Shown one piece after another: positions 1-60,619 of a stretch of DNA of 60,619 nt (its first letter is position 1; every line of letters begins with the position of its first letter). The notes under the pieces are model-generated. The model saw only the letters and a program-made list of their open reading frames with translations. It was not told the origin of the DNA and did no database searches. The stretch covers positions 1 to 60,619 of the forward strand of contig SLDY01000044.1 of the NCBI GenBank assembly GCA_007125005.1. The letters are read 5' to 3'. The DNA comes from Natronohydrobacter sp. GTDB taxonomy: Bacteria; Pseudomonadota; Alphaproteobacteria; Rhodobacterales; Rhodobacteraceae. Both the position numbers and the translations under genes were made by a program.

Positions 1-473
1 CAATGGCTCATTCTATGCCATCGAGGCCGATATCCGTGGCATCTTGTCCGGCCAGCGCCTGTCCGCCCGTCAAACGCGCACCGCTCCGCTGGTCGCGGCC
101 TTCGGGGAATGGCTTCAGGCGCAACGTCGCAAGATATCGGCAAAGTCGCGGCTGGGTGAAAAGCTCGCCTATATCCATAATCACTGGGACGGGCTGCAAA
201 CCTTCCTGACCGATGGCCGCGTCGAGATCGACTCCAACAGGGTTGAAAATCTGATCCGCCCGGAAAGCTCTCAATCGCAAGAATTCACTTTTTGCAGGTC
301 ATGATGAAGGGGGCGCTGCCTGGGGCCGCATCGCTTCACTGATCGAGACCTGCAAGATCAACGGCGTCGAACCTATCGCCTACCTCAAGGCGACCCTGAC
401 GGCCATCGCCAATTGTCATCCCCAAAACCGCATCGACGATCTGCTGCCATGGAACTTCAAGCCGTCAAGCTGA
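1..473 (+). pseudogene. IS66-family transposase, C-terminal remnant with frameshift
   Basis: Reading from base 2, the translation runs through YAIEADIRG, LVAAFGEWLQAQR, KSRLGEKLAYI and DGRVEIDSNRVENLIRP, which is the C-terminal part of the IS66 DDE transposase. Just after IRP (about base 260-267) the sequence has four bases where three are expected. The frame then shifts by one and resumes as the usual IS66 tail (LNRKNSLFAGHDEGG, RIASLIETCKINGVEP, RIDDLLPWNFKPSS), ending at TGA 471-473. The 5' part of the gene lies outside the window. Identity as an IS66 transposase is near certain. That it is inactive follows from the frameshift unless that is a sequencing error. Confidence 0.88.
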
Positions 474-479
474 AAGCCC

Positions 480-502
480 GGTGATCCGCAGCGAACGCTT
501 AC
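480..502. repeat. Terminal inverted repeat (right end) of the IS66 element
   Basis: Read on the minus strand this segment starts GTAAGCGTTCGCTG. The GTAAGCG end is characteristic of IS66-family terminal inverted repeats. It lies 7 bases after the transposase stop, as expected for an IS66 right end. The left end and target duplication are outside the window. Confidence 0.7.
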
Positions 503-509
503 AATAGTA

Positions 510-573
510 TTTCATCTTGCGAAAAATACTCTGGGGGTGAATGCGGCGCAGCCGCAGAGGGGGCAACGCCCCC
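510..573 (-). repeat. Dispersed intergenic repeat, copy 1 (downstream of recR)
   Basis: The core 510-531 contains CATCTTGCGAAAAATACTC. It is followed by a GCGGC/GCCGC stem (543-555) and a GGGGGC-AAC-GCCCCC stem (559-573) that abuts the recR stop codon (574-576). In the recR direction the order is stop codon, two GC stems, CCCCC, then AGTATTTTTCGCAAGATGAAA. The stems plus T-run could act as a terminator for recR. Similar elements occur at 3391, 23841, 39757 and 53584. Confidence 0.75.
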
Positions 574-1173
574 TCAGAACGCCCGGCGCGCGCGCAACGC
601 CGCGCCAATGGTCCCGTCATCCAGGAAATCCAGCGTCCCTCCAATCGGCACGCCCTGTGCGAGTGCGGTGACCTGCACCCCCAGCCCGCCCAACGCATCA
701 GCAATGTAATGCGCTGTCGTCTGGCCATCGACTGTGGCAGGCAAGGCGAGGATCACTTCGCGCACCTCTTCGGCGCGCACCCGTTCCACCAGGTCGGGGA
801 TCCGTAAATCCTCCGGCCCCACCGCATCGAGGGCGGACAGAGTGCCGCCCAGCACGTGATAGCGGCCCCGAAACACTGCGCCGCGCTCCATCGCCCAGAG
901 ATCGGCCACATCCTCGACCACGCATATCTCACCTGTCACACGCTTCGGATCAGTGCAGATTTCGCAGTTCTCCAGCGTAGAGATATTGCCACAGCGCGCG
1001 CAGCTTCGGGCTGTCTGTGCCACGCGTTCAAGCGCAGACAGAAGCGGCCGCATCGACTGATCGCGGCGCTGGATCAGATGCAGCACCGCGCGGCGCGCCG
1101 AGCGCGGACCAAGGCCCGGCAGGCGCGCGAGTTGCGCGATCAGCGCCTCGATCTCATTTGGCGCGCGGTCCAA
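574..1173 (-). CDS. recR: Recombination mediator protein RecR
   Basis: This 199-residue protein has the full RecR layout. An N-terminal helix-hairpin-helix region contains [20 protein letters not shown] four-cysteine zinc finger ([16 protein letters not shown]) follows around residue 55, then a Toprim domain with [16 protein letters not shown] and a C-terminal [15 protein letters not shown] motif. RecR acts with RecF/RecO to load RecA on SSB-coated single-stranded DNA at gaps. It is the last gene of a dnaX-ebfC-recR string on the minus strand, with only 12 bases separating it from ebfC, so co-transcription is likely. The length matches the family (about 200 residues). Confidence 0.97.
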
Positions 1174-1185
1174 TGCGGCACGCCC

Positions 1186-1530
1186 TCAGAATGGCATCTG
1201 CATATCGCGCGGCAGGCCCATGGCCTCGGCCATCTTGCCCATCTCCTCGCGCGAACGATCTTCTGCCTTGGTCTGGGCATCCTTGATTGCGGCAAGGATC
1301 AGATCCTCGACCACTTCCTTGTCATCGGAATTGAAAATCGAGGGATCGATATCGAGCGCTGTCAACTCGCCCTTGGCCGTTGCAGTGGCCTTAACAAGCC
1401 CGGCCCCGGATTCGCCCACCACCTTGATCGATTTCAGGTCTTCCTGAAGCTGGGCCATCTTGCCCTGCATCTCCTGCGCAGCTTTCATCATCTTGGCCAT
1501 ATCGGCCATGCCACCCAAACCTTTCAGCAT
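1186..1530 (-). CDS. ebfC: YbaB/EbfC family nucleoid-associated protein
   Basis: A 114-residue protein starting MLKGLGGMADMAKMMKAAQEM, typical of YbaB/EbfC proteins: an N-terminal amphipathic helix, a central beta region (KVVGESGAGLVKATATAKGELTAL) and a C-terminal helix. Family members form dimers shaped like tweezers and bind DNA, contributing to nucleoid organisation. Its position between dnaX and recR is the conserved bacterial arrangement. It lies 27 bases downstream of dnaX and is probably in the same transcript. The exact role in this organism cannot be read from sequence. Confidence 0.94.
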   Translation of the reverse strand: MLKGLGGMADMAKMMKAAQEMQGKMAQLQEDLKSIKVVGESGAGLVKATATAKGELTALDIDPSIFNSDDKEVVEDLILAAIKDAQTKAEDRSREEMGKMAEAMGLPRDMQMPF

Positions 1531-1557
1531 TGTATTCTCCTCGTCTCGGAAACCATT

Positions 1558-3306
1558 TCAAGGGTCTTCAAACGGATCCCAATCAGGGTCCGGCTGTTCT
1601 TCGATCTCAGGCAACGCCTCGGTTGCGGCTGCTTCCTCTGCTGCGCGCAGATCACGAATCTCTGCGATCCTTGCCTCGGGAAAAGTCGCAAAGACCGCCG
1701 CGACCAGCGGGTTTTGTAACGCAGCTTCGGCCTTGGCATCTGTTTCTTCCGCGCGTTTCTCGGCAAGGGTCTGCCCGCCCCCTGATGAGGTTACAGACAC
1801 GCCCCAACGCGCCGCTGTCCATGCTTGCAGACGCCCTGCCAAACGCGCGGCGAGATCTGGCGCGGCATTAGGCGTTGGCTGAAACTCGATCCGGCCGGGG
1901 CTGTACTTCACAAGCCTCAGGGCGTTTTCGACCTCCAGCAGAAGGGCCATATCGCGCTTGTCGCGGATCAGCGCCACCACAGCCTCAAAATCGGGATAGG
2001 CGGCAAGGGCGGGAGCTGCCCCGGCAAGCGCGGCTTGCGGCCCGCCCAATTGTTGCGGCCGCTGGGCTTTTGGAGCGCTCTGTCCGCTCTGGGGCGCAGG
2101 GGATGCCGCGGGCCTGCCACCACCACCGCCGCCAGCAGGGGGTGATGTATCCTGCCATTTTCGGATGATCTCTTCCGGGCTCGGCAGATCCGCCACATGG
2201 GTCAACCGGATGATTGCCATCTCGGCGGCCATCATCGCATTGGGCGCTTGCGCCACCTCTTCCAGCGCCTTGAGCAACATCTGCCATGCGCGGGTGAGCG
2301 CACGCATCGGCAGCGCCTGCGCCATCTGCGTGCCGCGGTCGCGCTCCTCGGGCGAAAGCGTCGGATCCTGCGCGGAGTCAGGTGTGATCCTGATCACGCT
2401 CAGCCAATGCGTGATCTCCGCCAGATCCCGCAAGACAGCCATCGGATCAGCGCCATCGGCATATTGGCTGGCAAGTTCCTCCAGCGCCGCTGCCGCATCA
2501 CCGCGCATGACATGATCGAAAAGATCAAGCACCCGTGCCCGGTCGGCCAGTCCCAGCATCGCGCGGACCTGATCAGCCGTGGTCTCGCCTGCGCCATGAC
2601 TGATCGCCTGATCGAGCAGGCTCATGGCATCGCGCACCGATCCCTCGGCTGCGCGCGTAATCAGCGCCAGCGCATCTTGCGCGACCTGCCCGCCTTCGGC
2701 CCGCGCCACCTGTGCGAGATGCGCCATCATCACTTCGGGCTCGATCCGGCGCAGATCAAAGCGCTGGCAGCGCGACAGCACCGTGACCGGCACCTTGCGG
2801 ATCTCGGTTGTGGCGAAGATGAATTTCACATGCGCAGGTGGCTCTTCCAGCGTCTTGAGCAGTGCATTGAAGGCATTGTTCGAGAGCATATGAACTTCGT
2901 CGATGATATAGATCTTGTAGCGCGCAGAGGCCGCACGATAGGCGACCGAAGCGATGATCTCGCGAATATCATCGACGCCCGTGCGCGACGCTGCGTCCAT
3001 CTCCAGCACATCGACATGGCGCCCTTCGGCGATTGCCCGGCAATGCTCGCATTGTCCGCAAGGCTCTGTGGTCGGCCCGCCCTGCCCGTCTGGCCCGATG
3101 CAGTTGAGCCCCTTGGCAATGATACGCGCTGTGGTGGTCTTGCCGGTACCCCGGATGCCCGTCATGATGAAGGCGTGATGAATACGATCAGACTCGAAGG
3201 CATTGCGCAAGGTGCGCACCATTGCGTCTTGCCCGATCAGATCGGCAAAACTCTCGGGGCGGTATTTCCGGGCAAGGACCTGATAGGGGCTTTGCGTATC
3301 GCTCAT
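1558..3306 (-). CDS. dnaX: DNA polymerase III subunits gamma and tau
   Basis: A 582-residue clamp-loader ATPase. The AAA+ domain carries Walker A GIRGTGKTTTAR (residues 50-61), a zinc module with cysteines at about 69, 83, 86 and 89, the Walker B/DEVHMLS segment and sensor motifs (TTEIRKVPVTVLSRCQRFDLRR). A low-complexity Gly/Pro/Ala linker near residue 385 separates it from a tau-type C-terminal domain that in other bacteria contacts DnaB and the polymerase core. The length fits a full tau protein. I saw no slippery A-run followed by a stem that would indicate programmed frameshifting to gamma. First gene of the dnaX-ebfC-recR string. Confidence 0.96.
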   Translation of the reverse strand: MSDTQSPYQVLARKYRPESFADLIGQDAMVRTLRNAFESDRIHHAFIMTGIRGTGKTTTARIIAKGLNCIGPDGQGGPTTEPCGQCEHCRAIAEGRHVDVLEMDAASRTGVDDIREIIASVAYRAASARYKIYIIDEVHMLSNNAFNALLKTLEEPPAHVKFIFATTEIRKVPVTVLSRCQRFDLRRIEPEVMMAHLAQVARAEGGQVAQDALALITRAAEGSVRDAMSLLDQAISHGAGETTADQVRAMLGLADRARVLDLFDHVMRGDAAAALEELASQYADGADPMAVLRDLAEITHWLSVIRITPDSAQDPTLSPEERDRGTQMAQALPMRALTRAWQMLLKALEEVAQAPNAMMAAEMAIIRLTHVADLPSPEEIIRKWQDTSPPAGGGGGGRPAASPAPQSGQSAPKAQRPQQLGGPQAALAGAAPALAAYPDFEAVVALIRDKRDMALLLEVENALRLVKYSPGRIEFQPTPNAAPDLAARLAGRLQAWTAARWGVSVTSSGGGQTLAEKRAEETDAKAEAALQNPLVAAVFATFPEARIAEIRDLRAAEEAAATEALPEIEEQPDPDWDPFEDP

Positions 3307-3390
3307 GGCGGTAATCTAGCGCGTGCGTGAGAGGATGGGAAACGGGTTTTCGCCTGCCTTTGCGATGCGCGACAGGTAGAGCGGGTTATC

Positions 3391-3412
3391 AAGTATTTAT
3401 GGCAAGATGAAA
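3391..3412 (+). repeat. Dispersed intergenic repeat, copy 2
   Basis: AAGTATTTATGGCAAGATGA matches the core of the repeat family found downstream of recR, here without the GC stems. It lies in the gap between the dnaX start and the 3' end of the enol-lactonase-like gene and points away from the hydrolase gene, opposite to the other copies. Confidence 0.6.
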
Positions 3413-3418
3413 CCTGTG

Positions 3419-4213
3419 TCAGTGTGGCAAAAGCGCGTTTTTCTGCAGGAAGCCGGTCAGCGTCTCTGCATAGGCCTGCGGTTGTTCGATATGGGGCAGA
3501 TGACCCGCACCCCGGATCAGGGCAAATTCTGAAGCGTCGATGAGCTCGATTGTTTCGCGCACCAGATCAGGCGGGGTAGAGCCATCGCGATCCCCGGCGA
3601 TCCCGAGTGCAGGCAGGCGCAAGCTGGCCGTTGTGGAGTAGAAATCGGTCCCGGCAATGGCCTCGGCGCATCCGACCCAGCCTTGCAGTGGTGTGGCAAG
3701 GAACATGTTGCGCCAGAGCGGCAGCGCCGGGCTTTTGCGGAACTCGGGAGAAAACCAGCGCTCCATGGTGCTGTCAACCAGAGCGCTCAGGCCCTCTTCG
3801 CGGGCCATCGCCGCGCGCTCGGCCCATATCGCGGCTGTTCCGATCCGCGCCGCCGTATTCGAAAGCACCATGGCGCGGATCAGATCTGGGCGCTTGACCG
3901 CGAGCCCCTGCGCCACCATCCCGCCGATCGAGAGCCCAACAAAGACGCAAGCCTTCACCGCCAGATGATCGAGCAGCGCCTCGGTATCGCTGACAAGCTG
4001 GCCCATCGTGTAGGGCGGGATCGGCACATCCGAGAGCCCATGCCCGCGCCTGTCATAGCGGATGATGCGCAGCCCATCGGGCAAATGGGGCAAGAGTGGC
4101 TCCCACATGCGCAGATCGGTCCCGAGCGAGTTGGAGAAGATCACAGGCAGGCCATCTTCGCGCCCGTCGATATGGTAATGAAGCCGGATATGGCCAAGAT
4201 CAGCGATCTGCAT
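3419..4213 (-). CDS. Alpha/beta hydrolase, 3-oxoadipate enol-lactonase-like
   Basis: A hydrolase of about 264 residues from ATG 4213, chosen for the GGGAGG ribosome-binding site just upstream. Motifs are RYDRRGHGLSD near residue 55, the nucleophile elbow GLSIGGM, and a C-terminal GAGHLPHIEQP carrying the catalytic histidine. The pattern is closest to PcaD, which hydrolyses 3-oxoadipate enol-lactone in protocatechuate/catechol breakdown. No other pca gene is in the window, so the substrate is uncertain. The start overlaps the end of the PLP enzyme gene (stop at 4200), suggesting translational coupling in a three-gene unit with the hydrolase at 5174-5995. Confidence 0.8.
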   Translation of the reverse strand: MQIADLGHIRLHYHIDGREDGLPVIFSNSLGTDLRMWEPLLPHLPDGLRIIRYDRRGHGLSDVPIPPYTMGQLVSDTEALLDHLAVKACVFVGLSIGGMVAQGLAVKRPDLIRAMVLSNTAARIGTAAIWAERAAMAREEGLSALVDSTMERWFSPEFRKSPALPLWRNMFLATPLQGWVGCAEAIAGTDFYSTTASLRLPALGIAGDRDGSTPPDLVRETIELIDASEFALIRGAGHLPHIEQPQAYAETLTGFLQKNALLPH

Positions 4214-5195
4214 CCTCGCCTCCCGCTTGCAAGGCGCGCATGAAAACAGCGCGATCCACATTACCGCCTGAGGCCGTTACGATCACGGCATCACCCTCCA
4301 GCGCCTCTGGCTGGAAGAGCGCTGCAGCAAGCGCCACAGCGCCGCCCGGCTCCAGAACGAGTTTCAAACGCTCATAAGCCAGTGCCATGGCACGCAGCAC
4401 CTGAGCATCCGTTACCACCAGCCCCGGCGCACAGAGGCGCCTGAGGATCGGCCATGTCAGCTTGCCCGGTGCAGGGGTAACGATTGCGTCGCAAAGCCCC
4501 GTGCGCAGGGGAAGCGTGACAACAGCCCCCTTGGCGAGCGATTGCGCCACATCGTCAAAGCCCTCGGGCTCAACCGTGCGCACCTGCATGTCAGGCGCAT
4601 CGGCCTCAAGCGCAAGCGCGATGCCCGAGCTGAGCCCGCCGCCGCCACAACATACCAGCACTGGCGCATTTGTCACACCTTCCGCGCGCGCCTGTGCCGC
4701 GATCTCCAGCCCCGTCGTGCCCTGTCCAGCGATGACCTGCGGATGATCGAAAGGCTGGATCAACTCCAGCCCACGCGCCTGCGCCAGGGCAGCGCCCAGC
4801 GCATCGCGGTCTTCGTTTGCGCGGTCATAGAGCACGACCTCGGCTCCGAGGCCGCGTGTATTCGCGATCTTGATAGCGGGCGCATCTGCGGGCATGAGAA
4901 TAACGGCTGGCAAGCCCAGACACCGGGCTGCGTAGGCCACACCCTGTGCGTGATTGCCTGATGAAAAGGCCAGCACACCCTGCGCCTTTGCAGGGAGCGC
5001 CGTGAGTGCTGACCATGCGCCCCGAAACTTGAAGCTGCCTGTGTGTTGCAGGCATTCTGCCTTGACCAGCACTTTACGCCCTGCGATTTCATCGAGGAAA
5101 GGCGAAGAGAGCAGCGGCGTTTGGCGGGCATGGCCCGAAAGTCTGTGCGCAGCAGCGCGGATCATGTCGATATTCACAGGCACATCCCCAGCCAT
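4200..5195 (-). CDS. Threonine dehydratase / serine racemase-like PLP enzyme
   Basis: A 331-residue fold-type II PLP enzyme. The cofactor lysine is in HTGSFKFRGA (about K56), SSGNHAQG is the substrate/PLP loop and CCGGGGLSSG is the phosphate-binding glycine loop. It lacks the C-terminal ACT domain of biosynthetic IlvA, so a catabolic threonine/serine dehydratase or racemase-type activity is likely. The upstream hydrolase gene ends inside its first codons. The listed ATG at 5195 has a weak ribosome-binding site. A GTG at 5177, preceded by GGGGA and overlapping the upstream stop as GTGA, is a credible alternative start. Distinct from the bhcB dehydratase at 38775. Confidence 0.87.
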   Translation of the reverse strand: MAGDVPVNIDMIRAAAHRLSGHARQTPLLSSPFLDEIAGRKVLVKAECLQHTGSFKFRGAWSALTALPAKAQGVLAFSSGNHAQGVAYAARCLGLPAVILMPADAPAIKIANTRGLGAEVVLYDRANEDRDALGAALAQARGLELIQPFDHPQVIAGQGTTGLEIAAQARAEGVTNAPVLVCCGGGGLSSGIALALEADAPDMQVRTVEPEGFDDVAQSLAKGAVVTLPLRTGLCDAIVTPAPGKLTWPILRRLCAPGLVVTDAQVLRAMALAYERLKLVLEPGGAVALAAALFQPEALEGDAVIVTASGGNVDRAVFMRALQAGGEDADR

Positions 5196-5995
5196 TCATG
5201 AATCACAGCGCACGATTCGGGCTCATCGAGAAAAGGCACATGGCCGCGCCCGGGCACTTCGGCAAGGAGCATGTCAGGGCGCAGACGCGCCATCTCGGCT
5301 GCAGTCTGGGCGCTGACGAGATTCGATTCCGCGCCGCGGATCAGTGCAAGCGGAAGTCCCGCACATGCCTCGAACATGGGCCATAAGTCGCCCCCGCCGC
5401 CTGTCATCGCAACCAGAAACGCCTCACGCAAGGCAGGATCGTAATTGATCTGGAGCCCCTGATCGGTGGCGATGAAATGGCGCTTGGCTTCTTCCAGCCA
5501 GCGGCCCTCGGGCATATTGCTGAATTCGGGAAATGCGCGCTCCAGCGCAAGCGCGGCTTCGGCATGGCTGCGCGCAGATGGGTTGCGGCCAATATAGCCA
5601 GAAATCCGCGCCAGCCCCTCTGGTTCTATCACGGTGCCAAGATCGTTCAGGCACAGCCCGCGCAACCGTTCCTTTGCGACAGCGGCAAGATACATGCCGA
5701 TGATCCCGCCACGCGACGTCCCAAGGATCGCCACCTGATCAAGCCCCAGATGATCAAGCAAGGCGAGAACATCTGCCCCCTCCTGCACGACAGTATAGGT
5801 TTCGGCGCCGGTCCATTGCGACTTGCCGCGCCCGCGATAATCCAGTCGGAGCAAGCGTAACGGCGGCAGATGCGGCGCGAGATAATCGAAATCCGATCCA
5901 TTGCGTGTGAGTCCCGCAAGACACAGCAGCGCGCGGCCATGACCTTGATCGGTATAATGCAACTCGGCCCCATCAGGCGCAGTGAAAAAAGGCAT
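5174..5995 (-). CDS. Alpha/beta hydrolase
   Basis: From ATG 5995 (preceded by GGGGGATAGG) the protein is 273 residues and starts MPFFTAPDGAELHYTDQG. Alpha/beta-hydrolase signatures are RLDYRGRGKS, the nucleophile elbow GTSRGGIIGM and a C-terminal GRGHVPFLDEPE with the catalytic histidine. No signal peptide, so cytoplasmic. It overlaps the downstream PLP enzyme gene, so the two hydrolases and the dehydratase probably form one transcription unit. The substrate is not predictable from these motifs. Confidence 0.85.
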   Translation of the reverse strand: MPFFTAPDGAELHYTDQGHGRALLCLAGLTRNGSDFDYLAPHLPPLRLLRLDYRGRGKSQWTGAETYTVVQEGADVLALLDHLGLDQVAILGTSRGGIIGMYLAAVAKERLRGLCLNDLGTVIEPEGLARISGYIGRNPSARSHAEAALALERAFPEFSNMPEGRWLEEAKRHFIATDQGLQINYDPALREAFLVAMTGGGGDLWPMFEACAGLPLALIRGAESNLVSAQTAAEMARLRPDMLLAEVPGRGHVPFLDEPESCAVIHEWLGMCL

Positions 5996-6110
5996 CCTAT
6001 CCCCCGCTCGCAACTGTATCGAGATGTGACACGCTGCCTTGCGGAGGAAAAGCCCTGTTGCCTGTTCTTGCAAAAAAATGCTGACTGCAGAACTGGCGCC
6101 GCCGCGACCC

Positions 6111-7412
6111 TCAGCGGTTCAGGCGCTCGAGCCTTGCACGCACACTCAGGCCATGCGCCTCGAGGCTTTCGGAGATGGCAAGCTGTTCAGCTGCTGGTCC
6201 GATCGCGGCCAGCGCTTCGGGGCTCATTCGGGCAAGCGTTGTGCGCTTCATGAAATCAAGAACCGAGAGCCCTGATGAGAACCGCGCCGAGCGCGCTGTG
6301 GGCAGCACATGGTTCGGGCCACCAACATAATCGCCGATAGCCTCGGGCGTCCAATGCCCCAGAAAGACCGCGCCCGCATGTCGGATCTGGCCCAGAAGTG
6401 CATCCGGGTCAGCGACACATAACTCCAGATGCTCGGGCGCGATCCGATCAGTAAGCGCCGCTGCTTCCGCCAGATCGCGCACGACGATCACCGCGCCGTA
6501 ATCGCGCCAGCTTGCGCCGGCAATTTCCCTGCGCTCAAGGGTTTCCAGCCGCGCCGCAACTGCTTGCGCCACCGCCTGCCCGAACTCGGCATCTGTCGTG
6601 ATCAGGATGGATTGAGCGCTTTCATCATGTTCCGCCTGCGAGAGCAGATCAAGCGCGATCCAGTCGGGATCATTCCCGGCATCCGCAATCACGAGGATCT
6701 CGGAAGGCCCTGCGATCATGTCTATGCCCACACGCCCGAAAACCCGCCGTTTGGCGGCAGCGACATAGGCATTTCCGGGCCCGGTAATCTTGTCAACAGG
6801 CGCGATTGTCTCAGTGCCATACGCCATTGCCGCAATCGCCTGTGCGCCACCGATGCGATAGATCGTCTCTACGCCAGCCAGCCTTGCCGCTAGAAGAACC
6901 AGCGGATTGACCGCACCCTCGGGCGTGGGCGCGCAGATCACCAATCGCTCGACACCTGCCACCTGCGCGGGGATTGCATTCATAAGGACAGAGGACGGGT
7001 AACTCGCAAGCCCACCCGGCACATAGAGCCCTGCGGCAGAAACCGCGCCCCAGCGCCAGCCAAGCTCTGCGCCATTTTCATCGCTCCAGCGGGCATCCTC
7101 GGGGCGCTGTCGCGCATGATAGGCGCGGATCCGTTCGGCTGCGAGTTCTAGGGCCCCGCGCTCTGCCTCCGGCACAGCCGCGCAATATGCCTCGATCTCG
7201 TCTGGCGTGAAGGCCAGTGTTTCCGGGGTCAGTTCGAGCCTGTCAAACCGGCGGGTCAGCTCTATCACAGCCGCATCGCCACGCGCGCGCACATCTGCAA
7301 TTATCGCGGCCACCGTATCATCGACATCGACAGCTTCTTCGCGTTTGGCACCTAGCAGAGCCACGAATTGCGCCTCGAAACCGGGCGCGCTGCTATCGAG
7401 AAACACAGGCAT
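6111..7412 (-). CDS. hisD: Histidinol dehydrogenase
   Basis: From ATG 7412 this is a 433-residue HisD (MPVFLDSSAPGFEAQF). It contains the family signature region IGGAQAIAAMAYGTETI, the glycine-rich ITGPGNAYVAAAKRRVFG, the SQAEHDESAQSILIT segment with zinc/substrate residues, and the GGPNHVLPTA motif. HisD performs the last two steps of histidine synthesis, oxidising L-histidinol to L-histidine with two NAD+. The start is one base from the stop of the DUF2948 gene, so murA, DUF2948 and hisD are likely co-transcribed. The in-frame region further upstream overlaps DUF2948 and does not look like HisD. Confidence 0.97.
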   Translation of the reverse strand: MPVFLDSSAPGFEAQFVALLGAKREEAVDVDDTVAAIIADVRARGDAAVIELTRRFDRLELTPETLAFTPDEIEAYCAAVPEAERGALELAAERIRAYHARQRPEDARWSDENGAELGWRWGAVSAAGLYVPGGLASYPSSVLMNAIPAQVAGVERLVICAPTPEGAVNPLVLLAARLAGVETIYRIGGAQAIAAMAYGTETIAPVDKITGPGNAYVAAAKRRVFGRVGIDMIAGPSEILVIADAGNDPDWIALDLLSQAEHDESAQSILITTDAEFGQAVAQAVAARLETLERREIAGASWRDYGAVIVVRDLAEAAALTDRIAPEHLELCVADPDALLGQIRHAGAVFLGHWTPEAIGDYVGGPNHVLPTARSARFSSGLSVLDFMKRTTLARMSPEALAAIGPAAEQLAISESLEAHGLSVRARLERLNR

Positions 7413-7413
7413 G

Positions 7414-7899
7414 TCAGTCGTCCTTGTCGAGCGGATGTGACGGCGCTTTGCGCGAGGGCGCGCGATAAGGCCGCGTGACATCAGATAGCGCGACATCCAG
7501 ACATTCCACTGCGAGCCGGATTTCGCCATCACCAGCCAGAATCAATGAGACATGCCCGGCCCCGTCTTCAGCCGGGGAGAATTGGATCGAAAGCAGCGAC
7601 AGGACCAGATCCTGATCGTTCCGGTCGATCCCGGAAGAGGCCACACTCAGAACATCGCGCAGCATAAGCACAGCCTGAACCCGCTCGACATCGCCGGTTG
7701 TGCGGCCTTGCGCCTGGTTTTCCCAGCGGAAGCGATTGACGAGGAGTCCGAATTCCCGCCGCTTGCTGTTCCAGGCCATCTCACTTGCCGGAAAGACCGC
7801 ATCCTGCACCAGGGCCGAGATGATTTTCAGATCCTCGGCATCCAGTGCCTGCAAACGCAACGGGCGCTCAACACCCTCCTCGTAACGTGCATCGCTCAT
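7414..7899 (-). CDS. DUF2948 family protein
   Basis: A 161-residue protein with the DUF2948 pattern: [26 protein letters not shown] and [11 protein letters not shown] near the N-terminus, LLSIQF mid-protein, and an ending of the type [21 protein letters not shown]. No function is established for the family. It overlaps the end of murA by 4 bases (ATGA) and abuts hisD, a conserved order in Rhodobacteraceae. There are no membrane segments or signal peptide. Confidence 0.88.
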
Positions 7900-9161
7900 G
7901 TCCGGATCCGCTCGATCTTTGCCCCGCAGGCCCCCAGTTTCTGTTCGACATGCTCATAGCCCCGATCAAGGTGATAGACGCGGCTCACCACTGTCTCTCC
8001 CTCTGCCGCGAGCCCCGCCAGAATCAGCGAAACCGAGGCACGCAGATCGGTCGCCATGACAGGTGCACCGCGCAGCTTCTCGACCCCGGTCACACGCGCT
8101 GTGCCGCCATGCACATCGATCTGCGCGCCCATGCGCATCAATTCCGGTGCATGCATGAATCGGTTCTCGAAAATATGCTCTTCCAGCACCGATACACCGT
8201 CTGCGGTACACATCGCGGCCATGAATTGCGCCTGCAGATCGGTCGGGAATCCCGGAAAAGGCTCTGTCGCCACGTTTACTGCCCGCAAGCGCTCGACCTT
8301 GCGAGACACGCGCAATCCGCGCGCGGTTTCAACCACCTCGACACCTGCCTCTTCCAACTTGTCTGCAAAGGCCTGCACCAGATCAAGCCGCCCGCCAAGG
8401 CATTCGACACTACCTCCCGCAATGGCTGGCGCCAGCATATAGGTGCCAAGTTCGATCCGGTCGGTCACAACAGGATGCGTTGCACCGCCAAGGCTTGCGA
8501 CACCCTCGATGGTAATGGTCGAACTGCCCTCGCCTTCGATCTGCGCTCCCATGCGCCGCAGACACTGCGCCAGATCAACAATCTCGGGCTCTCGCGCGGC
8601 GTTCTCCAGCACAGTGGTGCCTTTTGCCAGCGTCGCGGCCATCAATGCGTTTTCGGTCGCCCCCACAGATACAATCGGAAACACGAAGCGCGCGCCTTTG
8701 AGCCCGCCGGGGGCTTTTGCGTGGACATAGCCATCGCGGAGATCCAGTTCGGCCCCCATCGCCTCGAGCGCGCGCAGATGCAGATCCACAGGTCGCGCTC
8801 CGATCGCACAGCCCCCCGGCAATGAAACGATGGCATGACCATCGCGCGCAAGCATCGGCCCAAGGACCAGAATCGAGGCACGCATCTTGCGCACGATCTC
8901 GTAATCGGCGCGGTGCCCTGTCAGATCATGGCTGGAGAGCGCCAAGACCTGCCCATCCTGAAGCGCGGCCACTTCTGCGCCAAGCGACCCCAGCAATTCA
9001 GACATGGTGCGAATGTCAGACAGCCGTGGCGCATTGGTCAGCGTGAGGGGCTGATCTGTCAGCAAGGTGGCCGGCATGAGCGTGAGGCAGGCATTCTTCG
9101 CTCCTGCAATCGGTATCTCACCCGATAAGGGACCACTACCTGTTACGACTATCGCATCCAT
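7896..9161 (-). CDS. murA: UDP-N-acetylglucosamine 1-carboxyvinyltransferase
   Basis: A 421-residue MurA with the duplicated EPSP-synthase-like fold: N-terminal [19 protein letters not shown], the active-site loop [15 protein letters not shown] with the catalytic cysteine at about residue 118, and the later [11 protein letters not shown] and [13 protein letters not shown] motifs. It transfers enolpyruvate from PEP to UDP-GlcNAc, the first committed step of peptidoglycan synthesis. The cysteine is the residue alkylated by fosfomycin; a FosA-like gene lies elsewhere in the window (23910) but is not linked. Gene order murA-DUF2948-hisD with short overlaps. Confidence 0.98.
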
Positions 9162-9173
9162 CTGCTCTACCCT

Positions 9174-9335
9174 TCACGCCTTATCATTATCTTCAGCCCG
9201 ATCCGGCGCACTGCGCGCACGGGCCTGTAGCTTGCGCTTGGCGATATTCGCTTTCAGCGCAGCTTTCAACCGCGCCGCGCGTGCGCCTTCGGCGGATTGC
9301 ATCTTCTCGTCGCGCTTGTCGTTCTTGGCACTCAT
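9174..9335 (-). CDS. Small highly charged hypothetical protein (53 residues)
   Basis: ATG at 9335 opens a 53-codon frame ending at TGA (9174-9176), 12 bases upstream of murA. It starts MSAKNDKRDEKMQSAEGARA and continues with a Lys/Arg/Ala-rich helix (ARLKAALKANIAKRKLQARA), so it should be a basic amphipathic helix with no cysteines or membrane segment. Its placement directly before murA on the same strand supports a real short gene. I recognise no function. DNA/RNA binding is only a guess from the charge. Confidence 0.65.
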   Translation of the reverse strand: MSAKNDKRDEKMQSAEGARAARLKAALKANIAKRKLQARARSAPDRAEDNDKA

Positions 9336-9419
9336 GCGCTTGTCCTAGCGCAAGAATGAAAAACCGTCCAGATTGGGCTTGCGCGACGCGCGATTTCCGA
9401 CTACTCAGCCGCGCATCGG

Positions 9420-9494
9420 GCTGCTGTAGCTCAGGGGCAGAGCACTCCCTTGGTAAGGGAGAGGTCGAGAGTTCAAATCTCTCCAGCAGCACCA
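9420..9494 (+). tRNA. tRNA-Thr (GGT anticodon)
   Basis: Acceptor arms GCTGCTG / CAGCAGC, D-arm AGCTCAGGGGCAGAGC, anticodon stem CTCCC/GGGAG enclosing loop TTGGTAA (anticodon GGT, reading ACC/ACT), and T-arm with GTTCAAATC. The 3' CCA is encoded. It stands alone between murA and the flavocytochrome gene. Confidence 0.96.
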
Positions 9495-9547
9495 TCCATC
9501 AGTTATGCCCCCAACAAGCTTGCAAAGGCATCAGCGCGGCGTTCTGC

Positions 9548-10993
9548 TCAGAAACTCAGCGCGAACCCTGCCACCGCTGCTGTCAAAGCGACCCCGATGC
9601 CAAGAATGTTTCTTGAACGGGCGCGATCCTGACGTGAGCTTGCGCCACCTGCATAATCGAAACGTTCGTAAACCACGTTCTGCATTGGCATACCCAGATC
9701 AAGCAGCATGTCAGAGACCGCGACAACCATCGGGCCAGGGCCACAGAGCAGCGCCTTTGAGTGCGCAGGATCCAGCCCCTCCAGCATGGATGACAGATGC
9801 TCCCGGCTCAATCGGCCGAGGGTCATGTCTGCTTCCAGCGGAGGATCTTCGCTCATCAACCAGAGCTTCAGATCAAGGCTGTTGGCAGCCGCGCGCAACT
9901 CCTCAAGACAGGCAAAATTCGCGGGCTGCCCGACAGCATAGGCCAGCCGGACTGGCCGTGTTTCACCGCGCGCGACCATATCGCGAATGATCCCCAGCAG
10001 CGGCGCAATCCCGACACCACCGCCAAAAAGCAGATATGCCTGCGCGGGATGCGCCTGGGTGGTGAATTCACCATAGGGCCCATCAATCCCGATCACGCGA
10101 CCTTCCGGCAAATGACCGATCTGATTGGTAAAATCGCCAGCCTCCTTGATCAGCAAGCTCAATCCAGGGCGCTGCGGGCTGTCGGCAATGGAAAACGGGT
10201 GATCGAACAGCGGAAACCGTCGCTTGCCTTCGGTCATCCAGACGAACTGGCCAGCAAAATAGTCCATTGCAGGGGTCCCGGGGGCAGGCTGGATATCCAG
10301 TTCCCACATCCGCTCAGCGCGCTGCCTGATCGCCGCAAGCCGCCATGGCCTGCGATGCAGGAGCCACCACCGCCAGCCATAAAGCACGCCAATCACAGTG
10401 ATCACGCCCAGTGCTGTGGCGCCCCAGAACCACGCCAGTGCGCCATCAGCACTGAACCGGCCAACCGCCCATGCGTGATGCAACCCTGCAAGCACGGCAA
10501 GCGCCCCCAGTAGCAGATGGGCCAAGCGCCACGCCTCATAGGGCCATGGCAGCCAGTCGCGCAAGATGGAGCTTATGATCATCACGAGCACAGAACTCAG
10601 CGCAATGACACCAGTGCGATAGGCGGGATCCGTGAGGTAGAAGCGCAGCCGTATCCAGCCCAGATCCGGATTATCGAGCCATGTGGGAAAGACATAGGCA
10701 AGCGGGTGGAGGACCAGAGCGAGTGCCAACCAAGACGCCGCGAATTTATGGAACGCCATGATCTTGTCGATCCCGAGCTGGCCTGACACAGCCTCGAACC
10801 GGCCCGAGGTCACGAATTGCACGGCCATCCCCCAGAGCGCAATCACCCCCATCGCTGCGGCTGCATATTCCCAAGCGTCCATCGGAGCGGCCGAAGTTAA
10901 ACGCGCCAGCAAAAGCGGGATGAGCGCCGTGAGCAGATACGCGGCGGCGAGCGCCTTGCCACTGAAGCGGGGAAGAGGGTTATGCGGTGTCAT
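9548..10993 (-). CDS. Ferric-reductase-like transmembrane flavocytochrome
   Basis: From ATG 10993 the protein is 481 residues. The first ~215 residues hold about six membrane helices. Two histidine pairs spaced 13-14 residues (about H82/H96 and H159/H172-173) match the bis-heme b sites of ferric reductases and NADPH oxidases. A cytosolic ferredoxin-reductase module follows, with the FAD motif HPFSIA (265-270), the NAD(P) loop GGGVGIAP (about 324-331) and CGPGPM. Unusually, a further hydrophobic helix closes the C-terminus (ILGIGVALTAAVAGFALSF). It should carry electrons from NAD(P)H across the inner membrane. It is divergent from the pentaheme cytochrome gene, a plausible partner. The exact acceptor is unknown. 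Confidence 0.85.
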   Translation of the reverse strand: MTPHNPLPRFSGKALAAAYLLTALIPLLLARLTSAAPMDAWEYAAAAMGVIALWGMAVQFVTSGRFEAVSGQLGIDKIMAFHKFAASWLALALVLHPLAYVFPTWLDNPDLGWIRLRFYLTDPAYRTGVIALSSVLVMIISSILRDWLPWPYEAWRLAHLLLGALAVLAGLHHAWAVGRFSADGALAWFWGATALGVITVIGVLYGWRWWLLHRRPWRLAAIRQRAERMWELDIQPAPGTPAMDYFAGQFVWMTEGKRRFPLFDHPFSIADSPQRPGLSLLIKEAGDFTNQIGHLPEGRVIGIDGPYGEFTTQAHPAQAYLLFGGGVGIAPLLGIIRDMVARGETRPVRLAYAVGQPANFACLEELRAAANSLDLKLWLMSEDPPLEADMTLGRLSREHLSSMLEGLDPAHSKALLCGPGPMVVAVSDMLLDLGMPMQNVVYERFDYAGGASSRQDRARSRNILGIGVALTAAVAGFALSF

Positions 10994-11119
10994 GTCATTC
11001 CGATAGCGACAGTTCGCAACAGTCTTGTCAAGAATTCGTGTTATGCCTTGATGTGAGTCAAAGGCAGGGTCGCGCATTGAGGCCATGCTTGAGAAATGCA
11101 TGTTCACATGGAGGCTATG

Positions 11120-12190
11120 ATGCGATTTGTTGCCCTGTTTGTCTCAGTTGCCCTCCTTTTGCCCACGCCATCGCGTGCCGAAGGGTTGGAAGGGCTGGAG
11201 CGCCTGATCGCTGCATGGCTGAACTCACCTCATGGAGATTATCACTCAACCTCATTTACCTACTGGAATGAGCAAGGTGCGGTGCCTGAAAATTGTGCAA
11301 TCTGCCATTCCGAGACGGGTTTCATGGATTATCTCGGCGTGGGCGGGCTGACAGCCGGGCAGGTTGATCATCCGGGCACAATCAACACAGTGATCGGCTG
11401 CGCAAGCTGTCACACGGAGGAGGCACATAAACTAGATACGGTGACTTTCCCCTCCGGCGTCGAAGTCTCGGGGCTGGGAGCATCGGCAACCTGCATGGTC
11501 TGTCACCAAGGCCGCCAATCCAGTGATCAGGTCGCAGCACGGACGGATGGCAAGGCAGATGATGAAATCTCTGAAGAACTGGCATTCCTGAATATCCATT
11601 ATGCCGCCTCGGCGGCCACAATGCTGGGTTCGGAGGCCCGGCCCGGATATCAGTATCAAGGCCGCAATTATGCGGGGCGCTTCATGCATGTGCCGGGTGC
11701 AGATACATGTGTCGCTTGCCACGAGCCGCATAGCACAAGCGTGGAAACCGAGGGATGCCTTGCCTGTCATCGCGGGGTAGATGAGTTGCGCGACATCCGC
11801 ACACAGCACGTCGATTTCGCGGGCACGGGGGACCGCTCGGGCGGCATTCACAGCGAAATCGTGGGCCTGCAGGAGCAACTTCTCGAGGCCATCCGCCTCT
11901 ATGCGGAGGAGATCGCAGGCATGCCGATCGCCTATGCAGGCAGCTTTCCCTATTTCTTCGCTGATCCTGAAGGCGCTGGCACCTTGGCCGAAGACCAGAT
12001 CACACGCGAAAACCGGTATCAGAGCTGGACACCCCGGTTGCTGAAAGCGGCCTATAACTATCAGGTCGCGCTCAAGGATCCGGGCGGTTATGTGCACAAC
12101 CCGCGCTATATGCTGCAAATCCTGCATGATAGCCTTGCGGATCTGGCCGAGGTTCTGGAACTGGATGTCAGCCATATTTCGCGCCCCTGA
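11120..12190 (+). CDS. Secreted pentaheme c-type cytochrome
   Basis: A 356-residue protein with a Sec signal peptide ([20 protein letters not shown]) and five CxxCH heme sites at about residues 59, 94, 125, 197 and 213. The C-terminal ~140 residues have no heme motif but are rich in acidic and aromatic residues ([25 protein letters not shown]). ATG 11120 was chosen because GGAGG lies five bases upstream; ATG 11117 and 11096 are alternatives. There is no membrane anchor, so it should be periplasmic. It is divergent from the two-heme flavocytochrome, with the two starts about 127 bases apart, suggesting shared regulation and electron transfer between them. Named cytochromes with this exact layout are not known to me. 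Confidence 0.85.
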
Positions 12191-12246
12191 CCGAGTGGCG
12201 GATTTCGGGCTTGACCTTCTCGAGTCAAAGCAGCAAGTGCGAAGCC

Positions 12247-13293
12247 ATGGCACAGGGACAGCTCCATATTGACCTCGCGGCGCTTCAGGCCAACTGGCGC
12301 GCGCTTGATGCGCGCTCCGGGGCAAAAGTACAGACCGCAGCGACCGTGAAGGCGAATGGCTACGGGCTGGGTGCAGGGCATGTCGCCCATGCACTGGCGC
12401 GGGCCGGGGCGCGGCGGTTTTTTGTTGCGATTGCGGAAGAAGGCGTCGCGGTTCGCTCGGCCATTGGTCCTGATCTGCCGATCCATGTCTATAGCGGGCA
12501 TATGGAGGGTGACGCGCGGCTTATAGCCGAAGCCGGGCTCATACCCATGCTCAACTCCACTGAACAACTGACCCGCCAGTTCGAGGCGTTACCGGGCCAT
12601 CCTTTCGGCATTCAGCTTGACACCGGCATGAACCGGCTGGGCATGGAGCCCGCCGAATGGCAGGCGGTCGGCGAGATTGCCCTGTCGCAGCGACCGGAAT
12701 TGGTGATGTCGCATCTGGCTTGCGCGGATGAGCCGGACCATCCGATGAATGCGCGCCAGCTTGAGGTGTTTCACAGCCTGACCGATGGCATCAATGTTCC
12801 GCGCTCGCTGGCCGCAACCGGCGGGATATTGCTCGGGCCGGATTACCATTTCGAGATCACCCGCCCTGGCATTGGCCTTTATGGCGGCGCGCCCTTTACA
12901 GAGGCGCAAGCTGTCGTGCGGCTGAGCATCCCCGTCATCCAGATTCGGGAGGTCGCAGCAGGTGAGACAGTCGGCTACGGAAACACGTTCAAGGCACCGG
13001 ATGACATGCGGCTTGCCACAATCGCCGCAGGCTATGCCGATGGGATCCATCGCGTGCTCTCTAATCAGGCGATCCTCTGGGCCGGTGATATCCCCTGCCC
13101 GCTGGTGGGCCGCGTTTCGATGGATCTGCTGACGATTGATGTCAGCAATGTCGATGGCACCCCTGAGACGCTCGATCTGCTTGGGCCGCATCAGGGGATT
13201 GACGCTATTGCGGATGTGATCGGCACCATCGGCTATGAAGTGCTTACAGGCTTGGGTTATCGCTACGCGCGGCACTATCAGCCGGGCGCCTGA
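12247..13293 (+). CDS. alr: Alanine racemase
   Basis: A 348-residue fold-type III PLP enzyme from ATG 12247 ([13 protein letters not shown]). The PLP lysine lies in [10 protein letters not shown] (about K35). Other markers are [11 protein letters not shown], the VGYGNTF and [12 protein letters not shown] segments, and the [14 protein letters not shown] motif near the C-terminus. It interconverts L- and D-alanine for peptidoglycan. It lies 56 bases after the cytochrome gene and overlaps the convergent nucleosidase gene by 16 bases. Confidence 0.96.
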
Positions 13294-13925
13294 GCCAATC
13301 CTCCGGCTCTGATCTGATCGACCAGCATATCCACTGCCTCTGCAAGCTTTTCATCGATGATATGCAGATATTCGGTCCAGCTATGCAGCCCTTCGAGCGG
13401 TGCTGCCCCATCAGAGATGCCGCGTAGCGCGACGAGCGGGACATCAAAGCGCTGGCAAGCGCGAAGAACGGCGAAACTCTCCATATCCACCATATCCTCA
13501 GCGATCCCTGCATAGGCCGCGCCCGAGACGATATTGGCCCCGGTCGAGAGTGTGGCCGATGGCAGACCCGCGATATGCAGCGGGAGTTGCAGACGCGCGG
13601 GCAAATCGAGAAACGGAGTTACACCTTTCTCAAACCCCAGCGCCGAGGCATCCATGTCGCGATAGCCGACCGCGCTTGCCTGAAAGACAGCGCAGTGCTC
13701 CAGCCGCGCCGATCCCGCAGACCCGAGCGACACAACCAGATCCGGCAAGCGCCCTTCATGCTTGAGCGCAGCCAGCGTTGCGGTGACGGCAACGGCACCC
13801 TCGACTGGCCCTACACCCGTGATCACAGGCGCGAAACGCGCCTGCAGATGCGGGCCATATTCGGGTGTTGCTGCCATCAGGAACAGCACATGCTGCCCGC
13901 CGATGCTTTGCACCTGCCCTGACAT
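13278..13925 (-). CDS. 5'-methylthioadenosine/S-adenosylhomocysteine nucleosidase-like
   Basis: From ATG 13925 this is a 215-residue PNP/UDP-phosphorylase-fold protein. It contains [42 protein letters not shown] and [29 protein letters not shown], the last being the purine/ribose-binding and catalytic (MES and Asp) region of MTA/SAH nucleosidases. It cleaves adenine or a related base from methylthioadenosine or SAH. The start overlaps the stop of the universal stress gene as TGATG, so translation is probably coupled. Confidence 0.88.
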
Positions 13926-14347
13926 CACACCGCCGCGGGCCTGCGCACAACATGAACAGCGCATTGCGCCCGACTCACGACTTTGGTGGCCGTCGAACCA
14001 AGCAGCAGGCTTTGTGTGCCGGGACGATGCGAGGCGATAACGATGCAATCCACCGATTGCGCGCGGGCATGTTCGAGCACCTCATGCGCAGCATCACCCT
14101 CTGCGACAACCGCTGCCGAATTCTCGAAATCCGCAGCGAGCCCTGCGAGATCTGCCTCGATCGCCGTGCGCAGATCCTCGCGCCAGCCGTCGGGCAGATA
14201 ATTGAGCGCAAAGACCGGCGCAGGTTCCATCACATGGATCAGCGAAATCTGACCGCCGGGGCTGAGCAGTGTCTTTGCTACCGCCAGAGATGGGCTGGCG
14301 TCATGGCCCTCATCATAGGCGACTGTCACGAGAATATGCGAATACAT
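13925..14347 (-). CDS. Universal stress protein (UspA family)
   Basis: A 140-residue single Usp domain starting MYSHILVTVAYDEGHDASP. It has the C-terminal nucleotide-binding pattern SHRPGTQSLLLGSTATKVV (G-x2-G-x9-G-S/T type), indicating an ATP-binding member. The gene ends in a TGATG overlap with the nucleosidase gene. Such proteins respond to starvation and stress; the specific signal is unknown. Cytoplasmic, with no membrane segment. Confidence 0.92.
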   Translation of the reverse strand: MYSHILVTVAYDEGHDASPSLAVAKTLLSPGGQISLIHVMEPAPVFALNYLPDGWREDLRTAIEADLAGLAADFENSAAVVAEGDAAHEVLEHARAQSVDCIVIASHRPGTQSLLLGSTATKVVSRAQCAVHVVRRPAAV

Positions 14348-14422
14348 CGGCGCTCTCTCCTAGTTTGATAGCGCTTCATCTAGAGCAGGAAAGTGCCCGG
14401 AAGACCAGCCCGAAACCTATAT

Positions 14423-15697
14423 TCAAAACCGGCGCGTTGCACCGATTGAGGCTGCGATATTTCTGTAATCATTGAGAATAATCGTAGAACGCTGCCGCTC
14501 GTAAGTGAGGCGCAAAATCGGAGCAAAACCGTTCCAGCTCCATTGCCCATGCGCCAGATCCAGCCGCGCCAGACTGCGCTGATCATCGCGGGCGATCCCG
14601 AAGAGCGGGTGCACTCCGTCATATCGGTTGCGCTCGTGATCGAGCGTCACGCCCAGTTGCACCCCGCCTGTGAAGCGATATTGGGCCCCGAGGGTTACAC
14701 CAACCATACGCCCGGCCAGAGTAGCCTGCGAGGCGCTGCGATGCTCCAGCCGCCCGGCGATGCTCAGTTCGAGTTGCGGGTTGATCAGATGCCTGACCCC
14801 CAAGACTCCAAGATTGCGCTGCATGCGAGCATCTGTGCGGTAACGCAAATTTTCGCGTGTGATCTGTCCGTCGATCCGGGTCGTCGGTGTGAGCCTGCGC
14901 GCATATGCAAGCGTCACGCCCAGCGACCTTGCGTAATCGCGCCGGTCGAGCCAGCGCTGCGTTGCAAACACCTCGGCACGGGTCTGCCCTGTCTCGATAT
15001 GGCCATGCACCAGCCCTGCAAAAACGCGCGCCGTATAATCATCTGGTGCATTACCGTCGAAAAAGCGCAGCCGGGTAGAAACGCCTATATGCGCATTCAA
15101 CCCATCGGCCAGACGCGGACTGGCAGCAATCCCCGAATTTATCTCCAGCCCTGTGGCAGGCTTGGCACGCGCGTTGGGGTTGATCAGGAAGGGCAAACCG
15201 AAAAGTGTAACCTCCGTCGCGCTTGTGCGCTTGGCGGCATTGCTCTCCGGCACGATGGCAAAACTGATATGGCCTGAAAAAATCTTCGGGCTTTCAAGTT
15301 CTTGCGCATAGGCCGCAACGCGCTGATCAACCGCATCAGGGAGCCCAGCGCTGCGGGCAATCTCGATATGGTAAACAGCGCGTTCGGCCTGTCCCAGTCG
15401 CCCCAAGGCTGCGGCAAGCTCCAGCCGGTATTGCGGCACACGCGGATGCTCTGCGACCAGCCGTTCAAGATCGGGCAAGGCTGCGGCAGATTGGCCGAGG
15501 CGCATATTCGCCAAAGCGCGCAACCAGAGCAGTCGCTGGCGCTCGTTTGCATCGCGCGCCTGATACCCGGTGATCTCTTGCAAGGCAGCCGCGGCATTGC
15601 CCGCAGCGAAAAATGCCTCTGCCTGCGAAAGCCGTTCTGCCTCCGCCGCCACACCCCAGAGCGACAGGCATAATGTCACCAGCAAGACACGCAGCAT
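14423..15697 (-). CDS. Slam-like outer membrane protein (TPR plus DUF560 beta-barrel)
   Basis: A 424-residue protein with a signal peptide (MLRVLLVTLCLSLWGVAAEA), about 90 residues of TPR-like helices (LSQAEAFFAAGNAAAALQEI, AELAAALGRLGQAERAVYHIE type) and a C-terminal half of alternating amphipathic strands ending in the outer-membrane signature ...GATRRF. This is the layout of surface lipoprotein assembly modulators (Slam), which move specific lipoproteins to the cell surface. The gene directly follows a lipoprotein gene (15763-16458) with a TbpB-barrel-like domain, the usual Slam client type. The first 14423-14500 bases encode the last strands, including YNDYRNIAASIGA-like residues. Identity as Slam is by architecture and neighbour; transport is inferred. 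Confidence 0.8.
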   Translation of the reverse strand: MLRVLLVTLCLSLWGVAAEAERLSQAEAFFAAGNAAAALQEITGYQARDANERQRLLWLRALANMRLGQSAAALPDLERLVAEHPRVPQYRLELAAALGRLGQAERAVYHIEIARSAGLPDAVDQRVAAYAQELESPKIFSGHISFAIVPESNAAKRTSATEVTLFGLPFLINPNARAKPATGLEINSGIAASPRLADGLNAHIGVSTRLRFFDGNAPDDYTARVFAGLVHGHIETGQTRAEVFATQRWLDRRDYARSLGVTLAYARRLTPTTRIDGQITRENLRYRTDARMQRNLGVLGVRHLINPQLELSIAGRLEHRSASQATLAGRMVGVTLGAQYRFTGGVQLGVTLDHERNRYDGVHPLFGIARDDQRSLARLDLAHGQWSWNGFAPILRLTYERQRSTIILNDYRNIAASIGATRRF

Positions 15698-15718
15698 GGC
15701 AGCAGCTTTCTTTCATCT

Positions 15719-15749
15719 GATGCTGGCAGGTTCGCGGCCCGCCAGCATC
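15719..15749 (-). other. Stem-loop between lipoprotein and Slam-like gene
   Basis: GATGCTGGC and its complement GCCAGCATC form a 9-bp perfect stem, extended by two further pairs after one mismatch, around the TTCGCGG loop. It lies just after the lipoprotein stop and 21 bases before the Slam-like start. There is no U-run, so it is more likely an attenuator or mRNA-stability element than a full terminator. Confidence 0.65.
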
Positions 15750-15762
15750 ATGCACAGAGCAA

Positions 15763-16458
15763 TCAGTCAGGCTTGCGCAACAGGAAAAACTCGCCTGCCA
15801 CGACACCATCGGGGATCAGCATATCTTCATCCTGATAAAGCGTTCCCCCGACAGTGCCAGCCGCGCCTGCGGCGTCATCCCCGTAGAAGATCCCCCCAAA
15901 CAACAGGCTGGCTGTTCCTGATGCGCCATTGATCGGCTCGGTCAGCGTACCAGTCATCTGGAAAGACAGGGCCCCGGTCGAAATATCCGGTGAGCTTACA
16001 CCCCCGCCCAGATCCATACCCGGAATATCCTCTTTAGCGATGCCGCCAGAGCCCTCCACAACAGTCAGCGATCCATCAAGCGCGAAGTTGCCCTCATCCC
16101 CCGGAACAAAGCTCTCGCCCTGAAAGTTCGTTGCCTGACCTGTGATATCGGCATTGACGCCCATCGTCTCGTCCCAGTCGATCCCGATCTCGAGATCTGC
16201 ACTGATCTTGTAATCCGGGTTATCGGGATCTGGTGCATCGGCGTTCAACACATCCACCGCCATGCCGCCTTCATAACTGGCCTTAAGCTCTGTTGGCATG
16301 TTCGTGGTTGGCATCATCGCCTTGACCGCGTCGATATCATCAGTGATATCGGCTGGCCCAGCAGGTCCACCGCCTGCATTGCCGCCAAAACATCCGGCCA
16401 GAACCATGGCCGCACCAATAAGCAATACGTTGGCTTTCCGTACCGGGATATTTTGCAT
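15763..16458 (-). CDS. Lipoprotein with transferrin-binding-protein-B-like barrel domain
   Basis: A 231-residue protein with a lipobox (VLAGC, lipidated cysteine at residue 23) followed by a Gly-rich linker (FGGNAGGGPAG). The acidic mature part contains paired strands and an ending (SLLFGGIFYGDDAAGAAGTVGGTL ... VAGEFFLLRKPD) resembling the TbpB/HpuA handle-barrel domain found in Slam clients. ATG 16458 follows a GGAG site. It precedes the Slam-like gene with a 65-base gap holding a stem-loop, and an 18-bp palindrome lies upstream. Likely a surface-displayed binding protein; the ligand (iron, heme or another) is unknown. Confidence 0.75.
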   Translation of the reverse strand: MQNIPVRKANVLLIGAAMVLAGCFGGNAGGGPAGPADITDDIDAVKAMMPTTNMPTELKASYEGGMAVDVLNADAPDPDNPDYKISADLEIGIDWDETMGVNADITGQATNFQGESFVPGDEGNFALDGSLTVVEGSGGIAKEDIPGMDLGGGVSSPDISTGALSFQMTGTLTEPINGASGTASLLFGGIFYGDDAAGAAGTVGGTLYQDEDMLIPDGVVAGEFFLLRKPD

Positions 16459-16510
16459 TCAATCACTCCTTCAGATAAAAATATCGTGAGAAGAGTGTGA
16501 AGCTTTTGTC

Positions 16511-16528
16511 TATATGTCAACACATATA
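16511..16528. promoter_or_regulatory. Palindromic operator-like site upstream of the lipoprotein gene
   Basis: TATATGT-CAAC-ACATATA is a perfect 7-bp inverted repeat with a 4-base spacer. It sits 53 bases upstream of the lipoprotein start in the only intergenic gap serving the lipoprotein/Slam pair. This is the arrangement expected of a repressor or activator site. It does not match the Fur, Irr or RirA consensus known to me. Confidence 0.55.
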
Positions 16529-16537
16529 TCTGCGGCA

Positions 16538-17701
16538 CTACACTCTGTTGTAGCAGTCGGCATCTGACGTGATTTGCATCAACACGCTCTGAAAAACGGA
16601 ACAGGCCGTGGGGATAAGCGCGTCCGGGAAATCAAAATACGGATCATGCAGATCCGGCAGGCCCTCGCCTGATCCCAGAAAAAACAGCGCGGTCGCTGCG
16701 GACTGGCTGAAGGCACCAAAATCTTCCGAGGCCCGCATGGGCAGATCGAAATCCGCCTCACGCAACCCCAACATCTGCCCGGCGCGAGTGATGTAGGCGA
16801 CGGCATCAGGATGGTTGATGCTTGCGCTGAACTGATCATGATGGCTGATCTGCACCTCCAGCCCTCCGGCACATGCCTTGGCCTGTGCTTCCACATCAGC
16901 AGTGAAACGCTCCAGCGCCGTATCGCTGAGCGCGCGCAATGTAACGAAAACCTCTGCCCTCCCCGGTGCGATCCCGAAAGCTGGTATGCCCATGTTCAGA
17001 TGGCAGATGGTGGCCAAGCGAAAACCCGCATCCATGCGGCATGGTGCGGCATAGCGGGCGAGATCGGCCATAAGTGCGGCAAGGGCCGGCGCCGGTGACA
17101 CGCCAGCCTCGGGGGAAGACGCATGCGCCTCGCGCCCCAGATAGCGCAAGCGCAGTCCGACCGAAGCGCAGCTTGCAGGACCGGGTGCAACGGCAAGCGC
17201 GCCCAGCGGCAAACCCGGCATGTTGTGATAGGCAAAGGCGTAGTCAGGGCGCAGCCCCGCGAATTGCGGATCAGCAAGCACAGCGCGCGCGCCTTGTCCG
17301 GTTTCCTCTGCAGGCTGGAACAGCAAGATCACACGCCCACGCGCGAGCCCGGTATCACCGAGCAGCAATCCAAGCCCGGCGAGGCTTGCCATATGTCCGT
17401 CATGTCCGCAAAGATGCGCTACGCTCTCGCGCTCCGAGCGATAGGGCAACGCGCTTGCCTCGGTGATCGGAAGTGCGTCGAGCTCTGCACGAAACAGGAT
17501 CGTGGGCCCTGGAGCCTTGCCTTGATAGACGACCGCGACCCCGTGCCCCCCAATCCCCGATAGGATCTTGTCAGGGCGCGTGGACCGAAGAAAACTGGCG
17601 ATGAGCCGCGCTGTGTTCGCTTCCTGCCCCGAAAGCTCGGGTGCCTTGTGCAAATCATGACGAAGGCGCGTCACTGCGGTTATCTGGTCATGCGAGAGCA
17701 T
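16538..17701 (-). CDS. M20-family amidohydrolase
   Basis: A 387-residue M20D peptidase/amidohydrolase (hippurate or N-acyl-amino-acid hydrolase type). Dinuclear metal motifs are present: CGHDGHMASL around residue 98, FQPAEETGQGA near residue 130, YHNMPGLP and the C-terminal MRASEDFGAFS segment. The dimerisation domain is present (REAHASSPEAGVSPAPALAAL). These enzymes remove acyl groups from N-acyl amino acids or related amides. No signal peptide. The substrate is not determinable. It is transcribed toward the lipoprotein gene with an 80-base gap, so a separate promoter for the lipoprotein is likely. Confidence 0.9.
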   Translation of the reverse strand: MLSHDQITAVTRLRHDLHKAPELSGQEANTARLIASFLRSTRPDKILSGIGGHGVAVVYQGKAPGPTILFRAELDALPITEASALPYRSERESVAHLCGHDGHMASLAGLGLLLGDTGLARGRVILLFQPAEETGQGARAVLADPQFAGLRPDYAFAYHNMPGLPLGALAVAPGPASCASVGLRLRYLGREAHASSPEAGVSPAPALAALMADLARYAAPCRMDAGFRLATICHLNMGIPAFGIAPGRAEVFVTLRALSDTALERFTADVEAQAKACAGGLEVQISHHDQFSASINHPDAVAYITRAGQMLGLREADFDLPMRASEDFGAFSQSAATALFFLGSGEGLPDLHDPYFDFPDALIPTACSVFQSVLMQITSDADCYNRV

Positions 17702-17746
17702 CGGAGCCGATCCTCTGGAGACCTGTGCGATGCTACAGGCTCAATT

Positions 17747-17774
17747 GAAAAGGACCACCCTGAAAGGATGGCCC
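17747..17774 (-). terminator. Rho-independent terminator of the HU gene
   Basis: On the minus strand GGGCCATCC pairs with GGGTGGTCC (9 bp, including G-T pairs) around TTTCA and is followed by TTTTC. It begins 23 bases after the HU stop codon. Confidence 0.75.
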
Positions 17775-17796
17775 CGAGAGCGGTCTGCAATATGCC

Positions 17797-18087
17797 TCAG
17801 CCGTTGACCGCGTCTTTGAGTGCTTTGGCGATGGTGACTTTGACAGCCTTGTCTGCAGGTTTTGTCATTGTCTCGCCAGTAGCAGGATTGCGCACCTGAC
17901 GCTCGGGGCGTGCGCGGCACATGATCTTGCCGATGCCCGGCAGCGTAATCGCGCCACCATTGGAGACTTCTTGCATGACCAGTTCAGAGATACCATCAAG
18001 CGCCGCGCTCGCGGTTTTCTTGTCGGTGTCCATTTTCTCGGCAAGTGCCGCTACGAGTTGGGTCTTGGTCATCGGTTTCGCGGTCAT
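17797..18087 (-). CDS. HU-family DNA-binding protein
   Basis: A 96-residue histone-like protein from ATG 18087 (GAGGAG upstream). It contains LVAALAEKMDTDKKTASAALDGI, GGAITLPGIGKIMCRARPERQVRNPATGE and a C-terminal AVKVTIAKALKDAV. The arm sequence RNPATGE is the conserved DNA-intercalating proline loop of HU/IHF. It bends and compacts DNA. The start differs from a longer in-frame reading because the extra N-terminal residues are not HU-like. A terminator follows. Confidence 0.95.
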   Translation of the reverse strand: MTAKPMTKTQLVAALAEKMDTDKKTASAALDGISELVMQEVSNGGAITLPGIGKIMCRARPERQVRNPATGETMTKPADKAVKVTIAKALKDAVNG

Positions 18088-18232
18088 TTCAAACTCCTCG
18101 ATATCGCCGGGCTCGGCATCTTGGTGCCCTGACAAATTAGTTGCGATGCGCATCTAGCCCGGATTCTACAGCACTGGCAATCGCTTCAGAGCAAGAAAAC
18201 CCCCCGATCAGCCTCAAAAACTGAAGCAAGCT

Positions 18233-19714
18233 CTATAAAAATGCCGTTTCGCTGAACGAACGAAGCTTGCGGCTATGGATCTTTTCCATAGGCATGTCCC
18301 GCAAAAGCTCCATCGCCCGAATCCCGATCTGGAGATGTCGCGAAACCTGTGAGCGGTAGAAGCTCGACGCCATCCCCGGCAGTTTGAGCTCGCCATGCAG
18401 CGGCTTGTCCGACACACATAGCAGCGTTCCATAAGGCACGCGGAACCGGAACCCATTGGCCGCGATGGTCGCGGATTCCATATCAAGCGCAATCGCCCGC
18501 GACTGGCTCAGCCTTTGCACGGGCCCGGACTGGTCGCGCAGCTCCCAGTTGCGATTATCGATCGTTGCCACAGTGCCCGTGCGCATGATCCGCTTGAGCG
18601 CAAACCCCTCTAGCTGCGTGATTTCAGCCACTGCATCCTGCAAGGCAATCTGGATCTCGGCAAGTGCCGGGATGGGAACCCAGACAGGCAGATCGGCATC
18701 AAGCACATTATCCTCGCGCAGATAGGCATGGGCGAGAACGAAATCTCCCAATGCCTGACTGTTGCGCAGCCCCGCACAATGGCCCACCATCAGCCAGGCA
18801 TGCGGGCGCAGCACAGCGATATGATCCGTGGCCGTTTTCGCGTTGGACGGGCCGACACCGATATTGACCAGCGTGATCCCAGCGCCGCGATGGCGCTTGA
18901 GGTGATAGGTCGGCATCTGCGGCAGGCGCGAGAGCGGCGGAATTGGCGCATCCGGGTCAGTGATAATGGTATCGCCGGGGGCCACGAAAGCCGAATAGCC
19001 GCTCTCTGGATCGCGCAGTTGCGCGCGGGCATAGGCTTCAAACTCGTCTACATAGAACTGATAATTCGTGAACAGAATATGGTTCTGGAAATGCTCGGGC
19101 GCTGTTGCGGTATAATGCGCAAGCCGCGCCAACGAGTAATCGACACGCTGCGCCGAAAACAATGCGAGCGGCAATGAGCCATCGTCATTTCTCAGACGCT
19201 CGCCATTAACGATATCATCATTGGTTGTGGCGAGATCGGGCACATCGAACAGATCGCGTAAGGACAGCGTAAGATCGCCATTTTCCGGCAGTTGCACATC
19301 GCCCCGCCCCGCCATCGCAAAATGCAGCGGGATGGGTGTGCTGGACGGGCCGATACTGACAGGCACATTATGATTCTGTATCAGAAGCGAAATCTGCTGG
19401 CGCAGGTAGTGACGAAAAAGATCTGGCCGCGTGACAGTCGTGGCATAGGTCCCCGGCTCGGCAACATGCCCAAAGCTGAGGCGCGAGTCGATCTGGTCAT
19501 AGCGCGAGGTCACGAAACGGATTTCCGGATAATAGGAGCGGAATCGCGCGGCTGTGCGCTCACCGCTGGCCGCGCGATTGAAAGCCTCGATCAGAAATTT
19601 CGTGGCGCTGGCGTAGAGCTGTTCCAACCGTGCGACTGCCTTGTCGGGATCGGTGAAGAAGCGATGCTCGACCGGCTCAGGTGTCAGGAGGCTCAGGGAT
19701 TTTTCCGTCTGCAT
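18233..19714 (-). CDS. amn: AMP nucleosidase
   Basis: From ATG 19714 (GAGGAAG upstream) the protein is 493 residues, close to E. coli Amn. It has an N-terminal AMN domain (DPDKAVARLEQLYASATKFL) and a C-terminal nucleoside phosphorylase domain with VNIGVGPSNAKTATDH, MVGHCAGLRNSQ and LDMESATIAANGFRFRVPYGTLLCVSDKP. It splits AMP into adenine and ribose-5-phosphate. ATG 19729 is a near alternative. The in-frame extension upstream to 20440 runs antisense to the deacetylase-like gene and is not coding. Confidence 0.95.
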   Translation of the reverse strand: MQTEKSLSLLTPEPVEHRFFTDPDKAVARLEQLYASATKFLIEAFNRAASGERTAARFRSYYPEIRFVTSRYDQIDSRLSFGHVAEPGTYATTVTRPDLFRHYLRQQISLLIQNHNVPVSIGPSSTPIPLHFAMAGRGDVQLPENGDLTLSLRDLFDVPDLATTNDDIVNGERLRNDDGSLPLALFSAQRVDYSLARLAHYTATAPEHFQNHILFTNYQFYVDEFEAYARAQLRDPESGYSAFVAPGDTIITDPDAPIPPLSRLPQMPTYHLKRHRGAGITLVNIGVGPSNAKTATDHIAVLRPHAWLMVGHCAGLRNSQALGDFVLAHAYLREDNVLDADLPVWVPIPALAEIQIALQDAVAEITQLEGFALKRIMRTGTVATIDNRNWELRDQSGPVQRLSQSRAIALDMESATIAANGFRFRVPYGTLLCVSDKPLHGELKLPGMASSFYRSQVSRHLQIGIRAMELLRDMPMEKIHSRKLRSFSETAFL

Positions 19715-19828
19715 GGTTGTCTTCCTCATGGAGTGCGCCGACACTGCCATTGCTCCGGCGCTGCCACAAGCTTCAGATTGCAGAAAATCGCTCTTCCCCC
19801 GCCCCGGCCAATCCAGTAGCTTCACGCC

Positions 19829-20764
19829 ATGACAACTGCATTGCTGACCCACCCTGACGCGCATCGGCATGAAACACCTGCCGGGCACCCCGAGCAGATC
19901 GCCCGCATGGACGCCATAACCCAGGCGCTCGCAGCCCCCGAGTTTGCTGCGCTCAAGCGCCACGAGGCGCCGCTCTGCAATGAGCACCAACTCTTGCTGT
20001 GCCATCCCGAGCACTATATCGACCGCATTCGCAAGGCGATCCCGCCTGCAGGGATATATCAGCTTGATGCCGACACGCATGTCTCCCCCGGTTCGCTGAA
20101 TGCGGCGCAGCGCGCTGTCGGCGGGGCCTGTGCTGCCGTAGATCTGGTGCTGGCAGGTACAGTCCGGAACGCTTTCGTCGCGATGCGTCCGCCCGGTCAT
20201 CACGCCGAAACCGCGACACCGATGGGCTTTTGCCTGTTCGGCACAATTGCAATCGCAGCGCGCCACGCGATGGAACGGCATGGGCTGAACCGCGTTGCTG
20301 TGGTGGATTTCGATGTGCATCACGGCAATGGCACACAAGATCTGCTCTGGGACGAGCCGCGCGCGTTCTTTGTCTCCAGCCATCAGATGCCGCTTTGGCC
20401 CGGCACTGGCAAAAGCAATGAGCGCGGGGCGCATGGGCAAGTGCTGAACCTGCCATTACAGCCGGGCACGGATGGCGCAAGGTTCCGGCAAAGCTATAAA
20501 GACACAGTCCTTCCGCAACTTGACCGTTTTGCACCCGAACTGGTGCTCATATCCGCAGGCTTCGATGCGCATCGCGATGACCCGCTCGCCCAGCTGAACC
20601 TTGTCGAAGAGGATTTTGCATGGGTGACAGGCGCGCTGTGCGATATAGCCGCGCGCCACGCCGAAGGGCGTGTCGTTTCCTGTCTTGAAGGGGGCTATGA
20701 TCTGCCTGCACTGGGCCGGTCAGTGGCCGCGCATATGCGTGTGTTGATGGAGAAAGGCGCATGA
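19829..20764 (+). CDS. Histone deacetylase / acetylpolyamine amidohydrolase family protein
   Basis: A 311-residue arginase-fold deacetylase. It has [20 protein letters not shown] (catalytic histidine dyad), [19 protein letters not shown] (zinc-ligand Asp/His), [17 protein letters not shown] (zinc-ligand Asp) and [14 protein letters not shown]. Bacterial members remove acetyl groups from polyamines, small molecules or proteins. The stop overlaps the xseB start as ATGA, so it heads the xseB-ispA-dxs unit. Why a deacetylase is coupled to isoprenoid genes is not evident, though the arrangement is common in related genomes. Confidence 0.92.
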
Positions 20765-21000
20765 GCGACAAGACCGTGGCCGAGATGAGTTTCGAAGAAG
20801 CCTTGCGCGGGTTGGAAGAGATTGTAACCCGCCTCGAACGTGGCGATGTGGCGCTGGAGGAGTCTATTTCGCTTTATGAGCGGGGCGCTGCGCTCAAGAA
20901 GCATTGCGAAGAGCGGCTGAACGCGGCGCAGATGCGGGTTGAGGCGATCCGTCTTGCTGAGGATGGTACGCCCAAGGGCACGGAACCCTTTTCGGCATGA
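20761..21000 (+). CDS. xseB: Exodeoxyribonuclease VII small subunit
   Basis: A 79-residue protein with the XseB pattern [45 protein letters not shown]. It forms exonuclease VII with XseA, degrading single-stranded DNA. Start and stop both overlap neighbours as ATGA (the deacetylase-like gene upstream and ispA downstream). xseA is not in the window. Confidence 0.97.
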
Positions 21001-21872
21001 GCGCATTCGCTGCGGCGCTGGAAGAGGCCGCGTGCCGGATTGATGCCCGTTTGCAAACCGAAATCGCAGCTCTGCCCGCAAGCCCGGTGCGTGATGCGAT
21101 GGCCTATGCGACAGCAGGGGGCAAGAAACTGCGCGGCTTTCTGGTGCTGGAATCTGCGCGGCTCCATGGAATCGCGCCAGCGACCGCCCAATATGGCGCT
21201 GCGGCAATAGAGGCGATCCATGCCTATTCGCTGGTCCATGACGATCTGCCTGCAATGGATGACGATGATCTGCGCCGCGGCCAGCCCACGGTTCATATTC
21301 GCTGGAACGAAGCCACAGCGATCCTAGCAGGCGATGCGCTGCAAGCGCTGGCTTTCAGGCTTCTGGCACAGCAGGCGGCTGCGCCAACCCCGCAAGCCCG
21401 GCTGGAACTGATCGCAAGCCTTGCTCATGCCTCCGGAGCAGCAGGCATGGTTCTGGGGCAAGTACTTGATATCGCAGCCGAAACCGCGCCCGCGCCACTC
21501 TCGCTGGAGGCCATCACGGCGCTGCAGGCCGGCAAGACCGGCGCGCTGATCGAATGGTCTGCCTGCGCCGGGGCGCGCATGGCGGGCGATGATCCTGCGG
21601 CACTTGCAACTTATGCCCGCGCGCTGGGGCTTGCCTTTCAGATCGCAGATGACATCTTGGACATAGAGGGAGATGCCAGTCTCGCGGGCAAGCGCCTGCA
21701 GAAAGACGCCGCTGCGGGTAAGGCCACGTTTGTCTCGCATCTTGGGCTTGCAGGGGCCAAGGACCGCGCAAGGGCGCTCGTTGCCGAGGCGGAGGCTGCG
21801 CTTTCTCCCTATGGCGAGGATGGAGCGCTGTTGCGGCAGGCGGCGCAATTCGTTATCGCCCGTCAGAACTGA
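20997..21872 (+). CDS. ispA: Polyprenyl (farnesyl/geranyl) diphosphate synthase
   Basis: A 291-residue short-chain trans-prenyltransferase. The first aspartate-rich motif is [14 protein letters not shown], the second is [13 protein letters not shown], with [12 protein letters not shown] and KTGALI between. It condenses IPP with DMAPP/GPP to farnesyl diphosphate for quinones, carotenoids and undecaprenyl carriers. It overlaps xseB by 4 bases and ends 29 bases before dxs, placing chain elongation next to precursor synthesis. Confidence 0.95.
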
Positions 21873-21901
21873 TGGCCGCCGCACCCGGGAGAGGTAACAT
21901 A

Positions 21902-23818
21902 ATGCCGCAAACCCCACTTCTGGACAGGGTCCACAGCCCCGCCGACATGAAGACCCTGAACGACCGCGAATTGCGTCAGCTCGCCGATGAACTACGCGCC
22001 GAAACCATCGCGGCTGTCTCGGAGACAGGCGGGCATCTGGGCGCGGGTCTGGGCGTGGTTGAACTGACGGTCGCATTGCACGCCGTTTTTGATACCCCGC
22101 GCGACCGCCTGATCTGGGACGTTTCGCATCAGTGTTACCCGCACAAGATCCTGACCGGGCGGCGCGACCGCATCCGCACATTGCGCCAGAAGGACGGGCT
22201 CTCGGGATTCACCAAACGCTCGGAATCGCCCTATGATCCGTTCGGCGCAGCGCATAGCTCGACTTCCATCTCGGCTGCGCTCGGCTTTACGATGGCGCGC
22301 GAATTGGGTGGCGCGCCCGACCCCGCTCTGGGGGATGCCATTGCCGTGATCGGTGATGGCTCGATCAGCGCGGGCATGGCCTATGAAGCGCTCAACAATG
22401 CAGGCCATCTCGGTCGGCGCATGTTTGTGATCCTCAATGACAATGAAATGTCGATCGCGCCGCCGACGGGGGCAATGTCCAGCTATCTCTCGCGGCTCTA
22501 CGCAGACAAGCCGATGCAGGAGATCAAACACGCTGTAAAAGGCGCGCTCTCGCTGCTGCCGTCACCCTTTCAGGAAGGGGCAAAGCGGGCAAAGGATTTG
22601 CTCAAGCATGTCACGGTTGGTGGCACCTTGTTTGAAGAGCTGGGCTTCAATTATCTCGGCCCAATTGACGGGCATGATCTCGACCAGCTCCTCTGGGTGC
22701 TCCGCACCCTGCGTGAGCGCGCGGATGAGCCGATGCTCATTCATGTGCTCACGAAAAAAGGCAAGGGCTATGCGCCGGCCGAAGGTGCAGATGATCGCGG
22801 CCATGCGCGCGCGAAATTCGATATCGTCACCGGCAAGCAGAAGAAAGCCCCCTCCAATGCGCCGAGCTACACACGGGTCTTCGCCGAAAGCTTGATCGCA
22901 GAGGCGCGGCGCGACGAGCGCATCGTCGCGATCACTGCGGCGATGCCCGATGGCACCGGGCTCGACCTCTTCGCCAAACACTTCCCCAAACGCATGTTCG
23001 ATGTCGCCATCGCCGAGCAGCATGGCGTGACCTTCTGCGCGGGCCTTGCCGTAGGTGGGATGAAACCCTTCTGCGCAATGTATTCCACCTTTCTGCAGCG
23101 CGGCTATGATCAAGTGGTGCATGATGTGGCCATCCAGCGCCTGCCAGTGCGTTTCGCCATCGATCGCGCAGGGCTTGTCGGTGCAGATGGGGCAACCCAT
23201 GCCGGCAGCTATGATATTGCATATCTCGCCAATCTGCCCGGCTTCGTGGTCATGGCGGCGGCCGACGAGGCTGAACTGGTTCATATGGTCGCCACAGCCG
23301 CGGCCCATGATGACGGCCCCATCGCCTTTCGTTTCCCACGCGGAGAGGGCGAAGGGGTCGAGCTGCCCGAACGCGGTCAGGTGCTGGAAATCGGCAAGGG
23401 GCGGATGATCCGCGAGGGTGCCCGCGTTGCGATCCTGTCCTTCGGCACGCGGCTTGGCGAAGTGCTGCGCGCCTGCGAGAGCCTCGGGCAGAAGGGCATC
23501 ACACCCACAGTGGCCGATGCCCGCTTTGCCAAACCGCTGGATCGCGACCTGATCCTGCAGCTCGCCTCAGAACATGAGGCACTGATTACCATCGAGGAAG
23601 GCGCTGTCGGTGGTTTTGGCAGCCATGTTGCGCAACTTCTCGCGGAAGAGGGCGTGTTCGACCACGGGTTGAAGTTTCGTTCCATGGTCTTTCCAGATAC
23701 CTTTATCGATCAGGCGAGCCCGCGCGACATGTATGACATCGCCGCCATGAACGCGCCCCATATCGAGGCGAAAGTCCTTGAGGTGCTCAACATCGCGCAA
23801 ATGGGCAAACGCGCCTGA
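21902..23818 (+). CDS. dxs: 1-deoxy-D-xylulose-5-phosphate synthase
   Basis: A 638-residue TPP enzyme from ATG 21902 (GGGAGAGG upstream). It carries [17 protein letters not shown]-type residues ([20 protein letters not shown]), [16 protein letters not shown], the TPP motif [18 protein letters not shown], the transketolase-like central domain ([36 protein letters not shown]) and a C-terminal swivel domain ([14 protein letters not shown]). It condenses pyruvate and glyceraldehyde-3-phosphate in the first step of the MEP pathway. Last gene of the deacetylase-xseB-ispA-dxs string. Confidence 0.98.
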
Positions 23819-23840
23819 AACCCGCAGCCAGTCCTGCAGG

Positions 23841-23862
23841 TTTCATCTTGCCAAAAATACTC
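23841..23862 (-). repeat. Dispersed intergenic repeat, copy 3
   Basis: CATCTTGCCAAAAATACTC matches the core of the family in the gap between dxs and the convergent VOC gene. The minus-strand reading (GAGTATTTTTGGCAAGATGA) points downstream of the VOC gene, as in copies 1, 4 and 5. Shorter GC-rich stretches lie at 23871-23905. Confidence 0.7.
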
Positions 23863-23909
23863 AGATGAGCGCCCACGGCGCAGCATATCGCTGCGGGAGC
23901 GCACAGACG

Positions 23910-24299
23910 TCACGCGCCCCTGCCCTCCGCGTCTGCCTGTCTCATATGCGCCAGGCGGCTCTCCAGCGTGCCAAGATGGAGCTCAAGCTTGTGTCCGTCC
24001 GGGTCGAGAAAATAGAGCGACGCGCCCTCGGAGCGGTTAGCCTTCCATCGGGGCGCTTCCGCCAGCCGCGCACACAGCGCGTCAAACTCCGCGACTGTGC
24101 AGGAAAACGCGATATGCGTGTCATCCGCGCGCCGCGCGGGCTGGCCCAGTTCCAGACAGAGCCACAGGCTGCCCGCTTCGAGATAGGCAAATCGCGGGCC
24201 CCGCGCGCGCAAGGCGCAGCCCAGCGTGTCGCAATAGAAGGCCAGCGCCCGGTCCAGATCGGCGACCACCAGCGTCACATGATTGACACCCGTGATCAC
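23910..24299 (-). CDS. FosA-like VOC-superfamily metalloprotein
   Basis: Using a GTG start at 24299, the protein is 129 residues, beginning with ITGVNHVTLVVADLDRALAFY and ending with the FosA-type signature LYFLDPDGHKLELHLG. Metal-ligand histidines and glutamate are in HVT, THIAF and KLELH. FosA proteins add glutathione or another thiol to fosfomycin. The real substrate cannot be assumed, because many chromosomal homologues act on other compounds. The start follows GAGG and lies 4 bases after the dnaB stop, suggesting coupled expression with dnaB. The longer in-frame ATG would read back into dnaB and is less likely. Confidence 0.78.
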   Translation of the reverse strand: MITGVNHVTLVVADLDRALAFYCDTLGCALRARGPRFAYLEAGSLWLCLELGQPARRADDTHIAFSCTVAEFDALCARLAEAPRWKANRSEGASLYFLDPDGHKLELHLGTLESRLAHMRQADAEGRGA

Positions 24300-24303
24300 G
24301 GCC

Positions 24304-25788
24304 TCAAAAGCCCTGTTCACCGCCCTGCTGCCACGGCTTGACCAGATTGCCAAAGCGCGTGAAGCGGCCCTCGAAGCTCAACTCGACTGTGCCGATCGGC
24401 CCGTGGCGCTGCTTGCCGATGATCACTTCGGCCTTGCCATGCACCGATTCCATGATCTCCTGCCATTTGGCCATCCCGTCAAGATCGTGGTCCGAAGGTT
24501 TCTCGCGCTCGCGGTAATATTCCTCGCGGAAGACAAACATCACGACATCGGCATCCTGTTCGATGGAGCCGGATTCGCGCAGGTCGGAAAGCTGCGGGCG
24601 CTTGTCCTCGCGGCTCTCCACCTGCCGCGAGAGCTGGCTGAGCGCAATAACCGGGATGTTGAGCTCCTTGGCAATCGCCTTGAGCCCCTGGGTGATCTCC
24701 GAGACCTCCTGCACGCGGCTCTCTTTCGAGAGGCCCCGCAGAAGCTGCAGATAGTCCACGATCAGCACATCGAGCCCATGCGTCCGCTTGAGCCTGCGCG
24801 CGCGTGCGGCGACCTGCGCAATGGGCAGGGCAGGCGTATCATCGATATAGAGCGGGCAGGCTTCGAGCTCCTTCGCGGCCTCGACAAAGCGGCGGAACTC
24901 CGCCTCGGTCATGTCCCCGCGTCGGATCTGCTCGGAGGGAACCTCGGCTGCCTCCGACAATATCCGCGCGGCGAGTTGTTCGGCGCTCATTTCGAGGCTG
25001 AAGAACCCCACAACGCCACCATCCACGGCCCCGTCCGTGCCATCAGGGCGCTGGCCATGCTTGTAGCTGCGCGCGATATTGAAGGCGACATTCGTGGCCA
25101 GCGAGGTCTTGCCCATCGAGGGGCGGCCCGCGAGGATTATCAGATCCGAGGGGTGCAGCCCGCCCAGCTTGCGGTCGAGATCCATGAGCCCGGTGGAGAT
25201 CCCCGCGAGCCCCCCATCGCGCTGATAGGCAGCATTGGCAACATTCACCGCCTCGGTCACGGCTTTCAGAAAGCTCTGAAACCCGCGTTCAGCCACGCCC
25301 TGCTCGGCCAGCTTGTATAGGCGCTGCTCGGCCTCCACGATCTGCTCGCGCGGCTCGGAGGTCACGTCCATCTGCGCGGCGCGGGCCGAAATATCCTGCC
25401 CCAGCCGGATCAGATCGCGCCGCACGGCCAACTCATAGATCATCTGTGCATAATCGCGCGCGGCATAGGCAGAGATCGCAGCGGCTGCGATGCGCACCAG
25501 ATAGGCCGGACCACCCAATTCCTTCAGCCCGGCATCCTCTTCCATGAAGGCCTTGAGCGTGACCGGCGAGGCCAGTGCGTTCTTGCGGATACGCGCGCTT
25601 GCAATCTCGAAGATGCGCTGATGAACTGGATCGAAGAAATGCTCGGGCTTTACCAGCGACGAGATACGGTCATAGACGTCGTTATTGACAAGGATTGCGC
25701 CCAGAAGCTGCTGTTCGGCCTCGATATTATGCGGCAGAGTTTCGATATCGCCATTCGCCTGCGACCGGATCGCCGAGATCTCGTTCAT
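24304..25788 (-). CDS. dnaB: Replicative DNA helicase
   Basis: A 494-residue DnaB. The N-terminal domain (LPHNIEAEQQLLGAILVNNDVYDRI) binds primase and organises the hexamer. The C-terminal RecA-like ATPase has Walker A GRPSMGKTSLATNVA, GFFSLEMSAEQLAARIL, VDYLQLL (Walker B) and the SREDKRPQLSDLRESGSIEQDADVV segment. It unwinds DNA at the fork. A DnaA-box-like TGTGGATAA lies 89 bases upstream of the start. The VOC gene follows within 5 bases. Confidence 0.98.
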   Translation of the reverse strand: MNEISAIRSQANGDIETLPHNIEAEQQLLGAILVNNDVYDRISSLVKPEHFFDPVHQRIFEIASARIRKNALASPVTLKAFMEEDAGLKELGGPAYLVRIAAAAISAYAARDYAQMIYELAVRRDLIRLGQDISARAAQMDVTSEPREQIVEAEQRLYKLAEQGVAERGFQSFLKAVTEAVNVANAAYQRDGGLAGISTGLMDLDRKLGGLHPSDLIILAGRPSMGKTSLATNVAFNIARSYKHGQRPDGTDGAVDGGVVGFFSLEMSAEQLAARILSEAAEVPSEQIRRGDMTEAEFRRFVEAAKELEACPLYIDDTPALPIAQVAARARRLKRTHGLDVLIVDYLQLLRGLSKESRVQEVSEITQGLKAIAKELNIPVIALSQLSRQVESREDKRPQLSDLRESGSIEQDADVVMFVFREEYYREREKPSDHDLDGMAKWQEIMESVHGKAEVIIGKQRHGPIGTVELSFEGRFTRFGNLVKPWQQGGEQGF

Positions 25789-25876
25789 GCTCTCACCTGT
25801 TCTGCGCTGCCTTTTATGAGGTAACAGTAGCAGGATTCGGGCGTATCATGCAAATTGTATAAGCCTGTGGGTGGCC

Positions 25877-25885
25877 TGTGGATAA
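25877..25885 (-). promoter_or_regulatory. DnaA-box-like 9-mer upstream of dnaB
   Basis: TGTGGATAA is the exact complement of the DnaA box TTATCCACA and lies in the dnaB/hisS intergenic gap (25789-26018). A second related TGTGGGTGG precedes it. It may tie dnaB transcription to DnaA, but a single 9-mer match is weak evidence. Nothing else in this gap is recognised. Confidence 0.35.
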
Positions 25886-26018
25886 CCCTATCTGGTAGCT
25901 ATTTTCGATAATGACGCAAGATCATGCGGTCGCAAGCAGACGCTTGCGCCCTGCCCTTGCCCCCCGTGCGCCCTTGGGCTAAGGCCACGGCAACCCACGG
26001 GCAAGGAGCGGCGACGCG

Positions 26019-27533
26019 ATGGCAAAGGGCAAGGGCCAAAAACGCCCCAAGGCGGAAACGCCGAAGGGCTTTCGCGATTATTTCGGCACGGAAGTCAGCG
26101 CGCGCAAGGCGATGCTGGACAAGATCGCTGCCGTCTATCACCGTTACGGGTTTGACGCGCTGGAGACCTCGGCGGTGGAAACGGTCGAGGCGCTCGGCAA
26201 GTTCCTTCCGGACGTGGACCGCCCGAATGAGGGCGTTTTCGCATGGGAGGAAGATGGCGACTGGCTCGCGCTGCGCTACGATTTGACCGCGCCTTTGGCG
26301 CGGGTCGCGGCGCAATACCGCAACGATCTGCCCACGCCCTACCGGCGTTATGCGATGGGGCCTGTCTGGCGCAACGAGAAGCCGGGGCCGGGGCGGTTTC
26401 GGCAGTTTTATCAATGCGATGCAGATACTGTTGGTGCAGCCTCAGTGGCCGCCGATGCCGAAATCTGCGCAATGCTGGCGGATGCTCTGGAAGAAGTGGG
26501 CATCCCGCGCGGGGATTATGTGATCCGGGTGAATAACCGGAAGGTCTTGAATGGATTATTAGAGAAGCTTGGCGGAGATTTTCGCCCAGCGACTTCTGAA
26601 GATGCCGAGCTTGCCAAGGTTTGGGATCGTGGCATTGAAGATGCAATTTTGAGGACAGCTGATAAGTTTGATAAAGTTGGCGAGCAAGGCGTAATTGAGC
26701 TGCTCACCGCTGGCAGAAAGGATGCGTCTGGCGCATTCATTGACGGGGTTGGTCTGTCGATCAGCAATGCCAACAGTGTATTGAGTTTCTTGACATCGCG
26801 TGCAGACACTAATTCTCAAACGATTGTAAATCTTCGCAATGTCGTTGGTGACTCCAAAGTCGGGCTTGAGGGTGTCACTGAACTTGAAGAAATCGCCGCT
26901 CTGCTGGAAGCCCAAGGCTATGGCCCCGACCGCATCATCATCGACCCATCCGTCGTGCGCGGCCTCGGCTATTACACTGGCCCGGTCTACGAGGCCGAAC
27001 TGACTTTCGAGATCAAAGACGAAAAAGGTCGCCCGCGCCAGTTCGGCTCGGTCGCAGGCGGCGGGCGTTATGATGATCTCGTCAAGCGTTTCACAGGCCA
27101 GACCGTCCCCGCAACAGGCGTCAGCATCGGCGTGGACCGGCTGCTGGCCGCGCTCGCGGCCAAGGGGCGGCTTGAGGACAAGGCTCAAGGGCCAGTCGTC
27201 GTGACCGTGATGGATCGCAACCGCATGGCCGATTACATGGGCATGGTGCGCGATCTGCGCGCTGCGCGCATCCGCGCCGAGATGTATCTCGGCAACCCCA
27301 AGAATTTCGGCAACCAGTTGAAATACGCCGATAAACGCGGCAGCCCCGTCGCCATCATCCAGGGCGAGGATGAAGCTGCACGCGGGGTGGTGCAGGTCAA
27401 GGATCTGATCCTCGGCGCGAAGCTCGCGCAGGATGCGAGCCTTGAGGAATGGAAATCCCAGCCCGCGCAGGTGGAAGTGCCGCTGGCCGAGATGGTCGCG
27501 ACAGTGCGCGAGATCATGGGGCGGCACGGATGA
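26019..27533 (+). CDS. hisS: Histidine-tRNA ligase
   Basis: A 504-residue class II synthetase. It has PKGFRDYFG at the N-terminus, motif 2 [27 protein letters not shown], the histidine-binding region [14 protein letters not shown] and motif 3 [20 protein letters not shown], followed by an anticodon-binding domain. It charges tRNA-His. The gene starts the hisS-hisZ-hisG unit. Residues about 175-290 (26541-26880) have much lower GC and different codon choice than both flanks, although the frame is intact. The family region is retained, so the enzyme should be functional. Confidence 0.96.
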
Positions 27534-28609
27534 CCGAGGCCGAGCGCCTAGCCGCAGCGCTCCTTGAGCAGATGCAGGCGGCGGGCGCGCAGCCTGTCGC
27601 TGCCAGTATCCTGCAACCCGCCGAAACTTTGCTCGATCTTTATGGCGAGGACATCCGCGCGCGCGCCTATGTGACCCATGACCCGAGCCAGGGCGAGATG
27701 ATGCTGCGCCCCGATTTCACGGTGCCGGTGGTGCAAGCGCATATGCGCATCGGTGCAGAGCCTGCGCGCTATTGCTACGCAGGGCCTGTTTTCCGTATGC
27801 AGACGCGTGCGCGCGCGCGGGAATATCTGCAAGTGGGGTTCGAACTCTTCGCCCGCGACGATCCGGCGCGCGCGGATGCCGAGGTCTTCGCGCTGTTCAC
27901 CGAGCTTTTGCAGGAATACGATCTGCGCCCCGTGACCGGCGATATCGGCATCCTGAAAGCGGCTGTGAGCGGGCTGGAAACCAGCCCTGAGCGCAAGGCA
28001 GCGCTTCTGCGCCATATCTGGCGACCGCGCCGGTTTCGCGCATTGCTTGAGCGGATGGGCGGGCATGGACCGCTGGCAGAAGCGCGCGCAGAACTTGTGC
28101 AGCGGCTTGAAACCTCATCTGCGCAAGCGCAGATCGCCGAAGCCGGTCAGATGGTGGGCTTGCGCAGCGCAGCGGAGATTGCTGCCCGCGTGGATTTGCT
28201 GCGCGCCGATGCTGAAACACCCCCGATCCCGCAAATGCAAGTCGCAAAGCTAGAAGAGATACTTGCCCTTACATGCCCGGCCACCGAAGCGCTGGCGCAG
28301 CTGCGCGCGCAGGACTGGCCTGCACTCACCCCGGCGCTTGACCGGCTGGAAGCACGGCTCGAAGCCCTCGCGGCGGCGGGGATCGCGCCCGCAGACCTTC
28401 CCTTCGAGGCGAGCTTCGGCCGCACAACGATGGAATATTATGATGGCTTCGTCTTCGGCTTCATCGCTGCAAGCGCCGATCTGCCACCTGTGGCAACAGG
28501 CGGGCGCTATGATGCGCTGACGGCTGTGCTGGGGCAGGGCCGCGCAATCCCCGCTGTGGGCGGCGTGATCAGGCCCGAGACGCTGGCCTTGCTGGAGCGG
28601 AAGGTATGA
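27530..28609 (+). CDS. hisZ: ATP phosphoribosyltransferase regulatory subunit
   Basis: A 359-residue HisRS paralogue from ATG 27530, which overlaps the hisS stop (ATGA). It keeps the class II fold ([55 protein letters not shown]) but lacks the intact histidine/ATP site and the anticodon-binding domain. HisZ binds the short form of HisG and makes it active and histidine-sensitive. The downstream short hisG is the expected partner. Confidence 0.95.
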
Positions 28610-29319
28610 GCTTGAAATTGGGTGTGCCCTCGAAGGGCCGGTTGATGGAAAAGTGCTTCGACTGGTTTGCGGAGCGCGGCGTGAGCCTGAAACGTACTGG
28701 AGCAGCGCGTGAATATGCCGGGGCCGTGGATGGTGTTGATGACGTGGAGCTGGTGCTGCTTTCAGCGTCCGAGATCCCGCGCGAACTGGCAGCGGGGCGG
28801 ATCCATCTTGGCGTCACCGGCTCCGATCTTGTGCACGAGCAACTCGCGGATTGGCAAATGCAGGTGGTGGAGCTTGCACCCATGGGTTTCGGGCATGCGG
28901 ATCTGATTATCGCAGTGCCCAAGGTCTGGGTCGATGTCGAGACTTTGGACGATCTCGACGCGGTTGCCAGCCGGTTTCGGGCCGCGCATGGTTTCCGGCT
29001 GCGAATCGCAACCAAGTATCACAGGTTGGTTCGCGAATACCTGCGCGCGCATGGTGTCGCGGATTATCAGCTTGTCGATAGTCAGGGCGCGACAGAAGGG
29101 ACAGTGAAAAACCTTACCGCCGAGGCTATCGCCGATATCACCTCAACAGGTGAAACCCTGCGCGCCAATCACCTTAAAATCCTGCGCGATCCGCCGGTGC
29201 ATCGCTCGCAAGCCACACTCTTTGCAGCGCGCCACGCGAATTGGGCCGAGGCTGAGCAAGCCATGAGCGATCTTGTGGCGCGGCTTGGGCTTGAGCTGCC
29301 AGAAGGTGCCTTGCCTTGA
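28606..29319 (+). CDS. hisG: ATP phosphoribosyltransferase, short form
   Basis: A 237-residue catalytic subunit lacking the C-terminal regulatory ACT-like domain of long HisG. It has LGVPSKGRLMEK at the N-terminus, VTGSDLVHEQLADWQ, and the PRPP-binding VDSQGATEGTVKNLTAEAIADITSTGETL region. It performs the first step of histidine synthesis. ATGA overlap with hisZ. Dependence on HisZ is expected from its length. Confidence 0.96.
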   Translation: MSLKLGVPSKGRLMEKCFDWFAERGVSLKRTGAAREYAGAVDGVDDVELVLLSASEIPRELAAGRIHLGVTGSDLVHEQLADWQMQVVELAPMGFGHADLIIAVPKVWVDVETLDDLDAVASRFRAAHGFRLRIATKYHRLVREYLRAHGVADYQLVDSQGATEGTVKNLTAEAIADITSTGETLRANHLKILRDPPVHRSQATLFAARHANWAEAEQAMSDLVARLGLELPEGALP

Positions 29320-29343
29320 CGGACAAAAGCATCTGCGCAATCC

Positions 29344-30093
29344 TTACCATAAAAGGCTGCGCAACAACCCAAGTCCAGCGAGGATGATCAGAAGCACCAA
29401 TGTGAATTTCTTGAAATCCTGCGGATTGGCTGATGCAAAGCGCCGTCCTCCGACCCACAAGCCCAGCGCCATCAGCGGCAACATGGCAGCAAGGATTACA
29501 AAGCTCTGAACACTCAGCAGACCAGTCCACCAAAGCGACGGCAGCGCGATCAGGCATAAGAGCGTGAGATAGGCAATCAATGTGGCCCGGAAAACCGGCG
29601 CCGCAACGGGTTGCGCCGCAAGATAAACTGCGATCGGCAACCCCCCCGATGCCGCACCATTCGCAAAACCAGAAGTCGTTCCCGCAACCAGATTGCCCAC
29701 GGTTCCGATCTCGCGCCCGAACTGAAATCCGCGTGCCATGGCAAGGCAGATCACCAGCACCATCGCTGAAATCGCCATGCGCGCCACATCTTCCCCCATG
29801 CGTGCGATCAATGCAAAACTGGCCGGCATGACCACCGCTGCCCCCAACAGCATTGTCCAGATTCTTCGCCAGTCTACATGTGCGATCACGCCACGCGCCT
29901 GACCAAAGCTCAAGACGATCTCACACATGACCAAGGTAGCGACAAAGGGGACAGGATCTGTCACCAGCGCCGCTGATGTGATCACAAGCGCGCTGAAGCC
30001 AAAGCCGGAATATCCCCGCACCCAGGCGGCAAGCAGGATGCAGGCGGCCAGATAAGCGAGTTGCCAGATCTCCAGTCCAAGCGCTGCGTTCAT
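29344..30093 (-). CDS. TauE/SafE family sulfite/sulfonate exporter-like permease
   Basis: A 249-residue hydrophobic protein with about eight membrane helices. It has the duplicated TauE/SafE pattern (AWVRGYSGFGFSALVITSAAL and VAGTTSGFANGAASGGLPIAVYLAAQP). Members export sulfite, sulfoacetate or related anions, or act in coenzyme and metal transport. It lies 63 bases upstream of the GMC dehydrogenase stop, on the same strand, and could be read through. The substrate is unknown. Confidence 0.88.
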   Translation of the reverse strand: MNAALGLEIWQLAYLAACILLAAWVRGYSGFGFSALVITSAALVTDPVPFVATLVMCEIVLSFGQARGVIAHVDWRRIWTMLLGAAVVMPASFALIARMGEDVARMAISAMVLVICLAMARGFQFGREIGTVGNLVAGTTSGFANGAASGGLPIAVYLAAQPVAAPVFRATLIAYLTLLCLIALPSLWWTGLLSVQSFVILAAMLPLMALGLWVGGRRFASANPQDFKKFTLVLLIILAGLGLLRSLLW

Positions 30094-30124
30094 GTTAAAT
30101 CCGCAATTCCCGATATTGCGACAT

Positions 30125-30148
30125 GGGCGGGATCATTCGACCCCGCCC
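30125..30148 (-). other. Stem-loop 8 bases after the GMC dehydrogenase stop
   Basis: GGGCGGG (30125-30131) pairs with CCCGCCC (30142-30148). There is no T-run after it on the minus strand, so it is a weak terminator or mRNA-end stabiliser between the dehydrogenase and the TauE-like gene. Confidence 0.5.
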
Positions 30149-30155
30149 GTCCGCG

Positions 30156-31790
30156 TTACGCCAAAGCTTGCGCCTTTGCCTGGATGTCTTCAAGGATCAT
30201 GTCACTCGCTTTCTCGCCGATCATGATCGCGGGCGCATTGGTATTCCCGGAAATGATCTCAGGCATGATCGCACAATCGGCAACGCTCAACCCGCTGAGT
30301 CCGCGCACGCATAGCCTTTCATCCAGCACAGCCATCCGGTCGCCTTCAGGGCCCATCTTGCAGGTGCCTGTCGGGTGATAAATCGTCGTCGCGGAATTGC
30401 GTACCCAGTCGAGCAAAGCTTCATAATCGCTGTCATCAACCTGCGCGCCGGGGCGATATTCCTCTAGGATTTCATCGCGCAGGGGCGCTTGCCGGGCGAT
30501 TTCGCGGGCCACACGCACCCCCTCTACCATGGTCTTGCAATCGGTCTGCGTTGCAAGATAGTTGGGATGAATGATCGGCGCGCGGGCTGGATCAGTGCTC
30601 GCAAGCTCCAGATGTCCGCGGCTTTCGGGGCGGAGTTGGCATACAGATGCCGTGAAGGCCGAGAAAGGATGCACGCCTTCGCTCGGGCTGTCTGCAGACC
30701 ATGGCTGGATATGAAACTGGATATCGGGTGTTTCCAGATCAGGTGAGGTGCGCAGAAAGCCAGTAGCCAGCGAGGCGGCCATTGTCATTGGCCCTGTGCG
30801 GTTTGCCGCGTATTGCAACGCAATTTTCAGCTTCTTGAGCGGGTTGCGCACTTCATCATTCAGTGTTGGCCGGCGGGTGCGAAATACCAGACGCGCCTGC
30901 AAATGGTCCTGAAGGTTCTTCCCTACACCGGGTAAATCTACGCGCGGGGTGATGCCCATGGAGCGCAGATGCTCCGCGGGTCCGATGCCGGAGAGCATGA
31001 GGATCTGTGGCGAGCCGATCGCGCCTGCCGAGAGCACAACGCGCCGATGCGCCCTGACCTTTCGCAGCGCGCCATCCGCCCCCCGCCATGCCACACCAAT
31101 CGCACGTTTGCCCTCGAACAGGACTTGTGTTGTCTGCGCGCGGGTGACGATCTGCAAATTGGGACGTTTGCGTACAGGATGCAGATAGGCGACGGCAGAA
31201 CTGCAGCGCCGTCCGTTTCGTGCGGTAAGCTGAAAATACCCGACTCCTTCCTGCGATTCGCCATTGTAATCGGGGTTGAACGGATATCCCGCAGCCTGCG
31301 CTGCTTCGACCCAGGAATCACAGATAGGGCGCGACAGGCGTGCATTGGCCACCGAGAGCGGGCCGCCTGTACCATGAAACGCGTCTTCACCGCGCTCCTG
31401 ATCCTCTGCGCGACGAAAATAAGGCAGGACACTGTCCCAACCCCAGCCGGGATTGCCCATCTGTTGCCAGCGATCGTAATCCTGCGGCTGCCCGCGCACA
31501 TACAGCAACCCGTTGAGCGACGAAGAGCCCCCAAGCACCTTGCCGCGCGGCCAAGGCAAACGGCGCCCATTCAGCCCCGCGTCAGGCTCGGTCATATAGC
31601 ACCAGTCCAATGACGGATCGCCCATCGTCCGAAAATACCCGACCGGCACATGAATCCACGGATTCAGATCCCGCCCGCCTGCCTCCAGAAGCATGACGCG
31701 CAATTTAGGATTTGCGCTCAACCTGTTGGCAAGCACACAGCCTGCAGAGCCCGCACCCACGATAACAATGTCTGCCTCATCATCGAACAT
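30156..31790 (-). CDS. GMC-family FAD-dependent alcohol/choline dehydrogenase-like
   Basis: From ATG 31790 (GGGAGGG upstream) this is a 544-residue GMC oxidoreductase. It has the FAD Rossmann motif IVGAGSAGCVLANRLS with a following EAGG, the GMC signature PRGKVLGGSSSLNGLLYVRG, the second signature GAIGSPQILMLSGIGP, and the C-terminal NSATTIYHPTGTCKMG and GNTNAPAIMIGEKASDMI with the active-site His and Asn. Such enzymes oxidise choline, long-chain or polyether alcohols to aldehydes. No signal peptide. It is divergent from the TRAP transporter operon across a 357-base gap with repeated operator-like half-sites. The true substrate is unknown. Confidence 0.92.
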   Translation of the reverse strand: MFDDEADIVIVGAGSAGCVLANRLSANPKLRVMLLEAGGRDLNPWIHVPVGYFRTMGDPSLDWCYMTEPDAGLNGRRLPWPRGKVLGGSSSLNGLLYVRGQPQDYDRWQQMGNPGWGWDSVLPYFRRAEDQERGEDAFHGTGGPLSVANARLSRPICDSWVEAAQAAGYPFNPDYNGESQEGVGYFQLTARNGRRCSSAVAYLHPVRKRPNLQIVTRAQTTQVLFEGKRAIGVAWRGADGALRKVRAHRRVVLSAGAIGSPQILMLSGIGPAEHLRSMGITPRVDLPGVGKNLQDHLQARLVFRTRRPTLNDEVRNPLKKLKIALQYAANRTGPMTMAASLATGFLRTSPDLETPDIQFHIQPWSADSPSEGVHPFSAFTASVCQLRPESRGHLELASTDPARAPIIHPNYLATQTDCKTMVEGVRVAREIARQAPLRDEILEEYRPGAQVDDSDYEALLDWVRNSATTIYHPTGTCKMGPEGDRMAVLDERLCVRGLSGLSVADCAIMPEIISGNTNAPAIMIGEKASDMILEDIQAKAQALA

Positions 31791-31854
31791 CTGTCCCTCC
31801 CCGCACCGATCTTCGCCATGAAATCTCTTGACTCGCGAGAATATGGGTGCTTTT

Positions 31855-31886
31855 TTGAAACTACAAGTTTCAATAATAAGAAACTT
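31855..31886. promoter_or_regulatory. Three GAAACT half-sites in the GMC/TRAP divergent promoter region
   Basis: TTGAAACT-ACA-AGTTTCAA is a perfect 8-bp inverted repeat (31855-31873). Its right arm forms a second inverted repeat with GAAACTT at 31880-31886. This fits binding by a dimeric or tetrameric regulator such as the IclR protein encoded at 35580. The rest of the gap 31791-32147 holds no recognised gene; a GTG-initiated reading from 31986 is only an upstream extension of dctP. Confidence 0.6.
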
Positions 31887-32147
31887 CACTCGGTCAGCTT
31901 GGGGAGGAAGCCATGGCCTGAGGTGCGTAAGCACTGTCGTCACAGATGTTCGAAAATGTCCGCTCAGCTGGTCTGATGTGGTGCGGTGATGGGAGTTGCG
32001 CTGCTGTTGCACGATGCAAGCGCTTCAGAGGCTACACCCGTCGAAAACACACGTAAAAGCGAAGTTCAGGTTTTGCTTTCGCGTAACGCGCGAGTGTTGG
32101 GAGAAAACCGCGCGAATAACAACTTTGACTGCAACAGGAGGAAACCA

Positions 32148-33374
32148 ATGAAACAAGACTTGTCCGGCATCTCACGCCGTGATTTTCTGCGCGTCACCAA
32201 GCGCTTCGGGATGAGCTCCACCTTGCTTGCCCTGGGCGGGCTGACGGGTGTTGTCACGCTGCCACAATTGGCGAAGGCGGCGGAATCGACCTATGAAAAG
32301 CGCTGGAACAAAGAGGCGCGCCACACGCTTCGTTACGGGGCTGCGGGCTTCAACCTGCGCAACCTGATGATCGAGCGGAACGGCATTCTTGAATTTGTGC
32401 GTGATCTGGAAGAGCGCACTGACGGTGAGATCCGTATCGAGTTTATCGGTGACAATCAGATTTGTGGCCAGCTTGATTGTGTGTCCAAGACGCAGGAAGG
32501 AATTGTTGATCTCTATTCTGCCTCGACCCAAAACTCTGCCGGGGGTGCGCCCTATCTGAACGTCCTGGACTACGCCTATATGTTCCCCAGCCGCGCCGCG
32601 CAGTATCACTTCTTCTACAATCCCGAAAGCAACGCCATTTTCCGTGAACCGCTCGAGCGGATGCACGGGATCAAGTTCCTCTTCACGCATTGCGAATTGC
32701 GCGGCATCATGCTGGGCAACACTTGGCGCGACAGGCCCACAGTGACCAGCGTGACCGAAATTGCAGGCACTCGTAACCGCGTGACCGGTACGCAATTGGG
32801 CCGCATTGCGATGGAGTTGATGAACCTCAACCCCACGCCGATCGCTTGGGAAGAAACGCTGGATGGTCTGCGTCAGGGCCTGATTGACGGGGCGGAAACA
32901 TGGGCCTCGGCTGTGGCATATGCGAATATGTCGCCGGTCGTGTCGCAATGTATCGACCTGCGCTTCTTCTGCGGAACAGAGCATACCGCGATGTCAGCCA
33001 GCAGCTTCGACAAGCTGGAAGGCGATTTGCAGGATGCGGTGATGGAATCCTCCTATCTGGGGCAGATCGCGGCGCAATATGCCAATGAGGCGGCGCTTGT
33101 AAATACAGTCGGCTTCTCTGACCCGCAGAAAGAGGGTACGATTTTCGCAGAACATGGCGTGCGCAACGCGTTCCTGACTGCCGAAGCACGGCGCGAAGCA
33201 GAAGAAATGTGCTCGCCAGAGTTCGTTCCCGGACCGTGGGAGCAATGGCGCGAGCGTATCAACGGCTGGGCGGGTGGCATTGACACCTATACCGAAATCC
33301 ACCGTATCGCGCGCGAGATTCCGGAAGATATGCTGGCCGAGAACGTCGAGCCACGTCGCTGGTGGCGCGGTTAA
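32148..33374 (+). CDS. TRAP transporter substrate-binding protein (DctP family)
   Basis: A 408-residue protein from ATG 32148 (AGGAGGAAACC upstream). A twin-arginine signal, SRRDFLRVTKRFGMSS, lies at residues 9-24, followed by a hydrophobic stretch ending at LAKAAES. The mature part has the DctP fold (RIEFIGDNQICGQLDCVSKTQEGIVDLYSAS, VTGTQLGRIAMELMNLNPTPIAW, the conserved arginine region). It captures an organic acid or similar ligand in the periplasm. The Tat signal is less common for this class. A 12-bp stem-loop follows before dctQ. The ligand is unknown. Confidence 0.93.
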   Translation: MKQDLSGISRRDFLRVTKRFGMSSTLLALGGLTGVVTLPQLAKAAESTYEKRWNKEARHTLRYGAAGFNLRNLMIERNGILEFVRDLEERTDGEIRIEFIGDNQICGQLDCVSKTQEGIVDLYSASTQNSAGGAPYLNVLDYAYMFPSRAAQYHFFYNPESNAIFREPLERMHGIKFLFTHCELRGIMLGNTWRDRPTVTSVTEIAGTRNRVTGTQLGRIAMELMNLNPTPIAWEETLDGLRQGLIDGAETWASAVAYANMSPVVSQCIDLRFFCGTEHTAMSASSFDKLEGDLQDAVMESSYLGQIAAQYANEAALVNTVGFSDPQKEGTIFAEHGVRNAFLTAEARREAEEMCSPEFVPGPWEQWRERINGWAGGIDTYTEIHRIAREIPEDMLAENVEPRRWWRG

Positions 33375-33386
33375 CCTCTTTGTAGA

Positions 33387-33417
33387 TTTGCGCCCGGGTG
33401 ATGTGCCCGGGCGCAAA
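33387..33417 (+). other. Strong stem-loop between dctP and dctQ
   Basis: TTTGCGCCCGGG and CCCGGGCGCAAA form a perfect 12-bp stem with loop TGATGTG, starting 13 bases after the dctP stop. No T-run follows. Such hairpins usually raise the stability of the binding-protein message relative to the permease genes. Confidence 0.85.
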
Positions 33418-33519
33418 GCTTCGCTGGTTAAACAACGGTTTTCAAAAAGACAACATTCCCGACCTACACCAGCATTTCCATGCTGGGCGGGCAGTCATGC
33501 AGTATGAAGCAGGGCCAAA

Positions 33520-34188
33520 ATGCAAGAAGTTCTTACAGGAATATCGGCCATCTGGGACGCGGTACAATCGGGTCAGCCGTGGGCCATGCGTACAGCAATG
33601 CGCGACCCGTCACTTTACTGGCTGATCGCCTTTATAACCCTGCCGCTCTCATTCGTTCTGATGATGCTGTTCCGGCGCGTAAAACTGCTGGACAGATACT
33701 TAGAGCCCACGGCGATGTTCTTCATCTATATGACCATCGCGATGATCATTTTTGTCGAGGTTATTCGCCGGTTCGTATTCAATGTGCAGGCACCGTGGTC
33801 AACGACCTTGCCTCCATATCTCTTTCTGCTCCTGACGTGGATTGGATGCGCCTATAACGTCAAACTGCGGACGCATCTGTCTTTTGGCGAGGTGCGCGCG
33901 ATGATGCCTCCAACGGGACGTCTTGCCATGTCGTTCCTTGATGCGCTGCTGTGGTACGCCATGGCCGTTATCGTCATCGTTGCGACATTGCGTCTGACCG
34001 TCAACTCCGCTTCGAATTTCCAGTTTCTGCTGGGTACGGACAATGTGATGCGCTGGTGGTTCTACATCTGCGTGCCAGCGTCCTGGGTTGTCCTGTATGC
34101 CCGCGTGTTGGAAAACCTGCTACAGGACATTCGTAATTATCGTGCCGGTCAGGAATTCGGTCTGACCAATGATCTGGCCCGCGAATAG
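33520..34188 (+). CDS. TRAP transporter small permease (DctQ)
   Basis: A 222-residue membrane protein with about four to five helices. It has the DctQ-type region VIRRFVFNVQAPWSTTLPPYLFLLLTWIGCAYNVKLRTHLSFGEVR, which contains the conserved tryptophan and charged residues. It carries an N-terminal extension before the first helix (SLYWLIAFITLPLSFVLMMLF). It partners the large permease downstream (gap 12 bases). Confidence 0.92.
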   Translation: MQEVLTGISAIWDAVQSGQPWAMRTAMRDPSLYWLIAFITLPLSFVLMMLFRRVKLLDRYLEPTAMFFIYMTIAMIIFVEVIRRFVFNVQAPWSTTLPPYLFLLLTWIGCAYNVKLRTHLSFGEVRAMMPPTGRLAMSFLDALLWYAMAVIVIVATLRLTVNSASNFQFLLGTDNVMRWWFYICVPASWVVLYARVLENLLQDIRNYRAGQEFGLTNDLARE

Positions 34189-34200
34189 GACAAACACGCC

Positions 34201-35544
34201 ATGACACTGTTTTTCTCACTTGCGGCAACAGCGCTCTTCATCCTTGGTGTCCCTATTTTTCTGGTCATCGGCCTCTGGGTCGTGGCGATGAGTTTCGTTG
34301 TTGGCCTGACGCTTGATAACATCGGCTATGCGTTCTCGGCTGTATTCACCACCTCTTTCGCCCTGCTGGCGATGCCGCTTTTCATCCTGACAGGTGATCT
34401 GATCAACCGTTCGGGGATTGCACATCGCCTATCTGCATTTGCATATGCCTGCCTCGGCTGGCTGCGCGGCGGTTTGGGCATGGCCAGCATTGGCGCGTGC
34501 GGATTGTTCGCGGCGATCTCGGGTTCAAACTCGGCCACAACGGCAACGATCGGTGCGATGATGCACCCCCGGATGGTCAAGAACGGATTCGACGAGCGAT
34601 TTGCAGCGGCGACAGCCGCCGCCGGCGGCACTGTCGGTATCATCATTCCGCCCTCGATCATCTTCATCGTTTACGGGTTCTTGATGAACCTGTCGATTTC
34701 AGAGTTGTTTCTGGCAGGGATTCTTCCGGGGCTGCTGATGGTGCTGGGCATGCAGCTAGCTTGCTGGATCGTGTGCCGCCGCAACGGCTGGGGTCATCTG
34801 ATCCGCTGGGAAATCACCCGCATGATCCGCACGGCCTTTGGTGCATGGCTTGGCTTCTTTGCCATTGGCCTCGTTCTGTGGGGCATCTACACCGGAAAGT
34901 TCTCGCCGACCGAGGCAGCCGGGGTCACAGTCGGGTTCTGCATACTCGTGGCGCTGATCTCTCGCCCGTTTTACCTGCTGATCAACAAAGGCAAATCTGA
35001 AAACGAGGATCTGACACGCACCCCGGGCTGGGTAGAGATGGTGCTGGTCGAAGGATTCCGCGTGCGCGATCTGCCGGGCGTCGTGCTGAATTCGGCACGC
35101 ATTGCGGGCATGCTGGCGCCATTGATCGGGATTTCTGTGGTCATGCAGCAAATTCTGTCACTTTTGGGCGCAAAAGAAGCGATTGAGGCCTTTTTGACAG
35201 GGTTTGGTGGTTACTTTGCGGTACTGATCATGTGCATGGCGTTTGTTTTCATTGCCGGCATGGTACTGGAAAGTCTGCCGAACACCATCATCATGGCCCC
35301 CATTCTGGCCCCCATTGCAGTTGGTGTGGGCGTGGATCCTGTGCATTTTGCCGTGATTTTCCTGATTGGTGGCTCGATTGGCTTCATCACGCCGCCTTAC
35401 GGGCTGAACCTTTACGTCGCAAGCGGTGTAACAGGGGTACCATATATGCGGCTGCTCCCTTATATCGTGCCTTATCTGATTGCCCTGATCGCGGTCTGGT
35501 TCGTGGTGGCCTTTGTCCCATGGCTATCACTCGCCCTGACCTGA
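34201..35544 (+). CDS. TRAP transporter large permease (DctM)
   Basis: A 447-residue protein with about twelve membrane segments. Conserved DctM motifs include GMASIGACGLFAAISGSNSATTATIGAMMHPRMVKNGFDERFAA, GTVGIIIPPSIIFIVYGFLMNLSI, SPTEAAGVTVGF and GGSIGFITPPYGLNLYVASG. It provides the Na+-coupled translocation pathway. Last of the dctPQM genes. The IclR gene begins 35 bases later. Confidence 0.95.
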   Translation: MTLFFSLAATALFILGVPIFLVIGLWVVAMSFVVGLTLDNIGYAFSAVFTTSFALLAMPLFILTGDLINRSGIAHRLSAFAYACLGWLRGGLGMASIGACGLFAAISGSNSATTATIGAMMHPRMVKNGFDERFAAATAAAGGTVGIIIPPSIIFIVYGFLMNLSISELFLAGILPGLLMVLGMQLACWIVCRRNGWGHLIRWEITRMIRTAFGAWLGFFAIGLVLWGIYTGKFSPTEAAGVTVGFCILVALISRPFYLLINKGKSENEDLTRTPGWVEMVLVEGFRVRDLPGVVLNSARIAGMLAPLIGISVVMQQILSLLGAKEAIEAFLTGFGGYFAVLIMCMAFVFIAGMVLESLPNTIIMAPILAPIAVGVGVDPVHFAVIFLIGGSIGFITPPYGLNLYVASGVTGVPYMRLLPYIVPYLIALIAVWFVVAFVPWLSLALT

Positions 35545-35579
35545 AGCTGCGCCCGGGGCCTGAAAAAAGAGCGCAACAT

Positions 35580-36359
35580 ATGCGGCATCAAACCAGAACC
35601 CCGGGCGCCCCCTCAGAGCGCATCCCCACAACGCTGCGACTGCTGACGCTGCTTGAAGAAGTCGTAAGCCGCGGAGCGCCTGTCACACCGACTGAACTCA
35701 TCAGCACCACCGATTTGCCCAAGGCAACGCTGCACAGACTGTTTCAGACACTGGAATCAGAAGGCTATCTGCAGCGCGAACCTGATGGCCGTACCTTTAC
35801 TGTCGGCGCGCGCTCACGCCAGCTTGCGGTTGCGACAATGTCAAGCCAGCGGATGCGCACACCACGCCTCGCAATCATGCGCGCACTTGCCAAGGATACC
35901 GGCGAAACCTGCAATTTCGCGATCCCCGATCGCGAAGCGATGCTCTATCTTGATCGTGTCGAGACCGAATGGCCGCTCAGGGTACAGTTTTCCGAAGGCG
36001 CACATGTACCATTCTACTGCACGGCGGGGGGCAAGCTCTATCTTTCGACTCTGAGCGATCTGCGTCTGGACAGTTACCTTCGTAACGCCGATCTCAAGCC
36101 GCTGACACCCAACACCCTCACCAACCCTGATGCTCTGCGTGCCGAGATTATGAAAATCCGCGAGCAGGGGTATGGAGTTGACAACGAGGAGTTTCTTGAA
36201 GGGGTCATCGCCTTTGCCATGCCTCTCCGAGACAAGTACGGGCGCATGCCCGCGACAATCGCCTTTCAGGGACCAACGCAGCGCATCACGATCGAGCAGG
36301 GATACAAGTATCTCCCGCGGCTCAAACAAGCCGCCGAAGAATTATCCGCACTTTTGTGA
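35580..36359 (+). CDS. IclR-family transcriptional regulator
   Basis: A 259-residue IclR protein from ATG 35580. An N-terminal winged helix-turn-helix (TTLRLLTLLEEVVSRG..TPTELISTTDLPKATLHRLFQTLESEGYLQRE) is followed by the IclR effector domain (YLDRVETEWPLRVQFSEGAHVPFYCTAGGKLYLS, GYGVDNEEFLEGVIAFAMPLRD). It lies 35 bases after dctM on the same strand, so it probably belongs to the TRAP operon. It likely controls the TRAP and GMC genes from the GAAACT half-sites. An earlier in-frame ATG at 35520 overlaps dctM and has no good ribosome-binding site. Confidence 0.92.
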   Translation: MRHQTRTPGAPSERIPTTLRLLTLLEEVVSRGAPVTPTELISTTDLPKATLHRLFQTLESEGYLQREPDGRTFTVGARSRQLAVATMSSQRMRTPRLAIMRALAKDTGETCNFAIPDREAMLYLDRVETEWPLRVQFSEGAHVPFYCTAGGKLYLSTLSDLRLDSYLRNADLKPLTPNTLTNPDALRAEIMKIREQGYGVDNEEFLEGVIAFAMPLRDKYGRMPATIAFQGPTQRITIEQGYKYLPRLKQAAEELSALL

Positions 36360-36380
36360 TCTGCCGGCGACTACAAAAAC

Positions 36381-36457
36381 TGGCGATCCCGGAAGGACTC
36401 GAACCCTCAACCTGCCGATTAGAAGTCGGCTGCTCTATCCAGTTGAGCTACGGGACC
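36381..36457 (-). tRNA. tRNA-Arg (TCT anticodon)
   Basis: Read on the minus strand: acceptor GGTCCCG / CGGGATC, D-arm AGCTCAACTGGATAGAGC, anticodon loop with TCT between GCCGA and TCGGC, T-arm GAGGGTTCGAGTCCTTC, discriminator G and encoded CCA. It decodes AGA. It separates the TRAP/IclR block from the BHAC cluster. Confidence 0.95.
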
Positions 36458-36570
36458 GCTGCAGGCGTTTATCGTCCTTACGCGCAGATTTGCAAGCATC
36501 TGCAGCGAATATCTCGCCCATTAACGTCCATCACGCAACAGATGAACATGTCAGAGCAGCCCCCAGATAT

Positions 36571-37533
36571 TCAGAAATCAATTTCCTGAGCCAGACCGCT
36601 TGCAATGGCCAGCTCCACAGCTTTTGAGGCCACTGCCAGATCCTGTAACCCCACACCTGTCCCATCGAACAAGGTCACCTCATCAGCACTGGAGCGGCCG
36701 GGATGCGTGCCATTGATCACAGCCCCAAGTTCGCGGATAGCGCTTTCATGCAACAGGCCAGCCGCAACCGCGTGCTGCGCCTCGCCGATGGAGATGGATT
36801 GCGCCACTTCATCGGTAAAGACAGCCGCGCGCGCAAGGAGGTCTGACGCAACCTCCTGCTTGCCCTTGGTGTCTGTTCCCATGCAGGCCAGATGCGTGCC
36901 CGGTCTGATGTGCCGATCCTCGATGATCGGCTCGAAACTTGAGGTGATGGTGATGATCACATCTGCCTCGGCACCAAGCTGATCCAGTTCGACCGCCTCG
37001 AAGGGTAATCCCAGCTCTGTTGCAGTGTCTTCCAGCCGCGTGAGCATTTCGGGATGCAGATTCCAACCGATCACTTTCTCGAACTGGCGTTGACGCACAG
37101 CTGCACGCATCTGGAAGGTGCTCTGATGCCCGGCCCCAACCATCCCCAGCACCTTCGCATCCGCACGTGCCAGATACTTGATCGAGAGGCTCGAGGCTGC
37201 GGCAGTGCGCAGCGCAGTCAGCAGATTGCCACCGACCATCGCCGTAGGCTTGCCGCTTTCAGGATCAAACAGATAGACCGTGCTCTGGTGGTTCGGAATC
37301 GCGCGCGCAGCATTGCCGGGGAAATAGCCCCCGGCCTTTACCCCCAGAATACCCCCAACCCGATCAAGGCCCGATTTGAACCCATATTGCCGCCCCTCCC
37401 CCAGCGCTTCACGCACAACAGGGAAGTTATAGGCATCTCGCCGCGCCATTGCCGCAAAGCAGCCCTCTATCGCCTCGAAGGCAGACTGCTCATCAACGAG
37501 GCCGGAAATGGCGGATTCTGGGACAACCCACAT
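36571..37533 (-). CDS. bhcD: Iminosuccinate reductase, beta-hydroxyaspartate cycle
   Basis: A 320-residue ornithine-cyclodeaminase/mu-crystallin-fold protein with the NAD(P) motif VLGMVGAGHQSTFQMRA, GILGVKAGGYFPGN and TITSSFEPIIEDRHIRPGTHLACMGTDTKGKQE. Its place directly after bhcC and with bhcB/bhcA identifies it as BhcD, which reduces iminosuccinate to L-aspartate with NADH, regenerating the amino donor of the cycle. ATG 37533 has a GGAG site. Sequence alone would only say ornithine cyclodeaminase family; context gives the name. Confidence 0.93.
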   Translation of the reverse strand: MWVVPESAISGLVDEQSAFEAIEGCFAAMARRDAYNFPVVREALGEGRQYGFKSGLDRVGGILGVKAGGYFPGNAARAIPNHQSTVYLFDPESGKPTAMVGGNLLTALRTAAASSLSIKYLARADAKVLGMVGAGHQSTFQMRAAVRQRQFEKVIGWNLHPEMLTRLEDTATELGLPFEAVELDQLGAEADVIITITSSFEPIIEDRHIRPGTHLACMGTDTKGKQEVASDLLARAAVFTDEVAQSISIGEAQHAVAAGLLHESAIRELGAVINGTHPGRSSADEVTLFDGTGVGLQDLAVASKAVELAIASGLAQEIDF

Positions 37534-37562
37534 CGGGCAGACTCCTTCATGATGGAATAACC

Positions 37563-37584
37563 AGCGGCCCCATCAGGCGCCGCT
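37563..37584 (-). other. Stem-loop between bhcC and bhcD
   Basis: AGCGGC (37563-37568) pairs with GCCGCT (37579-37584), with some extra inner pairs, in the 66-base gap between bhcC stop and bhcD start. No T-run. A mild intercistronic processing or attenuation element is possible. Confidence 0.4.
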
Positions 37585-37599
37585 GTCGTTTTCAGTCGC

Positions 37600-38763
37600 T
37601 CAATACGCCTTGCCGCGAGCAGAAACCGGCCAGAGTGTTTCCACCTTGTCGCCACGCACACCCACATACCAGTCATGAACATTGCAGGTCGGATCACAAT
37701 GCCCCGGCACGAGCTTGAGCTTCTCATTCACTTTCAGAACATTACCGGGGTCTTCAACGACTCCATGCTCGTCTGAACATTTCACATAACGAACATCGTC
37801 GCGGCCATAAATGACTGGCAAACCGCTATCGACCGACTGCGCCTTGAGCCCCGCATCAACAATCGCCTTACCGGGTTTGGCGCGGCTCATCACCGAGGTC
37901 AGGATAAACAGCGCATTCTCCCATTCACCCTGGTCGATCCGATTGCCATCCTTGTCGAGGATGCGCCCATAATCGGCATCCATGAACGCGTAGGAGCCGC
38001 ATTGCAACTCATTGTAAACGCCTGATGTGCTCTCGAAATAATAGCTGCCAGTGCCACCGCCACCGACAATATCACACTCCAGCCCCTCGGCCTTCAGCGC
38101 CTCGACGGCCTCGCGCACCATGGCGACAGCCACATCGATCTTGGCTTTGCGGTCGTCATAATTGTCCATGTGCTGCATCGCGCCCTGATAGGCTTGCAAC
38201 CCTGCGAATCTCAGCCCCGCTGCCGCGTCAATCGCCTTGGCGATCTCCACCACAGCTTCGGTGCTTGTAACGCCGCAGCGTCCGGCACCGCAATCAATCT
38301 CGACCAGACATTCGATCTCGGTGCCATGCTTGACCGCAGCCGCTGACAGATCCGCAACATTGGCCAGATCATCCACGCAGCAAATCGTACGCGCCCCCAG
38401 TTCGGGCAGCCGTGCCAACCGGTCGATCTTGGCCGGGTCACGCACCTGATTTGAAACGAGAACATCCTTGATCCCACCGCGCGCGAACACTTCGGCCTCG
38501 CTCACTTTCTGGCAGCAGACCCCACAGGCACCGCCAAGTGTCTCTTGCAGTTTCGCAACATCAACCGATTTATGCATCTTGCCATGCACGCGGTGGCGCA
38601 TCCCATGCGCCTTGGCATAATCGCCCATCTTGCGGATATTGCGCTCCAGCGCATCCAGATCGAGGATCAGGCAGGGCGTCTGAATATCGGCCGCATCCAT
38701 CCCCGGCAATGCTGGCACATCGTACCCCACTTCCAGCCCATCGAATTTTGCAGGTGCATTCAT
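37600..38763 (-). CDS. bhcC: Beta-hydroxyaspartate aldolase
   Basis: A 387-residue D-threonine-aldolase-like, fold-type III PLP enzyme from ATG 38763 (GAGGAG upstream). The PLP lysine is in VHGKMHKS (about K62). GGGGTGSYYFES binds phosphate, and the C-terminal VPGHCDPTCNVHD carries the divalent-metal His and Asp. In the BHAC it joins glycine and glyoxylate to erythro-beta-hydroxyaspartate. Family identity is clear; the specific substrate is assigned from the bhcABCD neighbourhood. Confidence 0.95.
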   Translation of the reverse strand: MNAPAKFDGLEVGYDVPALPGMDAADIQTPCLILDLDALERNIRKMGDYAKAHGMRHRVHGKMHKSVDVAKLQETLGGACGVCCQKVSEAEVFARGGIKDVLVSNQVRDPAKIDRLARLPELGARTICCVDDLANVADLSAAAVKHGTEIECLVEIDCGAGRCGVTSTEAVVEIAKAIDAAAGLRFAGLQAYQGAMQHMDNYDDRKAKIDVAVAMVREAVEALKAEGLECDIVGGGGTGSYYFESTSGVYNELQCGSYAFMDADYGRILDKDGNRIDQGEWENALFILTSVMSRAKPGKAIVDAGLKAQSVDSGLPVIYGRDDVRYVKCSDEHGVVEDPGNVLKVNEKLKLVPGHCDPTCNVHDWYVGVRGDKVETLWPVSARGKAY

Positions 38764-38774
38764 TATCTTGCTCC

Positions 38775-39746
38775 TCAGCCCTTGATCCATGGCAGCGTGT
38801 CAAGATCGACATTGCCGCCGGTAATAATAACCCCGACCCTTTTACCAGCAAAAATCTTGCGGTTCTTCAGGATCACTGCCAGCGGCACGGCGCAACTCGG
38901 CTCGATCACTATCTTCATGCGCTGCCATGTCAGCTTCATCGCATCAATGATCTCCTGCTCGCTCGCGGTTAGGATATCGGTCACATGGTTGCGCACGAAA
39001 TGCCATGTCAGCTCCTTAAGCGGCACTTTCAGCCCATCCGCTACAGTTACTGGCGCATCATCGGCAATGATATGGCCCGCCTTGAAGCTGCGACAGGCGT
39101 CATCGGCCTGTTCTGGCTCGGCCGCATATATCTCGACATGCGGGGCAATGCTGGAGAGCGTCAGACAGGTCCCGGAAATCATGCCGCCGCCGCCAATCGG
39201 AGCAATCACCGCATCAAGCCCGGAAACCTGCTCCATCAACTCTTTCGAACATGTGCCCTGCCCCGCGATCACACGCGCATCATTATAGGGGTGAACAAAC
39301 TCCGCGCCGGTCGCATCCTGCACCTGGGCAAAGACGGCCTCGCGCGATGTGGTAGAGGGCTCGCATTCGGTGATGATGCCCCCATAGCCGCGCACGGCGT
39401 CCTTCTTGGCCTGCGGCGCCGTGCGTGGCATAACCACATGGCAGGGAATGCCACGCCGCCCGGCAGCGTAACTCAGCGAGAGCGCATGGTTCCCGCTCGA
39501 ATGCGTCGCCACCCCGCGCGCGGCCACCTCATCAGAGAGGCCAAAGACGGCATTCGAGGCCCCGCGCACCTTGAATGCACCTGCCTTCTGAAAGTTCTCG
39601 CATTTGAAAAACAATTCAGCCCCGCTCAAGCTATTGAAATAGCTCGAGCTCAGCACGGGTGTGCGGTGAATATAGGGGGCGATACGCGCATGAGCGGCCT
39701 CGACATCCTCATAGGTCGGGATGGTCGTATCAGTCAGATCCTTCAT
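38775..39746 (-). CDS. bhcB: Beta-hydroxyaspartate dehydratase
   Basis: A 323-residue fold-type II PLP enzyme of the threonine-dehydratase/serine-racemase group. The PLP lysine is in AGAFKVRGASN (about K59), followed by THSSGNHALSLSYA and the glycine loop APIGGGGMISGTCL. In the BHAC it removes water from beta-hydroxyaspartate to give iminosuccinate. Placed between bhcA and bhcC; the stop lies 11 bases before the bhcC start. The start has a GGACAGGGAG site that directly follows a copy of the dispersed repeat. Confidence 0.95.
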   Translation of the reverse strand: MKDLTDTTIPTYEDVEAAHARIAPYIHRTPVLSSSYFNSLSGAELFFKCENFQKAGAFKVRGASNAVFGLSDEVAARGVATHSSGNHALSLSYAAGRRGIPCHVVMPRTAPQAKKDAVRGYGGIITECEPSTTSREAVFAQVQDATGAEFVHPYNDARVIAGQGTCSKELMEQVSGLDAVIAPIGGGGMISGTCLTLSSIAPHVEIYAAEPEQADDACRSFKAGHIIADDAPVTVADGLKVPLKELTWHFVRNHVTDILTASEQEIIDAMKLTWQRMKIVIEPSCAVPLAVILKNRKIFAGKRVGVIITGGNVDLDTLPWIKG

Positions 39747-39756
39747 CTCCCTGTCC

Positions 39757-39816
39757 TTTCATCCTTGAAAAATATCCCGGGGGAGTCGCGCAAAGCGCGG
39801 CGGGGGCAGCGCCCCC
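39757..39816 (-). repeat. Dispersed intergenic repeat, copy 4 (between bhcA and bhcB)
   Basis: In the bhcA direction: stop codon, then at once GGGGGC-GCT-GCCCCC (39802-39816), a GCGC stem, CCCCC and GGATATTTTTCAAGGATGAAA. It has the same order as copy 1, including exact abutment to the stop codon. Here it is inside an operon, so it cannot be a complete terminator. It may tune bhcB expression. Confidence 0.7.
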
Positions 39817-41007
39817 TCACGCCGCTGCTGAAAGCTCCGCACCGGTGCTCTGGCGCAAATAATCCTGCGCAGCGGCCAGTCCCGAACCGAGCCGGACCTG
39901 CCAGCCAAGATCGGCCATACACATCTCTGCCACAGCCAGCCCGGAAAGCAGCATTGCGTCAGTCAGCAGACCCAAGTGACCGATCCGAAACACTTTTCCA
40001 GCCACTTCCCCAAGCCCGACACCAAAGGCAATGCCGTATTTTTTCGCTGCAAGCTGCACTAGGTCAGTGCCGTTGAAACCTTGCGGCACCCGCACTGCGG
40101 TCACTGTGTCGGAATAGAGTTCGGCGCGAACAGCGCAAGGGCACATGCCCCAGCCCGCAACGGCACGGCGCGTCGCCTCGGCATAGCGCGCATGGCGCGC
40201 ATAGACTGCCTCAAGCCCTTCCTCCTCCAGCATCTCGATGGATTTCGCAAGCCCCGCGATCAGCCCGACCGGGGGGGTGTATGGATAGCCGCCTGCCGCG
40301 TAAGAGCTTGTCATATCACGGAAATCAAAGAAGGTGCGCGGCAGGGCCGCGCTCTTCATCGCTTCAGCGGCTTTGGGCGACACGCCAAGGATCGCCAGCC
40401 CCGCAGGCAACATGAAGCCTTTCTGCGAGCCTGCCACAGCGATATCAACACCCCATCCTGCCATATCGAATGGCATCGATCCAATGGATGAAACCCCGTC
40501 GACAAAGAGCATCGCATCATGCCCGCTGTTATCCAGCGCGCTCCGAATGCCCGCGATATCCGAGCGGACGCCTGTCGCTGTTTCGTTATGAGTTGCCAGC
40601 ACTGCCTTGATTTTCCTTGAGGAATCGGCACGCAAGGCTGCTTCGATGGCGCCGAGCGGAGCGCCCTCCCCCCAAGGGGCCTCGATGATCTGCACATTCA
40701 GCCCATGCCTCTGGCACAGGTCAATCCAGCGATGGCTGAACATTCCAAAGCGCGCGGCCAGCACTGTATCGCCGGGCGAAAGTGTATTGGAAACAGCAGC
40801 TTCCCACCCGCCGGTCCCGGTCGAAGGCAGGATGATCACCTCACCTTCGTCCATATTAAGCACCCTGCGCACGCCTGCTACGGCTGGCCTGAACAGTTTT
40901 GCAAAAGCGCTGGAGCGGTGATCAAGCGTAGGGATATCGCAAGCTTTGCGAATTTCCTCAGGGATATTCGTCGGGCCGGGGATAAATACCGGATTTTGCA
41001 GGGACAT
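39817..41007 (-). CDS. bhcA: Aspartate-glyoxylate aminotransferase
   Basis: A 396-residue class V aminotransferase, similar to serine-glyoxylate aminotransferase. It starts SLQNPVFIPGPTNIPEEIRKACDIP, has GEVIILPSTGTGGWEAAVSNTL, LFVDGVSSIGSMPFDM and the PLP lysine in VAGSQKGFM (K196). BhcA transaminates glyoxylate with aspartate to glycine and oxaloacetate, the entry and exit step of the BHAC. A strong AAGGAGGAG site precedes the ATG. First gene of bhcABCD and divergent from bhcR. Ends exactly at repeat copy 4. Confidence 0.95.
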   Translation of the reverse strand: MSLQNPVFIPGPTNIPEEIRKACDIPTLDHRSSAFAKLFRPAVAGVRRVLNMDEGEVIILPSTGTGGWEAAVSNTLSPGDTVLAARFGMFSHRWIDLCQRHGLNVQIIEAPWGEGAPLGAIEAALRADSSRKIKAVLATHNETATGVRSDIAGIRSALDNSGHDAMLFVDGVSSIGSMPFDMAGWGVDIAVAGSQKGFMLPAGLAILGVSPKAAEAMKSAALPRTFFDFRDMTSSYAAGGYPYTPPVGLIAGLAKSIEMLEEEGLEAVYARHARYAEATRRAVAGWGMCPCAVRAELYSDTVTAVRVPQGFNGTDLVQLAAKKYGIAFGVGLGEVAGKVFRIGHLGLLTDAMLLSGLAVAEMCMADLGWQVRLGSGLAAAQDYLRQSTGAELSAAA

Positions 41008-41075
41008 CGGGAAAACTCCTCCTTGATTTCAGGAAGATGCCAGCTTCCCTCTGCCAACACAATTTTTTTGAAATA

Positions 41076-41148
41076 TTTTTTTACATCGTGAAAAAATAAC
41101 AGTAGAATTTGATCTGGAAGCGTTTTTTGTTTTTCAAATGATGAAAAA
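41076..41148. promoter_or_regulatory. Two TGAAAAA-type inverted repeats between bhcA and bhcR
   Basis: TTTTTCA-AATGA-TGAAAAA (41130-41148) is a perfect 7-bp inverted repeat. A related TTTTTACATCGTGAAAAA lies at 41078-41095 (arms of A/T runs with GTG/CA centre). The 171-base divergent gap is A/T-rich, unlike its neighbours. BhcR in Paracoccus binds the corresponding gap, so these are the best candidates for its operators and for control of bhcABCD. Confidence 0.6.
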
Positions 41149-41178
41149 ACATTTCGCCTGTCAGAAAAAGGTGATCCG

Positions 41179-42003
41179 ATGGCCGAATCCAGGTCCCGCG
41201 GGCGCCCACGCGCCTTTCAGGACAAGACCGAACAGAACACTGTCCAGTCACTCGACCGGGCGCTGTTGATCCTGCAGGTGCTGGCGCAAGGCAATGGCCT
41301 GACGCTGACCGAACTCGCACAGGAAGCCGGACAGTCGCCGGCGACTGCCTATCGCGTGCTTTCCACCTTTCAGAGCCACGGCTTTGCAGAACTGGATCCC
41401 GGCGCGCAACGCTGGCATATCGGGGCGGGTGCGTTCCGGGTTGGCTCGGCTTTCTTGCGGCGCACGCAACTGGCAGAGCGCGCAAGGGGCGCGATGCAGA
41501 TGCTCATGCGCGAAAGCGGCGAGACGGCCAATCTTGGGATCGAGGAACGCGGCGAGGTGCTATTTCTGACGCAGGTCGAAACCCATGAGCCGATCCGTGC
41601 TTTTTTCCCGCCGGGCACGCGCAGCCCGATGCATGCTTCGGGTATCGGCAAGGCCCTGCTCGCCTATATGCCGATACCACAATTGATCGAGTTATCCATG
41701 CGCGGGCAGCCGGGCTTCACGGCACATACATTGACCGATATCAGCATGCTGGAGCGCGACCTGATCCGGACACGCCAGCGCGGCTTTGCGATCGACAACG
41801 AAGAGCGCACGGAAGGTATGCGCTGCATCGCTGCACCGATCTTCAATGCGCATGGCGAGGCAGTTGCGGGTTTATCTATTTCGGGACCGGTCTTCCGGCT
41901 CACACTGGAGCGGGCGGAAGAGATGGGGACGCTCGTGAAGGATGCCGCAAAAAGCGTGACGGATGCGACTGGCGGGGTTATGCCCCGCCCGCGCAAAGTC
42001 TGA
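41179..42003 (+). CDS. bhcR: IclR-family regulator of the beta-hydroxyaspartate cycle
   Basis: A 274-residue IclR protein with a basic N-terminal tail (MAESRSRGRPRAFQDKTEQ), winged helix-turn-helix (QSLDRALLILQVLAQGNGLTLTELAQEAGQSPATAYRVLSTFQ), and effector domain (IRAFFPPGTRSPMHASGIGKALLAY, GFAIDNEERTEGMRCIAAPIFN). Its divergent position next to bhcA identifies it as BhcR, which senses glyoxylate in Paracoccus. A GGTGATCCG site precedes the ATG. It is a different protein from the IclR at 35580. Confidence 0.94.
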   Translation: MAESRSRGRPRAFQDKTEQNTVQSLDRALLILQVLAQGNGLTLTELAQEAGQSPATAYRVLSTFQSHGFAELDPGAQRWHIGAGAFRVGSAFLRRTQLAERARGAMQMLMRESGETANLGIEERGEVLFLTQVETHEPIRAFFPPGTRSPMHASGIGKALLAYMPIPQLIELSMRGQPGFTAHTLTDISMLERDLIRTRQRGFAIDNEERTEGMRCIAAPIFNAHGEAVAGLSISGPVFRLTLERAEEMGTLVKDAAKSVTDATGGVMPRPRKV

Positions 42004-42032
42004 GAGCCATCATGAACGGAAACCTTGTGCGT

Positions 42033-43397
42033 TCAGTTCCCGCGCACTGGGTGGATGCGACCACGGCCCATGTTGTTTTCCATCGGCGCATCGCAGGAGC
42101 CGACATTCACGTTGGTACGGCCATTGATAACATCTGCGATCATCGACGCCCCGCTGCCCGACATACTCGCATTGGCTTGAAAATTGATTGTGCCGGCGGC
42201 AACCATCTGAGCGCCATTCACTGTGAGTTTGGCTGGGAAAAACATGCCACCAAGAGTTATGATCTGCGTTCCCACACCTGCCTCGCAGCCTTGATTTGAG
42301 CCAAAGCGCGCGCCAGATGACCCGCGAATGGATTGTGCCGCTGTCGAAGTTGTCGCCACGATCGACTCCTCCACCGCCGCGCCATTCCCGAACCGAAGCG
42401 AGCAATTGGTGACAAGCACGATATTTCGCAAGACGAGATTGTTGGGGATGACCAGCGTTCCGCCGTTCTGCGCACATGTCACATGAGGGATGTATCCCGA
42501 ATAAAAGCTAGACGCATCCACATCCTGCGCGGAGAGTTCAAGGACGACAGGCGAAGTGATGTAGCTGGGGATTTTATCGGACTGGGAATCTGTCAGTGCG
42601 GCGATTGTCTGGGGAAGATCGTCGATAAAAGCGAGATCGATGGTGTTTTGCTTTACAGCTTTGGACAGGCCAGGGTTCCCCGCCATGGAACCACCCGGAA
42701 CATCTAGATTGTTCAGATCGGGGAGCGAAACGATTTTGCCGTCCTCGAAGGTGTTATTCTGCCGCAACCAGATTGAACCATTCGAGTGAAGGCAAAGCCC
42801 CTCCTCAAAGTGGTTGTTTGAATTGAATCTGATCTCCGTCCTCGCGACGAAAGCGTTCGACAAGCACGGATCGGAAGTCTGGCTGAAGATCGTCTCACTG
42901 GCGAGTTCCCACGCATTTCCATTCGAAAGGCGCAACAAGTAAGTCGGCACAGCGCTCCCTCGCGAGACTGTCATGCGCGGTGTCACTCTGACGCTGCTGC
43001 GCGACCCTGATTGTTGAACAAACGTGTTGCCTGTGGAACTCCATGTCCCAAACTGTATATCCTGTGCCAGAAAAACAGTGCCGTATTGTTCAATTGGCAT
43101 GTTCTGATGCGCGACAACAAGTGCCAACGCGATCGCATCCGCTTCGGACATCGTGCGCCGCGCATGCATCGCGGCGTGCGCGACAGAATCGGTTGTCATG
43201 TGGAGGCGCGTGATCTTGGCCGTCCGGTTCATGACATCCAGCGCAAGCCCGCCAACCAGTGCCAAGGCGACCAGAAAGAACAATGCAAAAAGGGTGATTG
43301 TGCCTCCCTCTTCGCGCCAGAACAGCCCCACGCGCCAAAAGCCTCGTTTTGGGAGGCTTGACTGACGAAGACGCTTGGGTGTGTTCCTGATGCGCAT
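42033..43397 (-). CDS. TadG-like pseudopilin-type protein
   Basis: From ATG 43397 this is a 454-residue protein with a short basic N-terminus and one membrane helix (GGTITLFALFFLVALALVGGLALDVMNRTAKI) of the TadE/TadG (Flp-type) kind. The following helix has ARRTMSEADAIALALVVAHQ. The large rest is low in charge and rich in Asn/Ser/Gly/Val strands (GGTLVIPNNLVLRNIVLVTNCSLRFGNGAAVEESIV), suggestive of a beta-solenoid-like surface domain. No other tad genes are seen except the TadE-like gene just upstream. A TTG at 43412 is an alternative start. Convergent with bhcR. Confidence 0.75.
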   Translation of the reverse strand: MRIRNTPKRLRQSSLPKRGFWRVGLFWREEGGTITLFALFFLVALALVGGLALDVMNRTAKITRLHMTTDSVAHAAMHARRTMSEADAIALALVVAHQNMPIEQYGTVFLAQDIQFGTWSSTGNTFVQQSGSRSSVRVTPRMTVSRGSAVPTYLLRLSNGNAWELASETIFSQTSDPCLSNAFVARTEIRFNSNNHFEEGLCLHSNGSIWLRQNNTFEDGKIVSLPDLNNLDVPGGSMAGNPGLSKAVKQNTIDLAFIDDLPQTIAALTDSQSDKIPSYITSPVVLELSAQDVDASSFYSGYIPHVTCAQNGGTLVIPNNLVLRNIVLVTNCSLRFGNGAAVEESIVATTSTAAQSIRGSSGARFGSNQGCEAGVGTQIITLGGMFFPAKLTVNGAQMVAAGTINFQANASMSGSGASMIADVINGRTNVNVGSCDAPMENNMGRGRIHPVRGN

Positions 43398-43507
43398 TTC
43401 TTTTTGGTCCAACAGGATGAGATCAGAAAAACCGTGGCAAGATGTTGCTTTTGATCGGCTCCTTCACTGCCCTGATTCACTCCTTGTCTTGCAAACGTAT
43501 AATTTTC

Positions 43508-44002
43508 TTAAAATTCTGCGAGATGGGTTGCTGATATCCGAATGTCGAAATCAGGAAGGAAGTTCAGCGCGCCAATCGCTGTGAGTTGTTGCGACGGGAT
43601 CACCATTTCTGTGGTGATCAAACCATTGTTGATATTCGGTATCGGCGTAGAAAGGTTTGCCATCAGGCCGGGCAAGCGGTCGGTCATGAACTGGGCAACG
43701 GCAGCTGTGTTTCCTGCATCTATCATCTGGAAGGAAATGCTGCGGTTGAGATCCTGCACGGCCCGAAGGATTTGCGCCTTGTTGTAAAGGATCATCGACG
43801 CATCAACGAGCAGCAGGAAAAACGCCAGCAAAAGCGGTATCCAAATCGCAACCTCGACGGTCGCGGTTCCGCTCTCGTCTTCGGACAGCTGTAGCGCCAG
43901 CTTTCTCGATTTTTCACGATACGAAGGCACGCTTTCGCCACTGCACTCGTTCGACTCGGAGGGCCATTTCTTGATGCAGTAATTTACTTTTAATATGGGC
44001 AA
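43508..44002 (-). CDS. TadE-like pseudopilin-type protein
   Basis: A protein of up to 164 residues with one membrane helix preceded by a polar leader: ESGTATVEVAIWIPLLLAFFLLLVDASMILYNKAQILRAVQDLNRSISF, the classic TadE signature (E at +5, long helix). The start is uncertain: a TTG at 44002 gives 164 residues, and a GTG at 43927 gives 139. It lies about 110 bases upstream of the TadG-like gene. It lacks the ATPase, secretin and prepilin-peptidase genes of a complete tad cluster nearby, so assembly must use machinery elsewhere or the pair is non-functional. Confidence 0.7.
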   Translation of the reverse strand: MPILKVNYCIKKWPSESNECSGESVPSYREKSRKLALQLSEDESGTATVEVAIWIPLLLAFFLLLVDASMILYNKAQILRAVQDLNRSISFQMIDAGNTAAVAQFMTDRLPGLMANLSTPIPNINNGLITTEMVIPSQQLTAIGALNFLPDFDIRISATHLAEF

Positions 44003-44059
44003 AAATATGGCCCGCGAGTTACCTGATAGAAAAAGACTGTTCCGGGTATGTGTAAAGTA

Positions 44060-44950
44060 TCAGTTACCTAGCCGCCGCGCCTCGGCCAGAAGGGCGGCAA
44101 GAACCGGCGTGTGGGTTTCGCGCCAAGGGGCAATGAGACCGACCTGTTTCGATGCACCGTCTTGCGGGAGCATCACGGCGCAAAGTTCGGGTGTGGCTGC
44201 AAAGAGCGCCGCTGTCTGGGTGTTGACCACTGTCACCCAAGGCCCGGCCAGAACATGGGCCACAAGTGCCAGCATTGAATTGGCCTGCAAGCGCAACTCC
44301 GCCGCAACCCCGGCCTGCGCGAGCGCTTGATCAAGGATGCGACGGTTCTGCATATCTGGGGTCAGCAGGCAGAGTTGCGTTTGTGCCAGATCAGCCCAAT
44401 CCAGCAGACCGTGACCCGCAAGCGGGTGATCGCGGCGCATGAGCACCGCGTAGCGCTCGGTATAGAGCGGCGCAGTCTCGACCCGGCCAAGGGGTTCATT
44501 ATCCAGATAGGTGATACCTGCATCCAGTGTAAGTGTATCTATCTGCTGCAGGATCTCGCGCGATGCGCGTGCGCGGATCTCAATCCGGACATTGGGATGA
44601 CGTGCAAGAAAGGGGGCAGTCAGTCTGGATACCATGGGCAAGGCCGTGGGCACAACACCAAGGCGCAAATGGCCTGCAAGCCCGTGGCGCGCGGCGCGCA
44701 TTTCCTCTCGCATGGTGCGCGCATCTCCGACGATGCGCCGCGCCCATTCGAGCACGCGCGCCCCTTCAGGGGTCAGACCCTGAAAGCGCGCGCCACGCCA
44801 GACAAGCTGCACGCCCAGCTCCCCTTCAAGCTGCTTGATGGCTGCCGAGAGCGATGGCTGGGTGATGCCGCATTGCGCTGCGGCGCGGCCGAAATGGCGC
44901 TCCGTGGCAAGGGCGATGAACATTTCCAGCCGATCCAGCATGTCCGGCAT
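44060..44950 (-). CDS. LysR-family transcriptional regulator
   Basis: From ATG 44950 (GAGGGTCACG upstream), 296 residues. The winged helix-turn-helix is MFIALATERHFGRAAAQCGITQPSLSAAIKQLEGELGVQLVWRGARFQGLTPEGARVLEWARRI, followed by a two-lobe effector domain (LRLGVVPTALPMVSRLTAPFLARHPNVRIEI). It is divergent from the S49 peptidase gene, with about 90 bases between starts, so control of that unit is plausible. Effector unknown. Confidence 0.9.
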   Translation of the reverse strand: MPDMLDRLEMFIALATERHFGRAAAQCGITQPSLSAAIKQLEGELGVQLVWRGARFQGLTPEGARVLEWARRIVGDARTMREEMRAARHGLAGHLRLGVVPTALPMVSRLTAPFLARHPNVRIEIRARASREILQQIDTLTLDAGITYLDNEPLGRVETAPLYTERYAVLMRRDHPLAGHGLLDWADLAQTQLCLLTPDMQNRRILDQALAQAGVAAELRLQANSMLALVAHVLAGPWVTVVNTQTAALFAATPELCAVMLPQDGASKQVGLIAPWRETHTPVLAALLAEARRLGN

Positions 44951-45038
44951 CGTGACCCTCGCCGCGCGCCTACGCAAGAGCAGAATCTTGCGGCTTTGCC
45001 CCTTGTTGTGGCTTTAAGCGCGCCTTACATGTCGCGCC

Positions 45039-45836
45039 ATGGTTCATGTCCCGTATCTCAACCCATTACCGCTGGTTTCTGTCATCCGCCTGCAGGGGAT
45101 GATCGCGTCTGGATCGAATCCAGGGCGGCTGAATGACGCGGGGCTAGCGCCAGTGATCGAGGCGGCATTTCGGCGCGGGAAGCCGAAAGCGGTGGCGTTG
45201 ATCATCAACTCCCCCGGCGGCAGCCCTGTGCAAAGCGCACTTATCGCCGCGCGCATCAGGCGGCTCGCAGACGAGACCAAGCTGCCGGTCCACGCCTTTG
45301 TCGAGGATGTCGCGGCCTCTGGCGGCTACTGGCTGGCCACGGCTGCGGATGACATTCTTGTCGATGGCAATTCTATTGTCGGCTCAATCGGGGTGATTTC
45401 TGCAGGGTTTGGTCTGCATGAATTCATCAATCGCTATGGCGTAGAGAGGCGGGTCTATACCTCGGGCAAATCGAAATCGCAGCTTGATCCGTTTCGGCCC
45501 GAAAACCCCGATGACGTGACGCGGCTACGGGCCTTGCAGGATCAGGTGCATCAGAATTTCATCGCGCAGGTGACCGCACGGCGCGGGGCGCGACTGGCAC
45601 AGGATGAGGGCCTGTTTACCGGTGAGTTCTGGGTCGGTGCCCGTGCAATCGAGCTGGGGCTCGCGGACGGGCTTGGCCACCTCGTGCCTGTCATCAAGGA
45701 GCGTTATGGCGAACATGTGCGCTTTCGCCACTACGGCGTCCGCCGCCCGTTTCTGGCGCGATTCGGCCTGTCATTGTTAAATGAGGCCGTTATGGAAGCA
45801 CAGGAACGTGCACTTTTTGCCCGGTTCGGGATCTGA
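45039..45836 (+). CDS. S49-family serine peptidase (SppA/SohB-like)
   Basis: A 265-residue S49 protease with INSPGGSPVQSALIAARIR, the nucleophile serine in EDVAASGGYWLATAADD, and the lysine general base in YTSGKSKSQLDPFRP. It has no clear signal peptide or membrane helix, so it may be cytoplasmic or peripheral, unlike membrane-bound SohB. Signal-peptide or misfolded-protein cleavage is the usual role. It is followed, 3 bases on, by the small zinc-ribbon protein. Confidence 0.92.
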   Translation: MVHVPYLNPLPLVSVIRLQGMIASGSNPGRLNDAGLAPVIEAAFRRGKPKAVALIINSPGGSPVQSALIAARIRRLADETKLPVHAFVEDVAASGGYWLATAADDILVDGNSIVGSIGVISAGFGLHEFINRYGVERRVYTSGKSKSQLDPFRPENPDDVTRLRALQDQVHQNFIAQVTARRGARLAQDEGLFTGEFWVGARAIELGLADGLGHLVPVIKERYGEHVRFRHYGVRRPFLARFGLSLLNEAVMEAQERALFARFGI

Positions 45837-45839
45837 GCC

Positions 45840-46031
45840 ATGATAATCCGGATCGTGCTGCTGTTCCTGCTCTTCATGGTCATCATGGGCGCAATTCAGA
45901 AATTCCTCAATCCAAAGCACAAGACGCCGCTGGACAAACTGCGCGCGACAAAGCTTCCACGCCCCCGCAAGTGCAAGAGTTGCGGCAGGTTCCTGCTGCG
46001 CAATGATGCCTGCGACTGCAAGGACACCTAA
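45840..46031 (+). CDS. Small membrane protein with four-cysteine zinc-ribbon-like tail
   Basis: A 63-residue protein with an N-terminal membrane helix (IIRIVLLFLLFMVIMGAIQKF) and a C-terminal cysteine cluster CKSCGRFLLRNDACDC resembling a minimal zinc ribbon. It is 3 bases downstream of the S49 gene and 3 bases upstream of the antiporter gene. I do not recognise a named family. Confidence 0.8.
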   Translation: MIIRIVLLFLLFMVIMGAIQKFLNPKHKTPLDKLRATKLPRPRKCKSCGRFLLRNDACDCKDT

Positions 46032-46034
46032 TAC

Positions 46035-46976
46035 ATGATCCTAGATTTAGTGTTTGTGGCAGGGGGGCTGGTGCTCCTGCTTGTCGCAGGTGATTTTCTG
46101 GTGCGCGGGGCTGTGAACCTCGCGCTGCGCCTTGGCATCCCGGCCATGATGGTGGGCATGACAGTGGTGGCATTCGGCACCTCTGCCCCGGAATTGCTGG
46201 TCTCGGTACAGGCCGTGCTGGCGGGCGCGGGCGGGCTGGCGCTTGGCAATGTCGTCGGCTCCAACATTGCCAATATCCTGCTGGTGATGGGCGCGCCCGC
46301 ACTGCTCGCGCCAGTGTTGCTGGAACGTGACAGCCTGCGCGACTTCATTATCATGATCGCGACCACGCTGCTCTTTATCGCGCTGGCCTTCACGGGTGTC
46401 ATCGGGCTGTGGCAGGCGCTTGTCCTGCTTGCGGCTTTTGCGCTTTTCATGGGCGACAGCATCATCCGTGGGCGGCGCGAGCGCGTGGCACTGGAGGATC
46501 TCGATGGCGCTGACCCGAATCTGCGCGGCCCAAAGATCGCAGGATTTCTCGCGCTAGGGCTGATCGGGCTTCCACTGGGTGCGAAACTGCTTGTCGAAGG
46601 CGCTGTGAATATCGCCGAGATCATGGGTGTTTCGGATGTGGTGATCGGTCTGACCATCGTCGCGATTGGCACTTCGCTGCCGGAACTGGCGACAACACTC
46701 ATGGCCGCACTCCGGCGCGAGGGAGGTGTGGCACTGGGCAATATTCTGGGATCCAACATCTTCAATCTGCTGCTTATCCTCGGGGTTGCAGGGGTCTTCG
46801 GGCAGATAAACGTTCCGGCAGAGATGCTCCGCGTTGACCTCTGGGTGATGCTGGGCGCATCACTGTTGCTCGCGCCCTTTATCCTGAGCGGACGAGCGAT
46901 CGGCAAGGCGACCGGAGCGGGTTTGCTTTTGGCCTATGGGGGCTATCTCTGGTTTCTGTTCATCAATGGAGGCTGA
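46035..46976 (+). CDS. Calcium/sodium antiporter (CaCA, YrbG type)
   Basis: A 313-residue protein with ten predicted helices and the two alpha-repeat motifs: VAFGTSAPELLVSVQA..GNVVGSNIANILLVMG in the first half and AIGTSLPELATTLMAA..GNILGSNIFNLLLILG in the second. These motifs form the ion-binding site of cation/Ca2+ exchangers. It exports Ca2+ in exchange for Na+ or H+. Confidence 0.94.
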   Translation: MILDLVFVAGGLVLLLVAGDFLVRGAVNLALRLGIPAMMVGMTVVAFGTSAPELLVSVQAVLAGAGGLALGNVVGSNIANILLVMGAPALLAPVLLERDSLRDFIIMIATTLLFIALAFTGVIGLWQALVLLAAFALFMGDSIIRGRRERVALEDLDGADPNLRGPKIAGFLALGLIGLPLGAKLLVEGAVNIAEIMGVSDVVIGLTIVAIGTSLPELATTLMAALRREGGVALGNILGSNIFNLLLILGVAGVFGQINVPAEMLRVDLWVMLGASLLLAPFILSGRAIGKATGAGLLLAYGGYLWFLFINGG

Positions 46977-46978
46977 GC

Positions 46979-47764
46979 ATGGCAAGGGCGCTGGTTACAG
47001 GTGCGGCGCAGCGGTTGGGGCGCGCGATGGCGCTGCATCTGGCGCAGCGCGGGCATGATGTTGCGATCCATTATGCGACTTCGCGCATCGCCGCAGAAGC
47101 GCTTGCTGAAGAGATCGAGCGCCTTGGTCAGCGTGCCATCTGCCTGCAAGCTGACCTGCTGCAGGAAGACGCCCTCACACCCCTCGTGACTTCTGCGGCA
47201 AGCGCGCTCGGCGGCCCGCTGACTGTGCTTGTGAACAACGCGTCGATCTTCGAGCAGGACAGCATTGCGACCGCCACACGCGAAAGCTGGGACAGGCACA
47301 TGATGTCAAACCTGCGCGCACCCTTTGTGTTGACGCAAGCCTTCGCTGCGCAATGCCCGGCGCCTGCGCATGATGCGGCGGGCGAGCCTGTGGCAAAGGG
47401 GCTGGTGGTCAACATGATCGACCAGAAGATACGCAAGCTCACGCCCGAGCATATGACCTATACGATTGCAAAGATGGGGCTCTGGGCGTTTACGCGCATG
47501 GCCGCGCAGGAACTGGGACCAGCGATCCGGGTCAATGCAATCGGCCCCGGCCCGACCCTGCAGGCCGCGGATCAGACTGTTGAGGCGTATCTCGCGAGCC
47601 GCAATGCCACGGTCTTGCAGCGTGGCGCGAACCTGTCAGACATCACGGCAGCGCTTGGCTTTTTTCTTGATGCACCTGCGGTTACAGGCCAGATCTTGTG
47701 TGTTGACGGAGGTGAGCATCTGATCTGGAATACGCCGTCCAGCCCCGATCCCGCCCAAGTATGA
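46979..47764 (+). CDS. SDR oxidoreductase, pteridine-reductase-like
   Basis: A 261-residue short-chain dehydrogenase with the NADP motif VTGAAQRLGRAMA (the TGxxxRxG variant of PTR1/FolM-type enzymes), LVNNASIFEQD and the catalytic YTIAK. It ends with a TGQILCVDGGEHL segment. Such enzymes reduce dihydropteridines or are general SDRs; the variant motif favours the former. It starts 3 bases after the antiporter stop. Confidence 0.85.
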   Translation: MARALVTGAAQRLGRAMALHLAQRGHDVAIHYATSRIAAEALAEEIERLGQRAICLQADLLQEDALTPLVTSAASALGGPLTVLVNNASIFEQDSIATATRESWDRHMMSNLRAPFVLTQAFAAQCPAPAHDAAGEPVAKGLVVNMIDQKIRKLTPEHMTYTIAKMGLWAFTRMAAQELGPAIRVNAIGPGPTLQAADQTVEAYLASRNATVLQRGANLSDITAALGFFLDAPAVTGQILCVDGGEHLIWNTPSSPDPAQV

Positions 47765-48058
47765 GCGGCGAATTGTGCAAAGTTGTGCACTGTTCACAGA
47801 CCTGTCACAGAACTGCGGCGAAAATGTTAAGAATTTCATAATCTTGTGGCTGATGAATTATTTTTATGTTTTAAATCATATAGTTGCAAAATCGCCTATT
47901 TTTTGGGCAGCTTCTCGAAGCGCCTTTCCAGTAAGGGTTTTTGCCCTTGTTCCGCTTTTCCTCCACAGGGTTATCCACAGATTTCGTGGACAGGATTCCA
48001 GTTGATATGACGGCACAAACATTGCAGACACACCGGGAATCACGCAAAGATCTGTGCC
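47765..48058. other. A/T-rich intergenic region before uvrC
   Basis: 294 bases without a supportable gene. The first part is A/T-rich (around 47825-47900), followed by a short AAGGG/CCCTT hairpin and a perfect DnaA-box-like TTATCCACA at 47971-47979. Two GANTC (CcrM-type) sites lie nearby (GATTC around 47993, GAATC around 48037). It probably holds the uvrC promoter. Origin function is not supported without more evidence. Confidence 0.5.
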
Positions 48059-49939
48059 ATGTCTGACTCCGCTGACACATCACATGAAAAAGAACCCGAT
48101 TTGCGCGGTCATGCATGTATCGCGGCCTATGTGAAATCGCTTGATGGCTCGCCGGGCGTTTACCGGATGCTCAATGAGCGTTCGGAGGTGCTTTATGTCG
48201 GCAAGGCGCGCAATTTGCGGGCGCGTGTGTCGAATTATGCGCGCGCTTCGGGGCATTCTGCGCGCATTGGCCGAATGATCTCGGAAACCACCGAGATGAT
48301 GTTCCTGACCACACGCACCGAGACGGAGGCGCTGCTCCTTGAGCAGAACCTCATCAAGCAGCTCAAACCGCGTTACAATGTGCTGCTACGCGATGACAAG
48401 AGCTTCCCCTATATCCTGCTCCCCAAGGACCACGCCTTCCCGCAATTGCGTAAACATCGCGGGCGGCGGGCAGTGAAGGGCAGCTATTTCGGCCCTTTCG
48501 CCAGCGCCGGGGCCGTGAACCGGACGCTGAACCAATTGCAGCGCGTCTTTTTGCTGCGCAACTGCACGGATTCCGTGTTCAACTCGCGCACCCGGCCCTG
48601 CTTGCTGTATCAGATAAAGCGATGCTCGGCGCCCTGTGTAGGTTACATTTCCGAACATGACTATGCCGGGCTTGTGGCAGATGCAGAGCGCTTTTTGTCG
48701 GGAAAGAGCACAAAGATTCAGGTGCAGCTTGCTGAAGAGATGAGAGAAGCAGCAGATGCGATGGAGTTCGAGCGCGCAGCGGCTTTGCGTGACCGTATCC
48801 GCGCGCTGACAAATGTTCAACAAAGCCAAGGAATCAACCCGCGCTCGATCACGGAGGCGGATGTCGTGGCGCTGCATCTGGAGAGGGGGCAGGCTTGTGT
48901 ACAGGTCTTCTTCATACGCGCCGGGCAAAGCTGGGGTAATCGTGATTTCTACCCTGCCACAGGAGCAGGGGCGGAAGAGCCGGAGATTCTGGAAGCGTTT
49001 CTGGCGCAGTTCTATGACGGCAAGGAGCCGCCGCGTCAGGTGATCTTGTCGCATGGGATCGAGAATGCCGATCTGATGGCGCAACTGCTGGGAGAACGCG
49101 CGGGGCGCAAGGTCGAACTTCTGGTGCCGCAGCGGGGCGAGAAAGCGGAACTGGTGGAAAACGCGCTGCGCAATGGGCGCGAGGCGTTGGCGATGCGCAT
49201 GGCCTCTTCGGCGGCGCAGGGGCGGATGCTGGAAGGACTGGCCGAGGCTTTTGCGCTGGACGCGCCGCCCGCCCGTATAGAGGTGTATGACAACAGCCAT
49301 ATTCAGGGCAGCGATGCCGTGGGCGCGATGATCGTGGCCGGGGCTGAGGGGTTCATCAAGAGCCAGTATCGCAAATTCAATATCCGCGGAGAAGGTATTA
49401 CTGCGGGCGATGATTTCGGCATGATGAAGGAAGTGCTGACCCGGCGCTTCGAGCGGCTCTTGAAGGAAGACCCGGATCGCGAGGGCGAGACATGGCCGGA
49501 CCTGCTGCTGATCGACGGTGGCGCGGGGCAGGTCTCGGCCGTTGCCGGGATCATGGCGGATCTCGGCGTCGAGGATATCCCGGTCTTGGGGGTCGCCAAG
49601 GGCATTGACCGCGACGCGGGCAAGGAAGAGTTCCACCGCCCCGGCGCGCGGCCCTTTGCGTTGCGGCATAATGATCCGGTGCTCTATTTCATCCAGCGGC
49701 TGCGCGATGAGGCGCATCGCTTCGCGATCGGGACGCATCGGGCCAAGCGCGCGAAGGCAGTCAGCGCCTCGCCACTCGATGGCATCCCCGGTGTGGGCCC
49801 AGGGCGCAAGCGTGCGCTTCTGGCGCATTTCGGCTCGGCAAAGGCTGTCGCGCGCGCAGGGCTCGCGGATCTGCGGGCCGTGGGCGGGATTTCGGAAGCG
49901 CTGGCGCAGGTGATCCATGACCATCTCAATGAACGCTGA
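48059..49939 (+). CDS. uvrC: Excinuclease ABC subunit C
   Basis: A 626-residue UvrC. The GIY-YIG nuclease domain has [25 protein letters not shown] and the Tyr/Arg/Glu set. A UvrB-binding UVR motif follows ([26 protein letters not shown]), then the RNase-H-like C-terminal nuclease ([34 protein letters not shown]), and a tandem helix-hairpin-helix end ([23 protein letters not shown]). It makes both incisions in nucleotide-excision repair. The sirtuin gene overlaps its end by 23 bases. Confidence 0.98.
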
Positions 49940-50624
49940 GCGGATCGTCATCCTGACCGGCGCCGGGCTATCGGCGGAAAGCGGGCTGGGGACGTTTCGC
50001 GACAAGGACGGGCTCTGGACGCGTTATGATCTGAACGAGGTCGCCACCCCCGAGGGGTTTGCCCGCAACCCGGCGCTGGTGCATGAATTCTACAATGCGC
50101 GCCGCGCCAATATGCTGGCTGCCAACCCAAATGCTGCGCATCTCGCCCTTGCAGATTTGCAACATTTCGCCCCGGATCGGGTTACGCTGGTCACACAGAA
50201 TGTCGATGACCTTCTGGAGCGTGCGGGTGCGCGCGAAGTGATCCATATGCATGGCGAATTGACCCGCGCGCTCTGCGCATCCTGCGACCATCGTTGGGAC
50301 GCGCCCGAGACCATGCAGCCCACCGATCCCTGCCCTGCCTGCGGGGCACAATCGACCCGGCCCGACATCGTCTGGTTTGGCGAATTTCCCTATCAGATGG
50401 AGCGGATAGAGGCCGCACTTACCAACGCCGATCTGTTCGTGGCGATTGGCACGTCAGGCAATGTCTATCCTGCCGCGGGTTTCGTGCAGGAAGCCATTTT
50501 CGCGGGCGCGCGCACATTGGAACTGAACCTCGAGGCATCGGCAAATACCGGGCTGTTTCATGAGTCACGACTTGGCCCGGCCAGTCTTGTTGTTCCTGAA
50601 TGGGTTGCAGAAATCCGATCTTGA
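49917..50624 (+). CDS. Sirtuin-type NAD-dependent protein deacylase
   Basis: A 235-residue SIR2 protein: [36 protein letters not shown], the catalytic histidine in HMHGEL, a four-cysteine zinc site (CASC...CPAC), IVWFGE and [14 protein letters not shown]. The residues YxxR (YNARR) of the class III (CobB/SIRT5) acyl pocket are present, so succinyl or malonyl removal is possible. Start 49917 has an AGGTGATCC site; a second ATG at 49929 also works. It overlaps uvrC. Confidence 0.93.
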
Positions 50625-50627
50625 GGC

Positions 50628-51614
50628 TCACGCCTCGGCAGCGTTGGTCTTGGCCGCGAGTGTCCCGCTGGCCCAGAGCTTGATCACGCGATAGGTGATT
50701 ATCGGCACGATGAGCGTGGCCGCGAGCAAAAGCGCCCCGCCGATCAGACCTATCACCCCCTGCCCTTGCGAGATCAGGATCATGGCCTGTGCCACGGCGG
50801 CCAGAGGAAAGGTGAACGCCCCCCAGAGTGGCGAGAACCCGCCCGCAGTCAGCCAGCGCGCCGATGCCAGAAGCGCCACAAGTATCGCCACAGCCAGCGC
50901 CATGAAGCCATGCGCAGCATTCACCATGCCCGCGCCATGCGCCACGATCACGAAAAGCGAGGCGGGCGCGAGGTGGATGGCCAAGAGCGGGCGGAGCGGC
51001 GCGGGTGGCAGGCGCGAGACCATCTGTCGCGCGCTGATGCCCCAGATCAGCCCCGCCGGGATGAGCATCGCCCAGACCAGCAGCCGCGCGAGGTCAGGAT
51101 AGCCCAGCGCATTGGCTGCTACGCCCCCAATGATGAAGCCAACAAAGGTCAGGTGGAAGACGGGCGTGACCGTGCGCCCCTCGGGCGGGCCTGCACGCAG
51201 CACATGGATCACAAGCCCCGCCAGTGCCAGATGCACCGCAAAGGCCAACAGTGCGACCCCCAGCGCCAAATCGGGCGCAAGCGGCGCGAGGCTCGCGGCA
51301 AGCAGCATCAGCGAGAGGCTCGCGGCAGCGAGCCCTGCACGGCCCGGCAGCACCTGCAATTCCTCGATCACTACTGAGGCGCGGCGCAGGGGTTTTGCAA
51401 GCCAGGCCACCAGTGCGAAGAGGAACAAAAGCGCCACCGCGCCGAGGATCAGATCGCCGATGGCGGGCGTGATCCCATAGGCCGGCGCCGCCGCACGCCA
51501 GCCAAGACCCAGCCCGAAAAGCCCCATGATCGGCGGGAAGATCGCAGGCGGGGTGCGCCGCCAGAGCCCCGGTTTGGGCATCTGCAGCGGGGGCGGCATC
51601 GGGCGGCGGGTCAT
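50628..51614 (-). CDS. TDT-family (tellurite-resistance/dicarboxylate) permease
   Basis: From ATG 51614 (ATGA overlap with the phosphatase) the protein is 328 residues with about ten membrane helices. Markers are FPPIMGLFGLGLGWRAAA, RTVTPVFHLTFVGFIIGGVAANALG, LPPAPLRPLLAIHLAPASLFVIVAHGAGM and FSPLWGAFTFPLAAVAQAM, as in TehA/Mae1/SLAC1-type anion channels. It moves dicarboxylates, sulfite or another anion. Convergent with the sirtuin gene. Confidence 0.85.
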   Translation of the reverse strand: MTRRPMPPPLQMPKPGLWRRTPPAIFPPIMGLFGLGLGWRAAAPAYGITPAIGDLILGAVALLFLFALVAWLAKPLRRASVVIEELQVLPGRAGLAAASLSLMLLAASLAPLAPDLALGVALLAFAVHLALAGLVIHVLRAGPPEGRTVTPVFHLTFVGFIIGGVAANALGYPDLARLLVWAMLIPAGLIWGISARQMVSRLPPAPLRPLLAIHLAPASLFVIVAHGAGMVNAAHGFMALAVAILVALLASARWLTAGGFSPLWGAFTFPLAAVAQAMILISQGQGVIGLIGGALLLAATLIVPIITYRVIKLWASGTLAAKTNAAEA

Positions 51615-52270
51615 GCCGGCGCCATCAGGTGCTGCGGCAGCGTGCGGTAATCGCTGAAGCGGAAATGGTGGAACAGTGCCTCGGGCGCGGCCTTGCGGTA
51701 ACCCTCGGTATAGAGCCCGAAGCGCGCGCCTGCGCGGCTGGCGGTCTCGGCATCGGTTTCGCTGTCGCCGATATAGGCGATCTCGGGCAGGGCGAGCTCC
51801 ATGCGGCGCAGCACCTCTAGCAAGGGTGCGGGATCGGGCTTGGCCACGGGGAGCGTGTCGCCCCCCACCACAGCGTCGAAGATTTCGCTCCAGCCCAGAT
51901 GGCGCAACACGGCCTGCGTGGGTGCGAAGGGTTTGTTGGTGCACAGGCCAAGCCGCAGCCCCTGCCCGCGCAGTCTGTCCAGCGCCTCGGGCACATGCGG
52001 GTAGATGCGCGTGTCTTCATGCGCGCGTTCATAGAAATGCAGGAATCGGGCGTGCAGATGCGCGGTGCGCGCAGGATCATTCGCCCCTGTTACCGCGAGT
52101 TCCATCCGCTCGACAAAGACCCGAGCGCCGCGCCCGATGAAGCTGCGCGATTGCTCGAATGTCACCGAGGGCAGGCGCGCTTCCTCCAGCACGCGATTGG
52201 CGGCGTTCCAGATATCGGGGGCGGAATCGATCAGCGTGCCATCGAGATCGAAGATCACGGCCCGGATCAT
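51611..52270 (-). CDS. gph: Phosphoglycolate phosphatase (HAD family)
   Basis: From ATG 52270 (ATGA overlap with the redoxin gene), 219 residues. The HAD motifs are FDLDGTLIDSAPD (nucleophile Asp), LCTNKPF, and VAKPDPAPLLEVLR..YIGDSETDAETA. The cap insertion fits Gph, which hydrolyses 2-phosphoglycolate to glycolate. Its product could feed the BHAC genes in this window. It lies in an rpe-redoxin-gph-TDT string. Confidence 0.88.
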   Translation of the reverse strand: MIRAVIFDLDGTLIDSAPDIWNAANRVLEEARLPSVTFEQSRSFIGRGARVFVERMELAVTGANDPARTAHLHARFLHFYERAHEDTRIYPHVPEALDRLRGQGLRLGLCTNKPFAPTQAVLRHLGWSEIFDAVVGGDTLPVAKPDPAPLLEVLRRMELALPEIAYIGDSETDAETASRAGARFGLYTEGYRKAAPEALFHHFRFSDYRTLPQHLMAPA

Positions 52271-52803
52271 GCTGCGCGCCATTTGATTGAACACCCGATA
52301 GAGGGTGTCTGCTCGCGCGGCCCCTCCCCGGTCCGGGCGATCTGGAGCATCGCGTCATGAAGCTCGCGCGCCCCTTCCGGGCTCTCGAGCCGCCCGCGAT
52401 ATTGCAGCGCGCCCTCGGCATTCAGCCCGAAGAAATCGGGCGTGCAGGCCGCATCCCAGGCGCGGGCCACCGCCTGATCGGCGTCATGCAGGTAGGGGAA
52501 GGGGAAATCCTTCGCCTCCGCCATCTCGCGCATCTTGTCGAAACTGTCCGCCGGATAGGCGACCGGGTCATTGGAGCAGATCGCGGCGACCCCGATCCCG
52601 GCATCCTGCAGCGCGCGCGCATCGCGCAGGATATGGTCGAGCGCACGCAGCACATAGGGACAGTGATTGCAGATGAACATGATGAGCGTGCCTTTCGGGC
52701 CCGCGATATCCTGCAGGCGGTAACTCCGGCCATCTGTCGCGGGCAGGTGGAAGGCGGGGGCCTTCCAGCCGAAATCGCAGACAGGGGTTGGCGTTGCTGG
52801 CAT
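52267..52803 (-). CDS. Thioredoxin/AhpC-TSA-like redoxin
   Basis: A 178-residue protein with the thioredoxin-like peroxiredoxin fold. It has CDFGWKAPAFHLPATDGR at the N-terminus, FICNHCPYVLRALD holding a CNHC pair, ICSNDP and CTPDFFGLNAEGALQYRGRLE. It lacks a signal peptide. The CxxC suggests thiol-disulfide or peroxide chemistry in the cytoplasm. The specific partner is unknown. It lies 11 bases from rpe. Confidence 0.85.
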   Translation of the reverse strand: MPATPTPVCDFGWKAPAFHLPATDGRSYRLQDIAGPKGTLIMFICNHCPYVLRALDHILRDARALQDAGIGVAAICSNDPVAYPADSFDKMREMAEAKDFPFPYLHDADQAVARAWDAACTPDFFGLNAEGALQYRGRLESPEGARELHDAMLQIARTGEGPREQTPSIGCSIKWRAA

Positions 52804-52814
52804 GCTGTCCTCCG

Positions 52815-53513
52815 TCAGGTAGTGGTGCCGATGGCAGCCTCGGCCGCTGCACGAATGGCGCGGATATTCGCGCCATAGGAGGCGACATCTGTTACAGAAC
52901 CGCCCTTGAACACAGCGGAGCCTGCAACCAGAACATCCGCCCCGGCGCGCGCCATGAGCGGCGCGGTTTCGGGCGTGATCCCGCCATCGATCTCGATATG
53001 AATGGGCCGCGTGCCGATAAGCGCGCGCAGGCGGCGGACCTTGTCGGACATGTCGATGAATTTCTGCCCGCCAAAGCCGGGGTTCACTGTCATCACGCAG
53101 ACCAGATCGATCATGTCGAGCAGGTTTTCCACGCCATCAAGCCCAGTGCCCGGATTGATCGCCAGCCCCGCCTTGGCCCCGCTCGCGCGAATCGCCTGCA
53201 GCGTGCGGTGGATATGCGGTCCAGCCTCGATATGCGCGCTGATGATATCAGCGCCGGCCTTGGCAAAGCCCTCGATATAGGGATCCACGGGCGCGATCAT
53301 CAGATGCACATCCATGATCCCGCGAATATGCGGGCGAATTGCGGCGCAGGTGGCAGGGCCAAAGGTGATATTGGGCACGAAATGGCCGTCCATCACATCG
53401 ACATGCACCCAATCCGCACCCTGATCCTCCACTGCGCGGCATTCGGCACCAAAATTGGCGAAATCCGCCGCGAGGATCGAAGGGGCAATCTTGATGGCGC
53501 GCGAAAAATTCAT
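52815..53513 (-). CDS. rpe: Ribulose-phosphate 3-epimerase
   Basis: A 232-residue TIM barrel with KIAPSILAADFANFGAE, HVDVMDGHFVPNITFGP, MTVNPGFGGQKF, IEIDGGI and GADVLVAGSAVFKG, including the metal-ligand His/Asp residues. It interconverts ribulose-5-phosphate and xylulose-5-phosphate. First gene of the rpe-redoxin-gph-TDT string. Confidence 0.97.
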   Translation of the reverse strand: MNFSRAIKIAPSILAADFANFGAECRAVEDQGADWVHVDVMDGHFVPNITFGPATCAAIRPHIRGIMDVHLMIAPVDPYIEGFAKAGADIISAHIEAGPHIHRTLQAIRASGAKAGLAINPGTGLDGVENLLDMIDLVCVMTVNPGFGGQKFIDMSDKVRRLRALIGTRPIHIEIDGGITPETAPLMARAGADVLVAGSAVFKGGSVTDVASYGANIRAIRAAAEAAIGTTT

Positions 53514-53583
53514 GGCAATGCCTCCAGTCTCAGCTTTCTGGCTCTTTTAGCGCCCGCTCTGAGCAAATGCACGCCCCTGCCTG

Positions 53584-53616
53584 CTTCATCTTGCCCCAAA
53601 TACTCCCGCCGGAGGC
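53584..53616 (-). repeat. Dispersed intergenic repeat, copy 5
   Basis: CTTCATCTTGCCCCAAATACTC followed by a CTCC-CGCC-GGAG stem. On the minus strand this is GCCTCCGGCGGGAGTATTTGG.., located after the lipA stop and upstream of rpe. It differs from copies 1 and 4 in having a GCCTCC stem in place of the GGGGGC stem, and it does not abut the stop codon. Confidence 0.65.
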
Positions 53617-53649
53617 ATCCGAACTCTCGGCCATGCCAAATCCTGCGGA

Positions 53650-54645
53650 TCAGGCCAAAGCCGCTGCGCGCGCCGCGCGCAGACGGGCGAAATCATCGCC
53701 TGCATGATAGCTCGAGCGCGTGAGAGGAGTGGCCGAAACCATCAGGAAGCCCTTGCCCCAGGCGGCTTTTTCATAAGATTTGAATTCATCAGGCGTGACA
53801 AAGCGATCCACCCGGTGATGGCGCGGTGTGGGCTGGAGATACTGGCCGATGGTGATGAAATCGACATCCGCCGCGCGCATGTCATCCATGACCTGCAGCA
53901 CCGCCTGCCGATCCTCGCCGAGCCCCACCATGATACCAGATTTGGTAAACATCGAGGGATCGAGTTCCTTTACCCGCTGCAACAGCCGCAACGAGTGGAA
54001 ATAGCGCGCGCCGGGGCGCACTTCAGGGTAGAGGCCGGGAACAGTTTCGAGGTTATGATTGAACACATCTGGGCGTGCTTCGACCACTGTTTCCAGCACG
54101 GAAGGCGCAGCTTTCAGAAAATCCGGTGTCAGGATCTCGATCGTCGTTTCTGGTGCGCGGTGGCGCACGGCGCGGATGGTCTGGGCGAAATGCTCGGCCC
54201 CGCCATCTTCCAGATCATCGCGATCCACCGAGGTGATGACCACATGCTTGAGCCCCAGCTTCTCTACCGCATGCGCCACGCGGCCCGGCTCGAACGCATC
54301 AAGTGCATCGGGGCGGCCTGTGGCAACATTGCAGAACGTGCAGCCGCGCGTGCAGATCTCGCCCATGATCATCATGGTGGCATGACCCTGGCTCCAGCAC
54401 TCGCCGACATTGGGGCAACCTGCTTCCTCGCAGACAGTCGTAAGCTTGTGCTCGCGCATGATCTTGTGCGTTTCGGCATAGCCTTTACCGCCCGGCGCTT
54501 TCACGCGGATCCAGTCGGGCTTTTTGGGCTGGGCCTGAACGGGTTTGCGCGCCTTTTCCGGGTGGCGCTGATCGGGCAATTTCAGGTCGCGCAAGGCTTC
54601 CCCTCCTCTGGACGATGCCTGATCAGGGACATAGCCTTCATACAT
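53650..54645 (-). CDS. lipA: Lipoyl synthase
   Basis: A 331-residue radical SAM enzyme. The auxiliary cluster is bound by [12 protein letters not shown], the radical SAM cluster by [13 protein letters not shown], with [23 protein letters not shown] and the C-terminal conserved arginine-serine SSYHAGDDF. It inserts two sulfurs into octanoyl side chains to make the lipoyl cofactor of 2-oxoacid dehydrogenases and the glycine cleavage system. Confidence 0.98.
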
Positions 54646-54743
54646 CCAAAAAACAACGTCATATCGGAAAACCCGTTATGCAACTGGCGCAACAGCGCGC
54701 AAGCGCTATTGCGCCCGCGCCCGCGTCAGCGCAGTGTGGCGTC

Positions 54744-55973
54744 ATGGGTTTTCGGTTCGTTCACACTGCCGATCTGCATCTTGACAGCCCGCTGCGCAGT
54801 CTGGCCCTGCGTGACGCGGATCTGGCCGAGCTGATCGCGGACGCCTCGCGCACAGCCTTGCGCAATATCGTGAGTCTCTGTCTTGCCGAGCAGGTTGATG
54901 CGCTGCTGATCGCAGGCGATCTCTATGATGGCAACCAGACCAGCATGAAAACTGCGCGGTTTCTGGCAGCAGAGCTTGCCCGGCTCGATCAGGCCGGGAT
55001 CCGCTGTTTCATCATTCGCGGCAATCATGATGCCGAGAGCCTGATCACGCGCGAACTGACTTTTCCGCCATCCACCCATGTCTTCACGGGCCGTGCCGGG
55101 GTCGAGATCATGGAGGCGCGCCCTCGACGCGTGGCTATTCACGGGCTGAGCTTCCGCGACCGCCACGCGCCCGAAAGTCTGCTGCCAAAATATCGCCTGC
55201 CGGAACCCGATGCGCTTAATATTGGGCTGATGCACACTTCGCTCGGCGGGGCTGCGGGCCATGACCTTTATGCACCCTGCGCACTTGCTGATCTGCAAGG
55301 CAGCGGGTTTGATTACTGGGCGCTGGGGCATATCCACAAGCGGCTGGACTATCCCGCCCACGCAATCGGCCAATCTCATGTGACCATGCCCGGCATCCCT
55401 CAAGGTCGCGATATCGGTGAAGCCGGTGCGGGGAGCGTGACGCTGGTGCAGATTGATGACGCAGGGCGGATCACCACCGAGGCGCGGGTTGTCGCTCTTG
55501 CAGGCTTTGCGCTGGTCTGCGTGGATGTGCGCGGGCTGGAGCAATGGGGCGATCTGCGCAACGCCATCGCCCGCGCGCTGGAAGACGCGCGCCTGCCCTG
55601 CCCGCATCTGGTTGCGCGGCTAGTTTTGCGCGGTTCGACCGTGCTTGCCACAAGGCTGCGACGCGACCGGGATCTGGCGCTGGCCGAGGCGCAGGAAATC
55701 GCGCGCGGGCTGGGCGGGATCTGGGTCGAACAGCTCGTGCTCGATCTGGGGTCCGAACAGCCTCGGTCGGGTGCGCTTGGTGATCTCGCTGCGCTGATCG
55801 AAAGCGATATTCTGCCCAGCCCTGCCTATGCGCTGGCGCTTGAGGAAATGCGTGCGGCACTGGAAACCGCGCTGCCGCCCGAAACCCGAAAAGAGATTGC
55901 AGAGTTTCCTGATGCGATGATCCACGACGGAGTGGCCGAGATCCTTGCCCAACTGCGCGGACAAATGCCATGA
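54744..55973 (+). CDS. YhaO-like (SbcD/Mre11-type) metallophosphoesterase
   Basis: A 409-residue protein from ATG 54744. The two-metal phosphoesterase motifs are HTADLHLDSPL, AGDLYDG, IRGNHDAES, MHTSL and ALGHIHK, in the order of SbcD/Mre11 nucleases. It has a longer C-terminal region than SbcD, as in YhaO. It overlaps the downstream ATPase gene by 4 bases (ATGA), the same pair arrangement as yhaO-yhaN. Likely DNA-end processing; activity not proven. Confidence 0.88.
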   Translation: MGFRFVHTADLHLDSPLRSLALRDADLAELIADASRTALRNIVSLCLAEQVDALLIAGDLYDGNQTSMKTARFLAAELARLDQAGIRCFIIRGNHDAESLITRELTFPPSTHVFTGRAGVEIMEARPRRVAIHGLSFRDRHAPESLLPKYRLPEPDALNIGLMHTSLGGAAGHDLYAPCALADLQGSGFDYWALGHIHKRLDYPAHAIGQSHVTMPGIPQGRDIGEAGAGSVTLVQIDDAGRITTEARVVALAGFALVCVDVRGLEQWGDLRNAIARALEDARLPCPHLVARLVLRGSTVLATRLRRDRDLALAEAQEIARGLGGIWVEQLVLDLGSEQPRSGALGDLAALIESDILPSPAYALALEEMRAALETALPPETRKEIAEFPDAMIHDGVAEILAQLRGQMP

Positions 55974-58900
55974 GGCTGAACGCGCTTGAGCTTGCGCGCT
56001 ACGGGCATTTCACTGGCACGCGGTTGGAATTTCCCGCTGTCAGGGAGGGTGCACCCGATCTGCATGTCATCTATGGCCCGAATGAGGCGGGCAAATCCAC
56101 ACTGCTTTCGGGTTGGCTTGATTTGCTGTTCGGCATTCACGCACAGACGGGCTATAACTTTCTGCATGACAACCGGGCCTTGCGGCTGGAGGCCGAGATT
56201 GCGGGCCCGCAAGGGTTGCTTGCCGTAGCCCGGATCAAGGGGAACAAGAATACGCTCCTTGATCTTCGCAGTGGCGCTCCCTTGCCCGAAGCAACGCTCT
56301 CTGCAGCGCTTGGTGGGCTTGATCGCGCAGCTTATACCACAATGTTCTCGCTTGATGATGATACGATCGAGGCCGGGGGGCAGAGTATTCTCGACAGCAA
56401 GGGCGAATTGGGTGAGTTGCTTTTTGCAGCCAGCAGCGGGCTGGCCGATCTGAGTGCGGGACTTGCAGCGCAGCAGGAGGCATGCGCGGAATGGTTCAAG
56501 CCCTCGGGGCGCAAACATGCATTGGCAGGGCACAAGGCAAGGCTCAGCGAGTTGAGCATGCGGCGGCGCGAGGTCGATCTGGCTGTAAGTGACTGGCGCA
56601 AACTGGTGCAGGAGGTCGCGCAGGCGCAGGCAGGTTACGCAGCCGCACAGCAGCGACGCGCCGAGACGCAGGCGCAACTTGAGCGATTGCGGCGCGATCT
56701 CGATGCGCGCCCGATGCTTGCGCGGCTGCGGCGCATGGAAGCAAGATTGCGCGATTTGCCTGCACCGCGCGCGATCCCACCAGACTGGCGTGCCGGACTG
56801 CCGGGCTGGCTGCTCGAGGAGGCCGAGTTGGCGGCATTGATCCCTGCTGCACGCGATGCTGTAACTGCGCTGGAGACTGCGCTGGAGGCTCAGCCCGAGG
56901 ATGCGGCGGCGGCGGCTTATGTTGCGCGGCTTGATGATCTGGAGGGGCGTTTTGGCGCGATTGCCGCCGAGCAGGCGGATCTGCCCCGACGCCGCACAGA
57001 ACTGGCAGCACTGGAATCCGAGCAGGCGGAGTTGCTGGCCCGGCTGGGGCGTCCGGGGCTTGCGCTGGAAGACGCGCATTTGCCGCAGGATATGCAGGCA
57101 CGGCTGGCAGAGATGGTCGAGCGCGCCGGTTTGCTGGAGGCACGCGCGGCAAGCGCCCGCCAAGAGCTTGCGCGCGCGCAGGCCGCGCTGCCTGATGATG
57201 CGGAGACCCCTGCCCCGGATGCGGCGGCGCTCGCGCGGCTGAAACCGCTGATTGCAGAATTGCGCCGCGCGGATTTGCTGCGCGCGCGGCGCGAGGCACG
57301 CGCGCAGGTGGAAGCTGGCCACACTGCCCGCAGGCAGGCTTTCGCGGCGCTTGTTCCATGGCAGGGAGACGCTGGCGCATTGGCGGCGCTGGATTTGCCC
57401 GATGCTGAGAGCCTGCAGGCATTGGAGCAAGCCCGGGCAGCAGCGGACAAGACAGCACGCGCCACAGGCGAGGAGTGTCTGCGGCTCGAAGAGCGCATCG
57501 CGCGACTGCGCGCCGAGGGGGATTTCGCGCGCTCTGTCTCGGGCGCAACTGTGCAAGAGGCGCGCGCGGCGCGCGAAGCGGCTTGGGCGGAGCACAAGGT
57601 GCAGTTGTCGCGCGAAACAGCAGCGGCATTTGAGACCGCTCTGCGCGCGGATGACAAATTGCAGGCAGCGCAGCTGGAACAGGCACGGATGGCGGAGAAG
57701 CTGGTGCTCTTGCGGCAAGAGGAGGCTGGTCTGGAGCAGGCGATTTTGCGCCACGATGCAGCGCAAAGGGAGCTGGCCGCACAGGAGGCTGTGCTGCACC
57801 GCCATTGGGCAGCGCTGGGGGCAGATGGCGCGGGACGGACAGTCGCTGATCTGCGCGGCTGGCTGGCACGGCGTAGCGCGGCACTCGCGGCGGAAGCTGA
57901 CCTGCAGGAAGCGCAGGCGCAGGCCGCGGCGCTGGAACAGCAGATCGCGCAGGCAAAGACGACGCTTGCCGCAGCGCTTGCGGGCATCTCTGTGCTCGAT
58001 GGCACTGATTACGAGCTCGCACTGGCCGAGGCCGAGGCCGTGCTGGCCTCTGCCGAGGCTTTGCGCGCGAAGGCTCAGGCGCGGCATGATCTTGAGGCAC
58101 GCAAGCGGGCTTTGGAGGAAGCCCGGAAGGCACAGGCAGACTGGCGGGCCAAGTGGGAACAGCTTTGCGCCCAGACATGGATCGCAACGCCCGCGCCTGA
58201 TCTTGCCGGAATGCGCGTGATTCTGGGCGTGCTCGCGGCGCTTGCGCCACTGGCCCCGCAGGTATCTGCCTTGCAACGTCGCATTCGCCGTATCGAGGAG
58301 GATATTGCAGCCTTTCATGCGGATCTCAGCGCGATCACCGAAGCGCTCTCGGAGCCAGTCACAGCTGACCCGATGGTGCTATGGCCGCGCCTGCGCGCGC
58401 GGCTGCGCACGGCACAGGCGACAGAAACAGAACGCGCACGGCTTGCCCGCGAATTGACCCAAACCAAGGCGCAGTTGCAGGCACTGGAGCAACGGCATGC
58501 GCGGCTGGCGCAGGCAACCGAGGCGCTGCGGGCGGCGTTTCCCGACCAGAGCCTCAGCGCGATTGATGAGGAGTTGCGCGCCATTGCGCAGGCCACAGAG
58601 CGTGGCGCGGAGTGCGACAGCCTGCGCGCAGACCTCGCGGCGCATCTGGGCACGGAAACGCTTGAGGCAGAGATTGCGCGGCTTGATGCGATGGATGACG
58701 CGGCGGCGCAGGTGGAGGCCGAGACGCTTGCCGCCACGCTCACCGCGCAGGATGAAGCGTTGCGCGCGGCTTATGCCACACTCGCGGCGGCGGAATCAGC
58801 CCGCGATGCTGCCGGGGCCGATGGTGGCGCGGCGCGGCTGGAGGCGGAGCGCCAGACCCTGTTGTTGCAGATCGCGCAAGAGGCGCAGACTTACATGGCG

Positions 58901-59368
58901 CGGCAGGCGGGCATTCTGGCGCTCGAACAGGCCCTGCGGCTCTATCGCGATACCCATCGCTCGGAAATGATGGCTGAGGCCAGTCGTGTTTTCGCGCTCC
59001 TGACCGGTGGGCGCTATGAAGGGCTTTCAACCCAACCCGAGGGGCGCAGCGAAAAATTGATCGCGCAAGAGCAAGGCGGGGCAAGCAAGCTGGTGGACAG
59101 CCTCTCCAAGGGAACGCGGTTTCAGCTTTATCTGGCGCTGCGCGCGGCCGGGTATCTGGAACTTGCCCGAACGCGCCCCGCTGTGCCTTTCATAGCCGAT
59201 GATATCATGGAGACATTCGACGACACTCGCAGTGAGGCGGCTTTTCGGATGCTTGCGCAAATGGCCCAGAGCGGACAGGTGATCTACCTTACCCATCATG
59301 CGCATCTCTGCGAAATCGCGCGCCGCGCCTGCCCGCAGGTGCGCGTGCAGGATCTGAGCGCACTATAG
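55970..59368 (+). CDS. YhaN-like (SbcC/Rad50-type) SMC ATPase
   Basis: A 1132-residue protein. Walker A GPNEAGKSTL lies at about residue 36. Two long Ala/Glu/Arg-rich coiled coils occupy about 180-1000, and the C-terminal ATP-cassette half has SKGTRFQLYLALRAAGYLELAR and PFIADDIMETFDDTRSEAAFRML (Walker B and D-loop). No CxxC zinc hook is visible at the coiled-coil apex, in contrast to Rad50/SbcC. It ends overlapping the convergent DUF1501 gene by 6 bases. Partner of the upstream YhaO-like protein. The gene's high GC creates long antisense open frames that are not genes. Confidence 0.88.
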   Translation: MRLNALELARYGHFTGTRLEFPAVREGAPDLHVIYGPNEAGKSTLLSGWLDLLFGIHAQTGYNFLHDNRALRLEAEIAGPQGLLAVARIKGNKNTLLDLRSGAPLPEATLSAALGGLDRAAYTTMFSLDDDTIEAGGQSILDSKGELGELLFAASSGLADLSAGLAAQQEACAEWFKPSGRKHALAGHKARLSELSMRRREVDLAVSDWRKLVQEVAQAQAGYAAAQQRRAETQAQLERLRRDLDARPMLARLRRMEARLRDLPAPRAIPPDWRAGLPGWLLEEAELAALIPAARDAVTALETALEAQPEDAAAAAYVARLDDLEGRFGAIAAEQADLPRRRTELAALESEQAELLARLGRPGLALEDAHLPQDMQARLAEMVERAGLLEARAASARQELARAQAALPDDAETPAPDAAALARLKPLIAELRRADLLRARREARAQVEAGHTARRQAFAALVPWQGDAGALAALDLPDAESLQALEQARAAADKTARATGEECLRLEERIARLRAEGDFARSVSGATVQEARAAREAAWAEHKVQLSRETAAAFETALRADDKLQAAQLEQARMAEKLVLLRQEEAGLEQAILRHDAAQRELAAQEAVLHRHWAALGADGAGRTVADLRGWLARRSAALAAEADLQEAQAQAAALEQQIAQAKTTLAAALAGISVLDGTDYELALAEAEAVLASAEALRAKAQARHDLEARKRALEEARKAQADWRAKWEQLCAQTWIATPAPDLAGMRVILGVLAALAPLAPQVSALQRRIRRIEEDIAAFHADLSAITEALSEPVTADPMVLWPRLRARLRTAQATETERARLARELTQTKAQLQALEQRHARLAQATEALRAAFPDQSLSAIDEELRAIAQATERGAECDSLRADLAAHLGTETLEAEIARLDAMDDAAAQVEAETLAATLTAQDEALRAAYATLAAAESARDAAGADGGAARLEAERQTLLLQIAQEAQTYMARQAGILALEQALRLYRDTHRSEMMAEASRVFALLTGGRYEGLSTQPEGRSEKLIAQEQGGASKLVDSLSKGTRFQLYLALRAAGYLELARTRPAVPFIADDIMETFDDTRSEAAFRMLAQMAQSGQVIYLTHHAHLCEIARRACPQVRVQDLSAL

Positions 59369-60577
59369 CAAAAGCCCCGGCGACTCGCCCATATCGAGGC
59401 CGGGAAAGACCACTGCTTCCACATCCGAGGCGCGCAGACCGAAGAGATCGCGCATCGCCCATGCAGAATAGGCACGAATATCACGCAGCGGCATCAGGTC
59501 TCTCCCGGCATAGAGATCGGCTTCTGAAAGCCCCGGCCAGCCGCCAATGATGCGACCACCGCGAATGGCGCCACCTGCCAGCAGAAGCGCACCCCCTGTA
59601 CCGTGATCAGTGCCGCGAGAGCCATTCTCGCGCATGGTGCGCCCGAATTCTGTCATCGCCATGACTGTCGTCTTGCCCCAGAGCGGCCCGAGGCCTTCGC
59701 GCAGGGTCAGGATAGCGGATTGCAACCTCTCCAGCGCGGGCAGCAAGGCGCGCGCCTGCGCGTTATGCGTATCCCAGCCAGACAGCGAGAAGCTGGCGAT
59801 GCGCGTGCTGCCCTGCATCTGCTGGGCGACATAGGCGGCCAGACCGTCTGCGTCGCCTGCGGTAATTGCAGGGCCCGCCATCATCATGGAGTCTTCGCCC
59901 TCCTCGAGCAGCTCTGCAAGATCACCGCCAGTCATCTCCAGAGCAGTTCGCCCGGCTTCGGCGAAGAGCGGATCGGCATTGAAAAGATGCGCAAGCAGCA
60001 GGCGACTTTGTGGGCTGAGATCAAGGTCGGTGCCCGGTGTCCATTGCGTCATGGGCGCGCTACCTTCGAGAATGAGCATCCGCTCACGCCCGACAGCGAA
60101 GGCCGTGCGCGCATCGACATTGGGCATCAGCGTGAGCATCCGGTTGAGCCAGCCATCGCGGGACAGCGCGGGGGGAAGCTGTCCTGCACTGCCAACTTCG
60201 AGATGATCCTGCCCATCAAAATGGCTGCGCCGGTCGCGATAGGGCGTTGAGGTCGCGGGCACAAAGGCCAACTCACCTTTGCGCCAGAGCGGTGCAAGCC
60301 CGCCAAGCGCCGGATGGAGCGTGAAGAAGCCGTCCAGCGCCTGGCCGGGATTGGCAGGGTCAAAGAGCGTGGGGCGCAGCGCTGCGAAATGCGGGTCGCC
60401 CACCGGGCGCAGAAGATCGAGACCATCAAGCGCGCCGCGTAGGATGATAACCACGAGGCGGTGATCTCCAGGCGCATCGGCCAGCGCGATGGGCGTGACA
60501 AACGGGCTCGCGGCAAGCGAGCAGCCCAGCGCAAGGCTCTGGCTCAAAAAGCTGCGGCGGTTCAGATCCTTGCCCAT
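59363..60577 (-). CDS. DUF1501 family protein with Tat signal
   Basis: From ATG 60577 (GGAGG upstream), 404 residues. A twin-arginine leader NRRSFLSQSLALGCSLAASPFV is followed by the DUF1501 sulfatase/phosphatase-like domain: VVIILRGALDGLDLL, RSHFDGQDHLEVG, SLSGWDTHNAQAR, VMAMTEFGRTMRENGSRGTDHGTGGALLLAGG. Members are exported and often paired with DUF1800 proteins. The function is unknown. The remaining 42 bases at the window end (60578-60619) hold no gene I can identify. Confidence 0.9.
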   Translation of the reverse strand: MGKDLNRRSFLSQSLALGCSLAASPFVTPIALADAPGDHRLVVIILRGALDGLDLLRPVGDPHFAALRPTLFDPANPGQALDGFFTLHPALGGLAPLWRKGELAFVPATSTPYRDRRSHFDGQDHLEVGSAGQLPPALSRDGWLNRMLTLMPNVDARTAFAVGRERMLILEGSAPMTQWTPGTDLDLSPQSRLLLAHLFNADPLFAEAGRTALEMTGGDLAELLEEGEDSMMMAGPAITAGDADGLAAYVAQQMQGSTRIASFSLSGWDTHNAQARALLPALERLQSAILTLREGLGPLWGKTTVMAMTEFGRTMRENGSRGTDHGTGGALLLAGGAIRGGRIIGGWPGLSEADLYAGRDLMPLRDIRAYSAWAMRDLFGLRASDVEAVVFPGLDMGESPGLLL

Positions 60578-60619
60578 ACGACCTCCGGCAGCGTGATGAT
60601 GCAATGAGGCGCGGCCGCA

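Follow-up and report, generated by a model that had tools for sequence, protein, structure and literature searches.

A complete beta-hydroxyaspartate cycle (BHAC) operon, bhcABCD, together with the divergent regulator gene bhcR, can be assigned with high confidence to the 60,619-nucleotide stretch of Natronohydrobacter sp. DNA analyzed here as a whole (hereafter named the window), and the gap between bhcR and bhcA contains boxes that are conserved among relatives. The gene content, orthology and order of the cluster, as well as its genome context, were observed directly. The control region matters more than the metabolic finding; the cluster itself is of a known kind, and the pairs of putative operators are the interesting remainder.

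Gene cluster and protein identity

The five genes of the cluster are as follows.

36571..37533, minus strand: bhcD, iminosuccinate reductase, 320 aa (NCBIfam NF045643, 566.9 bits, cut-off 500)
37600..38763, minus strand: bhcC, 3-hydroxy-D-aspartate aldolase, 387 aa (NF045642, 771.8 bits, cut-off 690)
38775..39746, minus strand: bhcB, beta-hydroxyaspartate dehydratase, 323 aa (NF045641, 605.3 bits, cut-off 550)
39817..41007, minus strand: bhcA, L-aspartate--glyoxylate aminotransferase, 396 aa (NF045640, 691.6 bits, cut-off 650)
41179..42003, plus strand: bhcR, IclR-family regulator, 274 aa, divergent (NF045644, 395.6 bits, cut-off 350)

Based on the open reading frames and family models in the window, bhcABCD are contiguous and co-directional with bhcR divergent, and all five reading frames are unbroken, in agreement with the place and strands given by an earlier note on this DNA, which had described four contiguous minus-strand genes and a divergent IclR gene. 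The protein classes named there recurred as the Pfam families Aminotran_5, PALP, Ala_racemase_N with D-ser_dehydrat, OCD_Mu_crystall, and HTH_IclR with IclR_C, and its identification of the set as the BHAC genes bhcR/bhcABCD is borne out by BhcA, BhcB, BhcC, BhcD and BhcR each scoring above the cut-off of a curated NCBIfam equivalog model; the enzyme names of BhcA–D are those of the models.

The best solved match of BhcC is 6QKB, titled D-3-hydroxyaspartate aldolase (711 bits, 387 residues), and that of BhcD is 6RQA, titled iminosuccinate reductase (448 bits), while the solved structures related to BhcA and BhcB are distant ones only. The longest open reading frame of bhcC (37600-38790, minus strand) overlaps bhcB. 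A start at 38763 yields the N-terminus MNA... as in 6QKB and is preceded by the ribosome-binding-site-like GAGGAG, and bhcC was therefore taken as 37600-38763, correcting 38790. Alignments with 70–81 sequences per protein, counting that of the window, show no deviation of the window protein at columns conserved above 97%. BhcA carries GSQK at 193, which we take to be the PLP lysine site, and BhcB carries FKVRGA at 58 and GGGG at 185; GSQK, FKVRGA, HGKMHK, PGHCDPTCN and GAGHQ, presumably cofactor or active-site motifs, were all found in the Bhc proteins of the window.

Of 295 genomes in the family of the organism, 126 have a BhcC scoring above the cut-off, and the nearest by BhcC are Rhodobacteraceae MAGs and Natronohydrobacter/Roseinatronobacter. 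Among 80 relative loci retrieved by BhcC similarity, 66 have the full set of five genes; bhcB was present in 80, bhcA and bhcD in 78 each and bhcR in 69. The gene order R-A-B-C-D and the strands are identical in 80/80 loci for the genes found. A TRAP transporter (31986-35544) and a second IclR gene were considered as parts of the system and rejected, as tblastn detected no dctP or dctQ in the 80 bhcC loci and only 25–39% matches to dctM in 10 of them. The flank of the nearest locus, L001, is too short to judge the linkage of the transporter.

The same Pfam superfamilies would be seen if an ordinary serine-glyoxylate aminotransferase, threonine dehydratase, D-threonine aldolase and ornithine cyclodeaminase had become neighbors by chance, but this reading is already contradicted by the equivalog scores of five out of five proteins, and the single gene order in relatives and the distance of the same-genome paralogues also speak against it, leaving it barely credible. 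The aminotransferase paralogue is 44% identical and the dehydratase-like ones are 35% and 30% identical over long stretches. Midpoint-rooted trees were built only for BhcA and BhcB, and their outgroup branches are very long; in them, the window proteins stood next to those of L001 and apart from the same-genome paralogues among the sequences listed. Another class V aminotransferase or PLP enzyme identity was rejected on the equivalog scores, the distant paralogues and the trees. The grouping that the earlier note had named as its refutation, with serine-glyoxylate aminotransferases, threonine aldolases or ornithine cyclodeaminases, was likewise not found, either by the family models for all five proteins or by the trees for BhcA and BhcB.

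Metabolic context

In the BHAC, BhcA transaminates glyoxylate with aspartate as amino donor, yielding glycine and oxaloacetate, BhcC joins glycine with a second glyoxylate to form 3-hydroxyaspartate, BhcB removes water from it to give iminosuccinate, and BhcD reduces iminosuccinate to aspartate, which re-enters the cycle. The cycle was reportedly first described in a 2019 paper. The Bhc proteins of the window are predicted from their sequences to have these activities and to confer the corresponding growth phenotype. According to the accessible part of a study on Paracoccus denitrificans, the net reaction converts two glyoxylate to one oxaloacetate with no release of CO2, and the pathway is induced by glycolate and glyoxylate and required for growth on them (PMC11323563).

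Glyoxylate would be supplied from glycolate via glcDEF and perhaps also by the ethylmalonyl-CoA pathway. In the organism's own genome, glcD, glcE and glcF are adjacent on contig C4, away from the bhc cluster. GlcF is above its curated cut-off, and the glycolate oxidase call rests on the adjacent arrangement, because GlcD (457.5 bits, cut-off 567.9) and GlcE (265.8, cut-off 284) are both below theirs. Crotonyl-CoA carboxylase/reductase and malate synthase G are over their cut-offs, and the isocitrate lyase and RuBisCO models gave no match in this genome, and a RuBisCO/phosphoglycolate link was rejected on the latter result. No glyoxylate carboligase exceeded the cut-off in the genome (best match 327 bits, cut-off 711.2), and the glycerate-pathway alternative was rejected, as this best match is the large subunit of acetolactate synthase, scoring 1126.8 against the cut-off of 974 for that family. 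The carboligase and isocitrate lyase models revealed no further dedicated net route in the genome that starts from glyoxylate alone.

A real BHAC might chiefly drain internal glyoxylate from the ethylmalonyl-CoA pathway or from purine or glycine breakdown instead of sustaining growth on external glycolate, in keeping with the crotonyl-CoA carboxylase/reductase, the malate synthase G, the lack of a RuBisCO match and the low scores of GlcD and GlcE. We regard this as unlikely, given that the three glc genes lie side by side with GlcF over its cut-off and that P. denitrificans strains with deletions of bhcR or bhcABCD do not grow on glycolate or glyoxylate, as stated in the part of the study available (PMC11323563). 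Considering the glycolate oxidase genes, the lack of a carboligase over its cut-off and the lack of matches for isocitrate lyase and RuBisCO, glycolate/glyoxylate assimilation through the BHAC is thus the best reading of the predicted gene functions. On the metabolic side, a known carbon-saving glyoxylate pathway is thereby placed in one further genome, near Natronohydrobacter/Roseinatronobacter by BhcC.

The bhcR-bhcA control region

Four putative elements were located between bhcR and bhcA.

41034..41062, minus strand: inferred bhcA promoter, TTGTGT (41057-41062), 17 nt, CATCTT (41034-41039)
41069..41093, minus strand: putative operator O1, bhcA-proximal, TTTCA-N5-TAAAA-N5-TTTCA, 1 mismatch to consensus
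41080..41108, plus strand: inferred bhcR promoter, TTTACA-17-TAGAAT, 10/12 consensus matches in the window
41132..41156, plus strand: putative operator O2, bhcR-proximal, three-box, 63 bp from O1, 1 mismatch to consensus

The three-box consensus is TTTCA-N5-TGAAA-N5-TTTCA, with half-sites alternating at a 10-bp period. O1 adjoins the inferred bhcA -35, the predicted bhcR -35 shares sequence with the middle box of O1, and O2 is located downstream of the predicted bhcR promoter, before the bhcR start codon. The bhcA promoter of the window is a weak match and is absent from the promoter-like sites of the scan of 36200-41300 that yielded the bhcR promoter, with four such sites in total versus a mean of 2.0 in shuffles. 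Among relatives, at 17-nt spacing, the second base of the bhcA -10 is A in 50/59 regions, while T1 is present in 37/59 and T6 in 34/59, these 59 being left of 69 related regions once near-duplicates were removed.

At least one three-box site with up to two mismatches was found in 49 of the 69 intergenic regions, against a mean of 0.13 and a maximum of 1 in 15 shuffles, and both sites only in 12/69. In the conservation profile, the columns of the AAATTG anchor are conserved by construction and the 13 of 69 rows lacking it were left out. With a looser anchor, found in 63/69 regions, which fixes the proximal TTTCA at offset 0 and not the -63 box, an exact distal TGAAA box was present at -63 in 39 of the 63 anchored regions. 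The 63-bp spacing is thus common and not universal, because distal boxes also occur at -61 (9 regions) and -100 (8 regions). The Paracoccus locus L080, which lies outside the 63 anchored regions, has no three-box site at up to two mismatches. From the sequence pattern, the paired sites six DNA turns apart are likely regulator-binding sites.

BhcR and the proposed regulation model

We infer that BhcR is the protein binding the boxes. Among the literature listed, a single primary study names BhcR as this regulator. In the accessible portion of that work, BhcR is an activator, gel shifts place it on the bhcR-bhcA region of P. denitrificans, and a two-site model of control is proposed (PMC11323563). 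A puzzle was left by this 2024 study, namely that BhcR activates bhcA in vivo, yet glyoxylate weakens its DNA binding in vitro (PMC11323563). Eight of the nine pocket residues in Table 1 of the same source agree with BhcR of the window (own count, one-residue shift allowed), the exception being position 143, where proline replaces threonine. BhcR would occupy both three-box operators, which are separated by six helical turns; the position of O1 adjoining the inferred bhcA -35 would suit activation of bhcA, and its overlap with the predicted bhcR -35 may provide autorepression of bhcR. A pair of conserved sites, commonly spaced by 63 bp, would give the proposed two-site model a physical form that is now directly testable.

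Another IclR-type or global protein might read these boxes instead of BhcR, since the pattern recurs at many further places in the genome (23 matches at up to two mismatches, two of them bhc; reversed control 0) and one such site in a same-genus genome (L143) adjoins the gene of another IclR-family regulator. This seems improbable in view of the gel shifts reported in the accessible text (PMC11323563) and of the 76 matches in bhc control regions versus five elsewhere across the 80 bhc loci and the window (1.50 Mb; reversed control 0), two of these five being in the bhcR-bhcB gap of L021, a locus without bhcA. BhcR remains the preferred candidate.

Scattered paired sites outside bhc

Related pairs at 5, 6 or 7 helical turns occur across the organism's own genome and part of the genus, of which 37 genomes were covered, often at gene ends, with spacings elsewhere in the genus of about 53, 63 or 74 bp. 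For a closer look, 20 regions were hand-picked among the matches listed; a pair already stood in that list for 10 of them and a single match only for the other 10. Genomes from other families of the class gave as many as 7 matches each, and with reversed controls reaching up to 6, the pattern alone means little there. A mobile-repeat reading is disfavored, as the spacers, judged by eye, show no common sequence, and a limited literature search found nothing relevant on scattered paired elements. One rather doubtful reading is that the bhc pair is a family-wide ancestral operator bridged by tetrameric BhcR or a close paralogue, with its two sites a whole number of turns apart, that the pair spread within part of the genus, and that BhcR, or else a similarly specific regulator, now acts as a DNA-looping protein genome-wide. 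On this reading, the pair has come to lie at many further places, often at gene 3' ends, and copies with corresponding neighborhoods across genomes vary in spacing by whole turns only (about 53, 63 or 74 bp). If the same protein binds the scattered pairs, a pathway regulator would have turned into a genome-wide looping factor.

Comparison with known systems

The cluster resembles the BHAC of P. denitrificans in all four enzymes, the regulator, the divergent arrangement and the co-occurring glycolate oxidase genes, whereas the host here is a different organism, nearest by BhcC to Rhodobacteraceae MAGs and to Natronohydrobacter/Roseinatronobacter. The Paracoccus relative L080 differs in the BhcR effector domain, having threonine (ETHETIRAFF) where the window has proline at position 143 by our own count (ETHEPIRAFF). 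For P. denitrificans, the accessible text reports a single palindrome, positioned upstream of the bhcA -35 (PMC11323563), whereas the window has a second three-box site 63 bp away. The glycerate pathway, using glyoxylate carboligase, likewise leads from glyoxylate to central metabolites but releases CO2, according to the same part of that source (PMC11323563), and no carboligase is over the cut-off in the genome studied here.

The putative operators share with the IclR three-box operators described in the available part of Suvorova and Gelfand (2021, PMC8222616) the three boxes of alternating direction, the A/T-rich half-sites of TGRAA/TTYCA type and positions that track DNA turns. The tandem IclR sites in that part of the work lie mainly 18–22 nt from each other, and spacings of three and four turns are over-represented too (PMC8222616), whereas the pair in the window is separated by 63 bp, or six turns, and those elsewhere in the genus by about 53, 63 or 74 bp.

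The bhc gene cluster

Judged by its sequence, the cluster is a complete and ordinary beta-hydroxyaspartate cycle (BHAC) cluster of a kind already known. The coordinates and gene families assigned by the earlier note were borne out by ORFs and family matches.

Genes of the cluster in the window
36571-37533, minus strand: bhcD, ORF
37600-38763, minus strand: bhcC, start corrected
38775-39746, minus strand: bhcB, ORF
39817-41007, minus strand: bhcA, ORF
41179-42003, plus strand: bhcR, ORF

The longest frame of bhcC starts at 38790; the start was placed at 38763 because GAGGAG precedes it and the resulting N-terminus is as in the solved enzyme 6QKB. Each Bhc protein was named with NCBIfam equivalog models and their curated cut-offs, and all five exceeded them (BhcA 691.6 bits vs 650, BhcB 605.3 vs 550, BhcC 771.8 vs 690, BhcD 566.9 vs 500, and BhcR 395.6 vs 350), supporting the earlier interpretation of the locus as a BHAC cluster. 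The top solved matches of BhcC and BhcD were D-3-hydroxyaspartate aldolase (6QKB, 711 bits, 387 residues) and iminosuccinate reductase (6RQA, 448 bits), which we take to be P. denitrificans enzymes, and the solved relatives of BhcA (serine-glyoxylate aminotransferase 6PK1, 370 bits) and BhcB (probable serine racemase 6LUT, 328 bits) were more distant. Across the whole genome, the nearest BhcA paralogue was 44% identical, and BhcB had paralogues of 35% and 30% identity over long stretches plus two shorter weak matches. The suggested check on grouping was run by tree for BhcA and BhcB only; in these two midpoint-rooted trees (78 and 82 rows, very long outgroup branches) the paralogues lay apart from the Bhc proteins among the rows listed. 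In alignments of 70-81 sequences, the window matched every column conserved above 97% in each protein.

The window also encodes a second PALP-family dehydratase (4200-5195, 35% identical to BhcB), whose best NCBIfam model, threo-3-hydroxy-L-aspartate ammonia-lyase, scored 320.1, below the cut-off of 452. A tRNA-Arg (TCT) gene at 36381-36457 lies directly past bhcD in the same direction; among 18 relatives scanned, several with short flanks, only L001 had it there. The plus-strand genes at 31986-36359, for a TRAP transporter (dctPQM) and another IclR regulator, converge with bhcD, and no dctP or dctQ match adjoined bhc in the 80 loci of relatives. Two Tad/TadE-like pilus proteins, one with DUF7867, adjoin bhcR at 42033-44002.

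Distribution among relatives

A BhcC scan with one genome per species yielded at least 592 confirmed stretches, the best 80 of which were kept. The nearest of these 80 by BhcC were Rhodobacteraceae MAGs, Natronohydrobacter and Roseinatronobacter (L001-L009, 94-89% identity), presumably soda-lake lineages. Gene order and strands agreed in 80/80 of these best loci, with bhcA present in 78, bhcB in 80, bhcD in 78, bhcR in 69, and all five genes together in 66. The loci missing bhcD (L006 and L016) or bhcA (L004) were at contig ends; L021 (Rhodovulum adriaticum) had no bhcA match across its 21 kb. At 7961-9977 of L021, bhcB comes next after bhcR, and the gap between the two holds a perfect three-box array (TTTCA-N5-TGAAA-N5-TTTCA). 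Six of the 11 loci without bhcR were cut by contig ends, and L014, L044, L045, L052 and L070, three of them titled Marivita, showed no bhcR match in 1.8-7.9 kb upstream of bhcA.

Within the family, BhcC matched 193 of 295 genomes at E ≤0.001 and exceeded its cut-off in 126; 3 of 14 control genomes matched, none over the cut-off. Homologues of bhcC occurred in 546 plasmid records, and the 107 that were 80-90% identical indicate that the gene can be plasmid-borne; the 15 records listed all belonged to Sulfitobacter, Pseudosulfitobacter and Leisingera.

Glyoxylate metabolism

The genome containing the window as its contig C85 (G000; 2.83 Mb, 157 contigs, 99.96% complete) has one bhcC copy. It carries glcD, glcE and glcF side by side on contig C4, with GlcF above its cut-off and GlcD and GlcE under theirs; crotonyl-CoA carboxylase/reductase and malate synthase G were over their cut-offs. 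No match to isocitrate lyase or RuBisCO models was found in this genome, and no glyoxylate carboligase reached its cut-off; the best carboligase candidate was rejected as acetolactate synthase. This gene content suggests that the organism plausibly oxidizes glycolate to glyoxylate and that, among the routes searched, BHAC is the sole dedicated net route predicted for glyoxylate alone; malate synthase could also use glyoxylate with acetyl-CoA.

The bhcR-bhcA control region

Intergenic regions from the window and 68 relatives having both bhcR and bhcA were compared (n=69). With ≤1 mismatch, TGAAA-N5-TTTCA occurred in 60/69 regions vs a mean of 3.0 (max 6) in 20 dinucleotide shuffles, and TTTCA-N5-TGAAA in 41/69 vs 2.9 (max 7). 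Arrays of three boxes in alternating direction, stepped by 10 bp (≤2 mismatches), were found in 49/69 vs 0.13 (max 1) in 15 shuffles, and in 40/59 regions after removal of near-duplicates. Two such arrays, 63 bp apart, lie in the window.

Predicted control elements in the window
41069-41093: O1, predicted bhcA-proximal operator, three-box array
41132-41156: O2, predicted bhcR-proximal operator, three-box array
41080-41108: predicted bhcR promoter, -35 inside O1

When the bhcA-proximal box, found in 63/69 regions, was used as anchor, exact TGAAA stood at -63 in 39/63, with smaller peaks at -83 (14), -61 (9) and -100 (8); when the upstream parts were shuffled (30 times), no offset exceeded 4. 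The best distal array (≤3 mismatches) was present in 44/63 regions, at -83 in 23 and at -81 in 9, and its distance to the bhcR start varied. Next to O1 comes a putative TTG-type -35 and, 17 nt on, a -10 whose second position is A in 50/59. Support for the predicted second operator is good among relatives of the window and drops with greater distance, given that both full arrays (≤2 mismatches) occurred in only 12/69 regions and neither in the Paracoccus row (L080).

Scattered array pairs

The array pattern matched 23 sites in G000 at ≤2 mismatches, two of them bhc, vs 0 for the reversed control. Among 120 genomes at ≤1 mismatch, at least 5 matches occurred in 15/37 genomes of the genus (own included), and 0/35 of other genera in the family had more than 2; 48 genomes from other families of the class had up to 7, with controls up to 6. 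A partner array (≤3 mismatches, within 25-200 bp) accompanied 20 of 29 loci examined, comprising 9 from G000 and 20 hand-picked among the matches listed, 10 of the latter with a pair already visible there.

Scattered pairs of IclR-type three-box arrays
C69:2087/2140, G000
C79:19971/20034, G000
C111:22049/22111, G000
C124:5973/6026, G000
C110:20996/21049, G000
C135:5193/5267, G000
C64:9315/9378, G000
L114-L142: scattered arrays in part of the genus, pairs at 52-53, 62-63 or 74 bp

All 20 pairs were spaced by 52, 53, 62, 63 or 74 bp. Elsewhere in those loci such arrays numbered 2 in 112,543 bases, a rate at which the partner search would meet about 0.006 arrays per stretch by chance. Neighbourhoods that matched when their mechanical ORFs were compared by blastp had spacings of 53/53/63/62, 53/53/63, 74/74/52 and 63/63/53/63, and two further pairs of loci agreed (63/63 and 53/53); the changes between matching neighbourhoods were whole helical turns. 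In 17/29 loci, the 3' end of a mechanical ORF lay inside the element or ≤60 nt away. A pattern site in L143, from a same-genus genome, adjoins a gene for an IclR-family regulator other than BhcR.

Comparison with published BhcR control

In P. denitrificans, BhcR is reported to activate bhcABCD, and glyoxylate weakens its binding in vitro; the authors located one potential palindrome upstream of the bhcA -35 and put forward, as a hypothesis, that another site lies upstream of bhcR (PMC11323563). Sites made of three boxes in alternating direction have been described for the IclR family (PMC8222616). To these, the present analysis adds a testable two-operator architecture and a set of putative, helically phased operator pairs.
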